From positions 3,226,001 to 3,290,000 of the forward strand of contig NZ_CP021646.1 of assembly GCF_002208135.1 (NCBI RefSeq): a stretch of 64,000 nucleotides of DNA. The letters are read 5' to 3'. The notes beneath the pieces were generated by a model. That model saw only the letters and a list, made by a program, of their open reading frames with translations. It was not told the DNA's origin and made no database searches. Numbering within the stretch: the first letter of the stretch is position 1; every line of letters begins with the position of its first letter. The DNA is from Pseudoalteromonas piscicida. Its GTDB lineage: Bacteria > Pseudomonadota > Gammaproteobacteria > Enterobacterales > Alteromonadaceae. Below are positions 1 through 64,000 of this stretch, piece by piece. Made by a program: the position numbers and the translations under genes.

Positions 1-1
1 A

Positions 2-118
2 GAATTGGACGCCATTATCGCGCTGCGTCGTTTTGATGATTTAGGGAAAGATCCAAATTTAGCCGTTTTGCCTAGTAGCTATTGGTTTAGCCAGATAGAA
101 GCCTATTTGGCGAGTTAG
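2..118 (+). CDS. C-terminal end of a gene cut by the window edge; possible phosphonate-degradation HD-domain oxygenase
   Basis: The frame opening at base 2 runs 38 codons to a TAG at 116-118. The tail contains ALRRFDDLGKDPNL, which resembles the extreme C-terminus of PhnZ-type HD-domain oxygenases, where an arginine-rich helix is followed by W/F-DD-x-(A/G)-K. The next gene is a PhnR-type regulator of aminoethylphosphonate use, and PhnZ-like genes commonly lie beside such regulators, so the context fits. Only the tail is visible; the metal-binding HD residues lie outside the window, so the family call rests on a short match plus context. Confidence 0.4.
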   Translation, partial: ELDAIIALRRFDDLGKDPNLAVLPSSYWFSQIEAYLAS

Positions 119-198
119 GCCAATCTGAGTTTACAAGTCTATTTATCCTGTCATAAAACGATAGTAAGCTTGTCACAAAAGGTTTTATCGACTCAATT

Positions 199-891
199 AT
201 GCTGCTTTATCAACGTATTCGAAACCATATCCAAGCGCTGCTAGCCGCTGGCAGCATGACGCCCGGTGCCAAGTTGCCTTCAGAGCGTGCGCTGCAAGAA
301 ACATTTAGCTCAACACGGATCACCGTCCGTGAAGCCCTAGCACGACTAGAAGCCGAAGGACTTATCTTTAGCCAAAAGCGTCGCGGCTGGTTTGTCACGC
401 CAGAAAAACTCAAATGGCATCCAGCTAAAAAAGTGAACTTTAACCACCTTGCCATTGAACAAGGCTTTACACCAACAACTCAAGTAGTGGCAATTAATGC
501 CCCGTCCACAGAGCCTGAGTTTAGCCACTCTCATTTTAACGGCCAGCCTGTGTATGAATTAACTCGAGTACGCGCGTTAGATGGTCGCGCAATAATGATG
601 GAACAGATTTATTGTGCGGCCGAACGTTTTGCCGACTTACACAACCAACCGCTGGATGGCTCAATCACAGAAGTAATGTCGACTCACTACCAAGTTGACG
701 TCAGCTTTGAACAGTGCGTAATAAGCGTCACCGTATTACCCGATGACGTTGCCGACAAATTAGAAAAGAACAGCGGCGCACCTTGCTTAAAAGTACTGCG
801 CGCCCGCTATGACGCCGAACAAGCATTGGTGGATTACAATATTGAATATTGGCTCCATGACGCCATAGAGATGATTGTTGAAGGCGTGTAA
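199..891 (+). CDS. phnR: GntR-family regulator with UTRA domain, PhnR-type (2-aminoethylphosphonate utilisation)
   Basis: A 230-residue protein with an N-terminal winged helix-turn-helix (about residues 5-70; PGAKLPSERAL and TRITVREALARLEAEGLI are typical GntR signatures) and a C-terminal UTRA ligand-binding domain (about 85-225). RRGWFVTPEKL after the HTH and the terminal VDYNIEYWLHD match what I recall of Salmonella PhnR, which senses aminoethylphosphonate and controls its degradation genes. The ATG at 199 is the only usable start: an in-frame stop lies at 154-156 with no alternative start between. A GntR-type inverted repeat just upstream of phnW (14336-14349) is a plausible target. The family is certain; the PhnR assignment is strong by motif and neighbourhood. 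Confidence 0.85.
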   Translation: MLLYQRIRNHIQALLAAGSMTPGAKLPSERALQETFSSTRITVREALARLEAEGLIFSQKRRGWFVTPEKLKWHPAKKVNFNHLAIEQGFTPTTQVVAINAPSTEPEFSHSHFNGQPVYELTRVRALDGRAIMMEQIYCAAERFADLHNQPLDGSITEVMSTHYQVDVSFEQCVISVTVLPDDVADKLEKNSGAPCLKVLRARYDAEQALVDYNIEYWLHDAIEMIVEGV

Positions 892-1457
892 CCCCATAGC
901 TCAGCTTTAGCAGCCTTTGCACATTAATCACACGGTAGACACTATCATTACATTGAATATCGACATCAACATCGACATCACGACGCCATCGAAATGAATG
1001 ATCTTTGAGGAGGGAACTTTCAAAAAGTCAGAACATAGATATATTCTTCCCTTCGAATTAGCGCCAAACAACAAGGCTTTTTTGTCCCCCAAAAATCAAT
1101 ATCAGAAAAAACTAAAAATTACCATTGTTAATTTTTAGTTTTAAATTATTTCAATCAGACTTTTTAATCTTCCTAATTATCTGTTAGCAACAAGGCTGCA
1201 TCTAGAGTAAAAGTTCTAAGTAAAGGCTTATTATCTTTTTTATATAATATTTGTAACCACACAAGCCAAATCTAATAAAAAATAGGAGTAAAATTCGAGC
1301 GACACCTGCAAAAAAAGGAAACAATTGAAAAACAAAAATAAAACACTTTATAAACACAAAATCATCAAAATTAATTCAATTAAAAAAACAAACCCAAAAA
1401 CAAAATAGAATACGTACAAAGTTGTTCCTTAATTGACCGCAACTCCAAGGAACAACA
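892..1457. other. AT-rich intergenic region upstream of the alpha-oxoamine synthase operon
   Basis: There is no credible gene. The segment becomes very A-rich towards 1457. It holds a perfect 13-bp inverted repeat (listed separately), a TATAAT at 1243-1248 without a convincing -35 box, and an AAGGA ribosome-binding site just before the ATG at 1458. It probably contains the operon promoter and a long leader, but no promoter can be fixed from sequence alone. Confidence 0.5.
1108..1142. promoter_or_regulatory. Perfect 13-bp inverted repeat, operator or weak terminator
   Basis: Arms 1108-1120 (AAAACTAAAAATT) and 1130-1142 (AATTTTTAGTTTT) are exact reverse complements around a 9-base loop. The stem is almost all A/T, so it is a poor intrinsic terminator for phnR, which ends 217 bases upstream. 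An operator for the biosynthetic operon, for example for the AraC protein at 11356, is possible. The function is inferred only. Confidence 0.35.
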
Positions 1458-1781
1458 ATGGAAAATAAACAACAAGAAATAGCCACAACAGTGTACCGAT
1501 CCTTATCGGAAATAGAGGAACAAAAGTGGGACTCAGCAGGAGAGTCTACAGGGTTAGATCACAAGTTTTTAAACATTGTCGAAGAGTCTAAACTCAATAA
1601 CCTTGCTCACTTTTATATCCATCATCAAAGTCATGATGCCTCAGCTAGAGCTAATTGCTATGTCGTTGATTTTGACTTTGCAACCACGGATCAAAGTCTT
1701 AGCGAGATAATCCCCCTATCAAAGCTTGGTTCCCCAAGTTTATGGACTTCAAAGTATTTGAGCTTGGTTTATTTACTATGA
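1458..1781 (+). CDS. N-terminal fragment of the GNAT/alpha-oxoamine synthase gene, cut by a frameshift
   Basis: This frame begins with an ATG preceded by AAGGA and encodes the first part of the GNAT/FemAB-like acyltransferase domain. Its last residues (after SEII, about residue 85) lose the family pattern. In the frame used by the next entry the DNA reads IKAWFPKFMDFKVFELGL from about base 1718, which continues the domain naturally. Adding one C to the C5 run at 1712-1716 joins the frames into one protein of about 795 residues (1458-3844). The fragment is therefore best read as the 5' end of a single gene broken by a one-base deletion or a sequencing error, not as a separate gene. Confidence 0.75.
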   Translation: MENKQQEIATTVYRSLSEIEEQKWDSAGESTGLDHKFLNIVEESKLNNLAHFYIHHQSHDASARANCYVVDFDFATTDQSLSEIIPLSKLGSPSLWTSKYLSLVYLL

Positions 1782-3844
1782 TAGGCGATGGATTTGAGTC
1801 CACCTCAAATGCTGAGGCGTTTCTTATCAAAACCATAGAAACCATGGAAGTGCTCGGAGGAGAATGTCATAACGACTTCTTTTTAATTAGAGATATTCCC
1901 ACCTCACAAATAGAATACCTCGCCACATTACTCAAACCATACGGCTACTTGCCCTGCTCAGGTTTTACAAATGCCGTACTTTATAATCAATGGTCAACTT
2001 TTGATGCGTACCTTGATTTTCAAAACAGTAAAACAAGAAACAAAATGAGATCGGCTTTAAAGCTAGAAGAGAAGTTTGGCATCAAAGTTGAGGTAACCAA
2101 AGATTTCAAGCATCTAAGCAAGGAAATGGAGCGGCTGTGGCAAAACGTAAATAAAAACTCGAAAGACTATAGTAGAGAACAGCTAACCGCTGATTTTTTT
2201 CTACAGACCCAGCTAAACTGCCCAGAAAACAGTGAAGTGATCACCTTGACCTATCAAGGTGAATTAATCGCCTTTATGTATAACTTAATTGGCGATGATG
2301 ACTATATCATGCTTGATTGGGGCGTTGATTATAACTTCGAACATTATAAAGCGGCTAATTTATACCGGGCAGCGTCACTACTGAGCATAAAGCGCATGAT
2401 CGAGCTGAAAAAAGCACGTCTGGAACTTGGTATAACAAATTATACGCCTAAGTTATTTCTAGGCGCGACACTCGAGCCAAAAGCATTTTTTGTTAAACAC
2501 AAAAATGACCCAGAGTTATCTGAAGCACTTGCAAGAACCCTCACGGATAATATTCACCACGCTGAGAAGTTAAGCTTTACAGATAAAGCGGGCAACGTGA
2601 GTGAAGTAGATGAGCAATACTGGCGTGATTATATTCATCAACTTCTTAATGGTGTTACACATACCGATGTACTTTATAAGGCTAAGCAATACAGCGACAA
2701 TCTACAACTCAAGCTTGCCGGTCTTTATGGCTTTTACCCTGAGTTTTATAGTGGACAATATTCCACTATAAAGAATGAAAAAAATGAAGACATTATATTA
2801 CTTGGCACTAATTCATATTTAGGTCTTAATACTGATCCTCGCTTAATTGAAGCTGCAACCACTGCGACCCAGCACTATGGAACAGGTTGTTCTGGCTCCC
2901 CCTTACTCAATGGCACGCTTGATTTACACACAAAACTAGAAAAGTCCTTAGCAAACCTGACCAATAAACAAGCCGCCTTGCTTTGTAGTACTGGCTACCA
3001 AACTAACCTAAGTGCACTCTCTGCAATAGCAGACAAAGATACTTTGGTGTTGATGGATGAGAGAAATCATCGCAGTTTATATGATGCAGTTAAACTTTCG
3101 GGGGCGCAAATCAAGGTATATGCACACAAGGACTACCAGCAGCTCACTCGAATTTTACAAAGAAATCAAAATAGGCCATCGCTTATCGTTAGCGATACCG
3201 TATTCAGTATGGAAGGCACCACAGCCGACCTTAACGCACTGGTGACAATTAAAAAAACCTTTAATAGCCGTCTTTTTCTGGACGAATCTCATGCGATGGG
3301 CGTTGTCGGCGTTTATGGCGAAGGGTTGGCGGTTGCCTCAGGGCTGGATAATGACGTCGATTTAATAATGGGGACATTTTCTAAGTCGTTTGGGGCGCTT
3401 GGAGGCTTTGTCTCTGGGGATAAAAAAGTAATTGACTACATCAAGCACCACGGAAGCGGCCATATTTTCTCTGCAAGCTTACCCGCCAGTATCTGCGCAA
3501 CGGTATTAGCGAGCATTAACATATTTAAAGAAGAGCCACACCGAAGAGAAAAATTAAAAGAGTTAACACAATACCTGTCTCAAAAACTAAAACACATTGG
3601 TTTCAATGTACAAGGCAGTGAAAACGTCCCCATTATTCACCTGATCCTTGGGCATGGAACCTTGGCATTTGCCGCCTATAACATCCTGTTAAAACGCGGG
3701 GTATACGTCAATCCTATTATGCCACCAGCAGTTCCACCAGAAGAAGCTGGATTTCGTATTAGCCTGATGGCCAACCACAAAGCCGCTGATATTGACAAAG
3801 CCATCGTCGAATTTACTCGCTTATATCAAGAAATAAACCAATAA
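1742..3844 (+). CDS. Fusion protein: GNAT-like N-acyltransferase plus PLP-dependent alpha-oxoamine synthase
   Basis: The N-terminal ~280 residues of this frame are a GNAT/FemAB-like acyltransferase domain (KTRNKMRSALK; MLDWGVDYNF). The C-terminal ~390 residues are a fold-type I alpha-oxoamine synthase like BioF, Kbl or serine palmitoyltransferase: NSYLGL, YGTGCSGSPLLNGT, LDESHAMGVVG and GTFSKSFGALGGF, with the PLP lysine at 548 of this frame (643 in the joined protein). Such enzymes condense an acyl thioester with an amino acid, releasing CO2 and giving an aminoketone; the acyltransferase half could acylate the new amine. The acyl carrier protein follows after 16 bases. The true start is probably 1458 (previous entry). 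Its substrates are unknown. The AOS family is certain; the fusion and order are seen directly. Confidence 0.9.
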   Translation: MDFKVFELGLFTMIGDGFESTSNAEAFLIKTIETMEVLGGECHNDFFLIRDIPTSQIEYLATLLKPYGYLPCSGFTNAVLYNQWSTFDAYLDFQNSKTRNKMRSALKLEEKFGIKVEVTKDFKHLSKEMERLWQNVNKNSKDYSREQLTADFFLQTQLNCPENSEVITLTYQGELIAFMYNLIGDDDYIMLDWGVDYNFEHYKAANLYRAASLLSIKRMIELKKARLELGITNYTPKLFLGATLEPKAFFVKHKNDPELSEALARTLTDNIHHAEKLSFTDKAGNVSEVDEQYWRDYIHQLLNGVTHTDVLYKAKQYSDNLQLKLAGLYGFYPEFYSGQYSTIKNEKNEDIILLGTNSYLGLNTDPRLIEAATTATQHYGTGCSGSPLLNGTLDLHTKLEKSLANLTNKQAALLCSTGYQTNLSALSAIADKDTLVLMDERNHRSLYDAVKLSGAQIKVYAHKDYQQLTRILQRNQNRPSLIVSDTVFSMEGTTADLNALVTIKKTFNSRLFLDESHAMGVVGVYGEGLAVASGLDNDVDLIMGTFSKSFGALGGFVSGDKKVIDYIKHHGSGHIFSASLPASICATVLASINIFKEEPHRREKLKELTQYLSQKLKHIGFNVQGSENVPIIHLILGHGTLAFAAYNILLKRGVYVNPIMPPAVPPEEAGFRISLMANHKAADIDKAIVEFTRLYQEINQ

Positions 3845-3860
3845 CTTCAAAGGAATAATC

Positions 3861-4097
3861 ATGATGATACAGACATTAGTTTTAACTGTTCTTGAACAAA
3901 AATATACAAAAAACAAAGTACACACACAAAGCAGATTAGTTGAGGATTTGGGGCTGGATTCATTGAAGATAATGCAGCTACTTTCCGACCTTGAAGATTC
4001 ATTTGACCTGTCACTTCCTGATGTCGACTTTCAGTCTATTAACACTGTCGAGAAGTTGTCTTTATTTATTGAGAGGGAGTCATCCGTATGCGCTTAA
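3861..4097 (+). CDS. Acyl carrier protein
   Basis: A 78-residue acidic protein with the phosphopantetheine site DLGLDSLKIMQ; the modified serine is residue 34. Length and helix pattern are normal for a stand-alone ACP. It starts 16 bases after the alpha-oxoamine synthase and overlaps the acyl-AMP ligase start by 10 bases, so it is very probably the carrier that receives the fatty acyl group from the ligase and presents it to the synthase. AAGGA lies upstream of tandem ATG codons at 3861 and 3864; either could be the start. Confidence 0.92.
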   Translation: MMIQTLVLTVLEQKYTKNKVHTQSRLVEDLGLDSLKIMQLLSDLEDSFDLSLPDVDFQSINTVEKLSLFIERESSVCA

Positions 4098-5728
4098 GTT
4101 ATCAGCTCGCAAGTTCGACCCCAACACGTGACGTTTTCCTTGCAGCCCTAAATGAAAAACAAGCTGGGATCTATTTTTATCAAAGTGACTTAAAAACCAA
4201 AGAATTTTTGACTTACTTTGAAATTGCGCAACAAGCTAGAACATTCATTCCGATGTTAAGCGCATTAGGCATAAAACAAAAAACGCGGGTGTTACTCTGT
4301 GCGGAAAATACCAAAGAGTTTGTTATTGCTTGGTTTGCGCTATTACAAATAGGCGCGGTACCGGTGCCAATGCCACCGTCAGCAACTCTCGCAGGTGATA
4401 ATCAGTTTGCAGCTCGGGTAGAGCCTATGCTGGCTCATCATGAGCACTTTATTTGTCGCCAAGGAGACGTTGATAAATTAGCAACAGCAAACATCACATT
4501 TATTAATATTGCTGGATTTTCAAACTGTCTAGAGAGCGATAGTTCACCGATTACATTACCTTCTTTTGCTGACAGTGATGAAGCATTTATACAATACACT
4601 TCTGGCTCCACATCGGCGCCAAAAGGCATAGTGATCAACTATCGAAATATTGTCGAAAATACAGCAGCATTAGCCAGTGCGACTCAGACTGACAAGCAGC
4701 CAACCTTTCTAACTTGGCTGCCGCTGTACCATGACTACGGGTTAATTTGTAATTTCATGCTGTGTTTATTACAAGGTTATGATCTTATCATTACCTTGCC
4801 CATGGCTTTTATAAAGCGTCCAATTAAGTTTTTACAGCTGGTAGGTGAACACCAAGCAACGTCGATGTGTATGCCGAACTTTGCCTTAGAACATATACAT
4901 AAAGCGGTAGTGCAAAAACAAGCAGCGCTGGATTTAGATCTTTGTTCAGTGCAATGGTGGTCAATTGGTGCCGAGCCCATTTCTGTGCAAGCAATGGAAA
5001 ACTTGTACGAAGTGTTATCTCCTTACGGCTTAGCCGCTACGGCACTATCGCCATCTTATGGACTTGCTGAAGCAACGGTAGGCGTGAGTGTCTCGCGTCC
5101 CAATACACCATATGAAACCGCATTGCTTAATCAAAGAAAAGTCATACTCAACGGACAACCTATTAATGGCCTAGAAATAGAAATCAGAAATAAAGATAAG
5201 CAGGGTTTTGGGGAGCTGTGGCTACGTGGAGATAGCATAGCAAAACATGCCTATGTTGATGGAAAGAAACTCTCAATCACCGATCCCAAAGGTTATGTGT
5301 TTACAAAAGATATTGCCGCTATTATTTCAAATCAGGTAGTCATCTCAGGCCGTCAAGATGAAATGATATGCCTACGCGGAGAAAATATATTTCCCTATGA
5401 CATCGAAGCGCTTGTACGACAACTTACTGAACTTCCAATTCGCCGTGTAGCATGCTTTTTTGTACCGACGAACAACAACGTAAAAACGGTCTTGATGTAT
5501 GAGTCAAAAGAAAAGCATGTCCACCTACATGAGCAACTTCATCAACAAATATTTGCCCATATCGCTGCACATAGCACATTAAAAGTAGATGAAATGATAG
5601 CGGTTCCGACCAAAGCGGTTCCTGTTACAACTTCTGGCAAAATTCAAAGAACGAAAGCCAGAAATCAGTATATTCAAACCGGATATAAAGATATTGCAGT
5701 GTTAAGAACAACGAGGGCAAGCGCATGA
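4088..5728 (+). CDS. Fatty acyl-AMP ligase (ANL superfamily)
   Basis: A 546-residue adenylate-forming enzyme. The ATP loop QYTSGSTSAPKG is at about 169-180, the SYGLAEAT adenylate motif follows mid-protein, and GRQDEMICLRGENIFPYDIE marks the hinge to the small C-terminal domain, which carries the lysine motif TSGKIQRTKAR near 518. The sequence style (LTWLPLYHDYGL) is that of fatty acyl-AMP ligases, which activate free fatty acids as adenylates and load an ACP rather than CoA. It overlaps the ACP gene by 10 bases and the next gene by 4 (ATGA), indicating translational coupling. Chain-length preference cannot be read from sequence. Confidence 0.88.
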   Translation: MRLSYQLASSTPTRDVFLAALNEKQAGIYFYQSDLKTKEFLTYFEIAQQARTFIPMLSALGIKQKTRVLLCAENTKEFVIAWFALLQIGAVPVPMPPSATLAGDNQFAARVEPMLAHHEHFICRQGDVDKLATANITFINIAGFSNCLESDSSPITLPSFADSDEAFIQYTSGSTSAPKGIVINYRNIVENTAALASATQTDKQPTFLTWLPLYHDYGLICNFMLCLLQGYDLIITLPMAFIKRPIKFLQLVGEHQATSMCMPNFALEHIHKAVVQKQAALDLDLCSVQWWSIGAEPISVQAMENLYEVLSPYGLAATALSPSYGLAEATVGVSVSRPNTPYETALLNQRKVILNGQPINGLEIEIRNKDKQGFGELWLRGDSIAKHAYVDGKKLSITDPKGYVFTKDIAAIISNQVVISGRQDEMICLRGENIFPYDIEALVRQLTELPIRRVACFFVPTNNNVKTVLMYESKEKHVHLHEQLHQQIFAHIAAHSTLKVDEMIAVPTKAVPVTTSGKIQRTKARNQYIQTGYKDIAVLRTTRASA

Positions 5729-6138
5729 ACCTGACTCAAAAACATATTTCAGTCATTGAGGCACTTTGTGTCGGTGTGATCCCTACATCCGATACTGTTG
5801 GGGCGAAAGAGTTACCAGTCGCTGAGATGATAGCCTTAGTTTACGAATATTGGCCAGAGTTTAAAAAATCAAGCTTTAGAGAATCACTTGATGCCGTAGA
5901 CCAATTTTGTTTTCAACTATTCAATATTCATTGCGCTAGCGTCTCTCAAGCACAAGCATTGATGTTGGTGAATGAGATCAGCTGGAAAGAAGAATTTTCC
6001 AGCTTTTGGGTGCCGTTTCGCGTGATGTGTGTACTTAATTATTATGGCCATCCCGAGGGGGCTGCTTCAATAAACATGCCTGGCCCTTCGATTGATACCG
6101 GTGGATATACGTCACAAGGAGAGCGAAATGGAATTTGA
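5725..6138 (+). CDS. Gluconate 2-dehydrogenase subunit 3-like protein
   Basis: A 137-residue protein whose opening (LTQKHISVIEALCVGVIPTS) and end (FRVMCVLNYYGHPEG) match the pattern of gluconate 2-dehydrogenase subunit 3, a small partner of GMC-type flavoprotein dehydrogenases. The GMC gene starts inside its 3' end (6128), which supports a subunit pairing. Unlike many relatives it has no Tat or Sec signal; a separate twin-arginine peptide is encoded at 8998-9180. The family call is from motif and context; similarity is modest. Confidence 0.65.
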   Translation: MNLTQKHISVIEALCVGVIPTSDTVGAKELPVAEMIALVYEYWPEFKKSSFRESLDAVDQFCFQLFNIHCASVSQAQALMLVNEISWKEEFSSFWVPFRVMCVLNYYGHPEGAASINMPGPSIDTGGYTSQGERNGI

Positions 6139-7707
6139 TTATGATGCGATTGTCATTGGCGCAGGGGCTGCTGGTGCAGTTTACATTTCCAAACTTGCCG
6201 CAGCAGGTCTGCGCATTTTAGCGATTGAAAAAGGTCCGCATTATCGCAATCACAAACAAGATTTTTTTGAGAGTGAATTGGCGATATTTAAGCTACTTTG
6301 GGACAACAACCAATACAAAGTTGAGGGTAAAGCATTTAGAGCAACGCCTAATCTAGGTCAAGCCGTTGGCGGTGGTACATTAGCTTGGACAGCGGTTGCA
6401 CTGCGTTTTTTTGAACATGACTTTAAGTTTGCCTCAAACTGGGGAATTCCGCAGTCTTCGTCTGTAGCAGATTGGCCAATTGAATACAAAACACTCGCCA
6501 GACATTATGACGAAGCGGAGCGTGTAATGGGGGTATCAGGGAGCACCACAGCGTGGGACTTACCCAAAGCACCACCCCCACCCAACCCTCCGATTGATCT
6601 TTATAGAAGTTCAGCACTATTTAAGCAGGCATTTGAGCGCTTGGGTATGAACTGGGCGCCAGGGCGTATTGCAACCAATTCAGTCAGCTATCAAAACCGT
6701 TCCTCTTGCTTGCATTGTGGACACTGCCGAGCAGGATGCCGTGTAGATGCTAAATACCAAGCGGATAAAGTGCTGATTGAACCGGCCTTGCGCACAGGGC
6801 TAGTAACCCTAAAAACCGAATCCTTGGTGACACGATTAGAAACTACTCAAAATGGTAAACGTATTTCAGCGGTCAACTACTTGGACTTAGCAACAGGAGA
6901 ACGTCATCAAGCCAGTGCACGGTTTGTTATTGTTTGCAATAACCCCATTGAGACACCAAGGTTACTGCTTTCATCTACAAATGATGCACATCCCTTTGGT
7001 ATTGGAAATCAATACGATCAAGTGGGTCGCCACTTTTTCTGCCACCTCGGCACTATTGGACTGGGAACAACCGGTCAAGATTTAAGGATGTCTGTTGGAC
7101 ATAATATGGGAAACATTATGTCTTTAGATTTCTGTGAAGATAGAACTAACAATGGCTATTCAGGAGGGTATACATTACTGAGCCTTAATGGCTCAGGTGC
7201 TGGTGTCGCTGCACTTGACCCTTTAGTACAAGTGAATGGCCATGAGCTCAAGGCAATAATGAAAGAATACAATAACAGCTTAATGCTACTTTCTTTCATT
7301 GAAGGGCTACCCTCACCAGATAATCGAATAACGCTTGTAGAGGGAGAGTATGATCAGTATGGCATGCCACTAGCTAAAGTGACCTACAACTACCTTCCCA
7401 ACGATTTAATGGCACTTCAAGCAGCACAACACCGTATTCGTGATGTGCTTTATGCCGCAGATGCGTCAAATGTACATATTTCCCCTGAGTTTGAAGCGCA
7501 CCCAATGGGCACCATGAGAATGGGGAATAACCCCATACTTCAGTCACTAATTCCTTTGGCAAAGTGCATGGTGTCAATAACTTATATATTGGAGGTGCCT
7601 CGTTATTTGTCACCGGTAGTTCCGTTAACCCTACTCTCACTATTCATGCACTCGCACTTAGAAGCTGTGAAAAGATAGTAGAGCAATGGCAGGAGCGAAA
7701 TAATTAA
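6128..7707 (+). CDS. GMC-family FAD oxidoreductase, frameshifted near the C-terminus
   Basis: An FAD-binding GxGxxG (IVIGAGAAGA, residues 8-17), GGGTLAWTA, and the GMC active-site region HPMGTMRMGNNP near the C-terminus identify a GMC oxidoreductase that oxidises an alcohol. A Cys cluster SCLHCGHCRAGC (Cys 194, 197, 200, 204) resembles an iron-sulfur motif seen in some family members. The start at 6128 has AAGGAG at ideal spacing. After NNP the written frame runs into non-family sequence and stops at 7678; the next frame encodes the expected ending (KVHGVNNLYIGGAS, GSSVNPTLTIHALALR) and stops at 7707. One extra C in the C4 run at 7531-7534 restores it. The following gene begins one base after 7707, supporting this end. 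Confidence 0.85.
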
Positions 7708-7708
7708 T

Positions 7709-8998
7709 ATGAGTAATCCAGATATCATCGTGATAGGCGCAGGACTTTCTGGTCTTTGCACTGCACTCACACTCGCACAGCAAAATAAACACGTTTTCCT
7801 CATTGAGCAGTTAGACAGGTTTGGGGGATTATGTGGTCAGCATGATGTGAATGGCCATAGTTACACCATAGCATGCAACGATTTTGGTAATGGCATGATA
7901 AATAGCCTAAAACGCTTAGGCGTGAAAACACAATTTGAAAAGAAAAAAAGCCGAGTCTTTTATGAAGGTGAGACGATAGACACCCCAATTGACTTTATGT
8001 TTCTTCTCAAACTGATGAAATCGCCACAGCAGTTTGCAGCCTTACTTAAAGGAATACGGCAATACCGCCGCACTTCACCGCCGCTGGTCACTATTTCAGA
8101 TTTTACTAACGCCTATTTAAAGCCTGGCCGTATAAAAGACATTGTTGAGATCCCAGCTTACCTAATGGGTACCTCCCCTGCTGACTTTAATTTGAAATAC
8201 TTGGCCTATGAAACTGAATACAAATATGGCTATAACAACCCAGGAGTGCCAGTTGGTGGACCTAATCAATTAGTTAGTGATCTCGTAGCAGCATGTTGGG
8301 ATCATGGCGTAACTTTGCTCAAAAATACTACGGTGACTGAGGTCAATGAAAAAGGCACCCATATTGAAGTGACAATGAGTGCTGCACAGAAGGTTAGTAC
8401 CATCTCAGCCGCTAAGATCATTGATACGCGCCCTCATACCAAGGATTATCCGCCCGATACAAAACAGGGAATGATGCTATGCCAGCTACGCCTATTAACA
8501 AAAAACCATACTTTTGACAGCCGTTATCATACCTACCTGCACTATCCAAAGGATGGTGGCAACGCGATGGACAGGCTAGATAAAGGGCAATGGTGCACTC
8601 AGTTTCCTTTTCACTTTTTCCCAAACCCAACATCAGATAACGAATATACAGCGATAAATGTATTTTTTTATCAACCAAGAGGCATTACACATCTCGAGGA
8701 AGCAAAACAGCAACAACTACTCGACTATATACTTACGTGTATAGACAAAATGCTACCCAAACTTTCTGATAGCATAGTTGAACATCACTTTTTCGATGCA
8801 CAATCCTTTTTTGATGAATTTCATCAATGGCCGCAGGTCATGCCATTTATCTGGCATGGCAACAAACCATCTAACCAAACCGGCAGTCAACATATATTTC
8901 GTGGTGGGCATACAGCCTACCCACCGGGCGATCATGCTGGTGCAGCTGTTTTATCCGCCGAAATTGTCAGCAACTTAGTGATGAAGGAGACCCCCTAA
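7709..8998 (+). CDS. NAD(P)/FAD-dependent oxidoreductase, phytoene desaturase/amine oxidase-like
   Basis: A 429-residue flavoprotein with an N-terminal dinucleotide-binding motif IIVIGAGLSGLCTALTLAQ and ERFGG-like LDRFGGLCG, and the typical C-terminal FAD segment FRGGHTAYPPGDHAGAAVLSAE. The shape matches the CrtI/monoamine oxidase superfamily: desaturation or oxidation of a lipid or amine. It starts one base after the true end of the GMC gene and overlaps the next ATG (TAATG), so it is part of the same operon. In this context it probably desaturates or oxidises the aminoketone or lipid intermediate; that is inference. Confidence 0.8.
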   Translation: MSNPDIIVIGAGLSGLCTALTLAQQNKHVFLIEQLDRFGGLCGQHDVNGHSYTIACNDFGNGMINSLKRLGVKTQFEKKKSRVFYEGETIDTPIDFMFLLKLMKSPQQFAALLKGIRQYRRTSPPLVTISDFTNAYLKPGRIKDIVEIPAYLMGTSPADFNLKYLAYETEYKYGYNNPGVPVGGPNQLVSDLVAACWDHGVTLLKNTTVTEVNEKGTHIEVTMSAAQKVSTISAAKIIDTRPHTKDYPPDTKQGMMLCQLRLLTKNHTFDSRYHTYLHYPKDGGNAMDRLDKGQWCTQFPFHFFPNPTSDNEYTAINVFFYQPRGITHLEEAKQQQLLDYILTCIDKMLPKLSDSIVEHHFFDAQSFFDEFHQWPQVMPFIWHGNKPSNQTGSQHIFRGGHTAYPPGDHAGAAVLSAEIVSNLVMKETP

Positions 8999-9180
8999 TG
9001 GATCAACAAAGACGAAAAATTATCAAACTGATGGCTACGGGTAGCGCAATGGTCACTTTAAGCCCAAGCCTACATGCCAATCAGTTACTTGAGAAAAAAG
9101 TAAAATTACCACCGCAAGTTGGAGGAGGTATGTGTGGTGTCGATCTGAGTAAATACTATTTAAACGATAACAAAACTTGA
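8998..9180 (+). CDS. 60-residue twin-arginine peptide of unknown function
   Basis: Start codon overlaps the preceding stop (TAATG) and the gene ends 4 bases before a strong terminator, so it is the last gene of the operon. It opens with QQRRKIIKLMATGSAMVTL, a twin-arginine signal followed by a short hydrophobic stretch and an ASL/HAN-like cleavage region, leaving only about 30 mature residues with PPQVGGGMCGVDLS and one cysteine. I recognise no family. It may be a tiny Tat-exported partner that carries the flavoprotein subunits out, or an anchor; both are inference. Confidence 0.65.
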   Translation: MDQQRRKIIKLMATGSAMVTLSPSLHANQLLEKKVKLPPQVGGGMCGVDLSKYYLNDNKT

Positions 9181-9184
9181 TAAC

Positions 9185-9210
9185 AGGAGGGTTTTCCCCT
9201 CCTTTTATTT
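9185..9210 (+). terminator. Rho-independent terminator of the alpha-oxoamine synthase operon
   Basis: Stem AGGAGGG (9185-9191) pairs with CCCTCCT (9197-9203) around TTTTC, followed by a T-rich run (9203-9210). It sits directly after the 60-residue gene and ends the first transcription unit. Confidence 0.85.
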
Positions 9211-9283
9211 CTGGCGCGAATATTCAATAAGTTCTCTCTTCCTTTAATTACATTACGTAAATAGCACTGGAAAAGGAAAAGAC

Positions 9284-9985
9284 ATGACAGAAATGAACTC
9301 CCTACAAACTTGGCTCACTACAGCGCAGGTGAGTAATAAAAAACATCTCAATTCACGCGCCATGTTTGCATACAGCTTACAAATTGATGCGCTAACGGGC
9401 GGCCATTTCAAGGCTCGTCGTAGCTGGAAAAGTGCAAGTGATGAAGAAATAGCCGTTGAGGAGGTTGTGTGGTGTCAACAACACGGGCTGGTTAGCGCGC
9501 AAATGTCCCAACCCCATTTACAAGAAAAAGGCTGCTTAGAAGTCAACCAATTTAAAGGCATTAGCGTATTGAGTAGCTATCGGACTAAGCATAGCGAAAA
9601 AAAGAAACCGCTCATATTTGCAAATTTACCTTGCACATTGCTGAGCGTGCCATTCGAAATTGCAAAGCATTGGCAGGATTTAATGCAAGGCAAGCGTATT
9701 CACTTAGATTACACCGTACTCAAAGTACAAGCACATACAGGGATAACACTTCATAAAAAAGAAACAGACTCCAGCACGGTTATCAGTGTCACACCAAAAA
9801 AGTGGTTTTGGCGCCTGCTATTTGGTTCAACTGACTTTCATTATGAAAAAGGTTCTCAGCGACTGATTAAAATTGACGGTCTGTTAGAACCGAGAGACCG
9901 AAATATAAAGGGTAAGTACGTTGAGTATCTCGGACTGGCGAGATTTGATAAGGCAATCGACTTTGGCTTTTTTAGGGGATTATAA
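9284..9985 (+). CDS. Conserved-looking protein of unknown function, adjacent to SDR
   Basis: A 233-residue soluble protein without signal or membrane segment; I do not recognise the family. Features are a central run of short alternating strands, FANLPCTLLSVPFEIAKHW, and a basic, Trp-rich patch PKKWFWRLLFGSTDF. It has AAAGGA before the ATG (9284; a second ATG is at 9293). It directly abuts the SDR gene with no gap, so the two are likely co-translated, and it lies just after the biosynthetic operon, which suggests a role in the same pathway, perhaps binding a lipid product. That role is inference. Confidence 0.7.
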   Translation: MTEMNSLQTWLTTAQVSNKKHLNSRAMFAYSLQIDALTGGHFKARRSWKSASDEEIAVEEVVWCQQHGLVSAQMSQPHLQEKGCLEVNQFKGISVLSSYRTKHSEKKKPLIFANLPCTLLSVPFEIAKHWQDLMQGKRIHLDYTVLKVQAHTGITLHKKETDSSTVISVTPKKWFWRLLFGSTDFHYEKGSQRLIKIDGLLEPRDRNIKGKYVEYLGLARFDKAIDFGFFRGL

Positions 9986-10708
9986 ATGACAAAAACGGTA
10001 TTAATAACTGGCGGCACGCGTGGCGTTGGAGAGGCATTAGTGACACTATGCTTGTCAAAAGGCTATCAGGTTATCGCAACTGGAAGCAGCACCGCTTCAG
10101 TTGCCAACGCAAAAACAAAGCAACCAAACGTAAGCTGGTATGTATGCGACTTATCCGAGCAAGCACAGCTCACCTCCTTAGCTAACGAGTTAGAGGGAAA
10201 AACTCTGGATATCGTGTTTCATAACGCAGGCGTGCAGCAGCCTAGGGATTTATTTGTAACAAATAATGAAGTCATTTCAGTTGAGCAAGAAACCCAGATT
10301 AATTTTACCGCCCCCATCATGCTCACCCGATTATTGTTCGATAATATCCGTCGTAGCAACGGCACTTGGGTATTCGTTACTTCAGGGTTGGCAATCGCGC
10401 CAAAGCAAAGCTCACCAATATACTGTGCAAATAAAGCTGGACTACGAGCTTTTTGTAAGTCTTTTAGTGGGCAAATCAAATTACATCAGAGTCAAATCAA
10501 GGTCTGTGAGGCCATTCTCCCGTTAGTGGATACCGATATGACCAGAGGTCGGGGCACAGGAAAAATCACGCCAGAACAAGCAGCACAAGAAATCGTTGCT
10601 GGCGCTTTGAAAGGTCAAGCAGAAATCAAAGTAGGAAAAATGCGCGCTGTGATGTTACTGAGAAAGTTATTTCCCAATCTCATCGAAAATATCATGTTAA
10701 AAGCATAA
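9986..10708 (+). CDS. Short-chain dehydrogenase/reductase
   Basis: A classical 240-residue SDR: cofactor motif TGGTRGVG (residues 8-15), NAG (80-82), catalytic Ser133 in FVTSG, and YxxxK as YCANK (Tyr146, Lys150). It begins immediately after the upstream orphan gene. Classical SDRs of this size include 3-ketoacyl and 3-ketosphinganine reductases; beside an alpha-oxoamine synthase a ketone reductase is the natural guess. The family is certain, the substrate is inferred. Confidence 0.88.
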   Translation: MTKTVLITGGTRGVGEALVTLCLSKGYQVIATGSSTASVANAKTKQPNVSWYVCDLSEQAQLTSLANELEGKTLDIVFHNAGVQQPRDLFVTNNEVISVEQETQINFTAPIMLTRLLFDNIRRSNGTWVFVTSGLAIAPKQSSPIYCANKAGLRAFCKSFSGQIKLHQSQIKVCEAILPLVDTDMTRGRGTGKITPEQAAQEIVAGALKGQAEIKVGKMRAVMLLRKLFPNLIENIMLKA

Positions 10709-10719
10709 GGATAGAAACC

Positions 10720-11328
10720 ATGACGACTAAAGTGACATTAGCACGAAGGGTGCTAAATTGGATTTCAGAAAATGGCAAAAAACCTAAAGCAATCGCGGTG
10801 CTTTCCGGATTATCGGTTGGTGATTTCTTTGTTCCGGCATTGCCAACTCAAACATCAGTCATGCTACTGGCTTGGCTACAACCAAAAAAAATACTGACCA
10901 TCGCACTGATGTTTGCAATTGCGGCGGCAGTCGGGTCAAGTATCCTCATTCTCCTCGCCACAATATTAGAAAGCTTTTTACAAAGTGCTATCCCTTCTCA
11001 GGATTCCGCTAACTTTGAAAAATGGCAAACATTTAAGCACTACATTAATGAATATGGACTATACGCGTTAGCCTTGATGTCGCTACTTCCGACGCCACCA
11101 AGAACCATGGTTGTATTGAGTTTACTGGCTGGAATATCTGGGTATTTGATTGTAGCAACAGTGTTTTTTGGCAAGTTACTGTGGTTCACAGCCGTAGTTC
11201 TTATTGTCTCACGTGCACCAAACTGGTTACCCAAAATACCTTGGATAGGAAAGAAGATAGCCAAAACAATTACTTTCCAACAACAGCAGTTAAAACAAAA
11301 CGTCACGCAACCTATATCAAATAAATAG
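10720..11328 (+). CDS. Small multi-pass membrane protein, DedA/VTT-like
   Basis: A 202-residue protein with three to five hydrophobic segments (about 48-62, 60-85, 110-130, 135-165), an N-terminal soluble start and a basic, glutamine-rich tail. LPTPPRTMVVLSLLAGIS and DFFVPALPTQTS resemble the re-entrant loops of DedA/VTT (YqaA-like) proteins, some of which move lipids across the membrane. It follows the SDR by 11 bases and probably belongs to that transcription unit. A lipid scramblase or exporter role for the pathway product would fit, but the family match is only moderate. Confidence 0.6.
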   Translation: MTTKVTLARRVLNWISENGKKPKAIAVLSGLSVGDFFVPALPTQTSVMLLAWLQPKKILTIALMFAIAAAVGSSILILLATILESFLQSAIPSQDSANFEKWQTFKHYINEYGLYALALMSLLPTPPRTMVVLSLLAGISGYLIVATVFFGKLLWFTAVVLIVSRAPNWLPKIPWIGKKIAKTITFQQQQLKQNVTQPISNK

Positions 11329-11355
11329 CCAAAGCTTTGGACAAAAAGACAAAAT

Positions 11356-12303
11356 ATGAATAATCATATAGTGCCCCGCAGTGCCGCTTTTGCCAGCAGC
11401 ACCATGTTAAACTTGCTACAAACAGGGTTAGAGCGGCTTACAGCTGGGTGCTGTTCAAATAATAACGGCTTTAATCATGCGCTTGTCCCGCTTGAAACGA
11501 AAAAAGAGTTTGTGTCCTACGTTGCCTCACAATATGGCCTAGAAACATTGCTAAAAATTGCCATTGGTGTTGAAACACTCCTCGATACACCCACTGGCAA
11601 CGCATTGTTATATCAAAGCTCACCAACATCTCTTATCCATAAATGGCAACGGCTGGAAAAGTATATACATAGTAATCATTTTATTGACTGCGACTTTACC
11701 GACACTTACGTAAAGATCCGCCATCGTTCAAGAACCAGCATTCAGCCTTCATGTGCTGAGGACTTAGCGATTTTGGGTGTGCTTTGTGCTTTACTTCATC
11801 AAGTTACAGGTAAACCTGTCACACTAAGCCCAACACCTCATACGCAAACGGCTATTTTTAGCTATCCAAGCCTCAAGGTACCAACCCCATTGACGCCTTG
11901 CCAAGGACAATACTGGTTTATCCATTGGTCTTGTCCTGATAAAGCTCAAAAGATAAAAAGTGACCACACACTTATGCCAACGGGTGGCTGTATAAAGGAG
12001 CAAACCAAAGCGGCCATAGTTAAGTTAGGCCTTTTAGACATCAACATCATAAAAGTAGCTAAGTGGTTGGCGCTTTCGACACGTAGCCTACAGCGACGAT
12101 TAAAAGAGAAAAATACCAATTTCGCGGTGCTGCTACAACAAGTCAGAGTCCAAAAGGCAAGCCAAATGCTATTGTCAAATAACACTAGTTTTGCAGAGGT
12201 AGGGTTTGTATGCGGGTTTTCAGATCAAGCTCACTTTAGCCGCATTTTTAAAAAGTGGACGGGTATGTCACCGAAGCAATATACCCACATCAACATAGAC
12301 TGA
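11356..12303 (+). CDS. AraC-family transcriptional regulator
   Basis: A 315-residue regulator. The last ~95 residues hold two helix-turn-helix motifs (KVAKWLALSTRSLQRRLKE and EVGFVCGFSDQAHFSRIFKK) ending in the standard W-x-G-x-S-P-x-x-Y (KWTGMSPKQYT). The N-terminal ~210 residues resemble the ligand-binding domain of OruR/ArgR-type AraC proteins rather than a cupin. It is the last plus-strand gene of the cluster and the best candidate for its pathway-specific regulator. Confidence 0.88.
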   Translation: MNNHIVPRSAAFASSTMLNLLQTGLERLTAGCCSNNNGFNHALVPLETKKEFVSYVASQYGLETLLKIAIGVETLLDTPTGNALLYQSSPTSLIHKWQRLEKYIHSNHFIDCDFTDTYVKIRHRSRTSIQPSCAEDLAILGVLCALLHQVTGKPVTLSPTPHTQTAIFSYPSLKVPTPLTPCQGQYWFIHWSCPDKAQKIKSDHTLMPTGGCIKEQTKAAIVKLGLLDINIIKVAKWLALSTRSLQRRLKEKNTNFAVLLQQVRVQKASQMLLSNNTSFAEVGFVCGFSDQAHFSRIFKKWTGMSPKQYTHINID

Positions 12304-12330
12304 TTAACTGCGCTACGCATAACCTTTGTA

Positions 12331-13014
12331 TTACCATAACGGGGAGTTACGGATGAGCGCCACTTGGTTATCTGTATATAGCGCCCCTTGAAACTCCAAA
12401 TACGCCATTTTTTTGTGTTTATTTACTGGTGCCGGAGTGACGCCTGCGTAAGACACTATGCGGTTTAGATTTTCGTTAAAGTAAATATCAACGCTGTCCA
12501 TAAAAAGCCACATTCCGAGTGAGCCAGGCCCTACTTGAAAGCGATGCTTTCCTGCCTTTTCACCTTTATATGACACCGTAAAAGGTGCCAGCTTTTTAGC
12601 CTTTAAAACCGGTCCTAAACATTTTAGCTTTTCCCCGTTAAGTAGTTGCTCAACGTGCGCTTTGATAAATTCACCAAACAGTTCTGGCAGGCATAACTTG
12701 TCAGTATCTTTCTTGTTATCCTGCCAGATCAGCTCACCAGATTGGTCAAAAGCTGTGACGGTATCATCGACAATCAATAGTTTACCTAACTGCGATGGAT
12801 GCCCCTTCGCTATATCGAGTTCAAAGCGCTCCGCTTGCCATGTCGCTTTGGCTTTATATAAGAAGGAATCTTGCTGTTTAACGTAGTAGGTTTTACTATT
12901 TTCACCAAATGTTGCACCTAGTAAAAGCTCAGCATGGACTATTGGGCTAGCAATCGCTAACCACGCAACTGGCACTATCATTTTGTTTTTCAAATAAAGA
13001 CTTATTCTACTCAT
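12331..13014 (-). CDS. Secreted protein of unknown function
   Basis: The frame is open from 13083, but the start is placed at 13014: it has AGGAGC upstream and gives a clean Sec signal (RISLYLKNKMIVPVAWLAIASPIVHA-type, cleavage after HA near residue 28). The mature ~200 residues include a beta-rich pattern (FDQSGELIWQD, FTVSYKGEKAGKHRFQVG) and two cysteines. No family is recognised. It converges with the AraC gene, 27 bases apart, and does not look part of the biosynthetic cluster. Confidence 0.7.
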   Translation of the reverse strand: MSRISLYLKNKMIVPVAWLAIASPIVHAELLLGATFGENSKTYYVKQQDSFLYKAKATWQAERFELDIAKGHPSQLGKLLIVDDTVTAFDQSGELIWQDNKKDTDKLCLPELFGEFIKAHVEQLLNGEKLKCLGPVLKAKKLAPFTVSYKGEKAGKHRFQVGPGSLGMWLFMDSVDIYFNENLNRIVSYAGVTPAPVNKHKKMAYLEFQGALYTDNQVALIRNSPLW

Positions 13015-13127
13015 GGTTTCGCTCCTTTTAATTATTATCAATGTAAGGGCACGGCCATTAAAATTATTGAATAAATCCGCCATTTACACGTTAGTGTCAA
13101 CACAAATGAAAAAAGCCAACCGCAGTC

Positions 13128-13206
13128 CACCTCCTACGCCGTATGCTGGCGGCGAACCAGCACTTAGCTTCAGCAATAGCAATCGCCGCGTAAAGCGCCT
13201 CCTACC
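13128..13206. repeat. Degenerate REP-type repeat copies
   Basis: CGCCGCGTAAAGCGCCTCCT at 13184-13203 has the layout of the REP unit that is amplified at 18816-19700 (a GC-rich stem around TAAA followed by CTCCTACC). A second CTCCTAC at 13130-13136 precedes a small stem GCTGG/CCAGC. The pair lies in the space between phnW and the upstream secreted-protein gene. Confidence 0.5.
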
Positions 13207-13214
13207 CTAACGGT

Positions 13215-14321
13215 TTACCAGTATTTTACTTCCGCGATAGCTTCAAGTAGTCCGCTAATATCTGCGGCATATACTTCGCCAATATTACCGATCCTAAAGC
13301 AATCTGCGTTTGATACTTTACCGGGGTAAATCACATATCCTTTTTGCTTTAATGCTTCATAAAAGCGCTTAAACTCATAGCTTTCGTCAATTGGTGAATA
13401 AAAAGAAGTGATAATAGGTGAGTGCATGACTTCTGGTAACAAGGCTTCAAAACCTAGGGCTTTCATGCCGCTAACGAGCTGTTTTTGATTTTCACTGTAA
13501 CGCTTAAATCGCGCAGAAGCGCCTCCCTCTTGCGCCAATTCTTCCAGTGCTTTGGCAAAAGCTCTGACAACATGCGTTGGCGAGGTAAAACGCCATTTAC
13601 CGTGATGGTTTTCCATGGTTTTCCACTGGGCGTGAAGATCCAGCGAGAGTGAACGTGCTTGTCCTTCAGAGGCAACCAGCAGCGCCGTTTTTGCGATCAC
13701 AAAACCAAAACCTGGGACACCTTGAATACACTTATTCGCTGAGCTAATGAGAATATCAATTTGCCACTCATGCATATCCATCTCAATACCACCAAAACTG
13801 CTCATGGCATCCAGGATCATTACTTTGTTGTGATGTTTCGCAAGCTCCGCTACGCGCTTAGCCGGGTTCAGCATCCCCGTTGTGGTTTCGCAGTGTACCA
13901 TTGCTACGTGGGTGATCTCAGGGTGTTGCTCAAGCGCTTGTGAGATCTGCTCAAGTTGCGGCAATTCGGTTTCAACAAGATTTAGCGCAATCACATTAAT
14001 ATTTAGATAATTGGCTATCTCAATAATACGCGCACCATAGGCACCATTGTTTATAACCAGCAAAGTGCCAGACTTAGGAATAAAAGTTCCAATAGCCGCC
14101 TCTACACTTGCTGTACCACTGCCTTGCATTAAAGTTGCACTGTAGTCGCTGCGATACTGTGGATCTGCAACCGCAATTTCACAAAGCTGCTTGCGAATAA
14201 CTTGCACCACGCCTTGGTTATATTCATCATCCCAAGTGCACCAGTCTTTCAACATGGCTTCTTTCACGGTGTGGGAGGTACTGAGTGGGCCTGGCGTCAG
14301 GAGTAAATAATCGTTGTTCAT
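13215..14321 (-). CDS. phnW: 2-aminoethylphosphonate--pyruvate transaminase
   Basis: A 368-residue fold-type I PLP aminotransferase of the PhnW family: [11 protein letters not shown] at the N-terminus, [27 protein letters not shown], and the PLP lysine in [15 protein letters not shown] (Lys197). PhnW moves the amino group of 2-aminoethylphosphonate to pyruvate, giving phosphonoacetaldehyde and alanine, reversibly. A near-palindromic GntR-type site (14336-14349) lies 15 bases before the start, pointing to control by phnR at 199-891. No phnX phosphonatase is visible nearby; the gene end at 2-118 may belong to the alternative PhnY/PhnZ route. Confidence 0.95.
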
Positions 14322-14335
14322 AACTTGCCTCTAAA

Positions 14336-14349
14336 CTGGTCTATACCAG
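14336..14349. promoter_or_regulatory. GntR/UTRA-type operator upstream of phnW
   Basis: CTGGTCTATACCAG has 5-base inverted arms (CTGGT/ACCAG) around CTAT and differs by one base from the TGGTCTAGACCA core known for HutC-subfamily GntR regulators. It lies 15 bases upstream of the phnW start, a position suited to blocking transcription. PhnR is the only GntR protein in the window, so it is the likely binder. Confidence 0.65.
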
Positions 14350-14431
14350 ATTATTTAACCGAGTTTAGGTGACAACGGCATGACAGTTTTATGAAACTAA
14401 GATTGATGTAGTAATGATGCTCAATGAAACC

Positions 14432-14479
14432 TCGCCTTTACCTTAAATGACAAAGGCGAAGAGAGCCAACAGAGGCTCT
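14432..14479 (-). terminator. Tandem hairpins downstream of galE
   Basis: Reading from galE, the first stem is AGAGCC/GGCTCT (14462-14467 with 14474-14479), then TCGCCTTT/AAAGGCGA (14432-14439 with 14452-14459). Neither has a long T run, so termination may be weak, but both stems are exact and lie 22 to 69 bases past the galE stop. Confidence 0.45.
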
Positions 14480-14500
14480 GGTTGTTCTCCCGAGTTTAGG

Positions 14501-15514
14501 TTATTTATACCCATTTGGATTATTGCTTTGCCAGCGCCATGTATCTTGCATCATGGCATCCAATCCACGCTCTGCATGCCAGCCTAATTCAGATTTGGCT
14601 TTTTCAGGCGCAGCATAACAGGCGGCAATGTCGCCATCGCGACGCGGTTTAATGTCATAGGGTATAGCTTTGCCCGCTGCCTTTTCAAACGCGGTAACCA
14701 TCTCTAGTACCGAGTAGCCATTGCCGGTACCTAAGTTATAGATATGCGTGCCTGCTGCTACTGCGATTTTCTCAAGTGCTTTTAAATGGCCAATAGCAAG
14801 GTCAACCACATGAATGTAATCTCTCACGCCCGTGCCGTCTTTGGTGTCATAGTCGTTACCAAAGACGCCTAAACTCGCCAGTTTACCAACAGCAACCTGT
14901 GAGATGTAGGGCAGTAAGTTATTGGGAATACCATTTGGATCTTCACCAATTAACCCCGACTCGTGTGCGCCAACCGGGTTAAAGTAACGCAAAATAGCAA
15001 AGGCCCAACGCGGGTCTGATTTAGCGACATCCTGTAGTACCATTTCAACCATCAGCTTTGACGTACCATAAGGGTTGGTTGTGCCACCAACTGGGAAATC
15101 TTCACGAATAGGAAGGCTGGCAGGATCTCCATATACCGTCGCTGACGAGCTAAAAACTAGCTTAAATACATTGGCGTCACGCATCGCATCAAGCAGCGTC
15201 AACGTACCTTGGACGTTGTTTTGATAATACTCGATTGGCTTTTGAACCGACTCTCCTACGGCTTTTAAGCCTGCAAAGTGGATCACTTCATCAATATCAT
15301 ATTGTGCAAATACACTATCAAGAAATGCCTTATCAAGAATATCACCTTGATGGAATACAGCTTCCTTTCCTACGATCTCAGCGACTCTATGTAATGAAGT
15401 CTGCTGAGAATTGCTTAGATTATCTACGACCACTACCTTTTTGCCTTGCTGTAGCAGCTCTAATACAGTGTGAGAGCCAATATAGCCTGCGCCACCTGTT
15501 ACGAGAATCGTCAT
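14501..15514 (-). CDS. galE: UDP-glucose 4-epimerase
   Basis: A 337-residue extended SDR with [15 protein letters not shown] (NAD-binding, residues 1-15), [17 protein letters not shown] and the catalytic YxxxK as PYGTSK (Tyr149, Lys153), followed by [15 protein letters not shown], all diagnostic of GalE. It interconverts UDP-glucose and UDP-galactose for envelope polysaccharide synthesis. It stands alone, followed by tandem hairpins. Length and all motifs are normal. Confidence 0.97.
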
Positions 15515-15574
15515 ATCTATTCCTATGGTTGTTGTCTATGTATTGCGTTTAACATGCAATTTAATGTATCGCTA

Positions 15575-16459
15575 TCAGTCTTCGCTGTGGCATACAAATG
15601 CCAGCTTGTTATCAAAAAAGCTCAAGCGAGAAATTGAAGTCTGACAGTAACTTCTTAAGTTTCTCAATAAGTGGACTTTTTTAGGCGCGTTTAAATCTCG
15701 GTAATAAATCTTGTTATCCAATGAGTACGCCACTTTGTTATCATCCAACCAAGTATAATCTTGCACTTGACTGGGAAGAGCAAAAAATCGCTGAATATGA
15801 TCGCTCTCTCTATGGTAGGTTGCGAACCACATCAAACCATTAACTTGATAAGTAAAAGCAAATACGTCACGCGCACGGTTGTAAGACAAAGTTCGACCAA
15901 TATCTTCGGCAAGAATTTGTGGTAAATGACCGTTAATATCTGTGTATTGTAAGGTATGCGGAGCACTTTCAGTCGCACCTAAAATAAACATAATCAGATC
16001 TTGGTTGCTCCCCCAAGCATGATATCCAACGGGTTCAATATGCTCAAAAACACGACTTGGTTTTGTTGCTTGATCAAACGGATAAAACCACAGTTTTTGC
16101 TTACCGGATCCCTCAACCACAATCGTCGTTAACCCTTCCCCATTAGGATGCAGTGTGGGTGAATATTCGGAGACAGGAGATTGCGTGAGGTTGGTTGTGT
16201 TTTGGCTTTGCAAGTCGTAAAAAAACAGGTCCGTTTGGCTATTGCCATCAGCGCTTACTTCCGCGGTATAGTAAACCCCAGAATCAGTCACTAGCGGCTG
16301 ATTAAAATACGCGGTGTTTTCGGTAATTGGTTTAGCACTGAAATGTTCACCTAATTCAGCTAGCCAAATTTGGCTTTTGGGCATGGCTGAATACGCAGGT
16401 AAACAGGACGCGAAAGCGAATAGACAAACTGCGAGCTTCACACGCATTGAAATGGGCAT
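15575..16459 (-). CDS. Secreted TolB-like beta-propeller protein
   Basis: A 294-residue protein with a Sec signal peptide (MRVKLAVCLFAFASCLPAYSA, cleavage near residue 25) and several WD40-like/TolB-type blades: DLFFYDLQSQNTTNLTQSP, EYSPTLHPNGEGL, KLWFYPFDQATKPSRVFE and IYYRDLNAPKKVHLLR. Such folds bind ligands or proteins in the periplasm; no catalytic triad of a prolyl peptidase is present and the protein ends after the propeller. The first ATG has AAGGAAC at good spacing; a second Met is at residue 5. The specific function is unknown. Confidence 0.72.
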   Translation of the reverse strand: MPISMRVKLAVCLFAFASCLPAYSAMPKSQIWLAELGEHFSAKPITENTAYFNQPLVTDSGVYYTAEVSADGNSQTDLFFYDLQSQNTTNLTQSPVSEYSPTLHPNGEGLTTIVVEGSGKQKLWFYPFDQATKPSRVFEHIEPVGYHAWGSNQDLIMFILGATESAPHTLQYTDINGHLPQILAEDIGRTLSYNRARDVFAFTYQVNGLMWFATYHRESDHIQRFFALPSQVQDYTWLDDNKVAYSLDNKIYYRDLNAPKKVHLLRNLRSYCQTSISRLSFFDNKLAFVCHSED

Positions 16460-16595
16460 GGACGTTCCTTTGATTTTTTCATTGTAGTTATATCACTCCA
16501 CTATGATACCCAACACTCGCCCTCAAGCAAAGCTTGCCAAAAACTTTGCTTCGCGTAACATCGAATTAACGGATGATGAAAGCTAAGGCAGATTT

Positions 16596-17495
16596 ATGTC
16601 AGACAAACACCCTATTATCGCGATTACTGGTAGTTCAGGCGCAGGCACTACAACAACGACAAGCGCGATAAAACACATATTCCGCAGTCTTAATACCAAA
16701 GCCGCCTATGTCGAAGGCGATAGCTTTCATCGCTACACTCGCCCTGAAATGGATAAATTGCGTCGCGAAGCGCTGCAAGAAGGTAGGCACATTAGCTACT
16801 TTGGTGAAGAAGCCAATGACTTCGGCGCATTAGAAAGTCTGTTCAAAAGCTATGGCGAAACCGGCAATGGCAAAGTCCGTCGCTACCTTCATACGTTTGA
16901 CGATGCCGTGCCATTTAATCAGCTACCGGGCACTTTTACCCCTTATCAAGAACTAGAACAAAACACCGATATGCTGTTTTATGAGGGGCTGCACGGTGGC
17001 GTTGTTACACAGGAATATGATGTTGCCAGCAACGTTGATTTATTGATTGGCATGGTGCCTATCATCAACCTTGAGTGGATCCAAAAGCTCATTCGCGATA
17101 CCAATGAACGCGGCCACTCCAAAGAAGCGGTAATGACGTCCATTGTGCGCTCAATGGATGACTATATTAATCACATTACTCCCCAGTTTTCTCGCACGCA
17201 TATTAACTTTCAACGTGTGCCCACCGTGGATACATCTAACCCATTCAGTGCTAAAGACATACCATCATTAGACGAAAGCTTTGTGGTTATTCGCTTTCGT
17301 GGCATCGAAGATGTTAACTTCCCTTACTACTTACAAATGATCGAAGGCAGCTTTATGTCTCGTGTAAACACCTTAGTTGTGCCGGGTGGAAAAATGGGAT
17401 TGGCGATGGAGTTGGTACTGACTCCCCTTATCAAAGAATTATTAGTAAAGAAACGCGCCCTTGAGAATATGGCGCCAGTCGATTTACCGATTTAA
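16596..17495 (+). CDS. prkB: Phosphoribulokinase-family protein PrkB
   Basis: A 299-residue P-loop kinase: GSSGAGTT at residues 12-19, EGDSFHRYTRPEMD, RRYLHTFDDAVPFNQLPGTF, and LIGMVPIINLEWIQKLIRD, near-identical in pattern to E. coli PrkB. The family shares the Calvin-cycle phosphoribulokinase fold, but no Rubisco is expected here and the real substrate in heterotrophs is uncertain. The gene stands alone between a divergent propeller gene and yjjX. Confidence 0.9.
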   Translation: MSDKHPIIAITGSSGAGTTTTTSAIKHIFRSLNTKAAYVEGDSFHRYTRPEMDKLRREALQEGRHISYFGEEANDFGALESLFKSYGETGNGKVRRYLHTFDDAVPFNQLPGTFTPYQELEQNTDMLFYEGLHGGVVTQEYDVASNVDLLIGMVPIINLEWIQKLIRDTNERGHSKEAVMTSIVRSMDDYINHITPQFSRTHINFQRVPTVDTSNPFSAKDIPSLDESFVVIRFRGIEDVNFPYYLQMIEGSFMSRVNTLVVPGGKMGLAMELVLTPLIKELLVKKRALENMAPVDLPI

Positions 17496-17592
17496 CCCAC
17501 TTCATGTTTTGATAAGGAATAAGCGCTTCCTTGCATCGCTCCATATCACACTTTACACTGACGCCTTTTAGGGCATCACGAGTAGTTGTTAT

Positions 17593-18126
17593 ATGGACGT
17601 GCTTACCATTTTAGTGGGGTCTAAAAACCCAGTAAAAATCAATGCTGCAAAAACCATCTTTGCGCAGTACTTTCCCAATGTAAAAATTGACTGTCAGGGT
17701 ATCTCAGCGCCGAGTCTCGTTGCGGATCAGCCTTTAGGTGAACATGCCACCCGCGAAGGCGCAGAGAACCGTGTTACTTACCTACAGCAACATCATCAAG
17801 CCGATTTTTATTGTGCCATGGAAGGAGGCGCTGCCAAATTTGAATACGGTGCAGCTACTTTCGCTTATGTCGTCATTGCAGATAACCGTCGTACGAGTGT
17901 CGGTCGTAGTTGTAACTTGCCTCTACCAGCATCGGTCTACACACGCCTTGAACAAGGTGAAGAGCTAGGGCATGTAATGGATGACCTGTTCAACACCACT
18001 AATATCAAGCAACAAGGCGGTGCTATCGGTTTACTAACCAACCATCTTGCCACCAGAGAAAGTAGTTACACGCAAGCCTTATTGCTCGCGATGGCGCCCT
18101 TTAATCACCCAGAGATGTATTTATAA
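17593..18126 (+). CDS. yjjX: Inosine/xanthosine triphosphatase (YjjX family)
   Basis: A 177-residue house-cleaning NTPase: ILVGSKNPVKINAAKTIF at the N-terminus, QPLGEHATREGAENRV, and CAMEGGAAKFEYGAATFAYV match YjjX/NTPase 1. It hydrolyses deaminated purine triphosphates such as ITP and XTP to keep them out of nucleic acids. Its stop overlaps the yjjG start (TAATG), so the two are translationally coupled, a sensible pairing of two nucleotide-sanitising enzymes. Confidence 0.9.
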   Translation: MDVLTILVGSKNPVKINAAKTIFAQYFPNVKIDCQGISAPSLVADQPLGEHATREGAENRVTYLQQHHQADFYCAMEGGAAKFEYGAATFAYVVIADNRRTSVGRSCNLPLPASVYTRLEQGEELGHVMDDLFNTTNIKQQGGAIGLLTNHLATRESSYTQALLLAMAPFNHPEMYL

Positions 18127-18803
18127 TGTCGAACTACACACATATTTTATTTGATGCTGACGAAACCTTATTTAGCTTTAATGCCAAACTTGGATTACAA
18201 ACGCTGTTTACTCAATATGACGTTGTGTTCACTGACGAGGACTACGAAGAATATAACAGCTTAAATGCGCCACTTTGGGTGCAGTATCAAAATGGTGAGA
18301 TTGACGCAAAAACACTTCAGGTAACGCGCTTTAGTCGCTGGGCTGAAAAACTCGATATCGCACCTGAAACACTCAATGCGGGATTCTTGGCAGCGATGGC
18401 AGAAATTTGCCAACCGTTACCAGGGGCTAAAGCCTTGCTCGACAGCCTGAAAGGCCAATGTACTTTGGCTATTATTACCAACGGATTTGCCGCGCTTCAG
18501 CAAAAACGCTTAGAGCACACAGGCCTTGTGGATCGTTTTTCTGAGGTGGTGATCTCTGAGTTGGTGGGTAAAGCCAAACCAGATCCGAGTATTTTTGCGC
18601 ATACGTTAGCGCTGTTGGGAAACCCCGACAAATCCAAAGTATTAATGGTTGGCGACACACCAGCAAGTGACATTCTAGGCGCAAACCGCTTTGGGATTGA
18701 TAGCTGTTGGTTAAAGCATGATGGCAAAGTCTGCCCTGACCATATCAAGCCAACCTATACCGTAGAGTCTCTGAGAGAGTTGCAAGCGATTTTAATGGGG
18801 TAA
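18126..18803 (+). CDS. yjjG: Pyrimidine 5'-nucleotidase YjjG (HAD superfamily)
   Basis: A 225-residue HAD phosphatase. Motif I is FDADETLF (Asp10 and Asp12), motif II is IITNGF, the motif III lysine is in GKAKPDPSIF, and motif IV is MVGDTPASDILG. The cap is helical, inserted after motif I, with the YjjG-type LGLQTLFTQY. YjjG dephosphorylates non-canonical pyrimidine nucleotides. It is coupled to yjjX and ends 12 bases before the REP array. Confidence 0.9.
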   Translation: MSNYTHILFDADETLFSFNAKLGLQTLFTQYDVVFTDEDYEEYNSLNAPLWVQYQNGEIDAKTLQVTRFSRWAEKLDIAPETLNAGFLAAMAEICQPLPGAKALLDSLKGQCTLAIITNGFAALQQKRLEHTGLVDRFSEVVISELVGKAKPDPSIFAHTLALLGNPDKSKVLMVGDTPASDILGANRFGIDSCWLKHDGKVCPDHIKPTYTVESLRELQAILMG

Positions 18804-18815
18804 TATCCAGTGCAA

Positions 18816-19700
18816 TTGTGGGGGAATAAGCTGACCTTGCGGTTTTTAAAAGCTCGCCGAGTAAATCGGCTCCTACCAAAGATAAACCTGTGTGGGCGCA
18901 CGTTCATCTTGCGGGCTTTAAAAGCTCGCCGAATAAATCGGCTCCTACCAAAGATAAACCTGTGTGGGCGCACGTTCATCTTGCGGGCTTTAAAAGCTCG
19001 CCGAATAAATCGGCTCCTACCAAAGATAGCTCTGTGTGGGGCATGCTGACTTTGCAGGTTTTAAAAGCTCGCCGAATAAATCGGCTCCTACCAAAGGTAG
19101 CGCTGTGTGGGGCATGCTGACTTTGCAGGTTTTAAAAGCTCGCCGAATAAATCGGCTCCTACCAAAGATAGCGCTGTGTGGGGCATGCTGACTTTGCAGG
19201 TTTTAAAAGCTCGCCGAGTAAATCGGCTCCTACCAAAGGTAGCGCTGTGTGGGGCATGCTGACTTTGCAGGTTTTAAAAGCTCGCCGAATAAATCGGCTC
19301 CTACCAAAGATAGCGCTGTGTGGGCATGCTGACTTTGCAGGCTTTAAAAGCTCGCCGAATAAATCGGCTCCTACCAAAGATAAACCTGTGTGGGCGCACG
19401 TTCATCTTGCGGGCTTTAAAAGCTCGCCGAATAAATCGGCTCCTACCAAAGATAGCGCTGTGTGGGGCATGCTGACATTGCAGGCTTTAAAAGCTCGCCG
19501 AATAAATCGGCTCCTACCAAAGATAGCGCTGTGTGGGGCATGCTGACTTTGCAGGTTTTAAAAGCTCGCCGAATAAATCGGCTCCTACCAAAGGTAGCGC
19601 TGTGTGGGGCATGCTGACTTTGCAGGTTTTAAAAGCTCGCCGAATAAATCGGCTCCCACCAAAGATAGCGCTGTGTAGGAGCAAGTTTACCTTGCGAGCT
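18816..19700. repeat. REP/BIME array: 12 tandem units of 70-72 bp
   Basis: The core TCGGCTCCTACC recurs at 18866, 18938, 19010, 19081, 19152, 19223, 19294, 19364, 19436, 19507, 19578 and (as TCGGCTCCCACC) 19649. Each core ends a short hairpin, GCCGA-(A/G)TAAA-TCGGC in outline. Between cores lies a degraded inverted copy (TGTGTGGG...TTGCGGGC or TGTGGGGCATG...TTGCAGG); an intact inverted copy, TGTGTAGGAGCAAG with CTTGCGAGC, closes the array at 19674-19699. The units are thus head-to-head REP pairs, like the CTCCTAC-type REPs of Pseudomonas. Two spacer types alternate irregularly. The array fills the gap between convergent yjjG and rlmB. Apparent ORFs in it are repeat artefacts. Confidence 0.9.
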
Positions 19701-19766
19701 CTTTAAGCTCTTAAAGCTCTTTAAGCCGTTGAAGATGTGCCGCAAAAGCCAGCGCTTATTAAGTGA

Positions 19767-20507
19767 TTAAAGTGCTGAGCGCTGCCTTAACACTTCAAAT
19801 AGACAAACACCGGTCGCAACCGATACATTTAAGCTAGACACGCTACCTACCATCGGGATCTTAACCAGCTCATCGCAATGCTCTCGAGTTAAACGGCGCA
19901 TGCCATCGCCTTCGGCGCCCATTACAATGGCCATAGGCCCAGTCAGGTTTGCATCAAAAACTGCTGTATCGGTTTCACCTGCCGTACCCACAACCCACAC
20001 ACCGGCTTCTTTAATATCACGCAATGTACGAGCAAGATTGGTTACTTGGATAAGCGGAACTGTTTCTGCAGCGCCACACGCTACTTTTCTTGCAGTGCCG
20101 TTTAGCTTTGCAGACTTATCCTTTGGTACGATCACACCATGTACACCTGCTGCATCCGCACTACGCAGACATGCACCTAAGTTATGAGGATCCGTTACCC
20201 CATCAAGTACCAAGAAAAATGGTGTAGTTTCTCTTTGAATGATCTCATCAAGATCTTTTTCATTGTATGCGCGCGCCGCTTTAACATTGGCAATAATGCC
20301 CTGATGTTGCTCACCATTCGCTTTATTATCAAGCGCTTTACGCTGCATAAACTGCACTGAAATACCAAACTTACGGGCATCGTTTACGACTTGATTTAAA
20401 CGCTGATCTTCACGTCCCTTTAGTGCATAAATTTCTAAAAAGCGCTCCGGCGCGTTATTCAAAATGGCTTCGATTGAATGAAAGCCAAAAATTAATTCGT
20501 TACTCAC
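19767..20507 (-). CDS. rlmB: 23S rRNA (guanosine-2'-O-)-methyltransferase RlmB
   Basis: A 246-residue SpoU-class knotted methyltransferase. The N-terminal substrate domain begins [21 protein letters not shown]; the SPOUT motifs are [39 protein letters not shown] and [21 protein letters not shown]. RlmB methylates G2251 in the 23S rRNA P-loop. It lies 22 bases downstream of rnr in the order also found in E. coli, so the two form an operon. Confidence 0.96.
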
Positions 20508-20529
20508 GTTAAAGCTCCCGCTTTATAAT

Positions 20530-23016
20530 CTATTGCGCTTTTTTACTACGACTTCTTTCGTTTTTACCTGGGCGTTTTGCTTTGCCCTTTGCCGCTTTGG
20601 CTTTTTTACTCGTCGATTTCTTCTTCGACTTCAGCGTGCCTGCCTTTTTCGCCTGTTTGAGCTCACCCTTAGGGGTCGTTCTTTTGCGCTTTTTAGCTTT
20701 GTCATCGCCTTTATCTTTGTCGCGACCAGACGTTTCACCGTCACGGCGCTTAGCTCCCGGGATTTTACCCGTTTTTAGCTGCTCACGAACACTACTTGCT
20801 GTACTTTTTGGAGATCTTCGACGCCTTGCATACCTGTCTTGCTGACCTTCTTCAGCTAAGGCTAAATTGATGCGACGATCGTCCAAGCTGACTGAAGCAA
20901 CCACAACAGTAAGTTTATCGCCGAGTCTAAACACCGTGCGACTATGCTCGCCAATCAGACATTGCTTTGCACCATCAAAGTGGAAGTACTCATGCCCTAA
21001 ATTGCTCACATGGATCATTCCGTCAATCTGTAAGTCGTCTAGTCTCACAAATAATCCAAAGTTGGTGACAGAGGAGATCACACCTGTAAATTCATCGCCG
21101 ACATGGTCTTGCATAAATTCACATTTAAGCCAATCCGCGACTTCACGAGTGGCGTCATCAGCGCGGCGCTCTGTCATCGAGCACTGCTCGCCCAGTTGTT
21201 TCACTTCATCTTCGTTATAGATATAAGCGCCACTCACAGGCTGTTGTTGCTGCTGTAAAATGCCTTTGATTGCGCGGTGCACCACCAGATCCGGATAACG
21301 GCGAATAGGTGAGGTAAAGTGTGCATAGGCTTTTAATGCCAAACCAAAGTGGCCAATATTTTCTGGCTGATATACCGCTTGCTTCATTGAGCGCAGTAAC
21401 ATGGTCTGGATCAATTCTTTTTCAGGGCGATCACCCAATGACTCAAGCGCTTGGGTCAATTCCTCTGGCGACGGATCGTTAGGTAATTGGCTTTCGATAC
21501 CCAAGTCTTGCAAGAATTGTCTAAATTGGCTCAATCTTTCAGGATCTGGCTCATCATGAACACGGTACAAGCTATGGGCTTCGTGTTTTTCCAACAGCTT
21601 TGCTGCTGACACGTTCGCCAAGATCATACATTCTTCAATTAGCTTGTGAGCATCATTGCGAACCACAGGCACGATAGAATCAATTTTTCGATGAGCATTA
21701 AATACAAAGCGCGTTTCTAGGGTTTCAAACTCAATTGCACCACGCTCCTGCCTTGCAGCCTTCAGCGCCATATACATGTTATGGAGCTCAGTTAGATGAG
21801 GCACAACTGGCTGATAATCCGCTCTGAGCTTTTCGTCACCTTGTAAAATCGCATGGACTTTGGTGTAAGTAAGGCGAGCGTGAGAGTTCATCACAGCTTC
21901 GTAAAAACGGTAGCCAGACAAACGACCCGCTTCAGACACGGTCATTTCCGCGACCATACACAAGCGATCTACTTTTGGATTCAATGAACATAAACCGTTC
22001 GATAGCACCTTAGGTAGCATTGGCACAACTTGCTCAGGAAAATACACTGAGTTACCACGCTCAATCGCTTCTTTGTCAAGCGCTGTGCCTTTGCCGACAT
22101 AATGAGACACATCCGCAATAGCAACCCATAAACGCCAACCACCTGACTTTTTACGCTCACAATATACGGCGTCATCAAAGTCACGGGCGTCTTCACCGTC
22201 AATGGTCACTAACGGTAAATCGCGCAGGTCAACACGGCCTTGCTTGGCAGACTCTTCAACAAACTCACCAAGGTTTGCCACTTGTGCTTCTACTTCACTC
22301 GGCCACTCATGAGGGATATCATGATTGCGAAGTGCCACCTCAATTTCCATACCCGGCGCCATATGATCGCCCAGCACTTCAAGTACTTTACCCATTGCAT
22401 TCATTTGCTTGCTTGGGCTTTGAGTGATCTCTACCTGCACCATTTGATTATGGCGAGCGCCATTTTCTTGGCCAGGTACGATGATGATATCCTGAGTAAT
22501 GCGAGGGTCTTCTGGCACCACGACTGCCATGCCAAACTCAACAAAATAACGACCGACGACTGGCGCACGCTCTTTTTCAAGTACCCGCACAATGCGCGCT
22601 TCCACCTTACCACCTGAGCCTCGACTGCCAGCCTTCGCTAACACCCAATCGCCATGCAGCACGCGCTCCATTTGATACTTAGTGATAAACCAATCTTTGG
22701 GTTCGCCTTCCACTTCTAAAAAGCCAAAGCCGTCACGATGCCCAACAACGCGGCCTTTGACTAGACCATCATCACTTGGAATGGTGTAACACTTAAATTT
22801 ATTGAAGTGCAGCTGACCATCTCGCTCCATTGCACGCAAGCGACGTTTAAGCGCAATTTGACGTTCTTCGTCTTGCACTTTTAAATCGTTACACAATTGA
22901 GAGAAAGAAGGTGGTTTGGCCGCGCTTTTAATGTGTTCTAAGATAAATTCGCGACTAGGTACTGGATTGTCGTATTTTTGCTGTTCTCTATCGAGATAGG
23001 GATCCTGTTTTGGCAT
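20530..23016 (-). CDS. rnr: Ribonuclease R
   Basis: An 828-residue RNase II-family exoribonuclease. In order: an N-terminal helix-turn-helix (about 15-75), cold-shock domains (to about 245), the catalytic RNB domain with the metal-binding DARDFDDAV near 277-285 and RYPDLVVHRAI, an S1 domain (about 640-720; GVISSVTNFGLFVRL), and a long lysine-rich tail rich in KSKKKS/KKAK that binds RNA and helps unwind duplexes. RNase R degrades structured RNA 3' to 5' and matures or clears rRNA. It is co-directional with rlmB. Confidence 0.97.
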   Translation of the reverse strand: MPKQDPYLDREQQKYDNPVPSREFILEHIKSAAKPPSFSQLCNDLKVQDEERQIALKRRLRAMERDGQLHFNKFKCYTIPSDDGLVKGRVVGHRDGFGFLEVEGEPKDWFITKYQMERVLHGDWVLAKAGSRGSGGKVEARIVRVLEKERAPVVGRYFVEFGMAVVVPEDPRITQDIIIVPGQENGARHNQMVQVEITQSPSKQMNAMGKVLEVLGDHMAPGMEIEVALRNHDIPHEWPSEVEAQVANLGEFVEESAKQGRVDLRDLPLVTIDGEDARDFDDAVYCERKKSGGWRLWVAIADVSHYVGKGTALDKEAIERGNSVYFPEQVVPMLPKVLSNGLCSLNPKVDRLCMVAEMTVSEAGRLSGYRFYEAVMNSHARLTYTKVHAILQGDEKLRADYQPVVPHLTELHNMYMALKAARQERGAIEFETLETRFVFNAHRKIDSIVPVVRNDAHKLIEECMILANVSAAKLLEKHEAHSLYRVHDEPDPERLSQFRQFLQDLGIESQLPNDPSPEELTQALESLGDRPEKELIQTMLLRSMKQAVYQPENIGHFGLALKAYAHFTSPIRRYPDLVVHRAIKGILQQQQQPVSGAYIYNEDEVKQLGEQCSMTERRADDATREVADWLKCEFMQDHVGDEFTGVISSVTNFGLFVRLDDLQIDGMIHVSNLGHEYFHFDGAKQCLIGEHSRTVFRLGDKLTVVVASVSLDDRRINLALAEEGQQDRYARRRRSPKSTASSVREQLKTGKIPGAKRRDGETSGRDKDKGDDKAKKRKRTTPKGELKQAKKAGTLKSKKKSTSKKAKAAKGKAKRPGKNERSRSKKAQ

Positions 23017-23156
23017 TACTGTCTTGTTAAATAAGCTATGCTGTTATTTTAACCCAAAATAACAGCACTCGCATTAATTATCAGTGAACACCACAGGCGA
23101 ATTCAAAATAAGTTCATATATCAGCTTGATAATAATTATCGATTTAAGCCTTTTGA

Positions 23157-26100
23157 TTAAAACTTACCAACAATATTTAAAAACCAGCCTTTGGAATCGT
23201 AGCTTAGATCAGTTAAGTCATCAGAGAAGTGAGTGAAGTTATAACCCACACCAACTTTCATATGCTCCCCAACATGTTTGTGAACCGCAAATAAAGCCCC
23301 TTGACGCTCGTCCTGCGCGGTATCAACACTTAATCTACGCCACTGTGCAGTTACATCCCACTGATGAGGTAAATGATAGTCAGCGCGAAGTACTTGCAAG
23401 CTCGCAGTAGAGTTAAACCATGTGCTACCCTCACTGCGCAGTCTTAACGCCCCATTACGCTGGGCAAGCTTGGTTCCAACGGTCCATTGATGGTTTACTC
23501 GGTAATCTACATCCAAAGCCCATACTCGACTGCGTTGCTGCGGAGTATCGGCACTGCCTGTTCGACTCAGTTGTGCAGCGGGGGCGAGATCTTCCAAAAA
23601 GGTAAAACTTGCAAGGCCAGACCAAGGGCTATGCTCAACGGGGCGATAAGCAATACCAAACTGTGCTTCAGTAAATTGGCTATCAAGTGCACCTTCCTCA
23701 GCCTCTTTGCTACCATCACTTTTTGCCCAGTCTAGGCGCAGTTGTGAACGCCAATCTTGGCTAAATTTGGCAGTGATATTTTGACGTGTCAGCCAAGCTG
23801 ACGTATCACTATTGCTGGCATCATCTTGACGATATTCCAATGACCCTGTCCAACGTATAACATGGCCGTGATAAGCCAAAGAAATACCGGTAACGTCTCG
23901 TTCAATAGTATCGTCAGGACTTTCAAGTCGCCCAGTTTCAAAACTCAAACCAGTTTGCCAACGCTCGGATAGTTGATGATCGATCCCATAAGCATGGGTC
24001 AACCCAGTTTGATCTCGCTGTTGTTGCCACACTTGCTCCGCATAAACACTGGTACTGTCATTAAAACGATGCTTTGCACCTGTAATCCAGTTTTGCTGCT
24101 CACCAGATGACAACAGATCTTGGCCGTCGGGATCGCTACGGTAACTCATATACAATTGGCTATTTTCTTGGTAGTCGTAGCTGATCCCAAATTTACCAGC
24201 TTCACCCAAATTACCCTCAGAGATTTCTCCAGACAGAGAAATATTTTCTGTTACCGCCAAGTCACCACCGACCCCTACCCTATTATTGCTGCGACGCTGC
24301 GGATCCGACTCAAGCGTCCCCTGCACGAATCCATACAACTTCCAGTCTGGGGTAGTTTGGTAGCTTAGCTGTATCGCAACGTCAGCTCGAACTCCATCAT
24401 CTAGATTGTGCTCAGATAACTCTATAGATTGCTCCTTATCGTTTATCCTTAGCCCCGTTTCTACCAGCCATGAATCTGAATATTGATAGCTGGCATTAAC
24501 TTCTGCTGCCACTTCTTTAACTTGGCCCTTTGCTTCTTTTTCATCTGCTTTTAGCGTTAAAACTGCACTTTCATCAAGTTGCCAAGCTAGCTTCACACCT
24601 GATGTGCGTATTTCATTCTGCGTAACTTGGCCCGTTGCAGCAAAGCCAGCATCGTTATGCTGCCAGTAAGTTTCAACATTTCCTTCTTGTTCAAGCCCTA
24701 TATCTCTTAGTGCAAATACCGCTTCAACTCGCTTAGCCTTTGCCGTTGTCACTTGTTTTGAACTTGCTGTGGTCGAGAAGTCTAAACCACCGGTAAAACT
24801 GTTACTTAATTCCGCCAATCCTTCTGTTTGTACGATTTCGGTTGTGATATACGCACTTTCACTAAATCTGTACGTTGCATCAATGCCAACCAAGGTATCA
24901 TCGTGGCTATCTAATTGCTGCTTACTATAAGTTGTGCCTAAGCGTATTTGATCGTTAAACCAACGACTAAAACGTCCACCATAAGTGAGGTTATCCAGCT
25001 CTTCAAAACCAGGTGTATATTCATATTGGGCCACGATAAATACCGGATTAGCATCCATCGTTGCTGTGCGTATCAATAGGTCATCTTGCTCAAATGAAGA
25101 CACCGGTCGAGACAACAGCACCCGTCCTTGCAAGGCATCAATATCATAGTCTTGCCCCGGAGAAAGCGTACGTCTAACCAATACAAGGCCCGTTATCTTG
25201 TCTCTAATTTCTATTGAGAGTTGCTCTGAACCTTGAACAATATCTTGATGCTCTAAGTAATAAAGCGAGCCTCCCGTCGCACGATGAGACTCATAAGCAG
25301 GAAGAGTCTCAGCTTGTGCCACAAAAACAGAAGCGACACTCTGTTGCGCTCCAAAATCAGTGCTGGCTTGGCTATTGAATTGACCAGATAAACCATATAA
25401 GCCACGCTCAACACGCGCTAAATCGGTATTATTAATCTGAGTGTGGAAGTTACCCCACATTATGTGAGACTTATCTTTCGCCACTTTTAAATAGACTTTG
25501 CCATTACTTGGCGCATCATCGACAACTTGGCTATCATCACCATATTCGGCAGGGTGCTGGCTTTCTTCTAAGCGTCTAAATAGGCTACGGGGATCTTTTT
25601 CGTGTAAGCCAGAGAGTAATCGGTTAAGAGGCTGCTCTTGGGTATCAATTTTTGCCGTTACCTTGTACTCATCTCGCCACTTACCAGTAACGTAAGCCGC
25701 TAACCTCGCTTCTGAAAAGAGGTTGCCATCTTGGTTATGAGTATCACCAACTAAATCTAGTGAGCCGTTATGTTTATTTTGCCCTACCGTGAGATCGGCC
25801 ATTGCAACATAAAACCAATCCGTTTCTTGGATCTCAAGATCGCGATGGATCAACTGGCCATTGCCTTCATTATCTAATACTGCAACTTCAGCACGATGAA
25901 AGCCGGTATGCACGATTTGCTGATGAACAAACTTTCGTTCTCGGGTAAGACTAATGGGCCGACCTAAAAAGTAAACGTGGTGGTCTAGAGGTACCTTTTC
26001 ACCATACAGCGTAAGCGTACCACCAGCTAGTTTGATATTTTGCGTTTTAAGTGTAGAGCGGGCAAATCCCGTCATCAAATACGCATCAACTTTACTTTGC

Positions 26101-27209
26101 TCAACAGCATATTGTGGTCGAAAATCAATATACTTCAATGCCGTTTCATCAAAGTGACCGTGATTGTCATACACTCTAAGTTTGTATCGCAGGCTCATTC
26201 CCAACATGTTTGCGGGTAATTGCCACTGACCAGTCAACCCTTTGTTTAACGGTACTTTTTCTAGTATCTTTTGACCATCCGGTGCGAGAATGTGCACTTC
26301 CGCATAGTCAATAAAGGTTTGGTAATTACTAAACGCCTTCAAATGAAGGATTAAGTTATCATCTAATTGCGTCAAGGCATGTTGTACATTTAACTGCGGC
26401 AATACATTTAATGGATCATACTTGAGTTGCAACTCCATCTGGTCAAGTGCGATGTCTGCGCATCGCTGTACATCAGCATTGGAAGTCATATTCTCAGTCG
26501 TAAAGGGGTTTCCATCAAGGGTAATACTCATACCTTGTGACAAAGTACTAGACTGTCCACAGAGATTTTCTCTCATAGGAACCGGTAGATGCGTGGCTTG
26601 CTGGACTTGTCGCTCCTCCATATATACAGCAATCACTTCAACACGACGATTTCGTGCCATCCCCTCAAGAGTTGCATTACTTGCAACCGGATCGTTACTT
26701 GATCGTCCCTCCGTTGTGATAGCACTTGGGTCTAACCCGAGTTGTTGTTGAAAAAAGTCAGCAACAACTTGCGCTCGATGCTCAGAGAGATCTTGGTTGT
26801 CGCGGTAGATCTTTTTCGCGTTGGCACTCAGCCTTTGATTATCAGCATGACCAATAAAGTGTAATTTTAGTGCTTGTTTATTCGCCAACAAACCGATAAT
26901 TCTATCCATTTCTGCGCGTGTTGACCCGGTTAGATAATGCTTACCTGATACAAACCGAATGGCAGAATCTTTAATAAATTCATCGCTCTGCTTAGTCTGT
27001 TCCAGTACCATCTGCTTGTGCGTTTGTGGTTTTGGACTAGAAAGCGCATGCAGTACAAAATACTTTTGTACAAGGACACGTTCGGTGTTGCTTCCAGGTT
27101 CAATAATACGATGTGATGCCGAGCTATTAGCCACACCAGCGATAGATACTGTTGGAAAAGTAAGTAACATCCCTACCATCAGGGGGTGGAAAGAAAACGT
27201 CTTAGTCAT
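23157..27209 (-). CDS. Outer-membrane protein with N-terminal OmpA domain and C-terminal beta-barrel
   Basis: A 1,350-residue exported protein with a signal peptide (cleavage near residue 24, TVSIAG). An OmpA/MotB-like peptidoglycan-binding domain lies at about 82-196 (LHFIGHADNQRLS, NQDLSEHRAQVVADFF, ARNRRVEVIAVY). Middle segments are Ig-like (LILHLKAFSNYQTF, HLILPDG-type strands). From about 740 on there are repeated amphipathic strands ending in FLNIVGKF, typical of a barrel with a terminal aromatic. The start overlaps the end of the giant gene by 8 bases (ATGACTAA), so the two are co-translated. A role in secreting or anchoring the giant protein is inferred. OmpA domains are usually C-terminal; here the order is reversed. 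Confidence 0.78.
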   Translation of the reverse strand: MTKTFSFHPLMVGMLLTFPTVSIAGVANSSASHRIIEPGSNTERVLVQKYFVLHALSSPKPQTHKQMVLEQTKQSDEFIKDSAIRFVSGKHYLTGSTRAEMDRIIGLLANKQALKLHFIGHADNQRLSANAKKIYRDNQDLSEHRAQVVADFFQQQLGLDPSAITTEGRSSNDPVASNATLEGMARNRRVEVIAVYMEERQVQQATHLPVPMRENLCGQSSTLSQGMSITLDGNPFTTENMTSNADVQRCADIALDQMELQLKYDPLNVLPQLNVQHALTQLDDNLILHLKAFSNYQTFIDYAEVHILAPDGQKILEKVPLNKGLTGQWQLPANMLGMSLRYKLRVYDNHGHFDETALKYIDFRPQYAVEQSKVDAYLMTGFARSTLKTQNIKLAGGTLTLYGEKVPLDHHVYFLGRPISLTRERKFVHQQIVHTGFHRAEVAVLDNEGNGQLIHRDLEIQETDWFYVAMADLTVGQNKHNGSLDLVGDTHNQDGNLFSEARLAAYVTGKWRDEYKVTAKIDTQEQPLNRLLSGLHEKDPRSLFRRLEESQHPAEYGDDSQVVDDAPSNGKVYLKVAKDKSHIMWGNFHTQINNTDLARVERGLYGLSGQFNSQASTDFGAQQSVASVFVAQAETLPAYESHRATGGSLYYLEHQDIVQGSEQLSIEIRDKITGLVLVRRTLSPGQDYDIDALQGRVLLSRPVSSFEQDDLLIRTATMDANPVFIVAQYEYTPGFEELDNLTYGGRFSRWFNDQIRLGTTYSKQQLDSHDDTLVGIDATYRFSESAYITTEIVQTEGLAELSNSFTGGLDFSTTASSKQVTTAKAKRVEAVFALRDIGLEQEGNVETYWQHNDAGFAATGQVTQNEIRTSGVKLAWQLDESAVLTLKADEKEAKGQVKEVAAEVNASYQYSDSWLVETGLRINDKEQSIELSEHNLDDGVRADVAIQLSYQTTPDWKLYGFVQGTLESDPQRRSNNRVGVGGDLAVTENISLSGEISEGNLGEAGKFGISYDYQENSQLYMSYRSDPDGQDLLSSGEQQNWITGAKHRFNDSTSVYAEQVWQQQRDQTGLTHAYGIDHQLSERWQTGLSFETGRLESPDDTIERDVTGISLAYHGHVIRWTGSLEYRQDDASNSDTSAWLTRQNITAKFSQDWRSQLRLDWAKSDGSKEAEEGALDSQFTEAQFGIAYRPVEHSPWSGLASFTFLEDLAPAAQLSRTGSADTPQQRSRVWALDVDYRVNHQWTVGTKLAQRNGALRLRSEGSTWFNSTASLQVLRADYHLPHQWDVTAQWRRLSVDTAQDERQGALFAVHKHVGEHMKVGVGYNFTHFSDDLTDLSYDSKGWFLNIVGKF

Positions 27210-30200
27210 TGCCCACCTCGGTGTAGCTTTCCTGAATCGCTGGGATCACGGCTGGTATTATTTCCATTTCTATTGTTAAAGATTGCTCACTAGTATCAGC
27301 ATGATGTGTTAACCACTGAGCGACCTGCTCCAACGCAGCTTCTGCCTGATATTGAGCTTGTGAATTTTCGATTTCATAAGCCAGTCGAATGATGACTGGT
27401 TGTTGTGCGACTTGCGTTAGTAGCGCTTTGAGTTGTTGTTGATATTGATGAGCTAATTCATTGTTATTAAATGCCTTAGCATTTAACTGCACCCGTGCAA
27501 CGTGATGAATATTGGCAGCAAAGTCTACTCGACTCGCTTTACCTCTGGTTAGTCGTACAACCCTTGGATTTTCACTCGTTACGCGGAAACCTGATGGCAA
27601 ACTGCGCGTATCTAGCTTCAATATGAAGTTACTGCCGCGCACGGCATTTGGCACATCTGCACAACTTAAATGATAACGGCCAAATTCATCGGTAGTTATC
27701 CAAAGCCCCTGAGCTGTGGCAATTTTAATGCCCGCCAGTCCTTTTTCTGTCTCGTCCTGATAGCCATTTCTGTTCAAGTCATTAAATACTTGGCCACGAA
27801 TATCACTACAATCAAACACAGGATCAGGAATAACACGCACACTTGCAGTAGCAATGTTAGAAATACGTTGCCCCTGATAAGGTAGCTGGCCATTCACTCC
27901 ACCAGTTATAGCTGTCGTAATGTCTTTTGGGGTACGAATAGAAGGCACATTAACTGGCAGATCGCCATAAACCAGTTCAGCCCAAGCTTGATTGGTATAC
28001 TGCGCCTCCACAACACCTGCACCAACAACCGCAAGTAGCTCGATGCGCTTTGTTTCTTCAGCGGCAAGTGACTGAGCAAACCAAATGAGCTGTCTGCCGT
28101 ACTGATGAGGTTCAGCTTTCCTACCGTCAATATGCGCGCTGCCTTTTACGTATTTAAGCCCCGGCGGTAATCTATCAACGAAGGCTATATCGTCTAGTGA
28201 TATAGCCGAGCGGTTGCTAAAACTTAACTGATAAGGCACTAATTCCCCCACTACTACATCTTGCTTTAGTGCCTGTTTTGCTACTTGAATAACAGTGCTA
28301 TCTAGAGGATCAAGCGGGATATGATTGTTCACCACATTCGCCGATGGCAGCTGTGGGTCAATTTCAAAGCGCAAGTAATATTGGGTAGACTGATTAGATT
28401 GCGCAATCTCTCTAGAGTGTTGTGGACAACGACTCGGTAAATGAATCAGGGCATCTAGAGGTGGTACATTACCAGATTGATGAACTTTTACTGGTAAATC
28501 ACTTGCACCTACAATTAAGGTATTATCACATGCCACGATGCTGCTGTGCGAAACGCTGAAATAGCCTTTTGGTGCAGTTATTTCGAGTGTGTAATGGCCT
28601 TGTGGTGCTCCTGCAAACAGCAAAAATTGATAGAAACCATCATCGCCTGTCGATTGCTCTACGTTACCGCTACCACCGACTAGGTGAAGATCTGGTTTAA
28701 AGCCTTTAGGACCATGGATCTTAACCACTGCGTCAGCTATCGGCAGACGCGTTTTGGTATCATATACCACACCGGATGGATCTACCGGTAACGACTGATT
28801 ATCCTCATGCTCTCCCGCACTTAAGCGTAAATTTAGGATCGTACCTTTAGCGGTAGAAACTTCAGGATCATCCGATATCGGTGTGCCGTATATTATCCCA
28901 CCTTGTGGGTGACGGAATCTAACTTCATAGGTACCAATCGGCAGCCCATCAAAAATATAATTGCCATCTGCCCCAGATTGCACAACAGCGATTGGCTCAG
29001 CATCTAGAGAATTTGCTTCTCCAGTCATCAGATCCGGTAGCAGCTCGACTTGCCAACCATCCAGACCGTGATTATCGTCCTTATGGCGGTTATGATTTTT
29101 ATCGAGCCAAACTAAGCCGCTGATACTAGCGGGGTCGAGCAATTGCTCACCAAAATCATACTGTGTTGCATCCGTAATATGTGAGGTGAACACAATACCG
29201 CTTAGCTCATCATTACCAACAATACCTCCCAGACTACCTACGCTATCTAAGCCATCCTGAGTATTTTCTGGTTGCTTTTCCAATAGGGTGTAGCCTGCTT
29301 TACTTGGTAACGGTAAGTTACGTAGCTGGTATCGCCCATAACCGTCTGTTTGCGTTACCCTAGAGATAAAGTGACCATCAAGATCATGACCTTGAATGCG
29401 TAGCTCAACATCAGATAGGCCAATTTCATTTTCTTCTTTAATGCCATTGTCGTTGAGATCAACATATACTCGGCCAGAAACATGGCTTCCACGCTCAGCA
29501 AAATTATATTGCTCACCTTGCTCACCCAACTTAACAGGAATATTCAAAAAGCGATCTTGCAGTTGCTCACCACCTAAAGAACCTAACTGCTCTTTGCCAT
29601 CTAGCCAAGCACTAGGCTGATGTTGCAGAATTTGATAAGTACCTGGGTGCAAATAATCAAATTGATAAAAACCATCACGATCACTTGCTGTTTTTAACTT
29701 AACTTCATCACCGGCTGTCGTTGTGCCGTGCAGCTTAATCGTCGCTCCCTCAACACCAATACTTTCCGCACTATCACGGATACCATTCTCATTGCTATCG
29801 ACCCATACATAACCACTTAATGAAGCCCGTGGTAACTCCGCAAAGTCAAAATAACGATATTCGCCGAGCTTCGAAACCGCAGCCATATCAATAATATCTC
29901 TACCTTTAGAGTTCGCTACCACAGCCCCCAATGCAGATTCATAACCATCGATAAAGTTTACAGGTTGCGTGAGCTGAACAAGTTGGTAGCCGCTACTGTC
30001 ACTTGGCGGCAGTGCATTAAAACTGTAGTAACCGTTTTTGTCTGTCACCGTTTCCTGCTCAATGGGGCGGCCCCGATAATCAACGCCTTGGATCCGAATT
30101 GAGCTATCAGAGATCATTTCACGTGCGTGAGTTTCGACTAATAAACCAGTGTCATTAGTATCAACAAATACCCGACCAGAAACCGCGATACCATATGATT

Positions 30201-33200
30201 CAGTGAAGTTATAATTTTGCTGTTGCTGGCCTGCTGTAAGCTTAATAGTTGCGATCTTATCGGTACGCTCGCTATCTGCTACTTTCACTCCTGCACGATA
30301 GTCAACACTATCAAGATAATTTTGCGGCTGTGTTTGCGTCAAAGTGTATCCAGCATCATTACTCGCTGTGATATCTACGAATTCATAATGACCTCGAGAG
30401 TTAGTCACGGTTGAAATAGCAACCGTCTGACCCGCCACATCAACTCCGCTCAGAGTCAACGAGACATTGGCTATGCCATACTCATTATCTTGATAAGTAC
30501 CATCTTGATTTTCATCAATAAATACATTGCCAGATAAGCGCGATACGGAAAGCTCAGCAAAACCAAATAGCGAGGATGAAGTCACCACAAAGGTGTCGTT
30601 CTTTGCTGTATTGACGACATCACCATTAATAGACTCTTTACCATCAACATAGCCCTGAGGTTGCTGCTCAAAGAGTGTATAACCTTGTGCAGAGGGAGAC
30701 AGACGTTCAAAACTGACTATTCCTGAAGTGCCCGTCTCCCTCTCACGATTTATCTGATTTCCATAAATGTCTTGCCCCGTAAGCGTCACTGTAACACCAG
30801 CGATCCCCTTTTCGTCGGCTTGCTTTACACCATCATGATTAAGATCAGCAAAAACGATTGCGTCAACCTCAATACTGCGATCTTCTTGCTCTGTAAAGCG
30901 CAGATCAGTAATGACTCCCGCAGCACTTAGCATGATGTCAGCAACAGTATCAGCGCCTACTACCTTCCCTTCAGACGTATAATCTTGACCATCTATGTAG
31001 CCTGCTGGCTGGCTTTGAGAAACTTGATAACCTTGAGGGTTGGCAGCAGGTAACTGAGAAAAAGTGAATAAGCCTGTACCATCGCTATACTCGACGCGTT
31101 TTACATCTTTACCAACATGGTCTTTGCCCGTTAGCAACAACTCTACTGAGCTAAGCGGGTAATCATTTTCATCGAGTACGCCGTTTTGGTTATGATCGAC
31201 AAATACTCGACCAGAAATAACAGCATCAGCAATAGGCACACGCTCAGTAAAGGTAAAGTTTGCACTCTGCCCTTCGCTTAAAATGATCTTGGTAAATGTG
31301 TCACTTTGGTCACTACCTGTCACTTTTTGCTTTTCTTGATAGTCAAAGCCATCTAGATAAGGAGATTTTTGCTCTGCGCTTAACGTGTAACCAGTAAGAT
31401 CAGAAGCCATCAACCCTGCAAACTCAAACTCCCCTTTTGTATTAGTTTTAACTTCACGACTGAGCGATTGCTCAAGTATGTTGCGGCCTTTAAGCGTTAC
31501 TACAACTCCTGGAAGCACGACTTCTTCTTTTTGCAACTTTCCATCTTCGTTGGCGTCCACAAAAACTTTGCCATTAATACGTGCATCGCTCGGCGGTAAA
31601 TGTTTAGTAAGATTAAAACGTAATACTTCTTTGTTTCCTAAAATGATCCCTGTAATCTGCTCAGCGCCCGTTTGGACATCGCTCTGTTGTGAGTTAGCGA
31701 TAACACTATAACGCTCGGAATTTACTGCTGACTGATAATCCAAACCATCTCGATATGGCTTAACGTGCTGATAGGTGAGTGTAAAACCGGCACTATCTGG
31801 CGTGAATAAGCGCTCAAACTTAAACTCTCCATTAAGATCTGTGGTGGTAGTTAGGGTCTTCTTTTCTCCTGCAAGTGTATTTGCACTCAATGTTACAGAA
31901 ACCGAGTCTAATACCTTTTCTGCTGCTTGATACAGTCCATCCGTTACTCCGTCGCCATTCGCATTTTGACTATCGACAAACATCCGTCCAGAAATCGTTC
32001 TACTTGGTAGTAATTCGGTAAAATCAACCACGATAGACTGATTTGCTGATGTAAGCGGCGGCACTTTGATTACGTCAGAAATAACAATGGTGGGGGTATT
32101 GTTACGGACATAGTTAGAACCATCCATGTAACCTGCATCCTCTTCCACATATTCCTGAATCAGCGTATAGCTATCTGAGTCTGCTGGTAGCAAATCGTTA
32201 AACTGGTATAGCCCATCATTGTCCGTGCGCTTTTCAACCTTAACACTATTACCAAACACATCTTGACCCGACAATATAAGTACAATGCCTGACAGCGCTA
32301 TTTCGGTATCTTGATATTGACCGTCTGGTTTACCATTTGCGGCTAACGTGTCGACAAACACACGTCCTGAAATAGAGCCTGCTTGAAGCTTGGTGAAGTT
32401 AACTACACGGGCGCTGTTTGTCGTAAAAGTCAGCCCTGTGATGTTGTTTTTGGCTACCCCTTCGGTGCTGTTATCAACATAGCTGCGCCCCGCTAAGTAA
32501 CCTGAGATTGTGTCTGGTTGAGTCACCGTATAACCCTCAGCAACCTCAGGGAGATTGTCAAAACGATACTCCCCACTTGCACTTGTTAGCACTTCGCGCG
32601 TTTGTGTTGTTCCACCGGCTTGCCAACTCAGTACGACTTTAATGTCTTTGAGTGCCTTTTCGGTATCTTGATATTGACCGTCTGGTTTTCCATTTGCGGC
32701 TAACGTATCAACAAACACACGCCCTGAGATAGAGCCTGCTTGAAGCTTGGTGAAGTTAACTACACGGGCGCTGTTTGTCGTAAAAGTCAGCCCTGTGATG
32801 TTGTTTTTGGCTACCCCTTCGGTGCTGTTATCAACATAGCTGCGCCCCGCTAAGTAACCTGAGATTGTGTCTGGTTGAGTCACCGTATAACCCTCAGCCA
32901 CCTCAGGGAGATTGTCAAAACGATACTCCCCACTTGCACTTGTTAGCACTTCGCGCGTTTGTGTTGTTCCACCGGCTTGCCAACTCAGTACCACTTTGAT
33001 GTCTTTGAGTGCCTTTTCGGTATCTTGATATTGACCGTCTGGTTTACCATTTGCGGCTAACGTGTCGACAAACACACGTCCTGAAATAGAGCCTGCTTGA
33101 AGCTTGGTGAAGTTCACTACACGGGCGCTGTTGGTCGTAAAAGTCAGCCCTGTGATGTTGTTTTTGGCTACCCCTTCGGCGCTGTTATCAACATAGCTGC

Positions 33201-36200
33201 GCCCCGCTAAGTAACCTGAGATTGTGTCTGGTTGAGTCACCGTATAACCCTCAGCCACCTCAGGGAGATTGTCAAAACGATACTCCCCACTTGCACTTGT
33301 TAGCACTTCGCGCGTTTGTGTTGTTCCACCGGCTTGCCAACTCAGTACGACTTTAATGTCTTTGAGTGCCTTTTCGGTATCTTGATATTGACCGTCTGGT
33401 TTTCCATTTGCGGCTAACGTATCAACAAACACACGCCCTGAGATAGAGCCTGCTTGAAGCTTGGTGAAGTTAACTACACGGGCGCTGTTTGTCGTAAAAG
33501 TCAGCCCTGTGATGTTGTTTTTGGCTACCCCTTCGGTGCTGTTATCAACATAGCTGCGCCCCGCTAAGTAACCTGAGATTGTGTCTGGTTGAGTCACCGT
33601 ATAACCCTCAGCCACCTCAGGGAGATTGTCAAAACGATACTCCCCACTTGCACTTGTTAGCACTTCGCGCGTTTGTGTTGTTCCACCGGCTTGCCAACTC
33701 AGTACGACTTTAATGTCTTTGAGTGCCTTTTCGGTATCTTGATATTGACCGTCTGGTTTTCCATTTGCGGCTAACGTATCAACAAACACACGCCCTGAGA
33801 TAGAGCCTGCTTGAAGCTTGGTGAAGTTAACTACACGGGCGCTGTTTGTCGTAAAAGTCAGCCCTGTGATGTTGTTTTTGGCTACCCCTTCGGTGCTGTT
33901 ATCAACATAGCTGCGCCCCGCTAAGTAACCTGAGATTGTGTCTGGTTGAGTCACCGTATAACCCTCAGCCACCTCAGGGAGATTGTCAAAACGATACTCC
34001 CCACTTGCACTTGTTAGCACTTCGCGCGTTTGTGTTGTTCCACCGGCTTGCCAACTCAGTACCACTTTGATGTCTTTGAGTGCCTTTTCGGTATCTTGAT
34101 ATTGACCGTCTGGTTTACCATTTGCGGCTAACGTGTCGACAAACACACGTCCTGAAATAGAGCCTGCTTGAAGCTTGGTGAAGTTAACTACACGGGCGCT
34201 GTTGGTCGTAAAAGTCAGCCCTGTGATGTTGTTTTTGGCTACCCCTTCGGTGCTGTTATCAACATAGCTGCGCCCCGCTAAGTAACCTGAGATTGTGTCT
34301 GGTTGAGTCACCGTATAACCCTCAGCAACCTCAGGGAGATTGTCAAAACGATACTCCCCACTTGCACTTGTTAGCACTTCGCGCGTTTGTGTTGTTCCAC
34401 CGGCTTGCCAACTCAATACGACTTTAATGTCTTTGAGTGCCTTTTCGGTATCTTGATATTGACCGTCTGGTTTGCCATTTGCGGCTAACGTGTCGACAAA
34501 CACACGCCCTGAGATAACATTGGCAATCAGCGTGTCATTGACTTTGTTCGAAATAGTAGAGGTATTATTGGCTAAATTAGTATCGGCACCGTCCGTTTCT
34601 ACCGTTGCCGTGTTTGTCAGTGTCTTATCACTCGGCTGTGACTTTGCTTTCACCGAGATCTTAGCTTGTACGCTTTCACCCGCATTTAAGCGATCATTAC
34701 TACAACGGATCCGTGTTTTACTATCAACACTATCGACTACACAATTTGTACCTCCGATAGTTGGCGTACCTACCAACTCTAAATACTCAGGCAATACATC
34801 AAAAATAGTATTGTTTACGGCATCTCCTGGCCCCTGATTTACAACATCTAAGGTGTACGTAAATACCTCGTTCAGTGCAACTTCTGACTTGGATACGGTT
34901 TTTTGGATTGCAAGATCAACGGCAACACGGATAGAAGTAGTCACAGGAATAGTATTATCCGTTGTCGACTCTTCTGACTCGTTAGAGGTAACAGTCACGG
35001 TATTATGTACAACATCAGCCGTGTCTTTAGGTTGTACCAAGGCTTTAAAATGCATGTATCTACGGTAAATATTTTTTTGGGTAGCGCTGCCGGTACTATT
35101 TAAACTTTCTTGTAGGTCATTCTCATCCAGCGTAGCGCTTCCTGCGTTGAGCGGTCCCTGACACTGTATGGAGGTTGTACTTTTAATCACAGCAGCGAGG
35201 TTGTCACAGCGATTGGTTTGATTGCTACATGACTTTGGATTATCTGAATCACAAAGGAACTGTAGTTCGGCATTAGAGCCGGGGTTCATAGTAAAGCTAT
35301 AGCGCACGCCACTTGCAACAGAGAGACCACCTTGGTTGTCGCTCAAATATTCAAGATCAACTTGATACACCAAACGGTTATCTTTAGCTTCTTGATTGCT
35401 GGCAGTATTCAATGCTGAAGAAAGGCGTTGATTGACCGCGCTTAGACTATTATTTTGCGTGTTAGTTGGCTGAGCAAACCAAGGAAGAGGATCTCTGTTT
35501 TCATTCACCTCAACTTTAAGATTTACCATTCTTGGATTAATGATGAGTTTATTAACTTTGCGGTTATCCGTCACACTCCATTCATTTTCGTCAATGATAG
35601 TCGTATTTGCACGCACATCAGCAGCACGCATTTGCTGACTTGCTACCACTGAAATGGTGTTTAAATCCCAGGCTTGCTTTGTTGGGCTGCTTTTACCTCG
35701 TAGATGGATTTCTAGTGTTTTCACCTCTCCTGGCGCCAACGTGCCAATAGCACAACTCACCCCACCTTCAATTTCGCTGCATGTTGGTGGTAGTGATAGC
35801 AGCCTCACAAGTTCCCCCGCCTGCGCATCTAAAACGTGAGTTACATAAACATTCGTTGCACTTAGTGCACCAAAGTTACCCACTTCAATCGTTTGTATCG
35901 CACGGTCGCCGCTATATACCTTGTTAGGAGTAATTGCATTGCTCAGTAAAACTAAGTTATACAATGAGCGTGTTGTAGTGACTGAAGTTGCGGTATTATT
36001 GGCCGTGTTTGCATCGCTATGTGATGTTGTTGCAATGGTTGCGGTATTGGTGATTTTGCCTGCAGGCACACTAAACGGACGACTAACCTCAACATCAACC
36101 TGTAATGTTTCCCCTACTTTAAACTTAGAGCCGCTTGCCAATCGGCAGGTGATATTTTTTGTTTGTGCATTAATTACAGCGCTGTCATCACAATTAAAAA

Positions 36201-38976
36201 TAGCCCCCATTGAAGCTGTAACTTGCTTTGGTACCGAAAAGCCTGTTTGATTGATTGTCGTTATATTACTGGTTGGTGACGTATATTTTTTGAAGTACGC
36301 AGACTTAAACTGGCTAACAATTTCAACTTGGCCACCTTGTTGTGAATCAATGTCGCTACCAGACTCATTTTTTGCCGTTAACTGGTAGGTAATAGTGGCT
36401 GTATTAGCAAGCAAAGTATCAGGTGCGTTGCTACGAATACTCAGATCTGCAGATTGCGCAGCTTTAATACTTCTTGTAACCACTTCTGATTGACGCTGTG
36501 CTAAAGCATCTCTAGCCACGGCTGTGCTTTCTATAACGCCAATTGCAACAGCCCGAGTTTGAATAGCCAATAAGGTCGACTGTTTTCCGGGCGCAATATT
36601 CAGCGTATTGCCGGAATCTTTATATTCGCACGATACAATCCCGCCGTGTGAAATATTAGCAGCTGATGTCTGCTGACACTGCCAATTTGTCCCATAATTA
36701 TTTTTCGTTTCTACAAAACGCTCTTTGGTACTGAGCGTATGGCTTACCGAAATCACTCCAGGAGTGGTCACTTGGCTATTATTCTTAACCACAAAATAAT
36801 TGTAAATAAGTCCGTTTTCGGTCACTGGACCCGTTGCAAGCTCAGTTGAGATGCTGTTACTTTGACTTGAACTCTTCGCTTTGTGTAGTTGTAAACTTAG
36901 ATTATTGAGTAAATTCAAATTCCATGGCGCATACTTCAGTTCAAGACCCGCTCCAGTAGCACCGGTGTAGCTTAGCCAAGCGATATTATTGACTGAGTAG
37001 CTGGTTGGTTTGAATAGCGCCCTTACTGGTACCGATACTGTCCACGTTGCCCCAGGTGCAAGCTCGGCTCGTTCACAGCTCAATAATCTAGAAGATAAAT
37101 CAAAATCACAGCTTCCACCTTCGGCATTAAGCGTGAGAATTGTTGAGCTACCGTTAGATTGCGGTACTTCTACACGTTCTAATACATCGAAATTTTCAAA
37201 TGTATCTGTCAGAGTTAAGTTCCTTGCCGTGGCGCCTGTGTTACTGTTCGTAATTTTAAAGGTGTAAGTGAGAATAGATCCCATCTCAGGCTTGGCGCTA
37301 CGATACGCAGACCATTCATAGTCCGATGTTTTACTTACTGTTAAATCGGGTAATTCAGGTGCTGGTGGTTGGACATTAATACTGGTCGAAGCACTTAACG
37401 TTTTGCCTATCGCATTAACGTAAGCAGTATTACTCACCGTTGTGCTAGCATTGCTGATAAGTGTAGACTCAATAATCACATCCATTGTACGAGGGTGATT
37501 ACCAACATTAGACTTAGGTGTACACGTTATAACCTTTGATGCTTCAGCGCAGTTCCAGTGTTCACTTGTAACACTCACAAAACGTAATGCAGGGTCTAAC
37601 GTATCTCGTAGTTGAGAGATCTCAACATCTGGGTCATCAACGGTTGTTCTAATTTGAAATTTCACCGTCTCATTCAAGACAAACGCCGCTCCAGCAGGTT
37701 TATTCAGCACACTTTTAGCAGTCCTAACTCTTTGATCTTCAGATGATATAATGATCGAATCATTATTATTGCTGACATTTGGCTCATAAATAGCTTTGGC
37801 AGTAACGTAGGCACGTGTCGAAATCCGGTTGAATATCCGCTCAACCTTAGCGGGTACAGTCAAAGTCACACTGCTCTTTGCAGCAAATGTAGAAGAGGTT
37901 TGGCAGAGTAGTCGATAACCCTCTGCACGACAAGACCAGTTCGCAGCATCGTTACCGGTAAATCGATATTGGCTCAAGTTAACGTTAATATTGGTATTAA
38001 AATCAACCACAACTTCAGTGTTCTTATCAGCAAAGTGACCTTTGTTACTCACTTCAAAAACAAAATTGAATCCTTCGCCAACTTTACGGGTATGCTCCCA
38101 GTCGACTCTACTGGAACCCGTCGTAGTAAACATAGATAACGCCAGATCAGTTTGTTGCAGCACTCTAGATACAACGCTATCATTGTTGTTACTATTATTT
38201 CCATCTTGGGTTTGTGCTGCAATAACTGATGCACCTGTTACATTACCCGATGCCAACCCGCTTAAAGTTGCATTTATTTTTAGGGTACTTGTAGTATCAA
38301 CATCAAGTTCTCGTCGTGTACATTGCACCTTTTGACCTAAGGGTGCACACGCCCAACCAGTAGTCACACTGGCATTTTTATTCCATGTCGCAAGACTTGG
38401 AAGTGTATGCTCAAGCGTGACATTAGAAGCTAAATTAGGCCCTTGGTTTTTGACTGTTACCTGATAATCAAACGCATCCCCGACGTACACTGTATTAGGC
38501 GCAGAAGTCACAACTTGCAGATCGGCTCCTGCAACTACTGAAGTGATCTGCTCAGCAACGTTATTGTTGCCCGTACCAGGTAGCTCATTAGACGCTTCAA
38601 TCTCAGCTTGAAATGTGACTGCATCCCCAGTTGATTTTGACGTTTGAATGACAAACTCTCCACTTTGTGAAGAATCACCAACCATAGTGCCGATGTTACA
38701 CCTAACGGTATTTTGTGCAGTTACTGCTGCGCACCCTCGGATGGAGGTAGAAACAAACGAGGTGGTTGCTGGGAATGTAAAAAGTATTGAAACATCATTA
38801 GCCGTTGCGGCGTCAATATTTTTGAAAACAACGTCATATATCACCTGTCCGCCACGAGCTACAGTTTCGTTTTTAGTATCCCCAAGTGAGGTTAGCTGGA
38901 CGTCAGAAGCAAGCGACGCCCAGGATAGTGTTGATAAACATAACAAATAAACTAATTTTCTCAGGGATTTAAACAC
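27202..38976 (-). CDS. Giant exported repeat protein with DUF11-like and SdrD-B-like domains
   Basis: About 3,920 residues. The frame is open to an ATG at 39018, but a GTG at 38976 preceded by AGGTGG gives a standard signal peptide (FKSLRKLVYLLCLSTLSWAS), so I prefer it. The first ~1,480 residues are DUF11-like modules (YQVTVKNQGPNLASNV; YTLDVVNQGPGDAVNNT). Then six near-identical 119-residue SdrD-B-like modules, then about ten divergent ones opening with SGRVFVD-x-N-x-(D/N)-G, many with a Ca2+-loop pattern (DHNQNGVLDEND, DLNDNGIKEENE). Another DUF11-like module and one more B-type module (RGQVFNDLNRNGYQDE) lie near the C-terminus. This is a long Ca2+-stabilised rod, probably an adhesin or matrix protein. 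It is co-translated with the barrel protein at 23157-27209. Confidence 0.85.
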   Translation of the reverse strand: MFKSLRKLVYLLCLSTLSWASLASDVQLTSLGDTKNETVARGGQVIYDVVFKNIDAATANDVSILFTFPATTSFVSTSIRGCAAVTAQNTVRCNIGTMVGDSSQSGEFVIQTSKSTGDAVTFQAEIEASNELPGTGNNNVAEQITSVVAGADLQVVTSAPNTVYVGDAFDYQVTVKNQGPNLASNVTLEHTLPSLATWNKNASVTTGWACAPLGQKVQCTRRELDVDTTSTLKINATLSGLASGNVTGASVIAAQTQDGNNSNNNDSVVSRVLQQTDLALSMFTTTGSSRVDWEHTRKVGEGFNFVFEVSNKGHFADKNTEVVVDFNTNINVNLSQYRFTGNDAANWSCRAEGYRLLCQTSSTFAAKSSVTLTVPAKVERIFNRISTRAYVTAKAIYEPNVSNNNDSIIISSEDQRVRTAKSVLNKPAGAAFVLNETVKFQIRTTVDDPDVEISQLRDTLDPALRFVSVTSEHWNCAEASKVITCTPKSNVGNHPRTMDVIIESTLISNASTTVSNTAYVNAIGKTLSASTSINVQPPAPELPDLTVSKTSDYEWSAYRSAKPEMGSILTYTFKITNSNTGATARNLTLTDTFENFDVLERVEVPQSNGSSTILTLNAEGGSCDFDLSSRLLSCERAELAPGATWTVSVPVRALFKPTSYSVNNIAWLSYTGATGAGLELKYAPWNLNLLNNLSLQLHKAKSSSQSNSISTELATGPVTENGLIYNYFVVKNNSQVTTPGVISVSHTLSTKERFVETKNNYGTNWQCQQTSAANISHGGIVSCEYKDSGNTLNIAPGKQSTLLAIQTRAVAIGVIESTAVARDALAQRQSEVVTRSIKAAQSADLSIRSNAPDTLLANTATITYQLTAKNESGSDIDSQQGGQVEIVSQFKSAYFKKYTSPTSNITTINQTGFSVPKQVTASMGAIFNCDDSAVINAQTKNITCRLASGSKFKVGETLQVDVEVSRPFSVPAGKITNTATIATTSHSDANTANNTATSVTTTRSLYNLVLLSNAITPNKVYSGDRAIQTIEVGNFGALSATNVYVTHVLDAQAGELVRLLSLPPTCSEIEGGVSCAIGTLAPGEVKTLEIHLRGKSSPTKQAWDLNTISVVASQQMRAADVRANTTIIDENEWSVTDNRKVNKLIINPRMVNLKVEVNENRDPLPWFAQPTNTQNNSLSAVNQRLSSALNTASNQEAKDNRLVYQVDLEYLSDNQGGLSVASGVRYSFTMNPGSNAELQFLCDSDNPKSCSNQTNRCDNLAAVIKSTTSIQCQGPLNAGSATLDENDLQESLNSTGSATQKNIYRRYMHFKALVQPKDTADVVHNTVTVTSNESEESTTDNTIPVTTSIRVAVDLAIQKTVSKSEVALNEVFTYTLDVVNQGPGDAVNNTIFDVLPEYLELVGTPTIGGTNCVVDSVDSKTRIRCSNDRLNAGESVQAKISVKAKSQPSDKTLTNTATVETDGADTNLANNTSTISNKVNDTLIANVISGRVFVDTLAANGKPDGQYQDTEKALKDIKVVLSWQAGGTTQTREVLTSASGEYRFDNLPEVAEGYTVTQPDTISGYLAGRSYVDNSTEGVAKNNITGLTFTTNSARVVNFTKLQAGSISGRVFVDTLAANGKPDGQYQDTEKALKDIKVVLSWQAGGTTQTREVLTSASGEYRFDNLPEVAEGYTVTQPDTISGYLAGRSYVDNSTEGVAKNNITGLTFTTNSARVVNFTKLQAGSISGRVFVDTLAANGKPDGQYQDTEKALKDIKVVLSWQAGGTTQTREVLTSASGEYRFDNLPEVAEGYTVTQPDTISGYLAGRSYVDNSTEGVAKNNITGLTFTTNSARVVNFTKLQAGSISGRVFVDTLAANGKPDGQYQDTEKALKDIKVVLSWQAGGTTQTREVLTSASGEYRFDNLPEVAEGYTVTQPDTISGYLAGRSYVDNSAEGVAKNNITGLTFTTNSARVVNFTKLQAGSISGRVFVDTLAANGKPDGQYQDTEKALKDIKVVLSWQAGGTTQTREVLTSASGEYRFDNLPEVAEGYTVTQPDTISGYLAGRSYVDNSTEGVAKNNITGLTFTTNSARVVNFTKLQAGSISGRVFVDTLAANGKPDGQYQDTEKALKDIKVVLSWQAGGTTQTREVLTSASGEYRFDNLPEVAEGYTVTQPDTISGYLAGRSYVDNSTEGVAKNNITGLTFTTNSARVVNFTKLQAGSISGRVFVDTLAANGKPDGQYQDTEIALSGIVLILSGQDVFGNSVKVEKRTDNDGLYQFNDLLPADSDSYTLIQEYVEEDAGYMDGSNYVRNNTPTIVISDVIKVPPLTSANQSIVVDFTELLPSRTISGRMFVDSQNANGDGVTDGLYQAAEKVLDSVSVTLSANTLAGEKKTLTTTTDLNGEFKFERLFTPDSAGFTLTYQHVKPYRDGLDYQSAVNSERYSVIANSQQSDVQTGAEQITGIILGNKEVLRFNLTKHLPPSDARINGKVFVDANEDGKLQKEEVVLPGVVVTLKGRNILEQSLSREVKTNTKGEFEFAGLMASDLTGYTLSAEQKSPYLDGFDYQEKQKVTGSDQSDTFTKIILSEGQSANFTFTERVPIADAVISGRVFVDHNQNGVLDENDYPLSSVELLLTGKDHVGKDVKRVEYSDGTGLFTFSQLPAANPQGYQVSQSQPAGYIDGQDYTSEGKVVGADTVADIMLSAAGVITDLRFTEQEDRSIEVDAIVFADLNHDGVKQADEKGIAGVTVTLTGQDIYGNQINRERETGTSGIVSFERLSPSAQGYTLFEQQPQGYVDGKESINGDVVNTAKNDTFVVTSSSLFGFAELSVSRLSGNVFIDENQDGTYQDNEYGIANVSLTLSGVDVAGQTVAISTVTNSRGHYEFVDITASNDAGYTLTQTQPQNYLDSVDYRAGVKVADSERTDKIATIKLTAGQQQQNYNFTESYGIAVSGRVFVDTNDTGLLVETHAREMISDSSIRIQGVDYRGRPIEQETVTDKNGYYSFNALPPSDSSGYQLVQLTQPVNFIDGYESALGAVVANSKGRDIIDMAAVSKLGEYRYFDFAELPRASLSGYVWVDSNENGIRDSAESIGVEGATIKLHGTTTAGDEVKLKTASDRDGFYQFDYLHPGTYQILQHQPSAWLDGKEQLGSLGGEQLQDRFLNIPVKLGEQGEQYNFAERGSHVSGRVYVDLNDNGIKEENEIGLSDVELRIQGHDLDGHFISRVTQTDGYGRYQLRNLPLPSKAGYTLLEKQPENTQDGLDSVGSLGGIVGNDELSGIVFTSHITDATQYDFGEQLLDPASISGLVWLDKNHNRHKDDNHGLDGWQVELLPDLMTGEANSLDAEPIAVVQSGADGNYIFDGLPIGTYEVRFRHPQGGIIYGTPISDDPEVSTAKGTILNLRLSAGEHEDNQSLPVDPSGVVYDTKTRLPIADAVVKIHGPKGFKPDLHLVGGSGNVEQSTGDDGFYQFLLFAGAPQGHYTLEITAPKGYFSVSHSSIVACDNTLIVGASDLPVKVHQSGNVPPLDALIHLPSRCPQHSREIAQSNQSTQYYLRFEIDPQLPSANVVNNHIPLDPLDSTVIQVAKQALKQDVVVGELVPYQLSFSNRSAISLDDIAFVDRLPPGLKYVKGSAHIDGRKAEPHQYGRQLIWFAQSLAAEETKRIELLAVVGAGVVEAQYTNQAWAELVYGDLPVNVPSIRTPKDITTAITGGVNGQLPYQGQRISNIATASVRVIPDPVFDCSDIRGQVFNDLNRNGYQDETEKGLAGIKIATAQGLWITTDEFGRYHLSCADVPNAVRGSNFILKLDTRSLPSGFRVTSENPRVVRLTRGKASRVDFAANIHHVARVQLNAKAFNNNELAHQYQQQLKALLTQVAQQPVIIRLAYEIENSQAQYQAEAALEQVAQWLTHHADTSEQSLTIEMEIIPAVIPAIQESYTEVGND
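32300..34513 (-). repeat. Six tandem 357-bp near-identical coding repeats
   Basis: A landmark (TAACGT before the FVDT codons) falls at 32344, 32701, 33058, 33415, 33772, 34129 and 34486, exactly 357 bases apart, giving six full 119-codon units plus the start of a divergent seventh. The units differ at scattered silent sites that sort into two types: type A (GTGTCGAC, CGTCCTGAAATAG) at 32344, 33058 and 34129, type B (GTATCAAC, CGCCCTGAGATAG) at 32701, 33415 and 33772. One substitution (NSAEG for NSTEG) is confined to one unit. Confidence 0.95.
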
Positions 38977-39018
38977 GTTCCACCTAGATAACTCAGCAAT
39001 AAAATAACAATACCTCAT

Positions 39019-39310
39019 GCATTAGAATGAGATTTGTACCTATTTTATTGTTCAAATATAGGTGTAATACAGTGTAATTTTGAAAAACACGATAAAAGCA
39101 TTTACTGAAAATAAAAAAGTAGTAATTTTTGTTCATAAGATCGGAACATCAGGAGCGCAATCTGCTCTAGATAAAGAACTATTTTTCTTTGTCAATAGTT
39201 CTAATTCATGTTCTCGACTGTGTTTTTTGCTATTGAAAGGCGGATTTAGGTATAGCTTTGCCTTGATGGTAAAAACCAATCTCACTTGAGATCGGCTCAA
39301 TTCTGAGGAT
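39019..39310. other. Intergenic upstream of the giant gene
   Basis: An AT-rich stretch that should contain the promoter for the 15.8-kb surface operon. A TTG-started frame of 69 codons here has no ribosome-binding site and does not look like a gene. No clear promoter hexamer pair or operator was identified. Confidence 0.4.
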
Positions 39311-39521
39311 TATACCAATTAGTCTTAATACTTGCTCAATTTGAAGGAGCAAATCTGACGCTAACTGCGTTAAAAATTTCTCATTTAGAACAACTAAATA
39401 GCAAAATCTTTGCCTTGCCTACAGGACGTAGGTACCTCGGCGTGAGCACGACGCGGCAGCGGTGTTATCGACAAGATTTTCTCGCCTCAAAATAGACCAC
39501 TTAATTAAGATAATTGGTATT
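39311..39521. mobile_element. Miniature inverted-repeat element of about 210 bp
   Basis: The left end ATACCAATTAGTCTTAAT (39312-39329) and the right end, read in reverse complement as ATACCAATTATCTTAAT, form imperfect terminal inverted repeats. The interior has no ORF of its own. It includes CGTTAAAAATTTCTCATTT, a phrase I recall from dispersed repeats in Pseudoalteromonas genomes. It separates the giant surface gene promoter region from the hybrid kinase gene. Copy number could not be checked. Confidence 0.65.
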
Positions 39522-39724
39522 AAATCTGCTAAACAAGAAATTAGTGAAAGGTTAATTTCGATAACAATGCACTTTCTCATTTGTTATCCAAACTCTGGTT
39601 TAACTTGTTTGACTATTGACGAGGTTTTCGGGCTGAAAAACGGGCCACATTATCACTTTACGATAACAAACCAAAACTGCGTAAAACAGATTGGACCGAA
39701 TAACAAAGTATGTTCAGTTATTTC
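39522..39724. other. Short intergenic stretch after the miniature element
   Basis: A plus-strand frame (39462-39860) spans this stretch but starts inside the miniature element and runs antisense into the kinase gene, so it is unlikely to be real. No RNA or terminator structure was recognised. Confidence 0.35.
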
Positions 39725-41911
39725 CTATGCAGATAAATTTTCTGCAGTATTTGATGGTGATTCTAAAATCGCAATTTGGGCATGTAATTCAAGCAATCGC
39801 TCAACCGAACGTCTAGCTACCATAGCAAGACCGTCCCAATCAACTTGCTCTTCCGAGTAAGTTAGCTGCACAGTTGCAGCTTGAACAAGCTCTGCAAAAT
39901 TCACCATACCCAGCTCTAACGCTTCGTTTTCAATGTAGGCTAGTTTATCAGCGGCTAAATCCGTTATATTCAACTCTGTGAGTCCTTTGATTTGCGCAAT
40001 TTCGTACTCAAATCGATCTGCTAAATACATCAATTTTGTCGCCAGCACACCTGAATTTTCACGGTTTGCGAGATCCATAAATCTTGATTGATCAATTAAC
40101 GTTTTACATTCTAAACGCGATGCTGTCTTTACTGTGGCACATTCAAGTGCTGCATATAAACGGCTTGGCATAATAGGCTTGGTTAAACAGTCCTGCATAC
40201 CTGCTCGGAGGCATCGCCTCTTCAATTCAGGATCGCCATCACCCGTTAACGCGACAACCTTTACGCTAGAGGTAAAGCCAATTTCTTTGAAGCTCTCTTT
40301 AAACCACTCAAGACCATTACCATCAGGCAATCGCATGTCTAATAGAACAATATCGAAATTGTGTTCTAATAGCGCGACTTCAGCTTCTGCAAGACACTTA
40401 GCAATAGAAAACTCACTTACCATATCGTTTAAATAGGTGCTGATCACCTCAATATTCATGGCATTATCTTCAACTACAAGCACATTGAGTGCTAGTTTTT
40501 CTGTATTAAACTCCGCGCTCTTTAACGGAATATCGCTACACTGGCAATCTAACTTAAAGCTAAACACGGTACCATTGCCAAGTTTACTATCGACGTTAAG
40601 TTCAGAGTTAAGCCCTTGCAATAGTTGCTTACATAACGCCAGCCCAAATCCTGCACTTTGCGAGATGGATTGTTCGGTATTTAAAGTGACAAAGGGCTCA
40701 AAGATCTTTTCCATTTGCACTTCGGTCAACCCTCTGCCCGTATCCTTAATCGCAAAACGGATCGTTTGCATATCCTCAGCACGGTTTGTACCTTCGAGAA
40801 TAAGTGTAATCACGCCTTTATCTGTGTATTTAATCGCGTTAGAGAGCAAGTTTCTTAGTACCAAGGACAATGTATCTTGCTCGACAACATGAACGTCTTG
40901 CGGATAAAGCCCTTTAACCTCAACCCTTAAACTCAGCCCTTTGGCCAACGCCAGCGGCTGTAAGAGGCGTACTAACTCTTGCGAAAGACTATAAAGCGAA
41001 ACAGATACGCGGTTTTGCGCAGCATACTCCCCCTTCGCTTGCAGTAAGACTTGATTAGCCAAGTCTGACATCGACATCGCAGCATGAACGATAACATCAC
41101 ACAACTGGGCATGGCGGTTTGGCTCTCGCGGCACTTTTTTAAGCGACTCAGCATGACCAACAATAGCATTCAGTGGCGTTCGTAGTTCATGACTCAATAG
41201 CGTTAAGAATTGACCTTTGATTAAAGCTGACTGCTCAGCAGCAGTTTTTAACATATCCAGCTCTTTTTCACGACGGCTGCTACATAAAAGACATAAAGAA
41301 AAGCACAACAACAACGGCATCGTGCTCGCTGAAACAGAGAAAAATTGATTCACCCAATTTGCCGAAACAAGGCTATCTGTCACTGAGTAGCCGCCAATCA
41401 TTAGCACTCTAAAAGTAAGTACTGCCAGTAAGCTCAAACACGAAAGACCAAATGCCCAATGTGCCGCACTGAACTCCTTAGACAATAACGTTTGCCCTTT
41501 ATTCAACGCTCGCAGACAGTAGAGCATGGCCATTGCCCATACAAAATAATTGATGACAACACGAGCAACAAAATTAAAGTCCACGTACAGAAAGTAAGTA
41601 AAACTTGGAATGCCCAATGCGGCCAAAACATACCAAGGCATATAGTTACTTTTCACAGCAAAAAATGCGTCGACACCACGAGCAAGATAAAAAAGCCCAA
41701 ATGCGATAGTGAGATTAGGAATAAAAATTGAGAACGTAATTGGCAGCGCATGGGCTGCTAACAGACCACAACCAATTGCGGTCAGCGCAATGAAAACAAG
41801 CCAATCTCGAGTGCCGGGTAGACCTTTATTAATCAACCAGTTTACGGCCATAAAAACTGTACAAACCACAGTCGTTATTGCGGTAACTTGAATAAGTAAT
41901 TTAGGATCCAT
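39725..41911 (-). CDS. Hybrid sensor histidine kinase/response regulator
   Basis: About 728 residues. The N-terminal ~215 residues hold six to seven membrane helices. Next comes HisKA with the phospho-His in LLSHELRTPLNAIVGH, then HATPase (LRNLLSNAIKYTDKG, IKDTGRGLTEVQMEKIFEPF, SAGFGLALCKQLL). A receiver domain (ALNVLVVEDNAMNIEV; phospho-Asp in IVLLDMRLPDGNGL; KPIMPSRLY) is followed by a C-terminal helical segment of ~120 residues that might act as a degenerate phosphotransfer module; no clear Hpt histidine motif was seen. The frame opens with a TTG at 41923; the ATG at 41911 is the likelier start. The signal sensed is unknown and it has no cognate regulator beside it. Confidence 0.88.
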   Translation of the reverse strand: MDPKLLIQVTAITTVVCTVFMAVNWLINKGLPGTRDWLVFIALTAIGCGLLAAHALPITFSIFIPNLTIAFGLFYLARGVDAFFAVKSNYMPWYVLAALGIPSFTYFLYVDFNFVARVVINYFVWAMAMLYCLRALNKGQTLLSKEFSAAHWAFGLSCLSLLAVLTFRVLMIGGYSVTDSLVSANWVNQFFSVSASTMPLLLCFSLCLLCSSRREKELDMLKTAAEQSALIKGQFLTLLSHELRTPLNAIVGHAESLKKVPREPNRHAQLCDVIVHAAMSMSDLANQVLLQAKGEYAAQNRVSVSLYSLSQELVRLLQPLALAKGLSLRVEVKGLYPQDVHVVEQDTLSLVLRNLLSNAIKYTDKGVITLILEGTNRAEDMQTIRFAIKDTGRGLTEVQMEKIFEPFVTLNTEQSISQSAGFGLALCKQLLQGLNSELNVDSKLGNGTVFSFKLDCQCSDIPLKSAEFNTEKLALNVLVVEDNAMNIEVISTYLNDMVSEFSIAKCLAEAEVALLEHNFDIVLLDMRLPDGNGLEWFKESFKEIGFTSSVKVVALTGDGDPELKRRCLRAGMQDCLTKPIMPSRLYAALECATVKTASRLECKTLIDQSRFMDLANRENSGVLATKLMYLADRFEYEIAQIKGLTELNITDLAADKLAYIENEALELGMVNFAELVQAATVQLTYSEEQVDWDGLAMVARRSVERLLELHAQIAILESPSNTAENLSA

Positions 41912-42017
41912 TATCGCACTCAAAATTAATACATTATTATTACTTAGTGAATGATGCAGTATATTACCGCACAGGATTATTTTGAAGTATTAACTGGATA
42001 TATGCTATTACACCTAG

Positions 42018-42620
42018 TTACAGCCACCCTTTTTGCTTAGCTATTCTTGCCGCATCTACTCGGTTTGTCGCATGTAATTTCGCGATTGCATCAGATAAAT
42101 AATTCCTTACCGTTCCCTCACTCAAAAATAACTGTCCTGCGATTTCAGCCGTTTTTAATCCCTCGCTCGCTAAACGCAACGCTTTGCGTTCCTTATCGGT
42201 AAGTGGATCAGCATCCTCTAATGCATACAGGGCGAGCTCTGGGTCAATGACCTTATGTCCATTCATTACCTTCTTTAGCGTTGATAGCAAGTACTCACTA
42301 GGCGCTTCTTTTAATACAAAGCCATTTACCCCTAAGGTGATAGCGCGACGAATATAACCCGCCTTTGAAAAGGTTGTCATGATTACCACTTTTGTGTCTG
42401 GCATTTTTTGTTGTAAGTGCTGAGCAAGCTCAAGCCCAGTGACTTGTGGCATTTCAATATCCGTTAGCACGATATCAGGCGTTAACTTTGCTAACTTTTC
42501 CTTTGCAACTTGACCGTTTTCAGCCTCGCCAACCACCTCAATCTCTCTATCTAAGCTCAATAATGCCGCAATAGCTCCTCTTACTAATGCTTGATCTTCA
42601 ACAATAAAAACTTTGATCAT
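42018..42620 (-). CDS. NarL/LuxR-type response regulator (DesR-like)
   Basis: A 200-residue response regulator: receiver domain with the phospho-acceptor Asp54 in IVLTDIEMPQVTG and the switch residues MTTFSKAGY, then a LuxR-type helix-turn-helix at about 137-195 (DPLTDKERKALRLASEGLKT, LSEGTVRNYLSDAIAKL). It overlaps the upstream kinase gene by 4 bases (ATGA), so the pair is co-translated. DesR-type regulators often control membrane lipid fluidity genes, but no desaturase is nearby. Confidence 0.92.
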   Translation of the reverse strand: MIKVFIVEDQALVRGAIAALLSLDREIEVVGEAENGQVAKEKLAKLTPDIVLTDIEMPQVTGLELAQHLQQKMPDTKVVIMTTFSKAGYIRRAITLGVNGFVLKEAPSEYLLSTLKKVMNGHKVIDPELALYALEDADPLTDKERKALRLASEGLKTAEIAGQLFLSEGTVRNYLSDAIAKLHATNRVDAARIAKQKGWL

Positions 42621-43774
42621 CCTGCTTCCCCTAGTACCGCCTTAAAGTATCCGCCCTGTTCGGTGTTATAAAATAATTGGCCACCACATTCTTTCAATCT
42701 GGTACGGATCCCCATTAAACCATTTCCTTCTTTTATGAACTTTATAGAACCGTTATCTTTAATCTCCACAAAAACATTATTCTTGTCTTGCCGCAGGGTG
42801 AAGCAAACCTTATCAGCGTCGCTGTGGCGAATAATATTGGTGCATACTTCTTTAGCAAAAAAGCACAAGCATGCCTCGCTTACTTTATCCAAAGTGACTG
42901 CCTGTAATTCTAGTGTTACGGCAATACCCTTATCTTTTAGCCTTGATGCCAAGATATGCAGCTGGGCATCAAGTGCAAGTTGATGGTAGCCTGTGACAGC
43001 TTGGCGAACTTCGCTTAGTGCTTCTCTCGCTAAGTCTGCTACCTGCTGCGCTTCTGATTGCGCTTGCTCTAATGCATTTGCAGCAGCAAATTTACTCGCC
43101 AGCTCCGCCTTTAATGCTATTGAGCTGAGTGAATGGCCTAGTAAATCATGTAGGTCGCGCGCAATACGCTCTCGCTCAGCCACGGCGCCCAATCGCTTAA
43201 TTTCCTCTTCACTTTGCCTCTGCAGCTCTTTATGTACTCGCTCTCGGTGTGACATCCAGCCAAAAATAAAGAGTCCACATGCCACACATAGAGCTGGCAT
43301 CAAGAAATAAACCGCTTGCTGGGTGGCGATAAATTTAGCCGTTAGCAATACCAGCGCAATGATGATTAGCATCGCAATGATTTTATAGCGAGGCAGAAAA
43401 TTAAAACCGCAGAAAAAAGCAATAAAGCCAAATAATGAACTCGTCCCGGTCGTCACCCAACTACCTGCGACACAAAGCCCTGCCATCAGCACTAAATTCA
43501 TCACCAACGCATTGCCCGTTTTTGTAATACTCTGCCAATAGAGCAGGACAAAGCTAAGGTACACAATAACTTGCAACGCAATAATAACTGCGCTCAATTG
43601 TGCCCAGTTAAATATTAATGGGAAAAAATAAAAGGTTGAAAATATTAGGGGTCCGGCATTCCAAAATGAGCGCCGCTTTTCTACTAGGGTAAATTCTGTG
43701 GTAATGGACACAAGCTTCTCTGATTCACTTTTTTTATTATTATTTCCGTTTAAGCGCAAAATGTTGAGTGACAA
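42617..43774 (-). CDS. DesK-like sensor histidine kinase
   Basis: A kinase with four to six membrane helices (about 45-180), no large periplasmic domain, then a dimerisation/phosphoacceptor domain of the HisKA_3 type (ERERIARDLHDLLGHSLSSI) and a compact HATPase (CTNIIRHSDADKVCFTL, DNGSIKFIKEGNGLMGIRTRL). This layout matches the NarX/DesK group. The frame opens at a TTG (43774); a GTG at 43711 (residue 22) is an alternative and neither has a strong ribosome-binding site, so the start is uncertain. It is paired with the regulator downstream. Confidence 0.88.
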   Translation of the reverse strand: MSLNILRLNGNNNKKSESEKLVSITTEFTLVEKRRSFWNAGPLIFSTFYFFPLIFNWAQLSAVIIALQVIVYLSFVLLYWQSITKTGNALVMNLVLMAGLCVAGSWVTTGTSSLFGFIAFFCGFNFLPRYKIIAMLIIIALVLLTAKFIATQQAVYFLMPALCVACGLFIFGWMSHRERVHKELQRQSEEEIKRLGAVAERERIARDLHDLLGHSLSSIALKAELASKFAAANALEQAQSEAQQVADLAREALSEVRQAVTGYHQLALDAQLHILASRLKDKGIAVTLELQAVTLDKVSEACLCFFAKEVCTNIIRHSDADKVCFTLRQDKNNVFVEIKDNGSIKFIKEGNGLMGIRTRLKECGGQLFYNTEQGGYFKAVLGEAG

Positions 43775-43843
43775 GTGTCAACAATCTTGTCATCCCAAAG
43801 CGATTAAATGATAGACTGTTAAAAAACAGTTCTAATATCCAAT

Positions 43844-44707
43844 ATGCGCCCACAACAATCCGCTTTGCTCTCGCTCCATAGTGCCGTTTTATTATTTGGT
43901 GGAACAGCATTATTTTCAAAATTAATTTCACTCTCAGCACTGGATATCACCGTTTACCGTACCTCCGTTGCTTTCATTGTGCTACTCCTCTTACTAAAAA
44001 TACAACGGCAGCCGCTTAAATTAACACACAAAAAAGATTATCTTACGGCTTTAGTTCTTGGAGTCATTGTGGGACTCCACTGGGTGACCTACTTTGCAGG
44101 CATGCAGTTGGCGGGAATTGCTGTTGGGATCATTGCCTTTTTCACCTACCCCGTGATCACCGTTTTTTTAGAGCCACTCTTCACTCGCAGCCGTGTACAG
44201 CTAAAAGATTTTATCAGTGCCAGCGCCGTGTTATTTGGTATCTACCTATTAGTACCCGAAGCTAACCTTGGCAACCAAGTTACACTGGGGATTATCACAG
44301 GTGTATTCTCGGGTGCACTTTTTGCACTACGCAACTTGCTTCAAAAACGTTTCTTTTCTCATTATAGTGGCCCGCACACGATGCTTTATCAAACGCTTGT
44401 TGCATGCCTCATGCTGTTGGCATTTGTGGAAGTGCCAATTCAACAAGTGACTACACAAAACCTCTGGTTAATCTTGCTTGCAGGAGCAATATTTACGGCC
44501 ATTCCTCACGCTTTATTTGCCTCTAGCCTGCGTTATTTATCTGCCACCACAGCAGGGTTAATTTCTTGTTTACAACCATTGTATGGAACGCTATTAGCTT
44601 ATATTCTGTTACACGAGACGTTAACACTTACAACATTACTAGGCGGGTTGTTGGTCGTTAGTGCAGCCTGTTTTGAAACTTGGTCTATTACAAGGAAAAA
44701 AGCATGA
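43844..44707 (+). CDS. EamA/DMT-family transporter
   Basis: A 287-residue integral membrane protein with about ten helices in two repeated EamA halves; the second begins near residue 150 (LGIITGVFSGALFALRNLL). HSAVLLFGGTALFSKL and YRTSVAFIVLLLLL are typical of drug/metabolite exporters. It is divergent from the DesK gene, with 69 bases between them. It overlaps the next gene by 4 bases (ATGA), hinting at export linked to lipid headgroup breakdown. The substrate is unknown. Confidence 0.88.
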   Translation: MRPQQSALLSLHSAVLLFGGTALFSKLISLSALDITVYRTSVAFIVLLLLLKIQRQPLKLTHKKDYLTALVLGVIVGLHWVTYFAGMQLAGIAVGIIAFFTYPVITVFLEPLFTRSRVQLKDFISASAVLFGIYLLVPEANLGNQVTLGIITGVFSGALFALRNLLQKRFFSHYSGPHTMLYQTLVACLMLLAFVEVPIQQVTTQNLWLILLAGAIFTAIPHALFASSLRYLSATTAGLISCLQPLYGTLLAYILLHETLTLTTLLGGLLVVSAACFETWSITRKKA

Positions 44708-45426
44708 TTCAAGTCTTAGCGCACCGTGGAGCCAGTGGCAGCTATCCAGAAAACACACTTGCTGCAATAGCAGCAGCTCTCCATATTGGCGTTGATGGTA
44801 TTGAGTTGGATGTGCAAAGTTGCGCGGATGATTACGCCATTATCCACGACACGTGGCTAGACAGAACCACTAACGGCGTGGGTAGAGTCAATGAGCAAAC
44901 TCAGGCCTACCTTGCCACGCTTGATGCCGGTAAAGGGCAATCGATTCCAACACTGCAGCAAGTGTTCGCCACGATAGGTAAACAGACAGATATCAATTTA
45001 GAATTAAAACACACCTTTGGCTTAGACAAATTCGTTACTTATATTGAAGAACATATCCAGCAAGGCGTGATCACCAGAGAGCAGCTACTCATCTCTTCCT
45101 TTGACCATCACCAACTATTGTGGTTGAAGCAAAAATTACCTTGGGTAAGAATTGGCGCGTTAACCGCTTCTATTCCAATACATTATGCGCAATTTGCCGA
45201 ATCACTTCATGCTTACAGTATTCATATGGATAAAAACTTTATTAATCATGAATATGTTCTGGACGCAAAATCTCGCGGACTAAAGGTATTTGCTTATACG
45301 GTCGATAAACAACAAGACATAGATATGATGCTAGATTTTGGCGTAGATGGTATTTTCACCAACTTCCCATGCCAAACCAAAATGTATTTACAGGGCATTG
45401 GTGCTTACGCCACCCCAATTGAGTAA
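44704..45426 (+). CDS. Glycerophosphodiester phosphodiesterase
   Basis: About 240 residues. The motifs are those of the GDPD family: AHRGASGSYPENTLAA (catalytic HR and metal-binding E), DGIELDVQ and IIHDTWLDRTTNGVG, then LELK, and a terminal VFAYTVDK with GVDGIFTNFP. It hydrolyses glycerophosphodiesters to glycerol 3-phosphate and an alcohol. The frame is open from 44680, but the ATG at 44704, preceded by AAGGAAAAAAGC and overlapping the transporter stop, is the better start. No signal peptide, so cytoplasmic (UgpQ-like). Confidence 0.92.
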   Translation: MIQVLAHRGASGSYPENTLAAIAAALHIGVDGIELDVQSCADDYAIIHDTWLDRTTNGVGRVNEQTQAYLATLDAGKGQSIPTLQQVFATIGKQTDINLELKHTFGLDKFVTYIEEHIQQGVITREQLLISSFDHHQLLWLKQKLPWVRIGALTASIPIHYAQFAESLHAYSIHMDKNFINHEYVLDAKSRGLKVFAYTVDKQQDIDMMLDFGVDGIFTNFPCQTKMYLQGIGAYATPIE

Positions 45427-45507
45427 CTGCTTGATCGCTTTAGCATTGTTATTCCATTTAGCTCATCTATACTGAGACAAATAAAGTGGCACAATGATGA
45501 GCCCAAT

Positions 45508-46734
45508 ATGAGTTTATATATGCGCATTTATAATTTTTTAGAAGAGACGTTTTTCTTTACCCTAACACGCAAAATTGTTGGCAATTTAGGTTTTTTACTT
45601 CTCTTTCAAGCAATTAGTTTATTTTGGTTGTATTCGGAGCTATCCCAATCTGGCGCGAATATGGGGCTATTTTGGCTGATCACCATTGTGATTGTTGCTG
45701 CGTTTGCGTTTACCGTCTTCTATATGCGCTTTTTAATCGTGCGACCTGTACAAGCGATGAAAGAGTCATTGGAGCGTGTTAACCGCCAAGACGGTAACTT
45801 AGATGCAAAGCTGCCACAATTCACTTATGACGAATTTAGAGACTTAAGTGAGCAGTACAACACCTTTACCACCCACCTTAGTGTCCTTTTGGAAAAAACA
45901 TATGAAAGTGCTGCTGCGGCGACACAAAGCAACTGCGATATCACCAGTTCCATGCAAAGTACCGCAAAGTATGGACAGCAGCAGCTGAGTCAAGGCGACA
46001 CAATTATTGCCGCTTCCGATCAGGTCAGCCACAGTTTACAAAGTATTGTGCACAATACCGATCAGGTTTATCAGGCCAATACCGAAAGCTTGCATTTTGT
46101 TCGCGGTTCATCACAGTCGCTAACTAAGCTTGTCGCTGAAGTAAAACAAATCACCACGCTACTAGGTAACTTTTCATCGACGGTTTCCGGTCTGAAAGAA
46201 AATAGTGAGAATATCCGCAACATTCTAAAAATGGTTGAAGAGTTTTCCGACCAAACCAACTTGCTTGCGCTCAATGCGGCAATTGAAGCGGCTCGAGCAG
46301 GTGAAGCTGGGCGTGGCTTTGCAGTGGTTGCCGATGAAGTTCGTGCGCTGTCGGTCAAAGTCAATGCGGCCACCCGCCAGATCAGCGATTTTATCAATCA
46401 AATGAACATGCTGGTTGGTGAAACCAATCAAGAATCAGAACAATTGATTTCTCACTCAAGCTCAGCAGAGAAAGCCATCAGCGATACCTCTCAAGGCTTT
46501 ATTTCCATGAGTGATGACTTTGAGCGCAATCAAGCGCAACTAGAGGAAATCGTTAGTGCGGTGCACCAACTTGAAGAAACACAAAAACATACCCACCAAG
46601 CGGTGCAACAAATTGTCGAATTAGGTCAACAGTCTAAATCACAAATTGATGGCGCGCTAGCTGAATGCCAAAGTGCGCAAAAGCTCACGGAAACCACTCA
46701 AAAAGAACTTACTCGCTTTGTTTCGCGGCGCTAA
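45508..46734 (+). CDS. Methyl-accepting chemotaxis protein without a large periplasmic domain
   Basis: A 408-residue receptor: two closely spaced membrane helices (about 24-43 and 51-73), a HAMP domain ([19 protein letters not shown]), then a long coiled-coil signalling domain with the conserved hairpin tip ([34 protein letters not shown]). With almost nothing between the helices, sensing is probably from the membrane or cytoplasm. It ends tail-to-tail with epmA, overlapping its 3' end by 4 bases. Confidence 0.93.
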
Positions 46735-47705
46735 GCCCGCGAAACATCAAATGCGAGTACGTCGCTGATACTCGCTTTATTCAGCGCAAGCATGATCAGT
46801 CTATCTATTCCAAGTGCAACGCCAGCACAATCAGGGATCCCCGCGTCGAGTGCAGCCAATAACCGCTCATCCGCAGGCACTGGATGTAATCCCATCTCGG
46901 CTCTGAGTTGGTTATCTTGCTCAAAGCGCGCTCTTTGCTCTACCGCATCCGTCAATTCGTTAAATCCATTGGCCAGCTCCATGTTGCGATAATAGAGCTC
47001 AAAGCGCCCAGCAACGCGATTATCTTTCGGATTAAGTTTTGCCAGCGCTGCTTGCGATGCGGGAAAGTGATAAACAAAACAAGGTTTCAGTTGACCTATT
47101 TTAGGCTCAATTTCCATGCAAAATAGCAATTGCAGTAAAGTATCTGGATTATTCTCGATGGCTGCAATATCACCGTAACCGTATTTATTAGCGTGCGATT
47201 TTAATTCCGCTAGCGACACGCTCAAGGGGTCAAATCCAAGATGGGTCTCAAAGGCTTGCTGGTAAGTCATCGAGTCACTAGCCGGACAGTCCAATAACAT
47301 CTGCATCAGCTCGTCGATTTCAGCCATTAAGTCAAATTCGTCAAAGCCCGGACGATACCACTCTAGCATCGTAAACTCTGGATTGTGATGACGCCCTGAC
47401 TCTTCGTTACGAAACGCCTTACATAATTGGAAAATCGCACCACTGCCCGCGGCAAGTAGTCTTTTCATCGCATACTCTGGCGACGTTTGTAAAAATAAAG
47501 GCAAGCCTTGGCTGTGATTTGGGCCAACAAAACGAGTCTGGAAAGTATCTAAGTGAGGATCGGTTACTGAGGCCTGTGAAAGACTCGGCGTTTCGACTTC
47601 CATCACTTCACGCTCAGCAAAAAAGTGCCGTATCTTCGCTAAAATTGCAGCTCTATGCCTAAGTGTGTCTATCGTTGCACTCGGCTGCCAATTATTCACC
47701 GTCAT
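46731..47705 (-). CDS. epmA: Elongation factor P--(R)-beta-lysine ligase
   Basis: A 324-residue class II lysyl-tRNA synthetase paralogue lacking the anticodon-binding domain: [62 protein letters not shown] and [12 protein letters not shown]. EpmA attaches (R)-beta-lysine to Lys34 of EF-P. It lies downstream of efp on the same strand, and the mutase epmB is divergent from efp, so the whole modification pathway sits together. Confidence 0.96.
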
Positions 47706-47719
47706 TTTTTACTCCAAAA

Positions 47720-47744
47720 AAATCCCAGCAACATGCTGGGATTT
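47720..47744 (-). terminator. Rho-independent terminator of efp
   Basis: Exact 11-bp stem AAATCCCAGCA (47720-47730) with TGCTGGGATTT (47734-47744), 3-base loop. Read on the minus strand it is followed by a run of T (47714-47720 complement), between efp and epmA, so the two genes are not simply one transcript. Confidence 0.9.
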
Positions 47745-47772
47745 ATAAAACGTCGTAAATTGCTTTACGCTA

Positions 47773-48339
47773 TTATTTTACGCGGCTTACGTATTCGCCA
47801 CTACGCGTATCAACTTTGATCACTTCACCAATTTGCACGAACAAAGGAACACGAACAACTGCACCTGTGCTTAGTGTTGCTGGCTTACCACCAGTACCGG
47901 CTGTGTCGCCCTTTAGGCCAGGATCTGTTTCAGTGATCTCAAGTTCAACGAAGTTGGGCGGCGTTACTGCGATTGGGTTACCATTCCACAGTGTGATAGT
48001 GCAAACGTCATTTTCAACCAACCATTTTACGCTATCGCCAACTGCTTTTTCATCAGCTGCGATCTGCTCAAATGTTTCGTTGTTCATGAAATGCCAGAAC
48101 TCACCATCAGTGTATAGATACGCCAGATCAGTATCCATTACATCTGCGCCTTCCACTGAGTCGCCAGACTTAAATGTTTTCTCTAGTACTTTACCTGAGA
48201 TAAGCTTACGGATTTTAACGCGGTTAAACGCTTGTCCTTTACCAGGCTTGACCATTTCATTTTCTAAGATAGAACAAGGCTCGCCGTCCATCATAATTTT
48301 TAGGCCGCCCTTGAACTCGTTGGTGCTATAATTCGCCAT
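47773..48339 (-). CDS. efp: Elongation factor P
   Basis: A 188-residue EF-P with the modification loop KPGKGQAF carrying Lys34, the target of EpmA/EpmB. The three-domain length and the ends ([32 protein letters not shown]) are standard. EF-P relieves ribosome stalling at polyproline stretches. Its promoter region (48340-48381) is shared divergently with epmB. Confidence 0.97.
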
Positions 48340-48381
48340 CGTATCCTCTAATCTACGTATATTCGAGTAATTAACCTGCTA

Positions 48382-49398
48382 ATGATACAAATAAATGAAG
48401 TAAATTTGCAGACTAACTGGCAAAAAGAATTAGCAAATGTTGTCACTGACCCACAAGAGCTACTCAACATCTTGGGGTTGCATGATCAATTTGATGCACG
48501 AGACTTTGCAGCTAAGCGCTTGTTTCCTATGCGAGTACCTCGCCCATTTATCGCTAAAATGCGCCACGGAGACCGTTATGATCCCTTGCTACTACAAGTG
48601 TTACCTGTACATCAGGAATATTTAACTGAAGCGGGATTTAGTAAAGATCCACTCGAAGAACAAGATGCACCTGTACCTGGTTTGTTACATAAGTACCGCT
48701 CTAGGGTATTACTCATGCTCAAAACAGGTTGTGCGGTCAACTGCCGCTACTGTTTTCGACGCCACTTCCCCTATCAGGATAATCAAGTCAACAAACGAAC
48801 CTTAGAGCCGGTATTTGATTATTTGCGTGCCCATCATGAAATCAATGAGGTGATCTTAAGTGGCGGTGATCCGCTGATGGCCAAAGATGACATGATAGCT
48901 TGGGTGTTAGAACAATTAGAGGCCATACCACAAATTAAACGTTTGCGTATCCACAGTCGCTTACCGGTAGTGATCCCAGCGAGAATTACCGAAGAATTGT
49001 GCCAACGTTTAGCAAACAGCCATTTAAAGGTGATTTTGGTGAATCACATTAATCATGCAAATGAAATCGATGATACCTTTAAAGCGGCAATGCAAAAGCT
49101 TAAACAAGCCAATGTGACCTTACTAAACCAAGCAGTGCTACTTAAAGGAATTAATAACGATGTTGCGGTCCAAGCTCAACTGAGTGAAGCCCTATTCGAT
49201 GCAGATATACTGCCTTATTATTTGCATTTACTCGATAAGGTAGAAGGCGCTAGTCATTTTGATGTAGAAGAGCGTGAAGCCAAGGCGATAATGGCTGAGC
49301 TTTTAGAAGTGCTGCCGGGGTTTTTGGTGCCTAAATTAGTACGAGAAATTGGTGGGCAGCCAAGTAAAACGCCGATTGACCTAAATTTACTCCCTTAA
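48382..49398 (+). CDS. epmB: EF-P beta-lysylation protein EpmB (lysine 2,3-aminomutase-like)
   Basis: A 338-residue radical SAM protein with the cluster motif CAVNCRYC (Cys117, 121, 124) followed by FRRHFPY, plus EVILSGGDPLMAKD and VNHINHANEIDDTF, diagnostic of the YjeK/EpmB group. It converts L-alpha-lysine to (R)-beta-lysine for EpmA. It is divergent from efp, 42 bases apart. Shorter than clostridial lysine aminomutase, as expected for EpmB. Confidence 0.96.
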   Translation: MIQINEVNLQTNWQKELANVVTDPQELLNILGLHDQFDARDFAAKRLFPMRVPRPFIAKMRHGDRYDPLLLQVLPVHQEYLTEAGFSKDPLEEQDAPVPGLLHKYRSRVLLMLKTGCAVNCRYCFRRHFPYQDNQVNKRTLEPVFDYLRAHHEINEVILSGGDPLMAKDDMIAWVLEQLEAIPQIKRLRIHSRLPVVIPARITEELCQRLANSHLKVILVNHINHANEIDDTFKAAMQKLKQANVTLLNQAVLLKGINNDVAVQAQLSEALFDADILPYYLHLLDKVEGASHFDVEEREAKAIMAELLEVLPGFLVPKLVREIGGQPSKTPIDLNLLP

Positions 49399-49408
49399 AC
49401 GCGCAAAA

Positions 49409-49437
49409 AATCGGTGCTAATGACCCTAGCACCGATT
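49409..49437. terminator. Bidirectional terminator between epmB and the YjfB-like gene
   Basis: Exact 11-bp stem AATCGGTGCTA (49409-49419) with TAGCACCGATT (49427-49437). On the minus strand it is followed by six T, serving the 49492-49701 gene; on the plus strand it follows epmB with a weaker T tail. Confidence 0.8.
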
Positions 49438-49491
49438 GCTTTGCACATATCTATCGGACATGCCGAAGACAACGTGCCATCAGACATAAGC

Positions 49492-49701
49492 TTACGCGTA
49501 TGTATTGATGTTGTTGCCCAGCGTTGCTGTCACTGATTTAGCTGGCGTTTGTGCTGCTGCACTGCTGCCCGCAGATTCAATTAAAGCAAGTGCGGCTTGT
49601 CCATCTGCTTTCTGCTGCTTTTTTGCCAAAACGGCGCTGTATACTTCACCGCTTTGACCCGCTCCAGACATAGCAGGTAGGTTACTTCCGGAAATATTCA
49701 T
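49492..49701 (-). CDS. YjfB-like putative motility protein
   Basis: A 69-residue alanine-rich protein with the layout of the YjfB motility family: a short polar N-terminus, a helix VYSAVLAKKQQKADGQAALAL, and the terminal GNNINTYA. Relatives are often found in flagellated bacteria; the biochemical role is unknown. It has its own strong terminator and stands alone. Confidence 0.65.
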   Translation of the reverse strand: MNISGSNLPAMSGAGQSGEVYSAVLAKKQQKADGQAALALIESAGSSAAAQTPAKSVTATLGNNINTYA

Positions 49702-49886
49702 AAGTGATTACCTGACTTTTTGATGGATCAGATTGGTTATCGGCGTATAAATTTAAACCTTTAGGATAAATTACGAGATAAATTTCCAATTCCTTTGTAC
49801 TACCTATAAAAGGGTAGATTTACACCTGACATTTGTAAATGAAACCCTTAAAATAGGGCCTTTTAGTAGGGCGATTAGGACTGACC

Positions 49887-50180
49887 ATGCAAGCCGTTAT
49901 CGAAAAACTCAATGAAAATCTCAAGCTCATATACCGCCAAGCACTGGATGCGGATAAAAAACTCGATGAATTGCAGCAGCAAGGTCATGGTAAGTTTAAA
50001 GCGCTATTTACAGAAGAAGCGGGGTTTACGTTTGAAGCAAAACGCTTTAAACCTTATGTTTTAGATGTTGCAGCCGACGTTGAAGGTCTATCGACGACTG
50101 AAGAAATTGACGAGCAAAAACTTGCACTTGTTGTGAAAAAGCTACAAAGCCTATTACAACTACTCGCAACTTTTAAATAA
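49887..50180 (+). CDS. Small conserved-looking helical protein of unknown function
   Basis: A 97-residue charged protein, no signal or membrane segment, with long amphipathic helices (VIEKLNENLKLIYRQALDAD; EQKLALVVKKLQSLLQLLA). The codon pattern and length of the open frame are gene-like. No family is recognised. It precedes the Gph-like phosphatase by 56 bases on the same strand. Confidence 0.65.
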   Translation: MQAVIEKLNENLKLIYRQALDADKKLDELQQQGHGKFKALFTEEAGFTFEAKRFKPYVLDVAADVEGLSTTEEIDEQKLALVVKKLQSLLQLLATFK

Positions 50181-50236
50181 TTTATCAATTCTGGTTCTGT
50201 TGTTTGGGGCCTCTATAATGTACAAGGAATGAAATC

Positions 50237-50896
50237 ATGTTTACATACCCAACTTGGGTTGGCTTTGATTTAGACGGTACTTTAGTCAGTACCGCTGAAG
50301 ATATCGCCTACGCTTTAAACACAACATTAAACCATTACTATTTGCCGGATATTGAACTTGCCCTTGTTAAAACTTGGATTGGCAATGGTACAACGAAGCT
50401 GACTGAACGTGCGTTAGACTTCCATAACAATACCAATATTGACAGAGCCGAAGCGACTCGTTTACTTGAAACCATTTACGATGACTGTGTCACACGCTCA
50501 TCCAGTTTATTCTCTAATGCAAAAACTACACTGCAGAGTTTACATCAGCAAAGAATTAAACTCGCTTTAGTCACCAACAAGAATACTTCACATACTCATA
50601 AGTTATTAGAGCACTTAGAAATTAAAACGATGTTTGACACAATTGTGTGTGCTGACACTTTGAAAAAGAAAAAGCCAGATCCACTGCCTTTATACACCTC
50701 TGTAAATAATATGAATTGCGAAGTACAAGATGGGTTTTATGTTGGTGACTCCATCAACGATGTGGCAACTGCACGAAATGCAGGTTGTAAAGTTGTTACC
50801 GTTGACTATGGCTATAATCATGGCAATCCAATTTCACAAAGTGAGCCTGACGCTATTATTAGTGATTTATCGGAAGTATTAGCACTATTCAATTAG
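50237..50896 (+). CDS. HAD hydrolase, phosphoglycolate phosphatase-like
   Basis: A 219-residue HAD enzyme: motif I GFDLDGTLVST (Asp11, Asp13), motif II LALVTNKNT, the lysine in KKKPDPLPLY, and motif IV FYVGDSINDVATARNAG. The helical cap with WIGNGTTKLTERAL is typical of Gph, which clears 2-phosphoglycolate. The TAG stop (50894-50896) is the first three bases of a miniature element; without the element the flanks would give TAA at the same codon, so the protein length is unchanged. Substrate by family only. Confidence 0.82.
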   Translation: MFTYPTWVGFDLDGTLVSTAEDIAYALNTTLNHYYLPDIELALVKTWIGNGTTKLTERALDFHNNTNIDRAEATRLLETIYDDCVTRSSSLFSNAKTTLQSLHQQRIKLALVTNKNTSHTHKLLEHLEIKTMFDTIVCADTLKKKKPDPLPLYTSVNNMNCEVQDGFYVGDSINDVATARNAGCKVVTVDYGYNHGNPISQSEPDAIISDLSEVLALFN

Positions 50897-51210
50897 GGCC
50901 TGTTGACCTTTGCTGTTTGATTTTTGTTCTCCTGAGTGTGTTTTGGTCGCGACGCTCGACTTGCCGCCTAGTAATCTAGGCAAAAGTTGAGCAACAATGA
51001 ACAAAGCGCACTCAGGTGAACCCAAAGGGCTGCGCTTGATTGGCATTTCTACTGTGTTGCCCCACAAGGATGTGGGGTAAGGTGACTTTGCAGGAGCACA
51101 AAGTCTTTATCGCCTGACTCACATAGAACAACTATGCTACGCAGGCTCTGCCTTGTATAAATACCAATCAAACTGCTGCAAAAACAAACTTGAAAGATAA
51201 ACAGGCCCTA
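50894..51210. mobile_element. Miniature inverted-repeat element of about 317 bp
   Basis: Terminal inverted repeats TAGGGCCTGTTGACCTTT (50894-50911) and, in reverse complement, TAGGGCCTGTTTATCTTT (51193-51210), 16 of 18 matching. The interior has no intact gene; a 60-codon minus frame at its left is not gene-like. The ends start and finish with TA, compatible with TA target duplication as in IS630/Tc1-type elements. It lies exactly at the stop codon of the upstream phosphatase. Confidence 0.75.
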
Positions 51211-51227
51211 ATAATCTTAGATAAAAA

Positions 51228-51247
51228 AGCTCACATCCTTGTGAGCT
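51228..51247 (-). terminator. Rho-independent terminator of the isonitrile operon
   Basis: Exact 7-bp stem AGCTCAC (51228-51234) with GTGAGCT (51241-51247); on the minus strand it is followed by TTTTTT (51223-51228). It lies 21 bases beyond the last gene of the operon. Confidence 0.85.
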
Positions 51248-51267
51248 ATGAGAAAGTAAATACATTA

Positions 51268-52062
51268 CTATAAAATATGAACCCGTTTTAGATGACGATT
51301 TAAGCCGCTTCCTTCAAAGCGACTGCGTCCATGTAATAAAGCCAGATTATCCACAAACACAAACTCGCCTTTCCTCCAACTATGTTTATAAAAGTAGTTC
51401 GACGAGTAAAGTAACGAGTTCATTTCTTTCAAAAAGACATCACTTTGATAAGTATCAAAACCTATCACCTGTGTCTCAACTGGATTCACTGCCATATTAT
51501 CTTCATTGAAAGGTTCAATATAACGCATGCGAAGCTTGCCTGTCTTAGGGTGACGGCTTATTAAAGGAACTTCAATCACCCCTCCATAGTGGGCTTTCTT
51601 TTCCGTTTCATAACGGATCCGAATTTGCTTCCATTGCTCAATGGTATCGTTCGGTAGACTTTCTAGTAACCGTGTTGTATTCAAAAATGTAGTCTCTCCA
51701 CCACCGGAGTTGGAACTACTCTGCAAGCATTGAAAGAAGTTAAACCTTGGCTCTTCTGAGGCGAATGCTCCATCCCAGTGCAACTCTACCTTACCCTCAC
51801 TGAAAATATGATTTTGCGGTTGTTCTTGTATTTTTAAATCAAGTACATAACCGAAGTCCCACTGTAAAAGCGGACCGATCTCTTTAGCTACTAGCTCCAT
51901 ATCAGTATCATTGAGGGGCTCAAATCCTTTGAGCACAACCAGTCCTTGAGAAAATATTTCATCGATCAATGAAGCGATATTAAGACGCTCAACTCTTTGA
52001 CAAGCCATAGAAGTTGCATCAATGACAACTCCAACGCTATCCAAGGCTTTAATTGTATCCAT
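51268..52062 (-). CDS. pvcB: Fe(II)/2-oxoglutarate-dependent oxygenase, PvcB/TauD-like
   Basis: A 264-residue TauD-family dioxygenase. Metal ligands are His95 and Asp97 in LHWDGAF and the distal His244 in LLHGRSRF; Arg260 near the C-terminus is positioned for 2-oxoglutarate. Placed directly after an isonitrile synthase it matches PvcB/IsnB, which oxidises the isonitrile amino acid to a vinyl isonitrile with loss of CO2. The ATG at 52062 overlaps the pvcA stop by one base (TGATG); a GTG at 52065 is an alternative. The last gene of the operon, before a clear terminator. The symbol is by family and position. Confidence 0.85.
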   Translation of the reverse strand: MDTIKALDSVGVVIDATSMACQRVERLNIASLIDEIFSQGLVVLKGFEPLNDTDMELVAKEIGPLLQWDFGYVLDLKIQEQPQNHIFSEGKVELHWDGAFASEEPRFNFFQCLQSSSNSGGGETTFLNTTRLLESLPNDTIEQWKQIRIRYETEKKAHYGGVIEVPLISRHPKTGKLRMRYIEPFNEDNMAVNPVETQVIGFDTYQSDVFLKEMNSLLYSSNYFYKHSWRKGEFVFVDNLALLHGRSRFEGSGLNRHLKRVHIL

Positions 52063-53042
52063 CACTCCGCTCCTCGATGAATACGCTCAAAATGGCTTGC
52101 ACGCCCTTCGTTGAACACCAATACACAACCTAACTTCTCAGCTTGTTCACGCGGCATGAGTTGATAACTTGTATTATCTTTCACCAATACTGAATGCCAT
52201 GGCGTTGTCCAGACATCAGTTTGTGAAACTAAAGAAATACCAATTTTTTCAGACACCAAGTATTGAGGGTGAATTGATAGACGTAACGCTTCAGGTAAGT
52301 GATCTTTCAACAATCGACTCCATGCATTACTCCTTTGGATCACTCGGTAGGCAGCTGTTTTAGCAACTTTTTGCAACGCTGTGCGGCTATAATCCGAAAA
52401 CTTGTCAATGCCAGAGAAATCTTCCAACATAAAGCGTGTTATGCCTTTATACATCGTGGACGCTTCTTTTTCATTTTTCACGCGTTGACGTAAGTCTGAC
52501 AAGCTCTCTCCGTAGCGGATCATCAGCTCTTCACGAAGTACAGTAAAGTCATCAACTTTGTCAAATACATCTTCTAAGTTAAAGAATTCAAAATAGTTAG
52601 GGTAATGACGAGCCGCGTATTGGCGTAGTGTATTTACGTACTGGCTGACATGTGAATCCGTGACATGAATGATATCGGCAAAAACACGACCATCAGAACA
52701 AATAGTGACTTTTGCACCGGGTTCATAAATAGATTCAATCTGTTTACAGAGATTGACTAAGCGTTCAAATGCATAGAACTCTCCTTTATCAGGCAAGAAA
52801 CCCAGTGTTTTCGTTCTATTTGGTGACTTTGCAGGGAAAGCTGGCAATACCATATTAATAGGTTCGTTATTTGCGATGAATTGCTCAACCCTCTCTACAT
52901 GCCCCGCGATCTGCTCAGTGAATGGTGCGTTATCTTCTATAGGTAACAAACGGCGTTGCTCAAAAATTAGTGAAATAATATCTTCTGCTAACGACTGTAT
53001 TTGACAATCCTGGATGCGGTGTTTGGTAGCTAAATTTTCCAT
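52062..53042 (-). CDS. pvcA: Isonitrile (isocyanide) synthase, PvcA/IsnA family
   Basis: A 326-residue member of the DIT1/PvcA family: VLPAFPAKSPNRTKTLG (residues 65-81), EFYAFERLVNLCKQIESIY, and the signature VTICSDGRVFAD (112-123). These enzymes build an isonitrile on the amino group of an aromatic amino acid, using ribulose 5-phosphate as the carbon donor. The neighbouring oxygenase and flavin enzyme make a complete small pathway. It starts 16 bases after the flavoenzyme gene. Tyr or Trp as substrate cannot be decided from sequence. Confidence 0.93.
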   Translation of the reverse strand: MENLATKHRIQDCQIQSLAEDIISLIFEQRRLLPIEDNAPFTEQIAGHVERVEQFIANNEPINMVLPAFPAKSPNRTKTLGFLPDKGEFYAFERLVNLCKQIESIYEPGAKVTICSDGRVFADIIHVTDSHVSQYVNTLRQYAARHYPNYFEFFNLEDVFDKVDDFTVLREELMIRYGESLSDLRQRVKNEKEASTMYKGITRFMLEDFSGIDKFSDYSRTALQKVAKTAAYRVIQRSNAWSRLLKDHLPEALRLSIHPQYLVSEKIGISLVSQTDVWTTPWHSVLVKDNTSYQLMPREQAEKLGCVLVFNEGRASHFERIHRGAE

Positions 53043-53058
53043 TTTCTTTGCCTAATTA

Positions 53059-54672
53059 TTATATGTGAAAAAGCTGCATAGCATGGGTAAGTGATAATTT
53101 ATCTTCGATAGCGGCTTGAACTACCATCGGCATTTTTTCTTCGTCAAAGTCGACCTTTTGAATTTCACATAAGCTACGTAAAAACCCCTGATAGGTGACT
53201 TCCAAAAGTGCATGATCTAACTCTGCAATCGCCGCATCGTCTAACATTGCACCTCTTGTGTGTGCGTGTTTCATACGTTGTCGCGTGAGTTCAATATCGA
53301 AAAAGTGTCCACGATTGTAGCGGTATTCATATCCTTTGATTAATTGAATAAACTCATCTTTTAATACGTGAATCCTTGCAATCGCTGCATTTTCTACCAT
53401 CGCGATAGCTTTTTGATTGACTTCGTCTTGACTCATTCCATGCAGGCTTGGGCAATAACCATAACGACGAGACATAGAGGACGGTAAAATAAAACCAAAC
53501 CAATGCATTAGTAATGCTTCAAAATGCGTTTTATGTACTTCATAACTACCATGGTAGTTACCTGTAATGTGCAACATAAAACTCTCATACCAAGAAAGAA
53601 GGTACGCATTGAATGCCTTTGTTTTACCAGCAAACATTTCTGCATCTTCGGCGATATCCGCCTCAATAAGTTCGCCAATCATGCGGTTAGCATCGGTTAG
53701 GTAAGCAGAACCTGGTGATAACAAGGGATCTAAAAAGGCTGATGACATTCCAGTTAAGAACCAGCGTTCTGTAGAAAAGGATTGCTTTGCCTTTCTAGAT
53801 AGTCGCTTCATCGAGGTGTAATCTAATAATTCAGCGTGCTGTCCTAGAATTTCATTGAGTGCTTGATGAGAGCGTAAAAACTGCTCAAATTCTTCAGCTG
53901 AACGAATATTTAAATTCACTTCATTATTTTTAGCAGTAATCCCAATGCTAAAGGTATCTTGATTCAATGGAATTAACCAAATCCAATATCCTTTGTACAT
54001 AAAGTGATTGGTAGCCAGTGCTCTACTCGTAAAGTTCGAGCGAGCACGCCACTCATCACTTCCAAGGTGATCAATCAGCTCAATATGCTTAAACCTTCCC
54101 CAGTATGAACTCACAGGATGGCGATCATTTTGTGATTCAATTAATCCAAGCTGTTTACCCAACGGTGAATTAAAGCCCGATGCATCAACTAAATAACGAC
54201 AAGTATAAGTGCTACCACTGGTAACTACAGTGTGTCCTTGCTGCGCATCAAGACTAATTTCATTAACTGTAGTGCCCATTACAACATCGACACCTAGTTC
54301 ACGATTAAACTGCACCATATCGTTATCAAACTTTTCACGGTCAATTTGATGCGCAGGGATGCCATGATACCAACTACGCCCAAGCTCACTCAGTTCTTCA
54401 ACACTTAAATCGCGGTTATCACTATCAAAGTAAAAACGCAGTCCATGTTTGTATAGGTGGTTTGTTTCAAGGTAAAAACCAAGCTTTAAATCGTTTGCCA
54501 TGTAGTCCCAAAAAGACTCCAGTGTCGACTCTCCAACCCAACTATTAAACGCCTGCTTTCTCTCTATAACCGTAATTTTCATATCTGGGTGAGCCAATTT
54601 TAGTTGTCTTGCCAAGCAAGCCCCCGCCATTGAACCACCAATAATCAATACATCTGCGTATTGGCTTACCAT
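53059..54672 (-). CDS. Flavin-dependent halogenase-like monooxygenase
   Basis: A 537-residue FAD enzyme with the dinucleotide motif IIGGSMAGACLARQL (10-24), WVGEST (45-50), a lysine in YKHGLRF (Lys75) at the position of the halogenase catalytic Lys, a GWxWxIP-type motif as GYWIWLIPL (228-236), and FLDPLLSPG (313-321) as in phenol/pyrrole halogenases. Together these point to a flavin-dependent halogenase or close relative. In an isonitrile operon it may halogenate the aromatic ring of precursor or product. It carries a C-terminal helical extension of ~150 residues. Halogenation rather than hydroxylation is inferred. Confidence 0.82.
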   Translation of the reverse strand: MVSQYADVLIIGGSMAGACLARQLKLAHPDMKITVIERKQAFNSWVGESTLESFWDYMANDLKLGFYLETNHLYKHGLRFYFDSDNRDLSVEELSELGRSWYHGIPAHQIDREKFDNDMVQFNRELGVDVVMGTTVNEISLDAQQGHTVVTSGSTYTCRYLVDASGFNSPLGKQLGLIESQNDRHPVSSYWGRFKHIELIDHLGSDEWRARSNFTSRALATNHFMYKGYWIWLIPLNQDTFSIGITAKNNEVNLNIRSAEEFEQFLRSHQALNEILGQHAELLDYTSMKRLSRKAKQSFSTERWFLTGMSSAFLDPLLSPGSAYLTDANRMIGELIEADIAEDAEMFAGKTKAFNAYLLSWYESFMLHITGNYHGSYEVHKTHFEALLMHWFGFILPSSMSRRYGYCPSLHGMSQDEVNQKAIAMVENAAIARIHVLKDEFIQLIKGYEYRYNRGHFFDIELTRQRMKHAHTRGAMLDDAAIAELDHALLEVTYQGFLRSLCEIQKVDFDEEKMPMVVQAAIEDKLSLTHAMQLFHI

Positions 54673-54681
54673 AATTTCTCC

Positions 54682-55860
54682 TTAAAGGTAGTAAGTCAGC
54701 CTAAGTTCTATAAAATCATCATCTTTAAACCCATAGGTCGCATCACGCTGGGTTTGCTCTAAAAACAAGTTTGCTTCAAGCGCTAGACTCAAGTGACTGG
54801 AGAGCCTAGTTGAAAATTCGGTTTTAATGGTGTGAGCCCCAGTGTCGTTATCAATTAAGACCCCAGTAATCATGCTCGTATCATCAACATCATTCCACGC
54901 GAGTCGCATGCCAATAAATGTCGCATCTTGATAGAGACGATTTAGATTCACCTGTTCTTCGGTATCTCTATGTAACTCCATGAGTAAACTGAGATCTTTG
55001 TTGGAATTGGCGATACCGTAAAAGTAGTATTCGGCACCGACGACATAAGCCCAGCTTTTCCCTCCCATTTGGTGATGGCGATGTAGCGCTTCAACCTTCC
55101 CAAGCAGATACTCAGACGTCCACTGTAAGTCCAATGCTGTTTGTTGAAGGCGCCGATAAATAGCATCGAACTCTTGATTATCATTAGGGCGTATAACGGG
55201 CTCCCTGTCGATGCCGTCGAAGTAGTAGGTTCCAACATCCCAATCACCTAGCACACCGCGATAACCTAATAAGTAGCTACCTCTATAATTAGCATCTCGG
55301 CCTACAAATTGCTCATCGGTTACAGCTAGTGGCAACGACAAGCGGTCATCAGGAAGGCCGAAATCACGCTCACGAAAATAAGGTAAAGACATGGCAAACC
55401 AGTGACCATTATCAGTAAAATGCTGATAATGGAGTAGTAACTCTCCAAGCTTAGCCTCGTTATCTAAATTTCGTGTCGGCTGCTTTTGATTGACGATATC
55501 AACCAAATGACGAGACTCTGCAACTCCCCAAAAAACAGTATTTACACCAACATTCAACTGTCCTTGTGAGAAAGAGCTAGTGATATATGCTTCTTGAATG
55601 TCGAATACCCTTATCCCCTCATTTTTCGCTGCACTTAATACAGGTTTAAACCCTCCGCTTAAGCCTGTCTTTAGGTTTTCAAAATCCAACTCCCACATCA
55701 ATTTAGCATCGAATTCTCGGTCAAGTTGTGAGGCTCTCATTGGAGAGCCATTATACTGCCGAGTGCTAAGGTCAATGCTGGTGCTACTTTGCCACTCCAT
55801 CTCTGCTTTCGCATAAGGAATGCAAGATAGCACAACAGCAAGCATCGCCTTGAATCGCAT
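54682..55860 (-). CDS. Outer-membrane beta-barrel protein (DUF1302-like)
   Basis: A 392-residue exported protein with a signal peptide (MRFKAMLAVVLSCIPYAKA) and alternating amphipathic strands ending in FIELRLTYYL, a typical barrel terminus. GQLNVGVNTVFWGVAESRHLVDIVNQ resembles the DUF1302 porin-like family that often accompanies RND/MMPL exporters and LolA-like proteins. It lies between the LolA-like and halogenase-like genes with gaps of 8 and 9 bases, so it is firmly in the operon and may be the outer-membrane exit. Confidence 0.8.
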   Translation of the reverse strand: MRFKAMLAVVLSCIPYAKAEMEWQSSTSIDLSTRQYNGSPMRASQLDREFDAKLMWELDFENLKTGLSGGFKPVLSAAKNEGIRVFDIQEAYITSSFSQGQLNVGVNTVFWGVAESRHLVDIVNQKQPTRNLDNEAKLGELLLHYQHFTDNGHWFAMSLPYFRERDFGLPDDRLSLPLAVTDEQFVGRDANYRGSYLLGYRGVLGDWDVGTYYFDGIDREPVIRPNDNQEFDAIYRRLQQTALDLQWTSEYLLGKVEALHRHHQMGGKSWAYVVGAEYYFYGIANSNKDLSLLMELHRDTEEQVNLNRLYQDATFIGMRLAWNDVDDTSMITGVLIDNDTGAHTIKTEFSTRLSSHLSLALEANLFLEQTQRDATYGFKDDDFIELRLTYYL

Positions 55861-55868
55861 ACCTCCCC

Positions 55869-56660
55869 CTATTTCAACGACGACTTAATAAAGTCGCGAG
55901 CACTCAAGGCAATATCAAATTGGTAGTCTGAAAACTCTAATATCGTCTTTTTGCCCGACTGATGATTTTCCATTGTCATGGTAAGCGGGCGCCAGTACGC
56001 CTGTTGATATAATTTGTAGTTATCTAGGCTCAATGTTTTTAAATGACTGCCTTTTCTATCGTAGAAGTCTATTTTTCTAACTTGATAATCCTTGGTATCT
56101 ATTAATGCACGTTGTTTGGTATATCCCGAGTTTTCATATTTTGGAAACCGATCTATCACCGCACATGTCAGCTCGCCACACGCCTCTTCCGATACATATT
56201 CATAGCTATACTTATTGAGTTCTTGAGCTGTAAAATCTTCAAACGCAAACTCGCTGCCAACAAATGGTCCCGATTTGTTGGCAGAAGAGATCCGTTTAAC
56301 ACGCTTAAGCGCTGGGAGATATAACCACTGATCATCAGCATCTATAATTTGCGCATGTGAAAGCAGCTTGGTTTCTTTTACATCTGCAGGAGAGTTAAAA
56401 ATAATAAGGCTTTTGTCACCTTTGTCTTCATCTGCCACTTCCATGGTTTTCATGGTCAATAAGCGTTCGGTTTCTTGGCCTTTCTTGTCTATCAAACGCA
56501 TTTTTAAATCAACCGAACTGACTTCAAAACCTCGATCTGAACGATCTGCTTTAGCTGCAATGTTGTAGCCTAGATTGTCTTGCGTTGCGTTGCTGGCAAA
56601 AGGTATAACCAGCAATCCGATTGCTAAATGCGATAAAAACTTAGACGTTGTAGATTTCAT
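55869..56660 (-). CDS. Outer-membrane lipoprotein-sorting (LolA-like) protein
   Basis: About 263 residues from the ATG at 56660, chosen because GAAGGAGCG precedes it and a signal peptide follows (KFLSHLAIGLLVIPFASNA). The frame stays open upstream to 56774, but only within the RND gene. The mature part has the LolA-like fold pattern: MRLIDKKGQETERLLTMK, FNSPADVKETKLLSH, QWLYLPALKRVKRIS, GSEFAFEDFTAQELN and KIDFYDRKGSHLKTL. Such proteins commonly work with MMPL exporters, passing hydrophobic cargo across the periplasm. It overlaps the RND gene by 20 bases. Confidence 0.88.
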   Translation of the reverse strand: MKSTTSKFLSHLAIGLLVIPFASNATQDNLGYNIAAKADRSDRGFEVSSVDLKMRLIDKKGQETERLLTMKTMEVADEDKGDKSLIIFNSPADVKETKLLSHAQIIDADDQWLYLPALKRVKRISSANKSGPFVGSEFAFEDFTAQELNKYSYEYVSEEACGELTCAVIDRFPKYENSGYTKQRALIDTKDYQVRKIDFYDRKGSHLKTLSLDNYKLYQQAYWRPLTMTMENHQSGKKTILEFSDYQFDIALSARDFIKSSLK

Positions 56661-59007
56661 TTTTCGCTCCTTCTTGAATAGACGCTTTGCTCGCTTGCTT
56701 TGATCTTTTAGCCAGTAACATAAGCAGCGCGGGTAAGAATAAAAAGTCCACGATGAGTGCCATGACAATGGCAAGTGCAGTTAGCAGCCCCATCTGCGCA
56801 TTGATCATAAAGGTTGAATAGGCCAACACTGCGAAGCCGCCAGCCAGAATAAATGTGGTCAGTAAAATAGCTTCACCGACGGTTTCAAAGGCATACTTCA
56901 CCGCACCTGCTGGGTCCAATCCCTGCTCTCGTCTCGCCCGTAAATACTTGGATAGGAAATGCACGGTATTATCAACAATGATCCCTAAAGAAGTTGAAGT
57001 CACCGTAGCCGCCGCCACACCAACTTGACCGACCAATATAGCCCAAATACCAAAAGTGAATAGCATCGGAATTGTGTTGGGTAGAATACTTGCGATCCCA
57101 TATTTAATACTTCTCAGCGTCATCACCATAATCAAGGTGATCACGATAACGGCAATTAAATTACCGCTGAGCATGCTTTCTGCGTTACGCTGGAAAATAT
57201 GTGAGAACATTACGGTCGCACCGGTTGCTTTAGCATGCATAGCATCTGGTGTATGGTCGACTAGCCAAGCCTCAGTGCGAGCGATAAAAGATTGGATCTG
57301 GCCAGTTGAGAGGTTATCTAGAGTCAAGCTTACTCGAGTTGCCGATTTATCCATACTGATCCTGTCCGTCAGGTCTAACCCAAATGGCAAGGACATTTCA
57401 TAAAGCAGGAGATACTGCGCTGCTAACTCTCTATCAGCAGGTAAACGATACATACTGGTGTCATCTTGATGCATATTTTTGTTGAGACGCTTAACAATAT
57501 CCGTGTAACTATAGACATGAACCACCTCTGGTTGCATTCTCAGCCACTGTGTAAATTGATTCAGATTGGTAAGATATTCAGGTTCACTGATCCCACCTAC
57601 TTTGCCACTTTCAACATCAAACTCAACCACATAAATACCAGTAAGGTTTTCCATGGTAAAATCAGTATCACGGCGAAACTCCACTCGATGATCAAAGTAC
57701 TTCACAAACTCATCATTGAGATCAATATTAGGGACCACGTAGGCACTAGCCGCAATCGCAACAACAGTAAATAGCAAAATAGCTCGATATTTCTGCGCGA
57801 CAACACCTCCAAAACGACCCAGGTAATGAGATAACATGCTTGTACGAGTTGCATAGCTCTTTTTGTCTGGCAAAATGGCGATGAGGCTGGGTAGTAAAAT
57901 TAGAGATAATACCCAAGCAGCAGCAATACCAAATGCTGTAATGTTGCCCAAATCGGCAAATGGAGGGGCATCCGACATGTTAAGAGTTAAAAAGCCTACA
58001 ATTGTAGTCAAGCTAGTTATAGATACGGGAACGAAGTTAATTCGTAAACTTTCCACTATCGCGTGATTTTTTTCGTGTCCTGCTTTTCTTGCTGCATAGT
58101 AAGACAACAAAACGTGTATGCTGTCAGCTATCGCTAGCGTTAGAATAATAGTTGGTGCGGTTATCGAAATAGGAGTTAATTGAATACCAGCGTAGCCACT
58201 GATCCCCATAGCAACAACACTTGAGAAAATCACCACAGATACAGCTGCAATAGTTCCTGGAAAACTGCGTAATCCACAGTACATTACAATGATCAAAACC
58301 AAATACATGATAGGCGTAAGGGTTTCGGCATCTTGCTGCCCTGACTCACTAAACGCATTGTTTAGCATCGAAATTCCAGAAAGCGCAAACACTAAATCAG
58401 GATTCTCTTGCTGTGCTTTTGCAACTATTTCGCGAACATGCTTTACCGCTGTCGGTACCTCAGTCAGTGATTCACCTGGGTACTGAACGGTAATATTGAT
58501 ACCTGTCGTCTTACCGTTATTTGCGATCAAGCGCTGTTTTAATAAGGGTTCTTGTTGTGCAATTTCCGCTTTTTGTAAAATGTCTTCTTCACTTAATGAC
58601 TGGATGTTTTTCATCAAGTCCGCAACTATCAGCTCATCTCCCTCCGCGTAACTATGCTGAAAGTTAGTCACAGAGTCGACTCGACTAGCATAGGGTGTTT
58701 GCCACGCAGCCTCTGTCAGCTGCTCAACCACCATTGCGTGTTGTTTGGATAAACCGTTACCCTCTTTTTGATGCACAACAATAAGAATATTATCGTTCTT
58801 GGTGTACTTGTCCTGAAAAGCTTCAAAAGCCAGTAGTTCGGGGTTTGAAGCGCTAAAAAATGCCCGATAATCATTAGAAAATGTTAAGCCTTTTGCCCCA
58901 ATACCAATTGCAATACAAGACATGATACTGAATAGTAAACACAAGTATTTATATCTAGTGACAAACTCACCGAGTCGCTTAGCAACTCCTTCTAGCGATG
59001 ATCCCAT
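56641..59007 (-). CDS. RND/MMPL-family exporter
   Basis: A 788-residue inner-membrane transporter with twelve predicted helices in two groups of six, each preceded by a large periplasmic loop (after about 45 and about 415). Landmarks: ITAPTIILTLAIADSIHVLLSYY with an acidic residue in helix 4 and its counterpart LGIIVDNTVHFLSKYLRARRE in the second half. The type resembles HpnN/MMPL lipid exporters rather than AcrB. The first gene of the operon, with AAGGAGAG before the ATG and an operator-like site at 59024-59041. Probably exports the isonitrile product or a lipid. Confidence 0.9.
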   Translation of the reverse strand: MGSSLEGVAKRLGEFVTRYKYLCLLFSIMSCIAIGIGAKGLTFSNDYRAFFSASNPELLAFEAFQDKYTKNDNILIVVHQKEGNGLSKQHAMVVEQLTEAAWQTPYASRVDSVTNFQHSYAEGDELIVADLMKNIQSLSEEDILQKAEIAQQEPLLKQRLIANNGKTTGINITVQYPGESLTEVPTAVKHVREIVAKAQQENPDLVFALSGISMLNNAFSESGQQDAETLTPIMYLVLIIVMYCGLRSFPGTIAAVSVVIFSSVVAMGISGYAGIQLTPISITAPTIILTLAIADSIHVLLSYYAARKAGHEKNHAIVESLRINFVPVSITSLTTIVGFLTLNMSDAPPFADLGNITAFGIAAAWVLSLILLPSLIAILPDKKSYATRTSMLSHYLGRFGGVVAQKYRAILLFTVVAIAASAYVVPNIDLNDEFVKYFDHRVEFRRDTDFTMENLTGIYVVEFDVESGKVGGISEPEYLTNLNQFTQWLRMQPEVVHVYSYTDIVKRLNKNMHQDDTSMYRLPADRELAAQYLLLYEMSLPFGLDLTDRISMDKSATRVSLTLDNLSTGQIQSFIARTEAWLVDHTPDAMHAKATGATVMFSHIFQRNAESMLSGNLIAVIVITLIMVMTLRSIKYGIASILPNTIPMLFTFGIWAILVGQVGVAAATVTSTSLGIIVDNTVHFLSKYLRARREQGLDPAGAVKYAFETVGEAILLTTFILAGGFAVLAYSTFMINAQMGLLTALAIVMALIVDFLFLPALLMLLAKRSKQASKASIQEGAKNEIYNV

Positions 59008-59023
59008 TGTCTCTCCTTAAATA

Positions 59024-59041
59024 ACAGAACAACCATTCTGA
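59024..59041. promoter_or_regulatory. TetR-type operator upstream of the isonitrile operon
   Basis: ACAGAACAACCATTCTGA has inverted ends (CAGAA/TTCTG) and matches the site before tetR (59763-59780) at 15 of 18 positions. It lies 17 bases upstream of the RND gene start, within reach of the promoter. Confidence 0.75.
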
Positions 59042-59163
59042 TATAAAATAAAAAAATAGCTAAAAGCTTTTCTTCACGATCACTTCTAGCAATTAAGCAA
59101 ACGCTTTGGGTAATCTTTACTGATCACTCAATTCAAATCTTTATCACGACGTATTATCTTTCG

Positions 59164-59748
59164 TTACTTCTGCGCCATCATGTCAAAAATCGTAGTTAAG
59201 TAATGTCTCAGAGTTTCACGATGGAAATCTCCTTTTGCCATCACGGCTACACCTTGAAGCACACCAAGTAAACAAAAGCTCAAACTGTTTGCATCAATCT
59301 CTTTGCGAATCTCACCTTGCGCTTGCGCTTTTTCAATGAAATCTCGAAACTGCGCACTCAACGCACTGTAGACCTGTTGCACCGCTGAATTCATATCAGG
59401 GTCGGACTCACCCACTTCTGTGGCCGTATTACAAATCAAGCAGCCATTAGCACCATGCGCTGCAATGTTTTGACTATACAAGTTAAAAAATGCAGTTAAG
59501 TCTGCCAAACAGCCATCGCTTGCACTTAAACGCTTAAGCCCAGGTCCAATTTTACGCAGAGAATACTCCTGCAAACAGCGTTGAAACAATTCCTTTTTAT
59601 TACCAAATTCTTGGTAAAACCCGTACCGACTAACACCAGTACAAGTGACTAACTGTTCCATGGAAGTATTCCTATACCCTTGCTTCCAAAACAGGATTGT
59701 CGCTTGTTCCAATGCTTTATCGACATTAAACTCTCGCGTTCTTCCCAT
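59164..59748 (-). CDS. TetR/AcrR-family regulator
   Basis: A 194-residue repressor from the ATG at 59748 (GAGGAG upstream; nine more residues are open to 59775). The N-terminal HTH is TREFNVDKALEQATILFWKQ followed by SMEQLVTCTGVSRYGFYQEF, the C-terminal ligand domain begins near residue 80 and carries two Cys in NGCLICNTATE, as in NemR/AcuR-type members. It is upstream of the RND gene on the same strand with its own promoter, and near-identical operator-like sites lie before both genes, so autorepression and operon control are likely. The effector is unknown. Confidence 0.93.
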   Translation of the reverse strand: MGRTREFNVDKALEQATILFWKQGYRNTSMEQLVTCTGVSRYGFYQEFGNKKELFQRCLQEYSLRKIGPGLKRLSASDGCLADLTAFFNLYSQNIAAHGANGCLICNTATEVGESDPDMNSAVQQVYSALSAQFRDFIEKAQAQGEIRKEIDANSLSFCLLGVLQGVAVMAKGDFHRETLRHYLTTIFDMMAQK

Positions 59749-59762
59749 AGGCTCCTCAAAAA

Positions 59763-59780
59763 ACAGAATATACATTCTGA
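59763..59780. promoter_or_regulatory. TetR-type operator overlapping the tetR -10 region
   Basis: ACAGAATATACATTCTGA, with arms CAGAA/TTCTG, covers the -10 hexamer of the tetR promoter. It shares 15 of 18 bases with the site before the RND gene. Confidence 0.75.
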
Positions 59781-59794
59781 AATAAAAAAGTCAA
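59767..59794 (-). promoter_or_regulatory. Sigma70-type promoter of tetR
   Basis: On the minus strand TTGACT (59794-59789) and TATATT (59772-59767) are separated by 16 bases, close to consensus. The -10 lies inside the operator, consistent with repression by the TetR protein. Confidence 0.7.
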
Positions 59795-60102
59795 CAAAAT
59801 CACAACAAAATAATAAAACCGTAACAATTGGATTGTTACGATTTTAGTTCAGCTTAGGTGCTTATAAAAGCATCCAACCTAAGTACGAAATAAGTAGTGA
59901 ATTACGATTAGAACTTTTCACAACTCCAAGGAACAGTAACACGTATTTGAGGTAGGCAAAATATTTTGAGGTATAAAACTAAAAATTCCCACAATATAGT
60001 ACCAGTAGTAGCACTCATCTAACTTACTAATATTCAGCTAAAAGAAGATGAGAATGCCCAATCTCGGCGCTCTCATCAAGGTCACCATAACTGTTGTTCA
60101 AC
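59795..60102. other. Gene-free stretch with two hairpins
   Basis: CGTAACAAT (59820-59828) pairs exactly with ATTGTTACG (59832-59840), flanked by A-rich and T-rich sequence, a possible weak bidirectional terminator. A second stem, CTTAGGT (59853-59859) with ACCTAAG (59877-59883) and inner GCTT/AAGC, follows. No gene was seen to 60102. Confidence 0.45.
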
Positions 60103-60585
60103 TCAACTAGCTTTCTTCATCAAGTCATCTTCAAACCAGTCAGTTAAAAGACGCTTTTCATAATAAAAGGATTCGTCCATGCCTCTTTTTATTCTATCCA
60201 TGAACGACATATCTTTTAACGTCACGCCATTTTCCTCTGCGATGGTTTTACCAGACTTATCTGTTAACTTATAGCTAATTTCAAAACGGGGGAAATGGAT
60301 TGGTTTAATCACCCGAATATCAGTGGTACCGTAATGAACATCACCAGCAAGGTCTATCTCATCAAAGGTAATTGCGAGCTTGTAGCCCTCGGGTAATTTA
60401 GTCGCTAATTCTTCTAGGTGTTTCTGCAGTTGCTTTTCAACCCGTTTATGAAATGAACCTCGCGTTTCATTACCTGGTTTAACATCGCGATACTCTTTAA
60501 AGTCCTTCCAAGTCACAGCGACCTCACCGGCATTGACAAACAAGGGAGTCATAAATAAAGCAAGTATTGCAATTTGTGTTTTCAT
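60103..60585 (-). CDS. DUF3016 family periplasmic protein
   Basis: About 160 residues from the ATG at 60585, chosen for GAAGGAGATC upstream and a clean signal peptide (MKTQIAILALFMTPLFVNAG). The mature part has the DUF3016 pattern: VTWKDFKEYRDVKPGNETRG, LPEGYKLAITFDEIDLAGDV and RFEISYKLTDKSGKTI. The family is common in Shewanella, Pseudoalteromonas and relatives and has no known function. It stands alone. Confidence 0.8.
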   Translation of the reverse strand: MKTQIAILALFMTPLFVNAGEVAVTWKDFKEYRDVKPGNETRGSFHKRVEKQLQKHLEELATKLPEGYKLAITFDEIDLAGDVHYGTTDIRVIKPIHFPRFEISYKLTDKSGKTIAEENGVTLKDMSFMDRIKRGMDESFYYEKRLLTDWFEDDLMKKAS

Positions 60586-61059
60586 CTTTGGATCTCCTTC
60601 AAACTCTACCATCACCTTACTCCTTCATTGTGCGAAGTAAAGCAAGATCACACCCTTTTACGCAGTGTGACATTTGACTACATTTACATAACCAACCTGA
60701 AACTGTACTCAGAAGTCAGTTAGCTAACTGAATGAAAAAACTAAGTTCACCGATACTATTTATTCCACCCTAGAAAAGTGCTTTCTCAAAAGCAATATAG
60801 GTTTTCGGGGCTATTAAAAACAAAGTTAAAGCACTCTTAAGGATTCACAATTGCTAGCGTTCAAGTTAGCTTATAATTAGTAAGACCGAAATTAGGGTAA
60901 ATCGTTCTCAAACGAATGTAATCAAAGCAGGATCTTTACGACTACAAGCAATCGAGTAGTTTCATCTCTATGCTCTTTTATCCCCCCATCAAACCACTGC
61001 TACTTACCCTGCATGATAAATCCGACCAATAGAAAAACGTAAACATTTCACATTGATTG
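60586..61059. other. Gene-free AT-rich stretch
   Basis: After the ribosome-binding site and start region of the DUF3016 gene, no frame of useful length, RNA gene, terminator or element end was recognised. Confidence 0.4.
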
Positions 61060-61305
61060 TCAGCTACTCTTTTCAATCGTTATCTTATGATTCTCTTTAT
61101 ATAGATTAGTAAGTTCTTTGTAGTTCAAGTTTAATTTATAAAACCCTGAAAAGTAACAATATCTACCATCAATATATTTATAGTAAACCTCAACTTTTCT
61201 AATCCAGTCAATAGACTCAAAAGCATAAATAATATCAATCTTTACAAACTCAATTTCACTCATATCTATAGTATTTTCATCTAAAGACAAATGGTCATGA
61301 GACAA
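61060..61305 (-). CDS. Doubtful small ORF, AT-rich
   Basis: An 81-codon frame opening with TTG; the first ATG is at 61263 (67 residues). The translation (SEIEFVKIDIIYAFESIDWI; VEVYYKYIDGRYCYFSGFYK) reads like a small soluble protein and is more AT-rich than its neighbours. It has no clear ribosome-binding site. It begins three bases after the stop of the next frame, so the two may be remnants of a single acquired gene. No family recognised. Confidence 0.35.
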   Translation of the reverse strand: MSHDHLSLDENTIDMSEIEFVKIDIIYAFESIDWIRKVEVYYKYIDGRYCYFSGFYKLNLNYKELTNLYKENHKITIEKSS

Positions 61306-61307
61306 GC

Positions 61308-61505
61308 TTACTGTTTTGTATGACTTAAAGGATCGAGTGAGTGAATAAATAAAATATGGGAAGAATAGGGGGTCAAAAAGTAAAGTATCTCTATCTTGCT
61401 ATGGTCAATAGACTCCGGATTAAAGTGCAGAAATATGCCATACAACGTGAAATACAACGAACTAGCAACCTCAAGGTTCAGCAAGTTTTTTCTCATTTTA
61501 AGCAT
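61308..61505 (-). CDS. Doubtful small ORF, AT-rich, with a good ribosome-binding site
   Basis: A 65-codon frame with AGAGGAAAT before its ATG. The translation has a basic N-terminus and hydrophobic stretches (SSLYFTLYGIFLHF; SSHILFIHSL) but no family resemblance. Base composition differs from flanking genes. It may be a small membrane peptide or a decayed fragment. Confidence 0.3.
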   Translation of the reverse strand: MLKMRKNLLNLEVASSLYFTLYGIFLHFNPESIDHSKIEILYFLTPYSSHILFIHSLDPLSHTKQ

Positions 61506-61875
61506 ATATTTCCTCTTGTATAAAAGAAGGAGCCCCCTTGTTCACCTACATATTATTAAGGTCCATCACGATTTTTGCAGTAAGCAATAATCTCAATTTA
61601 CTTGTGATGTTATGGGAAGCGCTTTGCACTAACCACGGATAGCATTGTGACACGAAGCAACTAGATTGGGCCGGGTTTAATGCTATTCATATCGAAAATA
61701 CGACCACATGTTCCGTCGAGGGCGTGTCTACCTCCTCTAACATGAGGCACTAAAAGAAAGTAATGTAAAACTTTGCAGCGCACTTTTTTCACTCTAAAAA
61801 CAACACATGGGCGTTAAATCAATACCCCACTTTATACCCCTAAAATGATGGAGCTTTAGCAAATTTCAGACATAA
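61506..61875. other. Gene-free stretch downstream of groEL
   Basis: No credible gene, RNA or mobile-element end was recognised between the small ORFs and the groEL terminator. Confidence 0.4.
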
Positions 61876-61907
61876 AAAAACCCTAACATCAATGTGTTAG
61901 GGTTTTT
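61876..61907 (-). terminator. Rho-independent terminator of groES-groEL
   Basis: Exact 13-bp stem AAAAACCCTAACA (61876-61888) with TGTTAGGGTTTTT (61895-61907), 6-base loop; on the minus strand it runs into a T tract (61880-61874 complement). It lies 33 bases past the groEL stop. Confidence 0.92.
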
Positions 61908-61940
61908 CTAAAGCGTTTAGTGCTTAGGAAGTGATGTTTA

Positions 61941-63623
<1,683 letters not shown>

Positions 63624-63637
63624 CTAAAAAGTATTAA

Positions 63638-63925
63638 TTATTCTACGATGCCTAAGATGTTATCTTCACGCATGATCAGGTACTCTTGACCTTCGATCTT
63701 TTCAGTTTTTTCGATGTAAGAGCCGAACAACACTGTGTCGCCAGCTTTTACTTGTAGTGCTTTAGTTTCACCATTGTCCAACACGCGGCCGTTGCCTACT
63801 GCAACCACTTCACCACGTGAAGACTTTTCAGCTGCAGAACCAGTTAACACAATGCCGCCAGCTGACTTTGTTTCTTCTTCAAGACGCTTAACAATGACGC
63901 GATCATGTAAAGGACGAATGTTCAT
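63638..63925 (-). CDS. groS: 10-kDa co-chaperonin GroES
   Basis: A 95-residue GroES with the N-terminal [18 protein letters not shown], the mobile loop [20 protein letters not shown] and the terminal [13 protein letters not shown]. It caps the GroEL ring. AGGAG lies upstream at a rather long spacing. The promoter region is at the window edge; no clear sigma32 hexamers or CIRCE element were recognised in the 75 bases available. Confidence 0.98.
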
Positions 63926-64000
63926 TTATATAGTTCTCCTAACAGTTTCTGAACAATGACAGAAATAATGCTTTTTTAAGGCGCTGTTACATCCACAGGT

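Follow-up and report, generated by a model that had tools for sequence, protein, structure and literature searches.

A putative TetR-controlled isonitrile gene block with a halogenase-family flavoenzyme, a phosphatase gene and an MMPL-LolA-barrel module in Pseudoalteromonas piscicida

Gene content and boundaries of the locus

On the minus strand of the window, the 64,000-nucleotide stretch of Pseudoalteromonas piscicida DNA analysed here, positions 51268–59775 hold seven ORFs, and these ORFs together with their family matches bear out the gene set proposed by the first-pass annotation. Gene content, order, conservation, motifs, palindromes and block boundaries could all be established directly. 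Read in the direction of the operon, a TetR-family regulator with TetR_N and TetR_C_13 domains (59164–59748) is followed by an MMPL/HAE3-type RND transporter of 788 aa (56641–59007; Pfam MMPL), a LolA-like periplasmic carrier of 263 aa (55869–56660; PF17131, with a solved relative, 3bk5), a porin-like outer-membrane beta barrel of 392 aa identified from its predicted model and without a Pfam family (54682–55860), a flavin-dependent halogenase-family enzyme of 537 aa assigned by PF04820 and motifs (53059–54672), a PvcA-type isonitrile synthase of 326 aa assigned by PF05141 and a match to PvcA structure 3e59 (52062–53042), and a PvcB-type Fe/2-oxoglutarate oxygenase of 265 aa with a GTG start, a TauD domain and metal ligands (51268–52065).

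Two of the listed starts can be refined. The TetR ORF, listed to 59775, more likely starts at 59748: the ATG there (MGRTREF...) has GAGGAG upstream, and 59775 falls within a palindrome. For the LolA-like protein, the listed TTG at 56774 is an unlikely start, and the ATG at 56660, with AAGGAG upstream, is preferred. With these starts, tetR is spaced 156 nt from the MMPL gene, which overlaps the LolA-like gene by 20 nt; the following gaps are 8 nt (LolA-barrel), 9 nt (barrel-flavoenzyme) and 16 nt (flavoenzyme-PvcA), and PvcA and PvcB overlap by 4 nt. The description of the operon as having overlaps or gaps of at most 16 bases is thus right from the LolA-like gene to PvcB and wrong for the MMPL/LolA overlap. 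A terminator-like hairpin with a T run, found by a hairpin scan, lies 3' of PvcB on the minus strand (51228–51247); because such hairpins are as frequent in the region as chance predicts (6 observed versus 6.7 expected), the pattern is weak alone, and the support for this one is its position.

The cluster is larger than first reported. A HAD-family phosphatase gene on the plus strand (50237–50896; HAD_2, 134 bits), convergent with PvcB, belongs to the same inserted block of 9.9 kb, and its HAD motifs, as we take them to be, look intact. In genome G1064, whose flanks are 87–94% identical, only 72 nt separate the counterparts of window positions 50179 and 60105, and the whole 9925-nt stretch comprising the HAD gene, the operon and the TetR gene is absent as a unit. 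Conversely, Shewanella locus L023 carries the seven genes and a HAD gene (52%) without the flanking genes of the window. The earlier reading had left out both the HAD phosphatase and the putative operators of the regulator. No plasmid record covering 80% of the flavoenzyme was found, which speaks against a plasmid home.

Conservation of the flavoenzyme-PvcA-PvcB triad

The flavoenzyme profile comprises 29 relatives, and the search gave 27 loci from named genomes. PvcA and PvcB directly follow the flavoenzyme in all seven of the seven best of these 27 loci (L022–L028), which come from P. piscicida, from Shewanella, Chromatiales, other gamma-, beta- and unassigned proteobacterial MAGs, and from an Aquimarina MAG; no PvcA match was found in the neighbourhood of the other 20, some of which are on short contigs. 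The nearest named locus, L022 (P. piscicida 36Y_RITHPW), has a flavoenzyme 93% identical to that of the window, and the operon of G1065 shows the same identities as L022. A search for the gene order elsewhere, as had been suggested for this locus, thus found the triad adjacent in these seven loci and the full order MMPL-LolA-barrel-flavoenzyme-PvcA-PvcB in L022–L024. MMPL and LolA are present in six of the seven, the contig of L028 beginning at the flavoenzyme. In L025–L027 they are only 22–29% identical and placed differently, being fused in L026 into one 1048-aa ORF, and the barrels of L026 and L027 are DUF1302 proteins. In L028, PvcA and PvcB form a single 593-aa ORF. These conserved neighbourhoods rule out a chance grouping of the cluster genes.

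The association extends to a larger set of relatives. Of the 120 flavoenzyme relatives listed (373 found), 41 match at least one of the 119 listed PvcA relatives in longest-contig size, compared with 0–1 matches at eight shifted lengths used as a control. A flavoenzyme tree of 69 rows places all 15 rows with a known or inferred PvcA link in a single 25-row clade (support 100/99). The PvcA-linked label requires 8 changes on this tree, compared with 13.8 on average after shuffling; it needs as many as 8 because the gene neighbourhood was not seen for ten rows of that clade, with Acinetobacter, Pseudomonas chlororaphis and Vibrio mangrovi among the members concerned.

The gene set is also rare. 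A close copy of the flavoenzyme occurs in 2 of 295 genomes of the family, and at E 1e-80 the flavoenzyme is found in 1 of 335 genomes of the order, the own genome. Among 369 class genomes, 4 have a PvcA of any kind, and among 398 phylum genomes 6 do; both counts include the own genome. A general link between the flavoenzyme superfamily and PvcA was rejected, as seven further genomes of the class have a flavoenzyme match at E ≤1e-60 and none of them is among the PvcA-positive genomes (the two class searches used genome samples of the same size); flavoenzyme-family relatives at 33–37% identity likewise have no PvcA within the stretch seen. A general link between PvcA and these partners was rejected as well: at six other PvcA loci nothing matched the flavoenzyme, MMPL, LolA, HAD or PTP-like genes. 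These six are drawn from eight others in the class and phylum samples, of which the remaining two are weak partial matches.

Putative operators of the TetR regulator

A pattern search identified a palindrome before tetR, CAGAATGTATATTCTG (59764–59779), and a near-palindrome before the MMPL gene, CAGAATGGTTGTTCTG (59025–59040), both of which are putative TetR operators. Across the 5.3-Mb genome the palindrome pattern occurs three times, twice at this operon and once elsewhere, and its reversed control does not occur. With one mismatch, the window contains four matches (two sites, both strands) versus 0.95 expected, a number reached by 4 of 100 shuffles. Sites before both tetR and the MMPL gene recur in L022 (the same record as L119), L023, L063 and L116, and L115 has the MMPL site only.

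PvcA, PvcB and the isonitrile product

PvcA matches PF05141 (DIT1_PvcA) at 284.3 bits, above the Pfam cut-off of 26.4 bits, and 3e59, the P. aeruginosa PvcA, at 218 bits. PvcB matches TauD (PF02668) at 119.7 bits and has the metal triad H96, D98 and H245; its best solved match is 7tcl at 163 bits, and 3eat (PvcB) scores 142 bits. From these families and conserved catalytic residues, isonitrile biosynthesis by PvcA and PvcB is well supported as a predicted function. The part of PMC7949033 used here states that PvcA-type enzymes draw the isonitrile carbon from ribulose-5-phosphate and that PvcA/IsnA enzymes accept Tyr or Trp.

The first-pass annotation had the pair making vinyl isonitriles, and of this the isonitrile stands; "vinyl" is too narrow, as the portion of PMC9467999 (2022) used here gives isocyanoacrylate as the product of P. 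aeruginosa PvcB. In that portion, PIsnB-type enzymes (vinyl isonitrile) carry Lys/Arg at PIsnB position 107 and Asn/His at 188, PvcB-type enzymes (isocyanoacrylate) carry Leu and Cys, and single changes at 107 or 188 did not switch the product. The window PvcB has A102 and I183 at these positions, column 188 having been placed by reading the PvcB alignment with 7tcl and 3eat, and by these residues it fits neither published product class. In nine triad PvcBs the first position is A, V, L or I, with Leu in L025–L027 only, and the second is always I, Cys occurring there in none of the nine. Elsewhere the two positions hold His and Ala (L060–L062) or Arg or Lys and Asn (L075, L076). The same portion of PMC9467999 describes a PIsnB variant with Ala-Phe-Ala beside the metal site in which stabilisation by the substrate was lost; since this triplet is the natural sequence next to the metal site of the window PvcB, the ring pocket probably differs.

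A phosphatase partner

Of 108 genus genomes, exactly the same five (G000, G267, G1065, G1089 and G1072) carry the HAD orthologue (at least 56% identity) and this PvcA (at least 76%), and other HAD matches, including a second HAD gene of the own genome, reach at most 38%. Given the physical linkage of the genes and the relatedness of the genomes, this co-occurrence shows one inherited block and not, by itself, function. The phosphatase might be a bystander that travels with the block and takes no part in the pathway, a reading that draws on its opposite strand in the window, on the lack of any phosphatase found in L024, and on the identity of 25–37% across clusters, no higher than that to a housekeeping paralogue of the own genome (34%). 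Against it, a HAD or PTP-like gene adjoins the isonitrile genes in ten of 11 distinct triad loci (the window, L022, L023, L025–L028, L063, L115 and L116, with L024 the exception). A PTP-like gene, assigned by PF22741 in L025 and L027 and by similarity in L026, follows PvcB in L025–L027 instead of the HAD gene, and in L025–L028 the HAD/PTP-like genes are co-directional with the isonitrile genes, with overlaps or short gaps.

Gene fusions tell against a bystander as well. G1064 has a further isonitrile cluster nearby, L117, between PriC-like and EpmB genes, which starts with an AraC regulator, MMPL (42%), LolA (43%), a barrel (31%), an OYE-like enzyme and PvcA (45%), continues with a HAD gene overlapping PvcA and a 734-aa ORF that joins an N-terminal PTP-like part to a second PvcA domain and a PvcB domain, and ends with an acyl-CoA-dehydrogenase-like enzyme and an aminotransferase. 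The PTP-like part of this ORF has no Pfam match and shows 31–35% similarity to the genes of L025–L027. In G1102 (L118), an 822-aa ORF is a HAD-PvcA-TauD fusion. On balance we regard a bystander phosphatase as rather unlikely.

The flavoenzyme: halogenase or hydroxylase

The flavoenzyme matches PF04820 (Trp_halogenase) at 55.8 bits and carries the complete motif set of flavin-dependent halogenases, for which the parts of PMC5945002 and PMC12645471 used here supplied the criteria: the FAD motif (G12xSxxG17), the catalytic Lys (K75), WxWxIP (W230-P235) and Fx.Px.Sx.G (F313-G321). Among the aligned relatives, K75, W230, W232, I234 and S319 are kept in 29 of 29, P235 and P316 in 28 of 29, G321 in 26 of 29 and F313 in 23 of 29. 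The K and WxWxIP positions align with those of CmlS, CtcP and CndH. In comparisons of sequence the enzyme appears to group with halogenases, and not with the non-halogenating hydroxylases that had been named as grounds for abandoning the halogenase reading: 18 of the 20 PDB sequences matched by its family profile are halogenases, judged by titles. Its nearest solved relatives, PltM, CtcP, CmlS and PltA, are alike in motifs and overall fold; against these it shows about 16–20% identity, within its own PvcA-linked clade of about 540–570 aa. The label "halogenase-like" is thus backed by motifs and nearest relatives.

The enzyme could instead hydroxylate or otherwise oxidise an aromatic isonitrile with no halogenation and the rest of the pathway unchanged, a role presumably like that of PvcC in the paerucumarin pathway. 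Such activity would agree with the low scores to named halogenases (83.6 bits for the CmlS equivalog NF033113, below its 900-bit cut-off) and with the alternative cluster L117, in which the OYE-like and acyl-CoA-dehydrogenase-like flavoenzymes stand in its place. Fold comparison (PDB search, VIA) did not separate halogenases from hydroxylases, and the part of PMC7876137 used here, on QhpG, describes the fold as common to both. With all three motifs K75, WxWxIP and Fx.Px.Sx.G retained, and with halogenases as both the nearest sequences and the top Foldseek ranks, we consider a non-halogenating flavoenzyme unlikely.

Foldseek ranks 1–20 are all PltM or CtcP, which are phenol halogenases, and tryptophan halogenases come lower (AbeH at Foldseek rank 49, PrnA at VIA rank 40). 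The position of the tryptophan-halogenase glutamate, as we take it to be, seems occupied by L318. Both observations tell against tryptophan, or another aromatic acid, as the substrate and a halogenated indole isonitrile as the product. PvcA scores 230.7 bits against the L-tyrosine isonitrile synthase equivalog NF045653, below its 600-bit cut-off, which leaves room for tryptophan, as does the acceptance of either amino acid by PvcA/IsnA enzymes (PMC7949033, in the part used here); we judge it improbable. A halogenated, tyrosine-derived isonitrile pathway would fit the flavoenzyme together with PvcA and PvcB.

The exporter module

The MMPL protein matches PF03176 at 146.1 bits (cut-off 20.5 bits), with weak matches to solved structures (best E 2e-6), and the LolA-like protein matches PF17131 at 201.4 bits (cut-off 30 bits) and 3bk5 at 220 bits. 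The barrel model (pLDDT 86, 20 strands) has porin-like matches, with Foldseek retrieving Omp-Pst2 at E 3e-12 and TM about 0.5, and this model supports an outer-membrane porin fold. The barrel has no Pfam family at E 0.001, only weak matches to Porin_O_P and Wzi; DUF1302 was rejected as its family at the same threshold.

Dedicated export, as the first-pass annotation had it, is favoured by the conserved MMPL-LolA linkage, even at 22–29% identity. The module might instead serve envelope lipids or self-protection, or work inwards. The part of PMC6304351 used here reports that Thalassolituus modules of MMPL-LolA-like proteins with neighbouring porins are induced by long-chain alkanes, and uptake was proposed; TOL_3187/TOL_3188 have MMPL domains, a LolA-like domain and a neighbouring porin, as here, but are tied to alkane growth, whereas the module here stands with isonitrile genes and has MMPL and LolA as separate genes. 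Most of the 740 barrel relatives found are also without a named function. Even so, the module is linked to the triad in six of six testable loci despite the divergence of MMPL and LolA, the linkage is kept in L026 and L027 although a DUF1302 protein replaces the barrel, and L117 has the same MMPL-LolA link with other tailoring enzymes. Linkage that outlasts divergence and barrel replacement is what would be expected if the isonitrile pathway repeatedly needs such a module, and a role other than product export seems to us quite improbable.

A proposed pathway

Taken overall, the first-pass interpretation is partly supported and largely plausible. We lean slightly towards a TetR-controlled, horizontally moved block for the synthesis and export of a halogenated aromatic isonitrile, with tyrosine as the most likely precursor; the chemical steps, the transported compound and the direction of its transport, and a repressor role of TetR are what we infer. 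PvcA would convert the amino group of the amino acid to an isonitrile with a carbon from ribulose-5-phosphate, and the HAD phosphatase would remove the phosphorylated sugar fragment that PvcA leaves. PvcB would desaturate the side chain and either keep or remove the carboxylate, and the flavin enzyme would chlorinate or brominate the phenol ring at any point in the order of steps. The MMPL protein would extract the hydrophobic product from the inner membrane, the LolA-like protein would carry it across the periplasm, and the barrel would let it out through the outer membrane. The TetR protein would bind the palindrome upstream of tetR and of the operon.

More tentatively, and with more doubt than confidence, the locus may represent a widespread undescribed isonitrile class, in which a PvcA-type synthase has an obligatory phosphatase (HAD or, convergently, PTP-like) that clears the ribulose-5-phosphate fragment, and in which the halogenated isonitrile exits by a lipid-type MMPL-LolA-barrel route and not by a TolC-type pump.

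Comparison with known pathways

The paerucumarin genes pvcABCD of P. aeruginosa (PvcA 3e59, PvcB 3eat) include adjacent PvcA and PvcB relatives, as here, and a flavin enzyme, PvcC, presumably tailors that product; a flavin enzyme is present here too. In contrast, the present block has a halogenase-family enzyme, a phosphatase and an MMPL-LolA-barrel module, and its PvcB lacks the Leu/Cys pair of the P. aeruginosa type. By Pfam and NCBIfam names, none of the block's eight genes belongs to the PvcC/PvcD flavin monooxygenase pair, as we take those families to be. Rhabduscin/PIsnB-type pathways (7tcl) share an isonitrile synthase and an Fe/2OG desaturase with this block, which differs in having A102 and I183 instead of Lys/Arg and Asn/His, and other accessory genes.

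The part of PMC4236562 used here describes WelH, a putative FADH2-dependent halogenase encoded with isonitrile genes in the welwitindolinone (hapalindole-type) cluster. It reports no halogenated product of WelH, whose role the authors doubted and which is absent from the hpi and amb clusters. Here, by contrast, the halogenase-family gene lies immediately before pvcA, and conservation of the triad extends over several genera. A search of the open-access literature turned up neither a paper that pairs PvcA with a flavin halogenase in proteobacteria nor one that pairs it with MMPL, in keeping with the first-pass annotation, which knew of no described pathway with this exact combination. The isonitrile chemistry is of a known kind; its setting, with a halogenase-family enzyme, a phosphatase partner and a lipid-type exporter, is one that we did not find described in the open-access literature.

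Significance

Isonitriles bind metals and inhibit metalloenzymes, and to our knowledge few bacterial isonitriles are known. An azomethine imine probe that reacts with isonitriles is described in PMC13005658. If the proposal is true, halogenated isonitriles could readily be obtained from the conserved halogenase-PvcA-PvcB set, and they would be a good test of the effect of halogenation on metal binding. The phosphatase link and the gene fusions offer a handle on how PvcA disposes of ribulose-5-phosphate, and an obligatory phosphatase would bear on what becomes of the sugar phosphate during isonitrile synthesis, a matter not yet settled. The link to the exporter, for its part, makes the MMPL-LolA-barrel module a candidate two-membrane route for hydrophobic small molecules without a TolC-type channel.

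Isonitrile gene arrangements elsewhere

A second type of isonitrile cluster occurs in Pseudoalteromonas, at L117 2753-16199 (genome G1064), L111 (G1098) and L118 (G1102), and it sits near the insertion site of the window's block. This type has two PvcA domains and carries fusions of the form PTP- or HAD-PvcA-PvcB. L117 additionally encodes an aminotransferase and two other enzymes, one OYE-like and one acyl-CoA-dehydrogenase-like. PvcA and PvcB are also joined in a single 593-aa ORF at L028 1701-3482, on a contig from an Aquimarina MAG; this MAG may be contaminated.

The PTP-like part of L117 (11280-11729) shares the motif HCAANYR with the PTP-like genes of three loci with a flavoenzyme next to PvcA and PvcB, L025 (13717-14166), L026 (9263-9697) and L027 (8726-9208). 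In classical PTPs, five residues separate the Cys and Arg of the motif. Because this spacing is four residues in all four sequences, their products may be something other than ordinary phosphatases.

Variation in and around the window's block

Between the DUF3016 gene and groEL (window 60616-61940), the ORF listing of the window contains no ORF of at least 90 aa, whereas the same interval in L022, the nearest named locus, holds two ORFs of about 235 aa each; this is a variable stretch.

Between the HAD gene and PvcB lies a 315-bp MITE-like element (window 50892-51212) with inverted ends of 33 nt, complementary at 82%. With 40 of 59 candidates scored, its own genome has at least 12 copies of about 315 bp at 91% identity or more, the window copy included, and at least 19 of about 265 bp at 76-83%. 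The element is absent from the corresponding place in Pseudoalteromonas genome G1089. In that genome the flavoenzyme-PvcA gene junction is altered (L116 8559-11157), with a flavoenzyme ORF of 499 aa versus 537 in the window and a 310-aa PvcA starting with TTG. Given this altered junction, the isonitrile pathway may be impaired in G1089.
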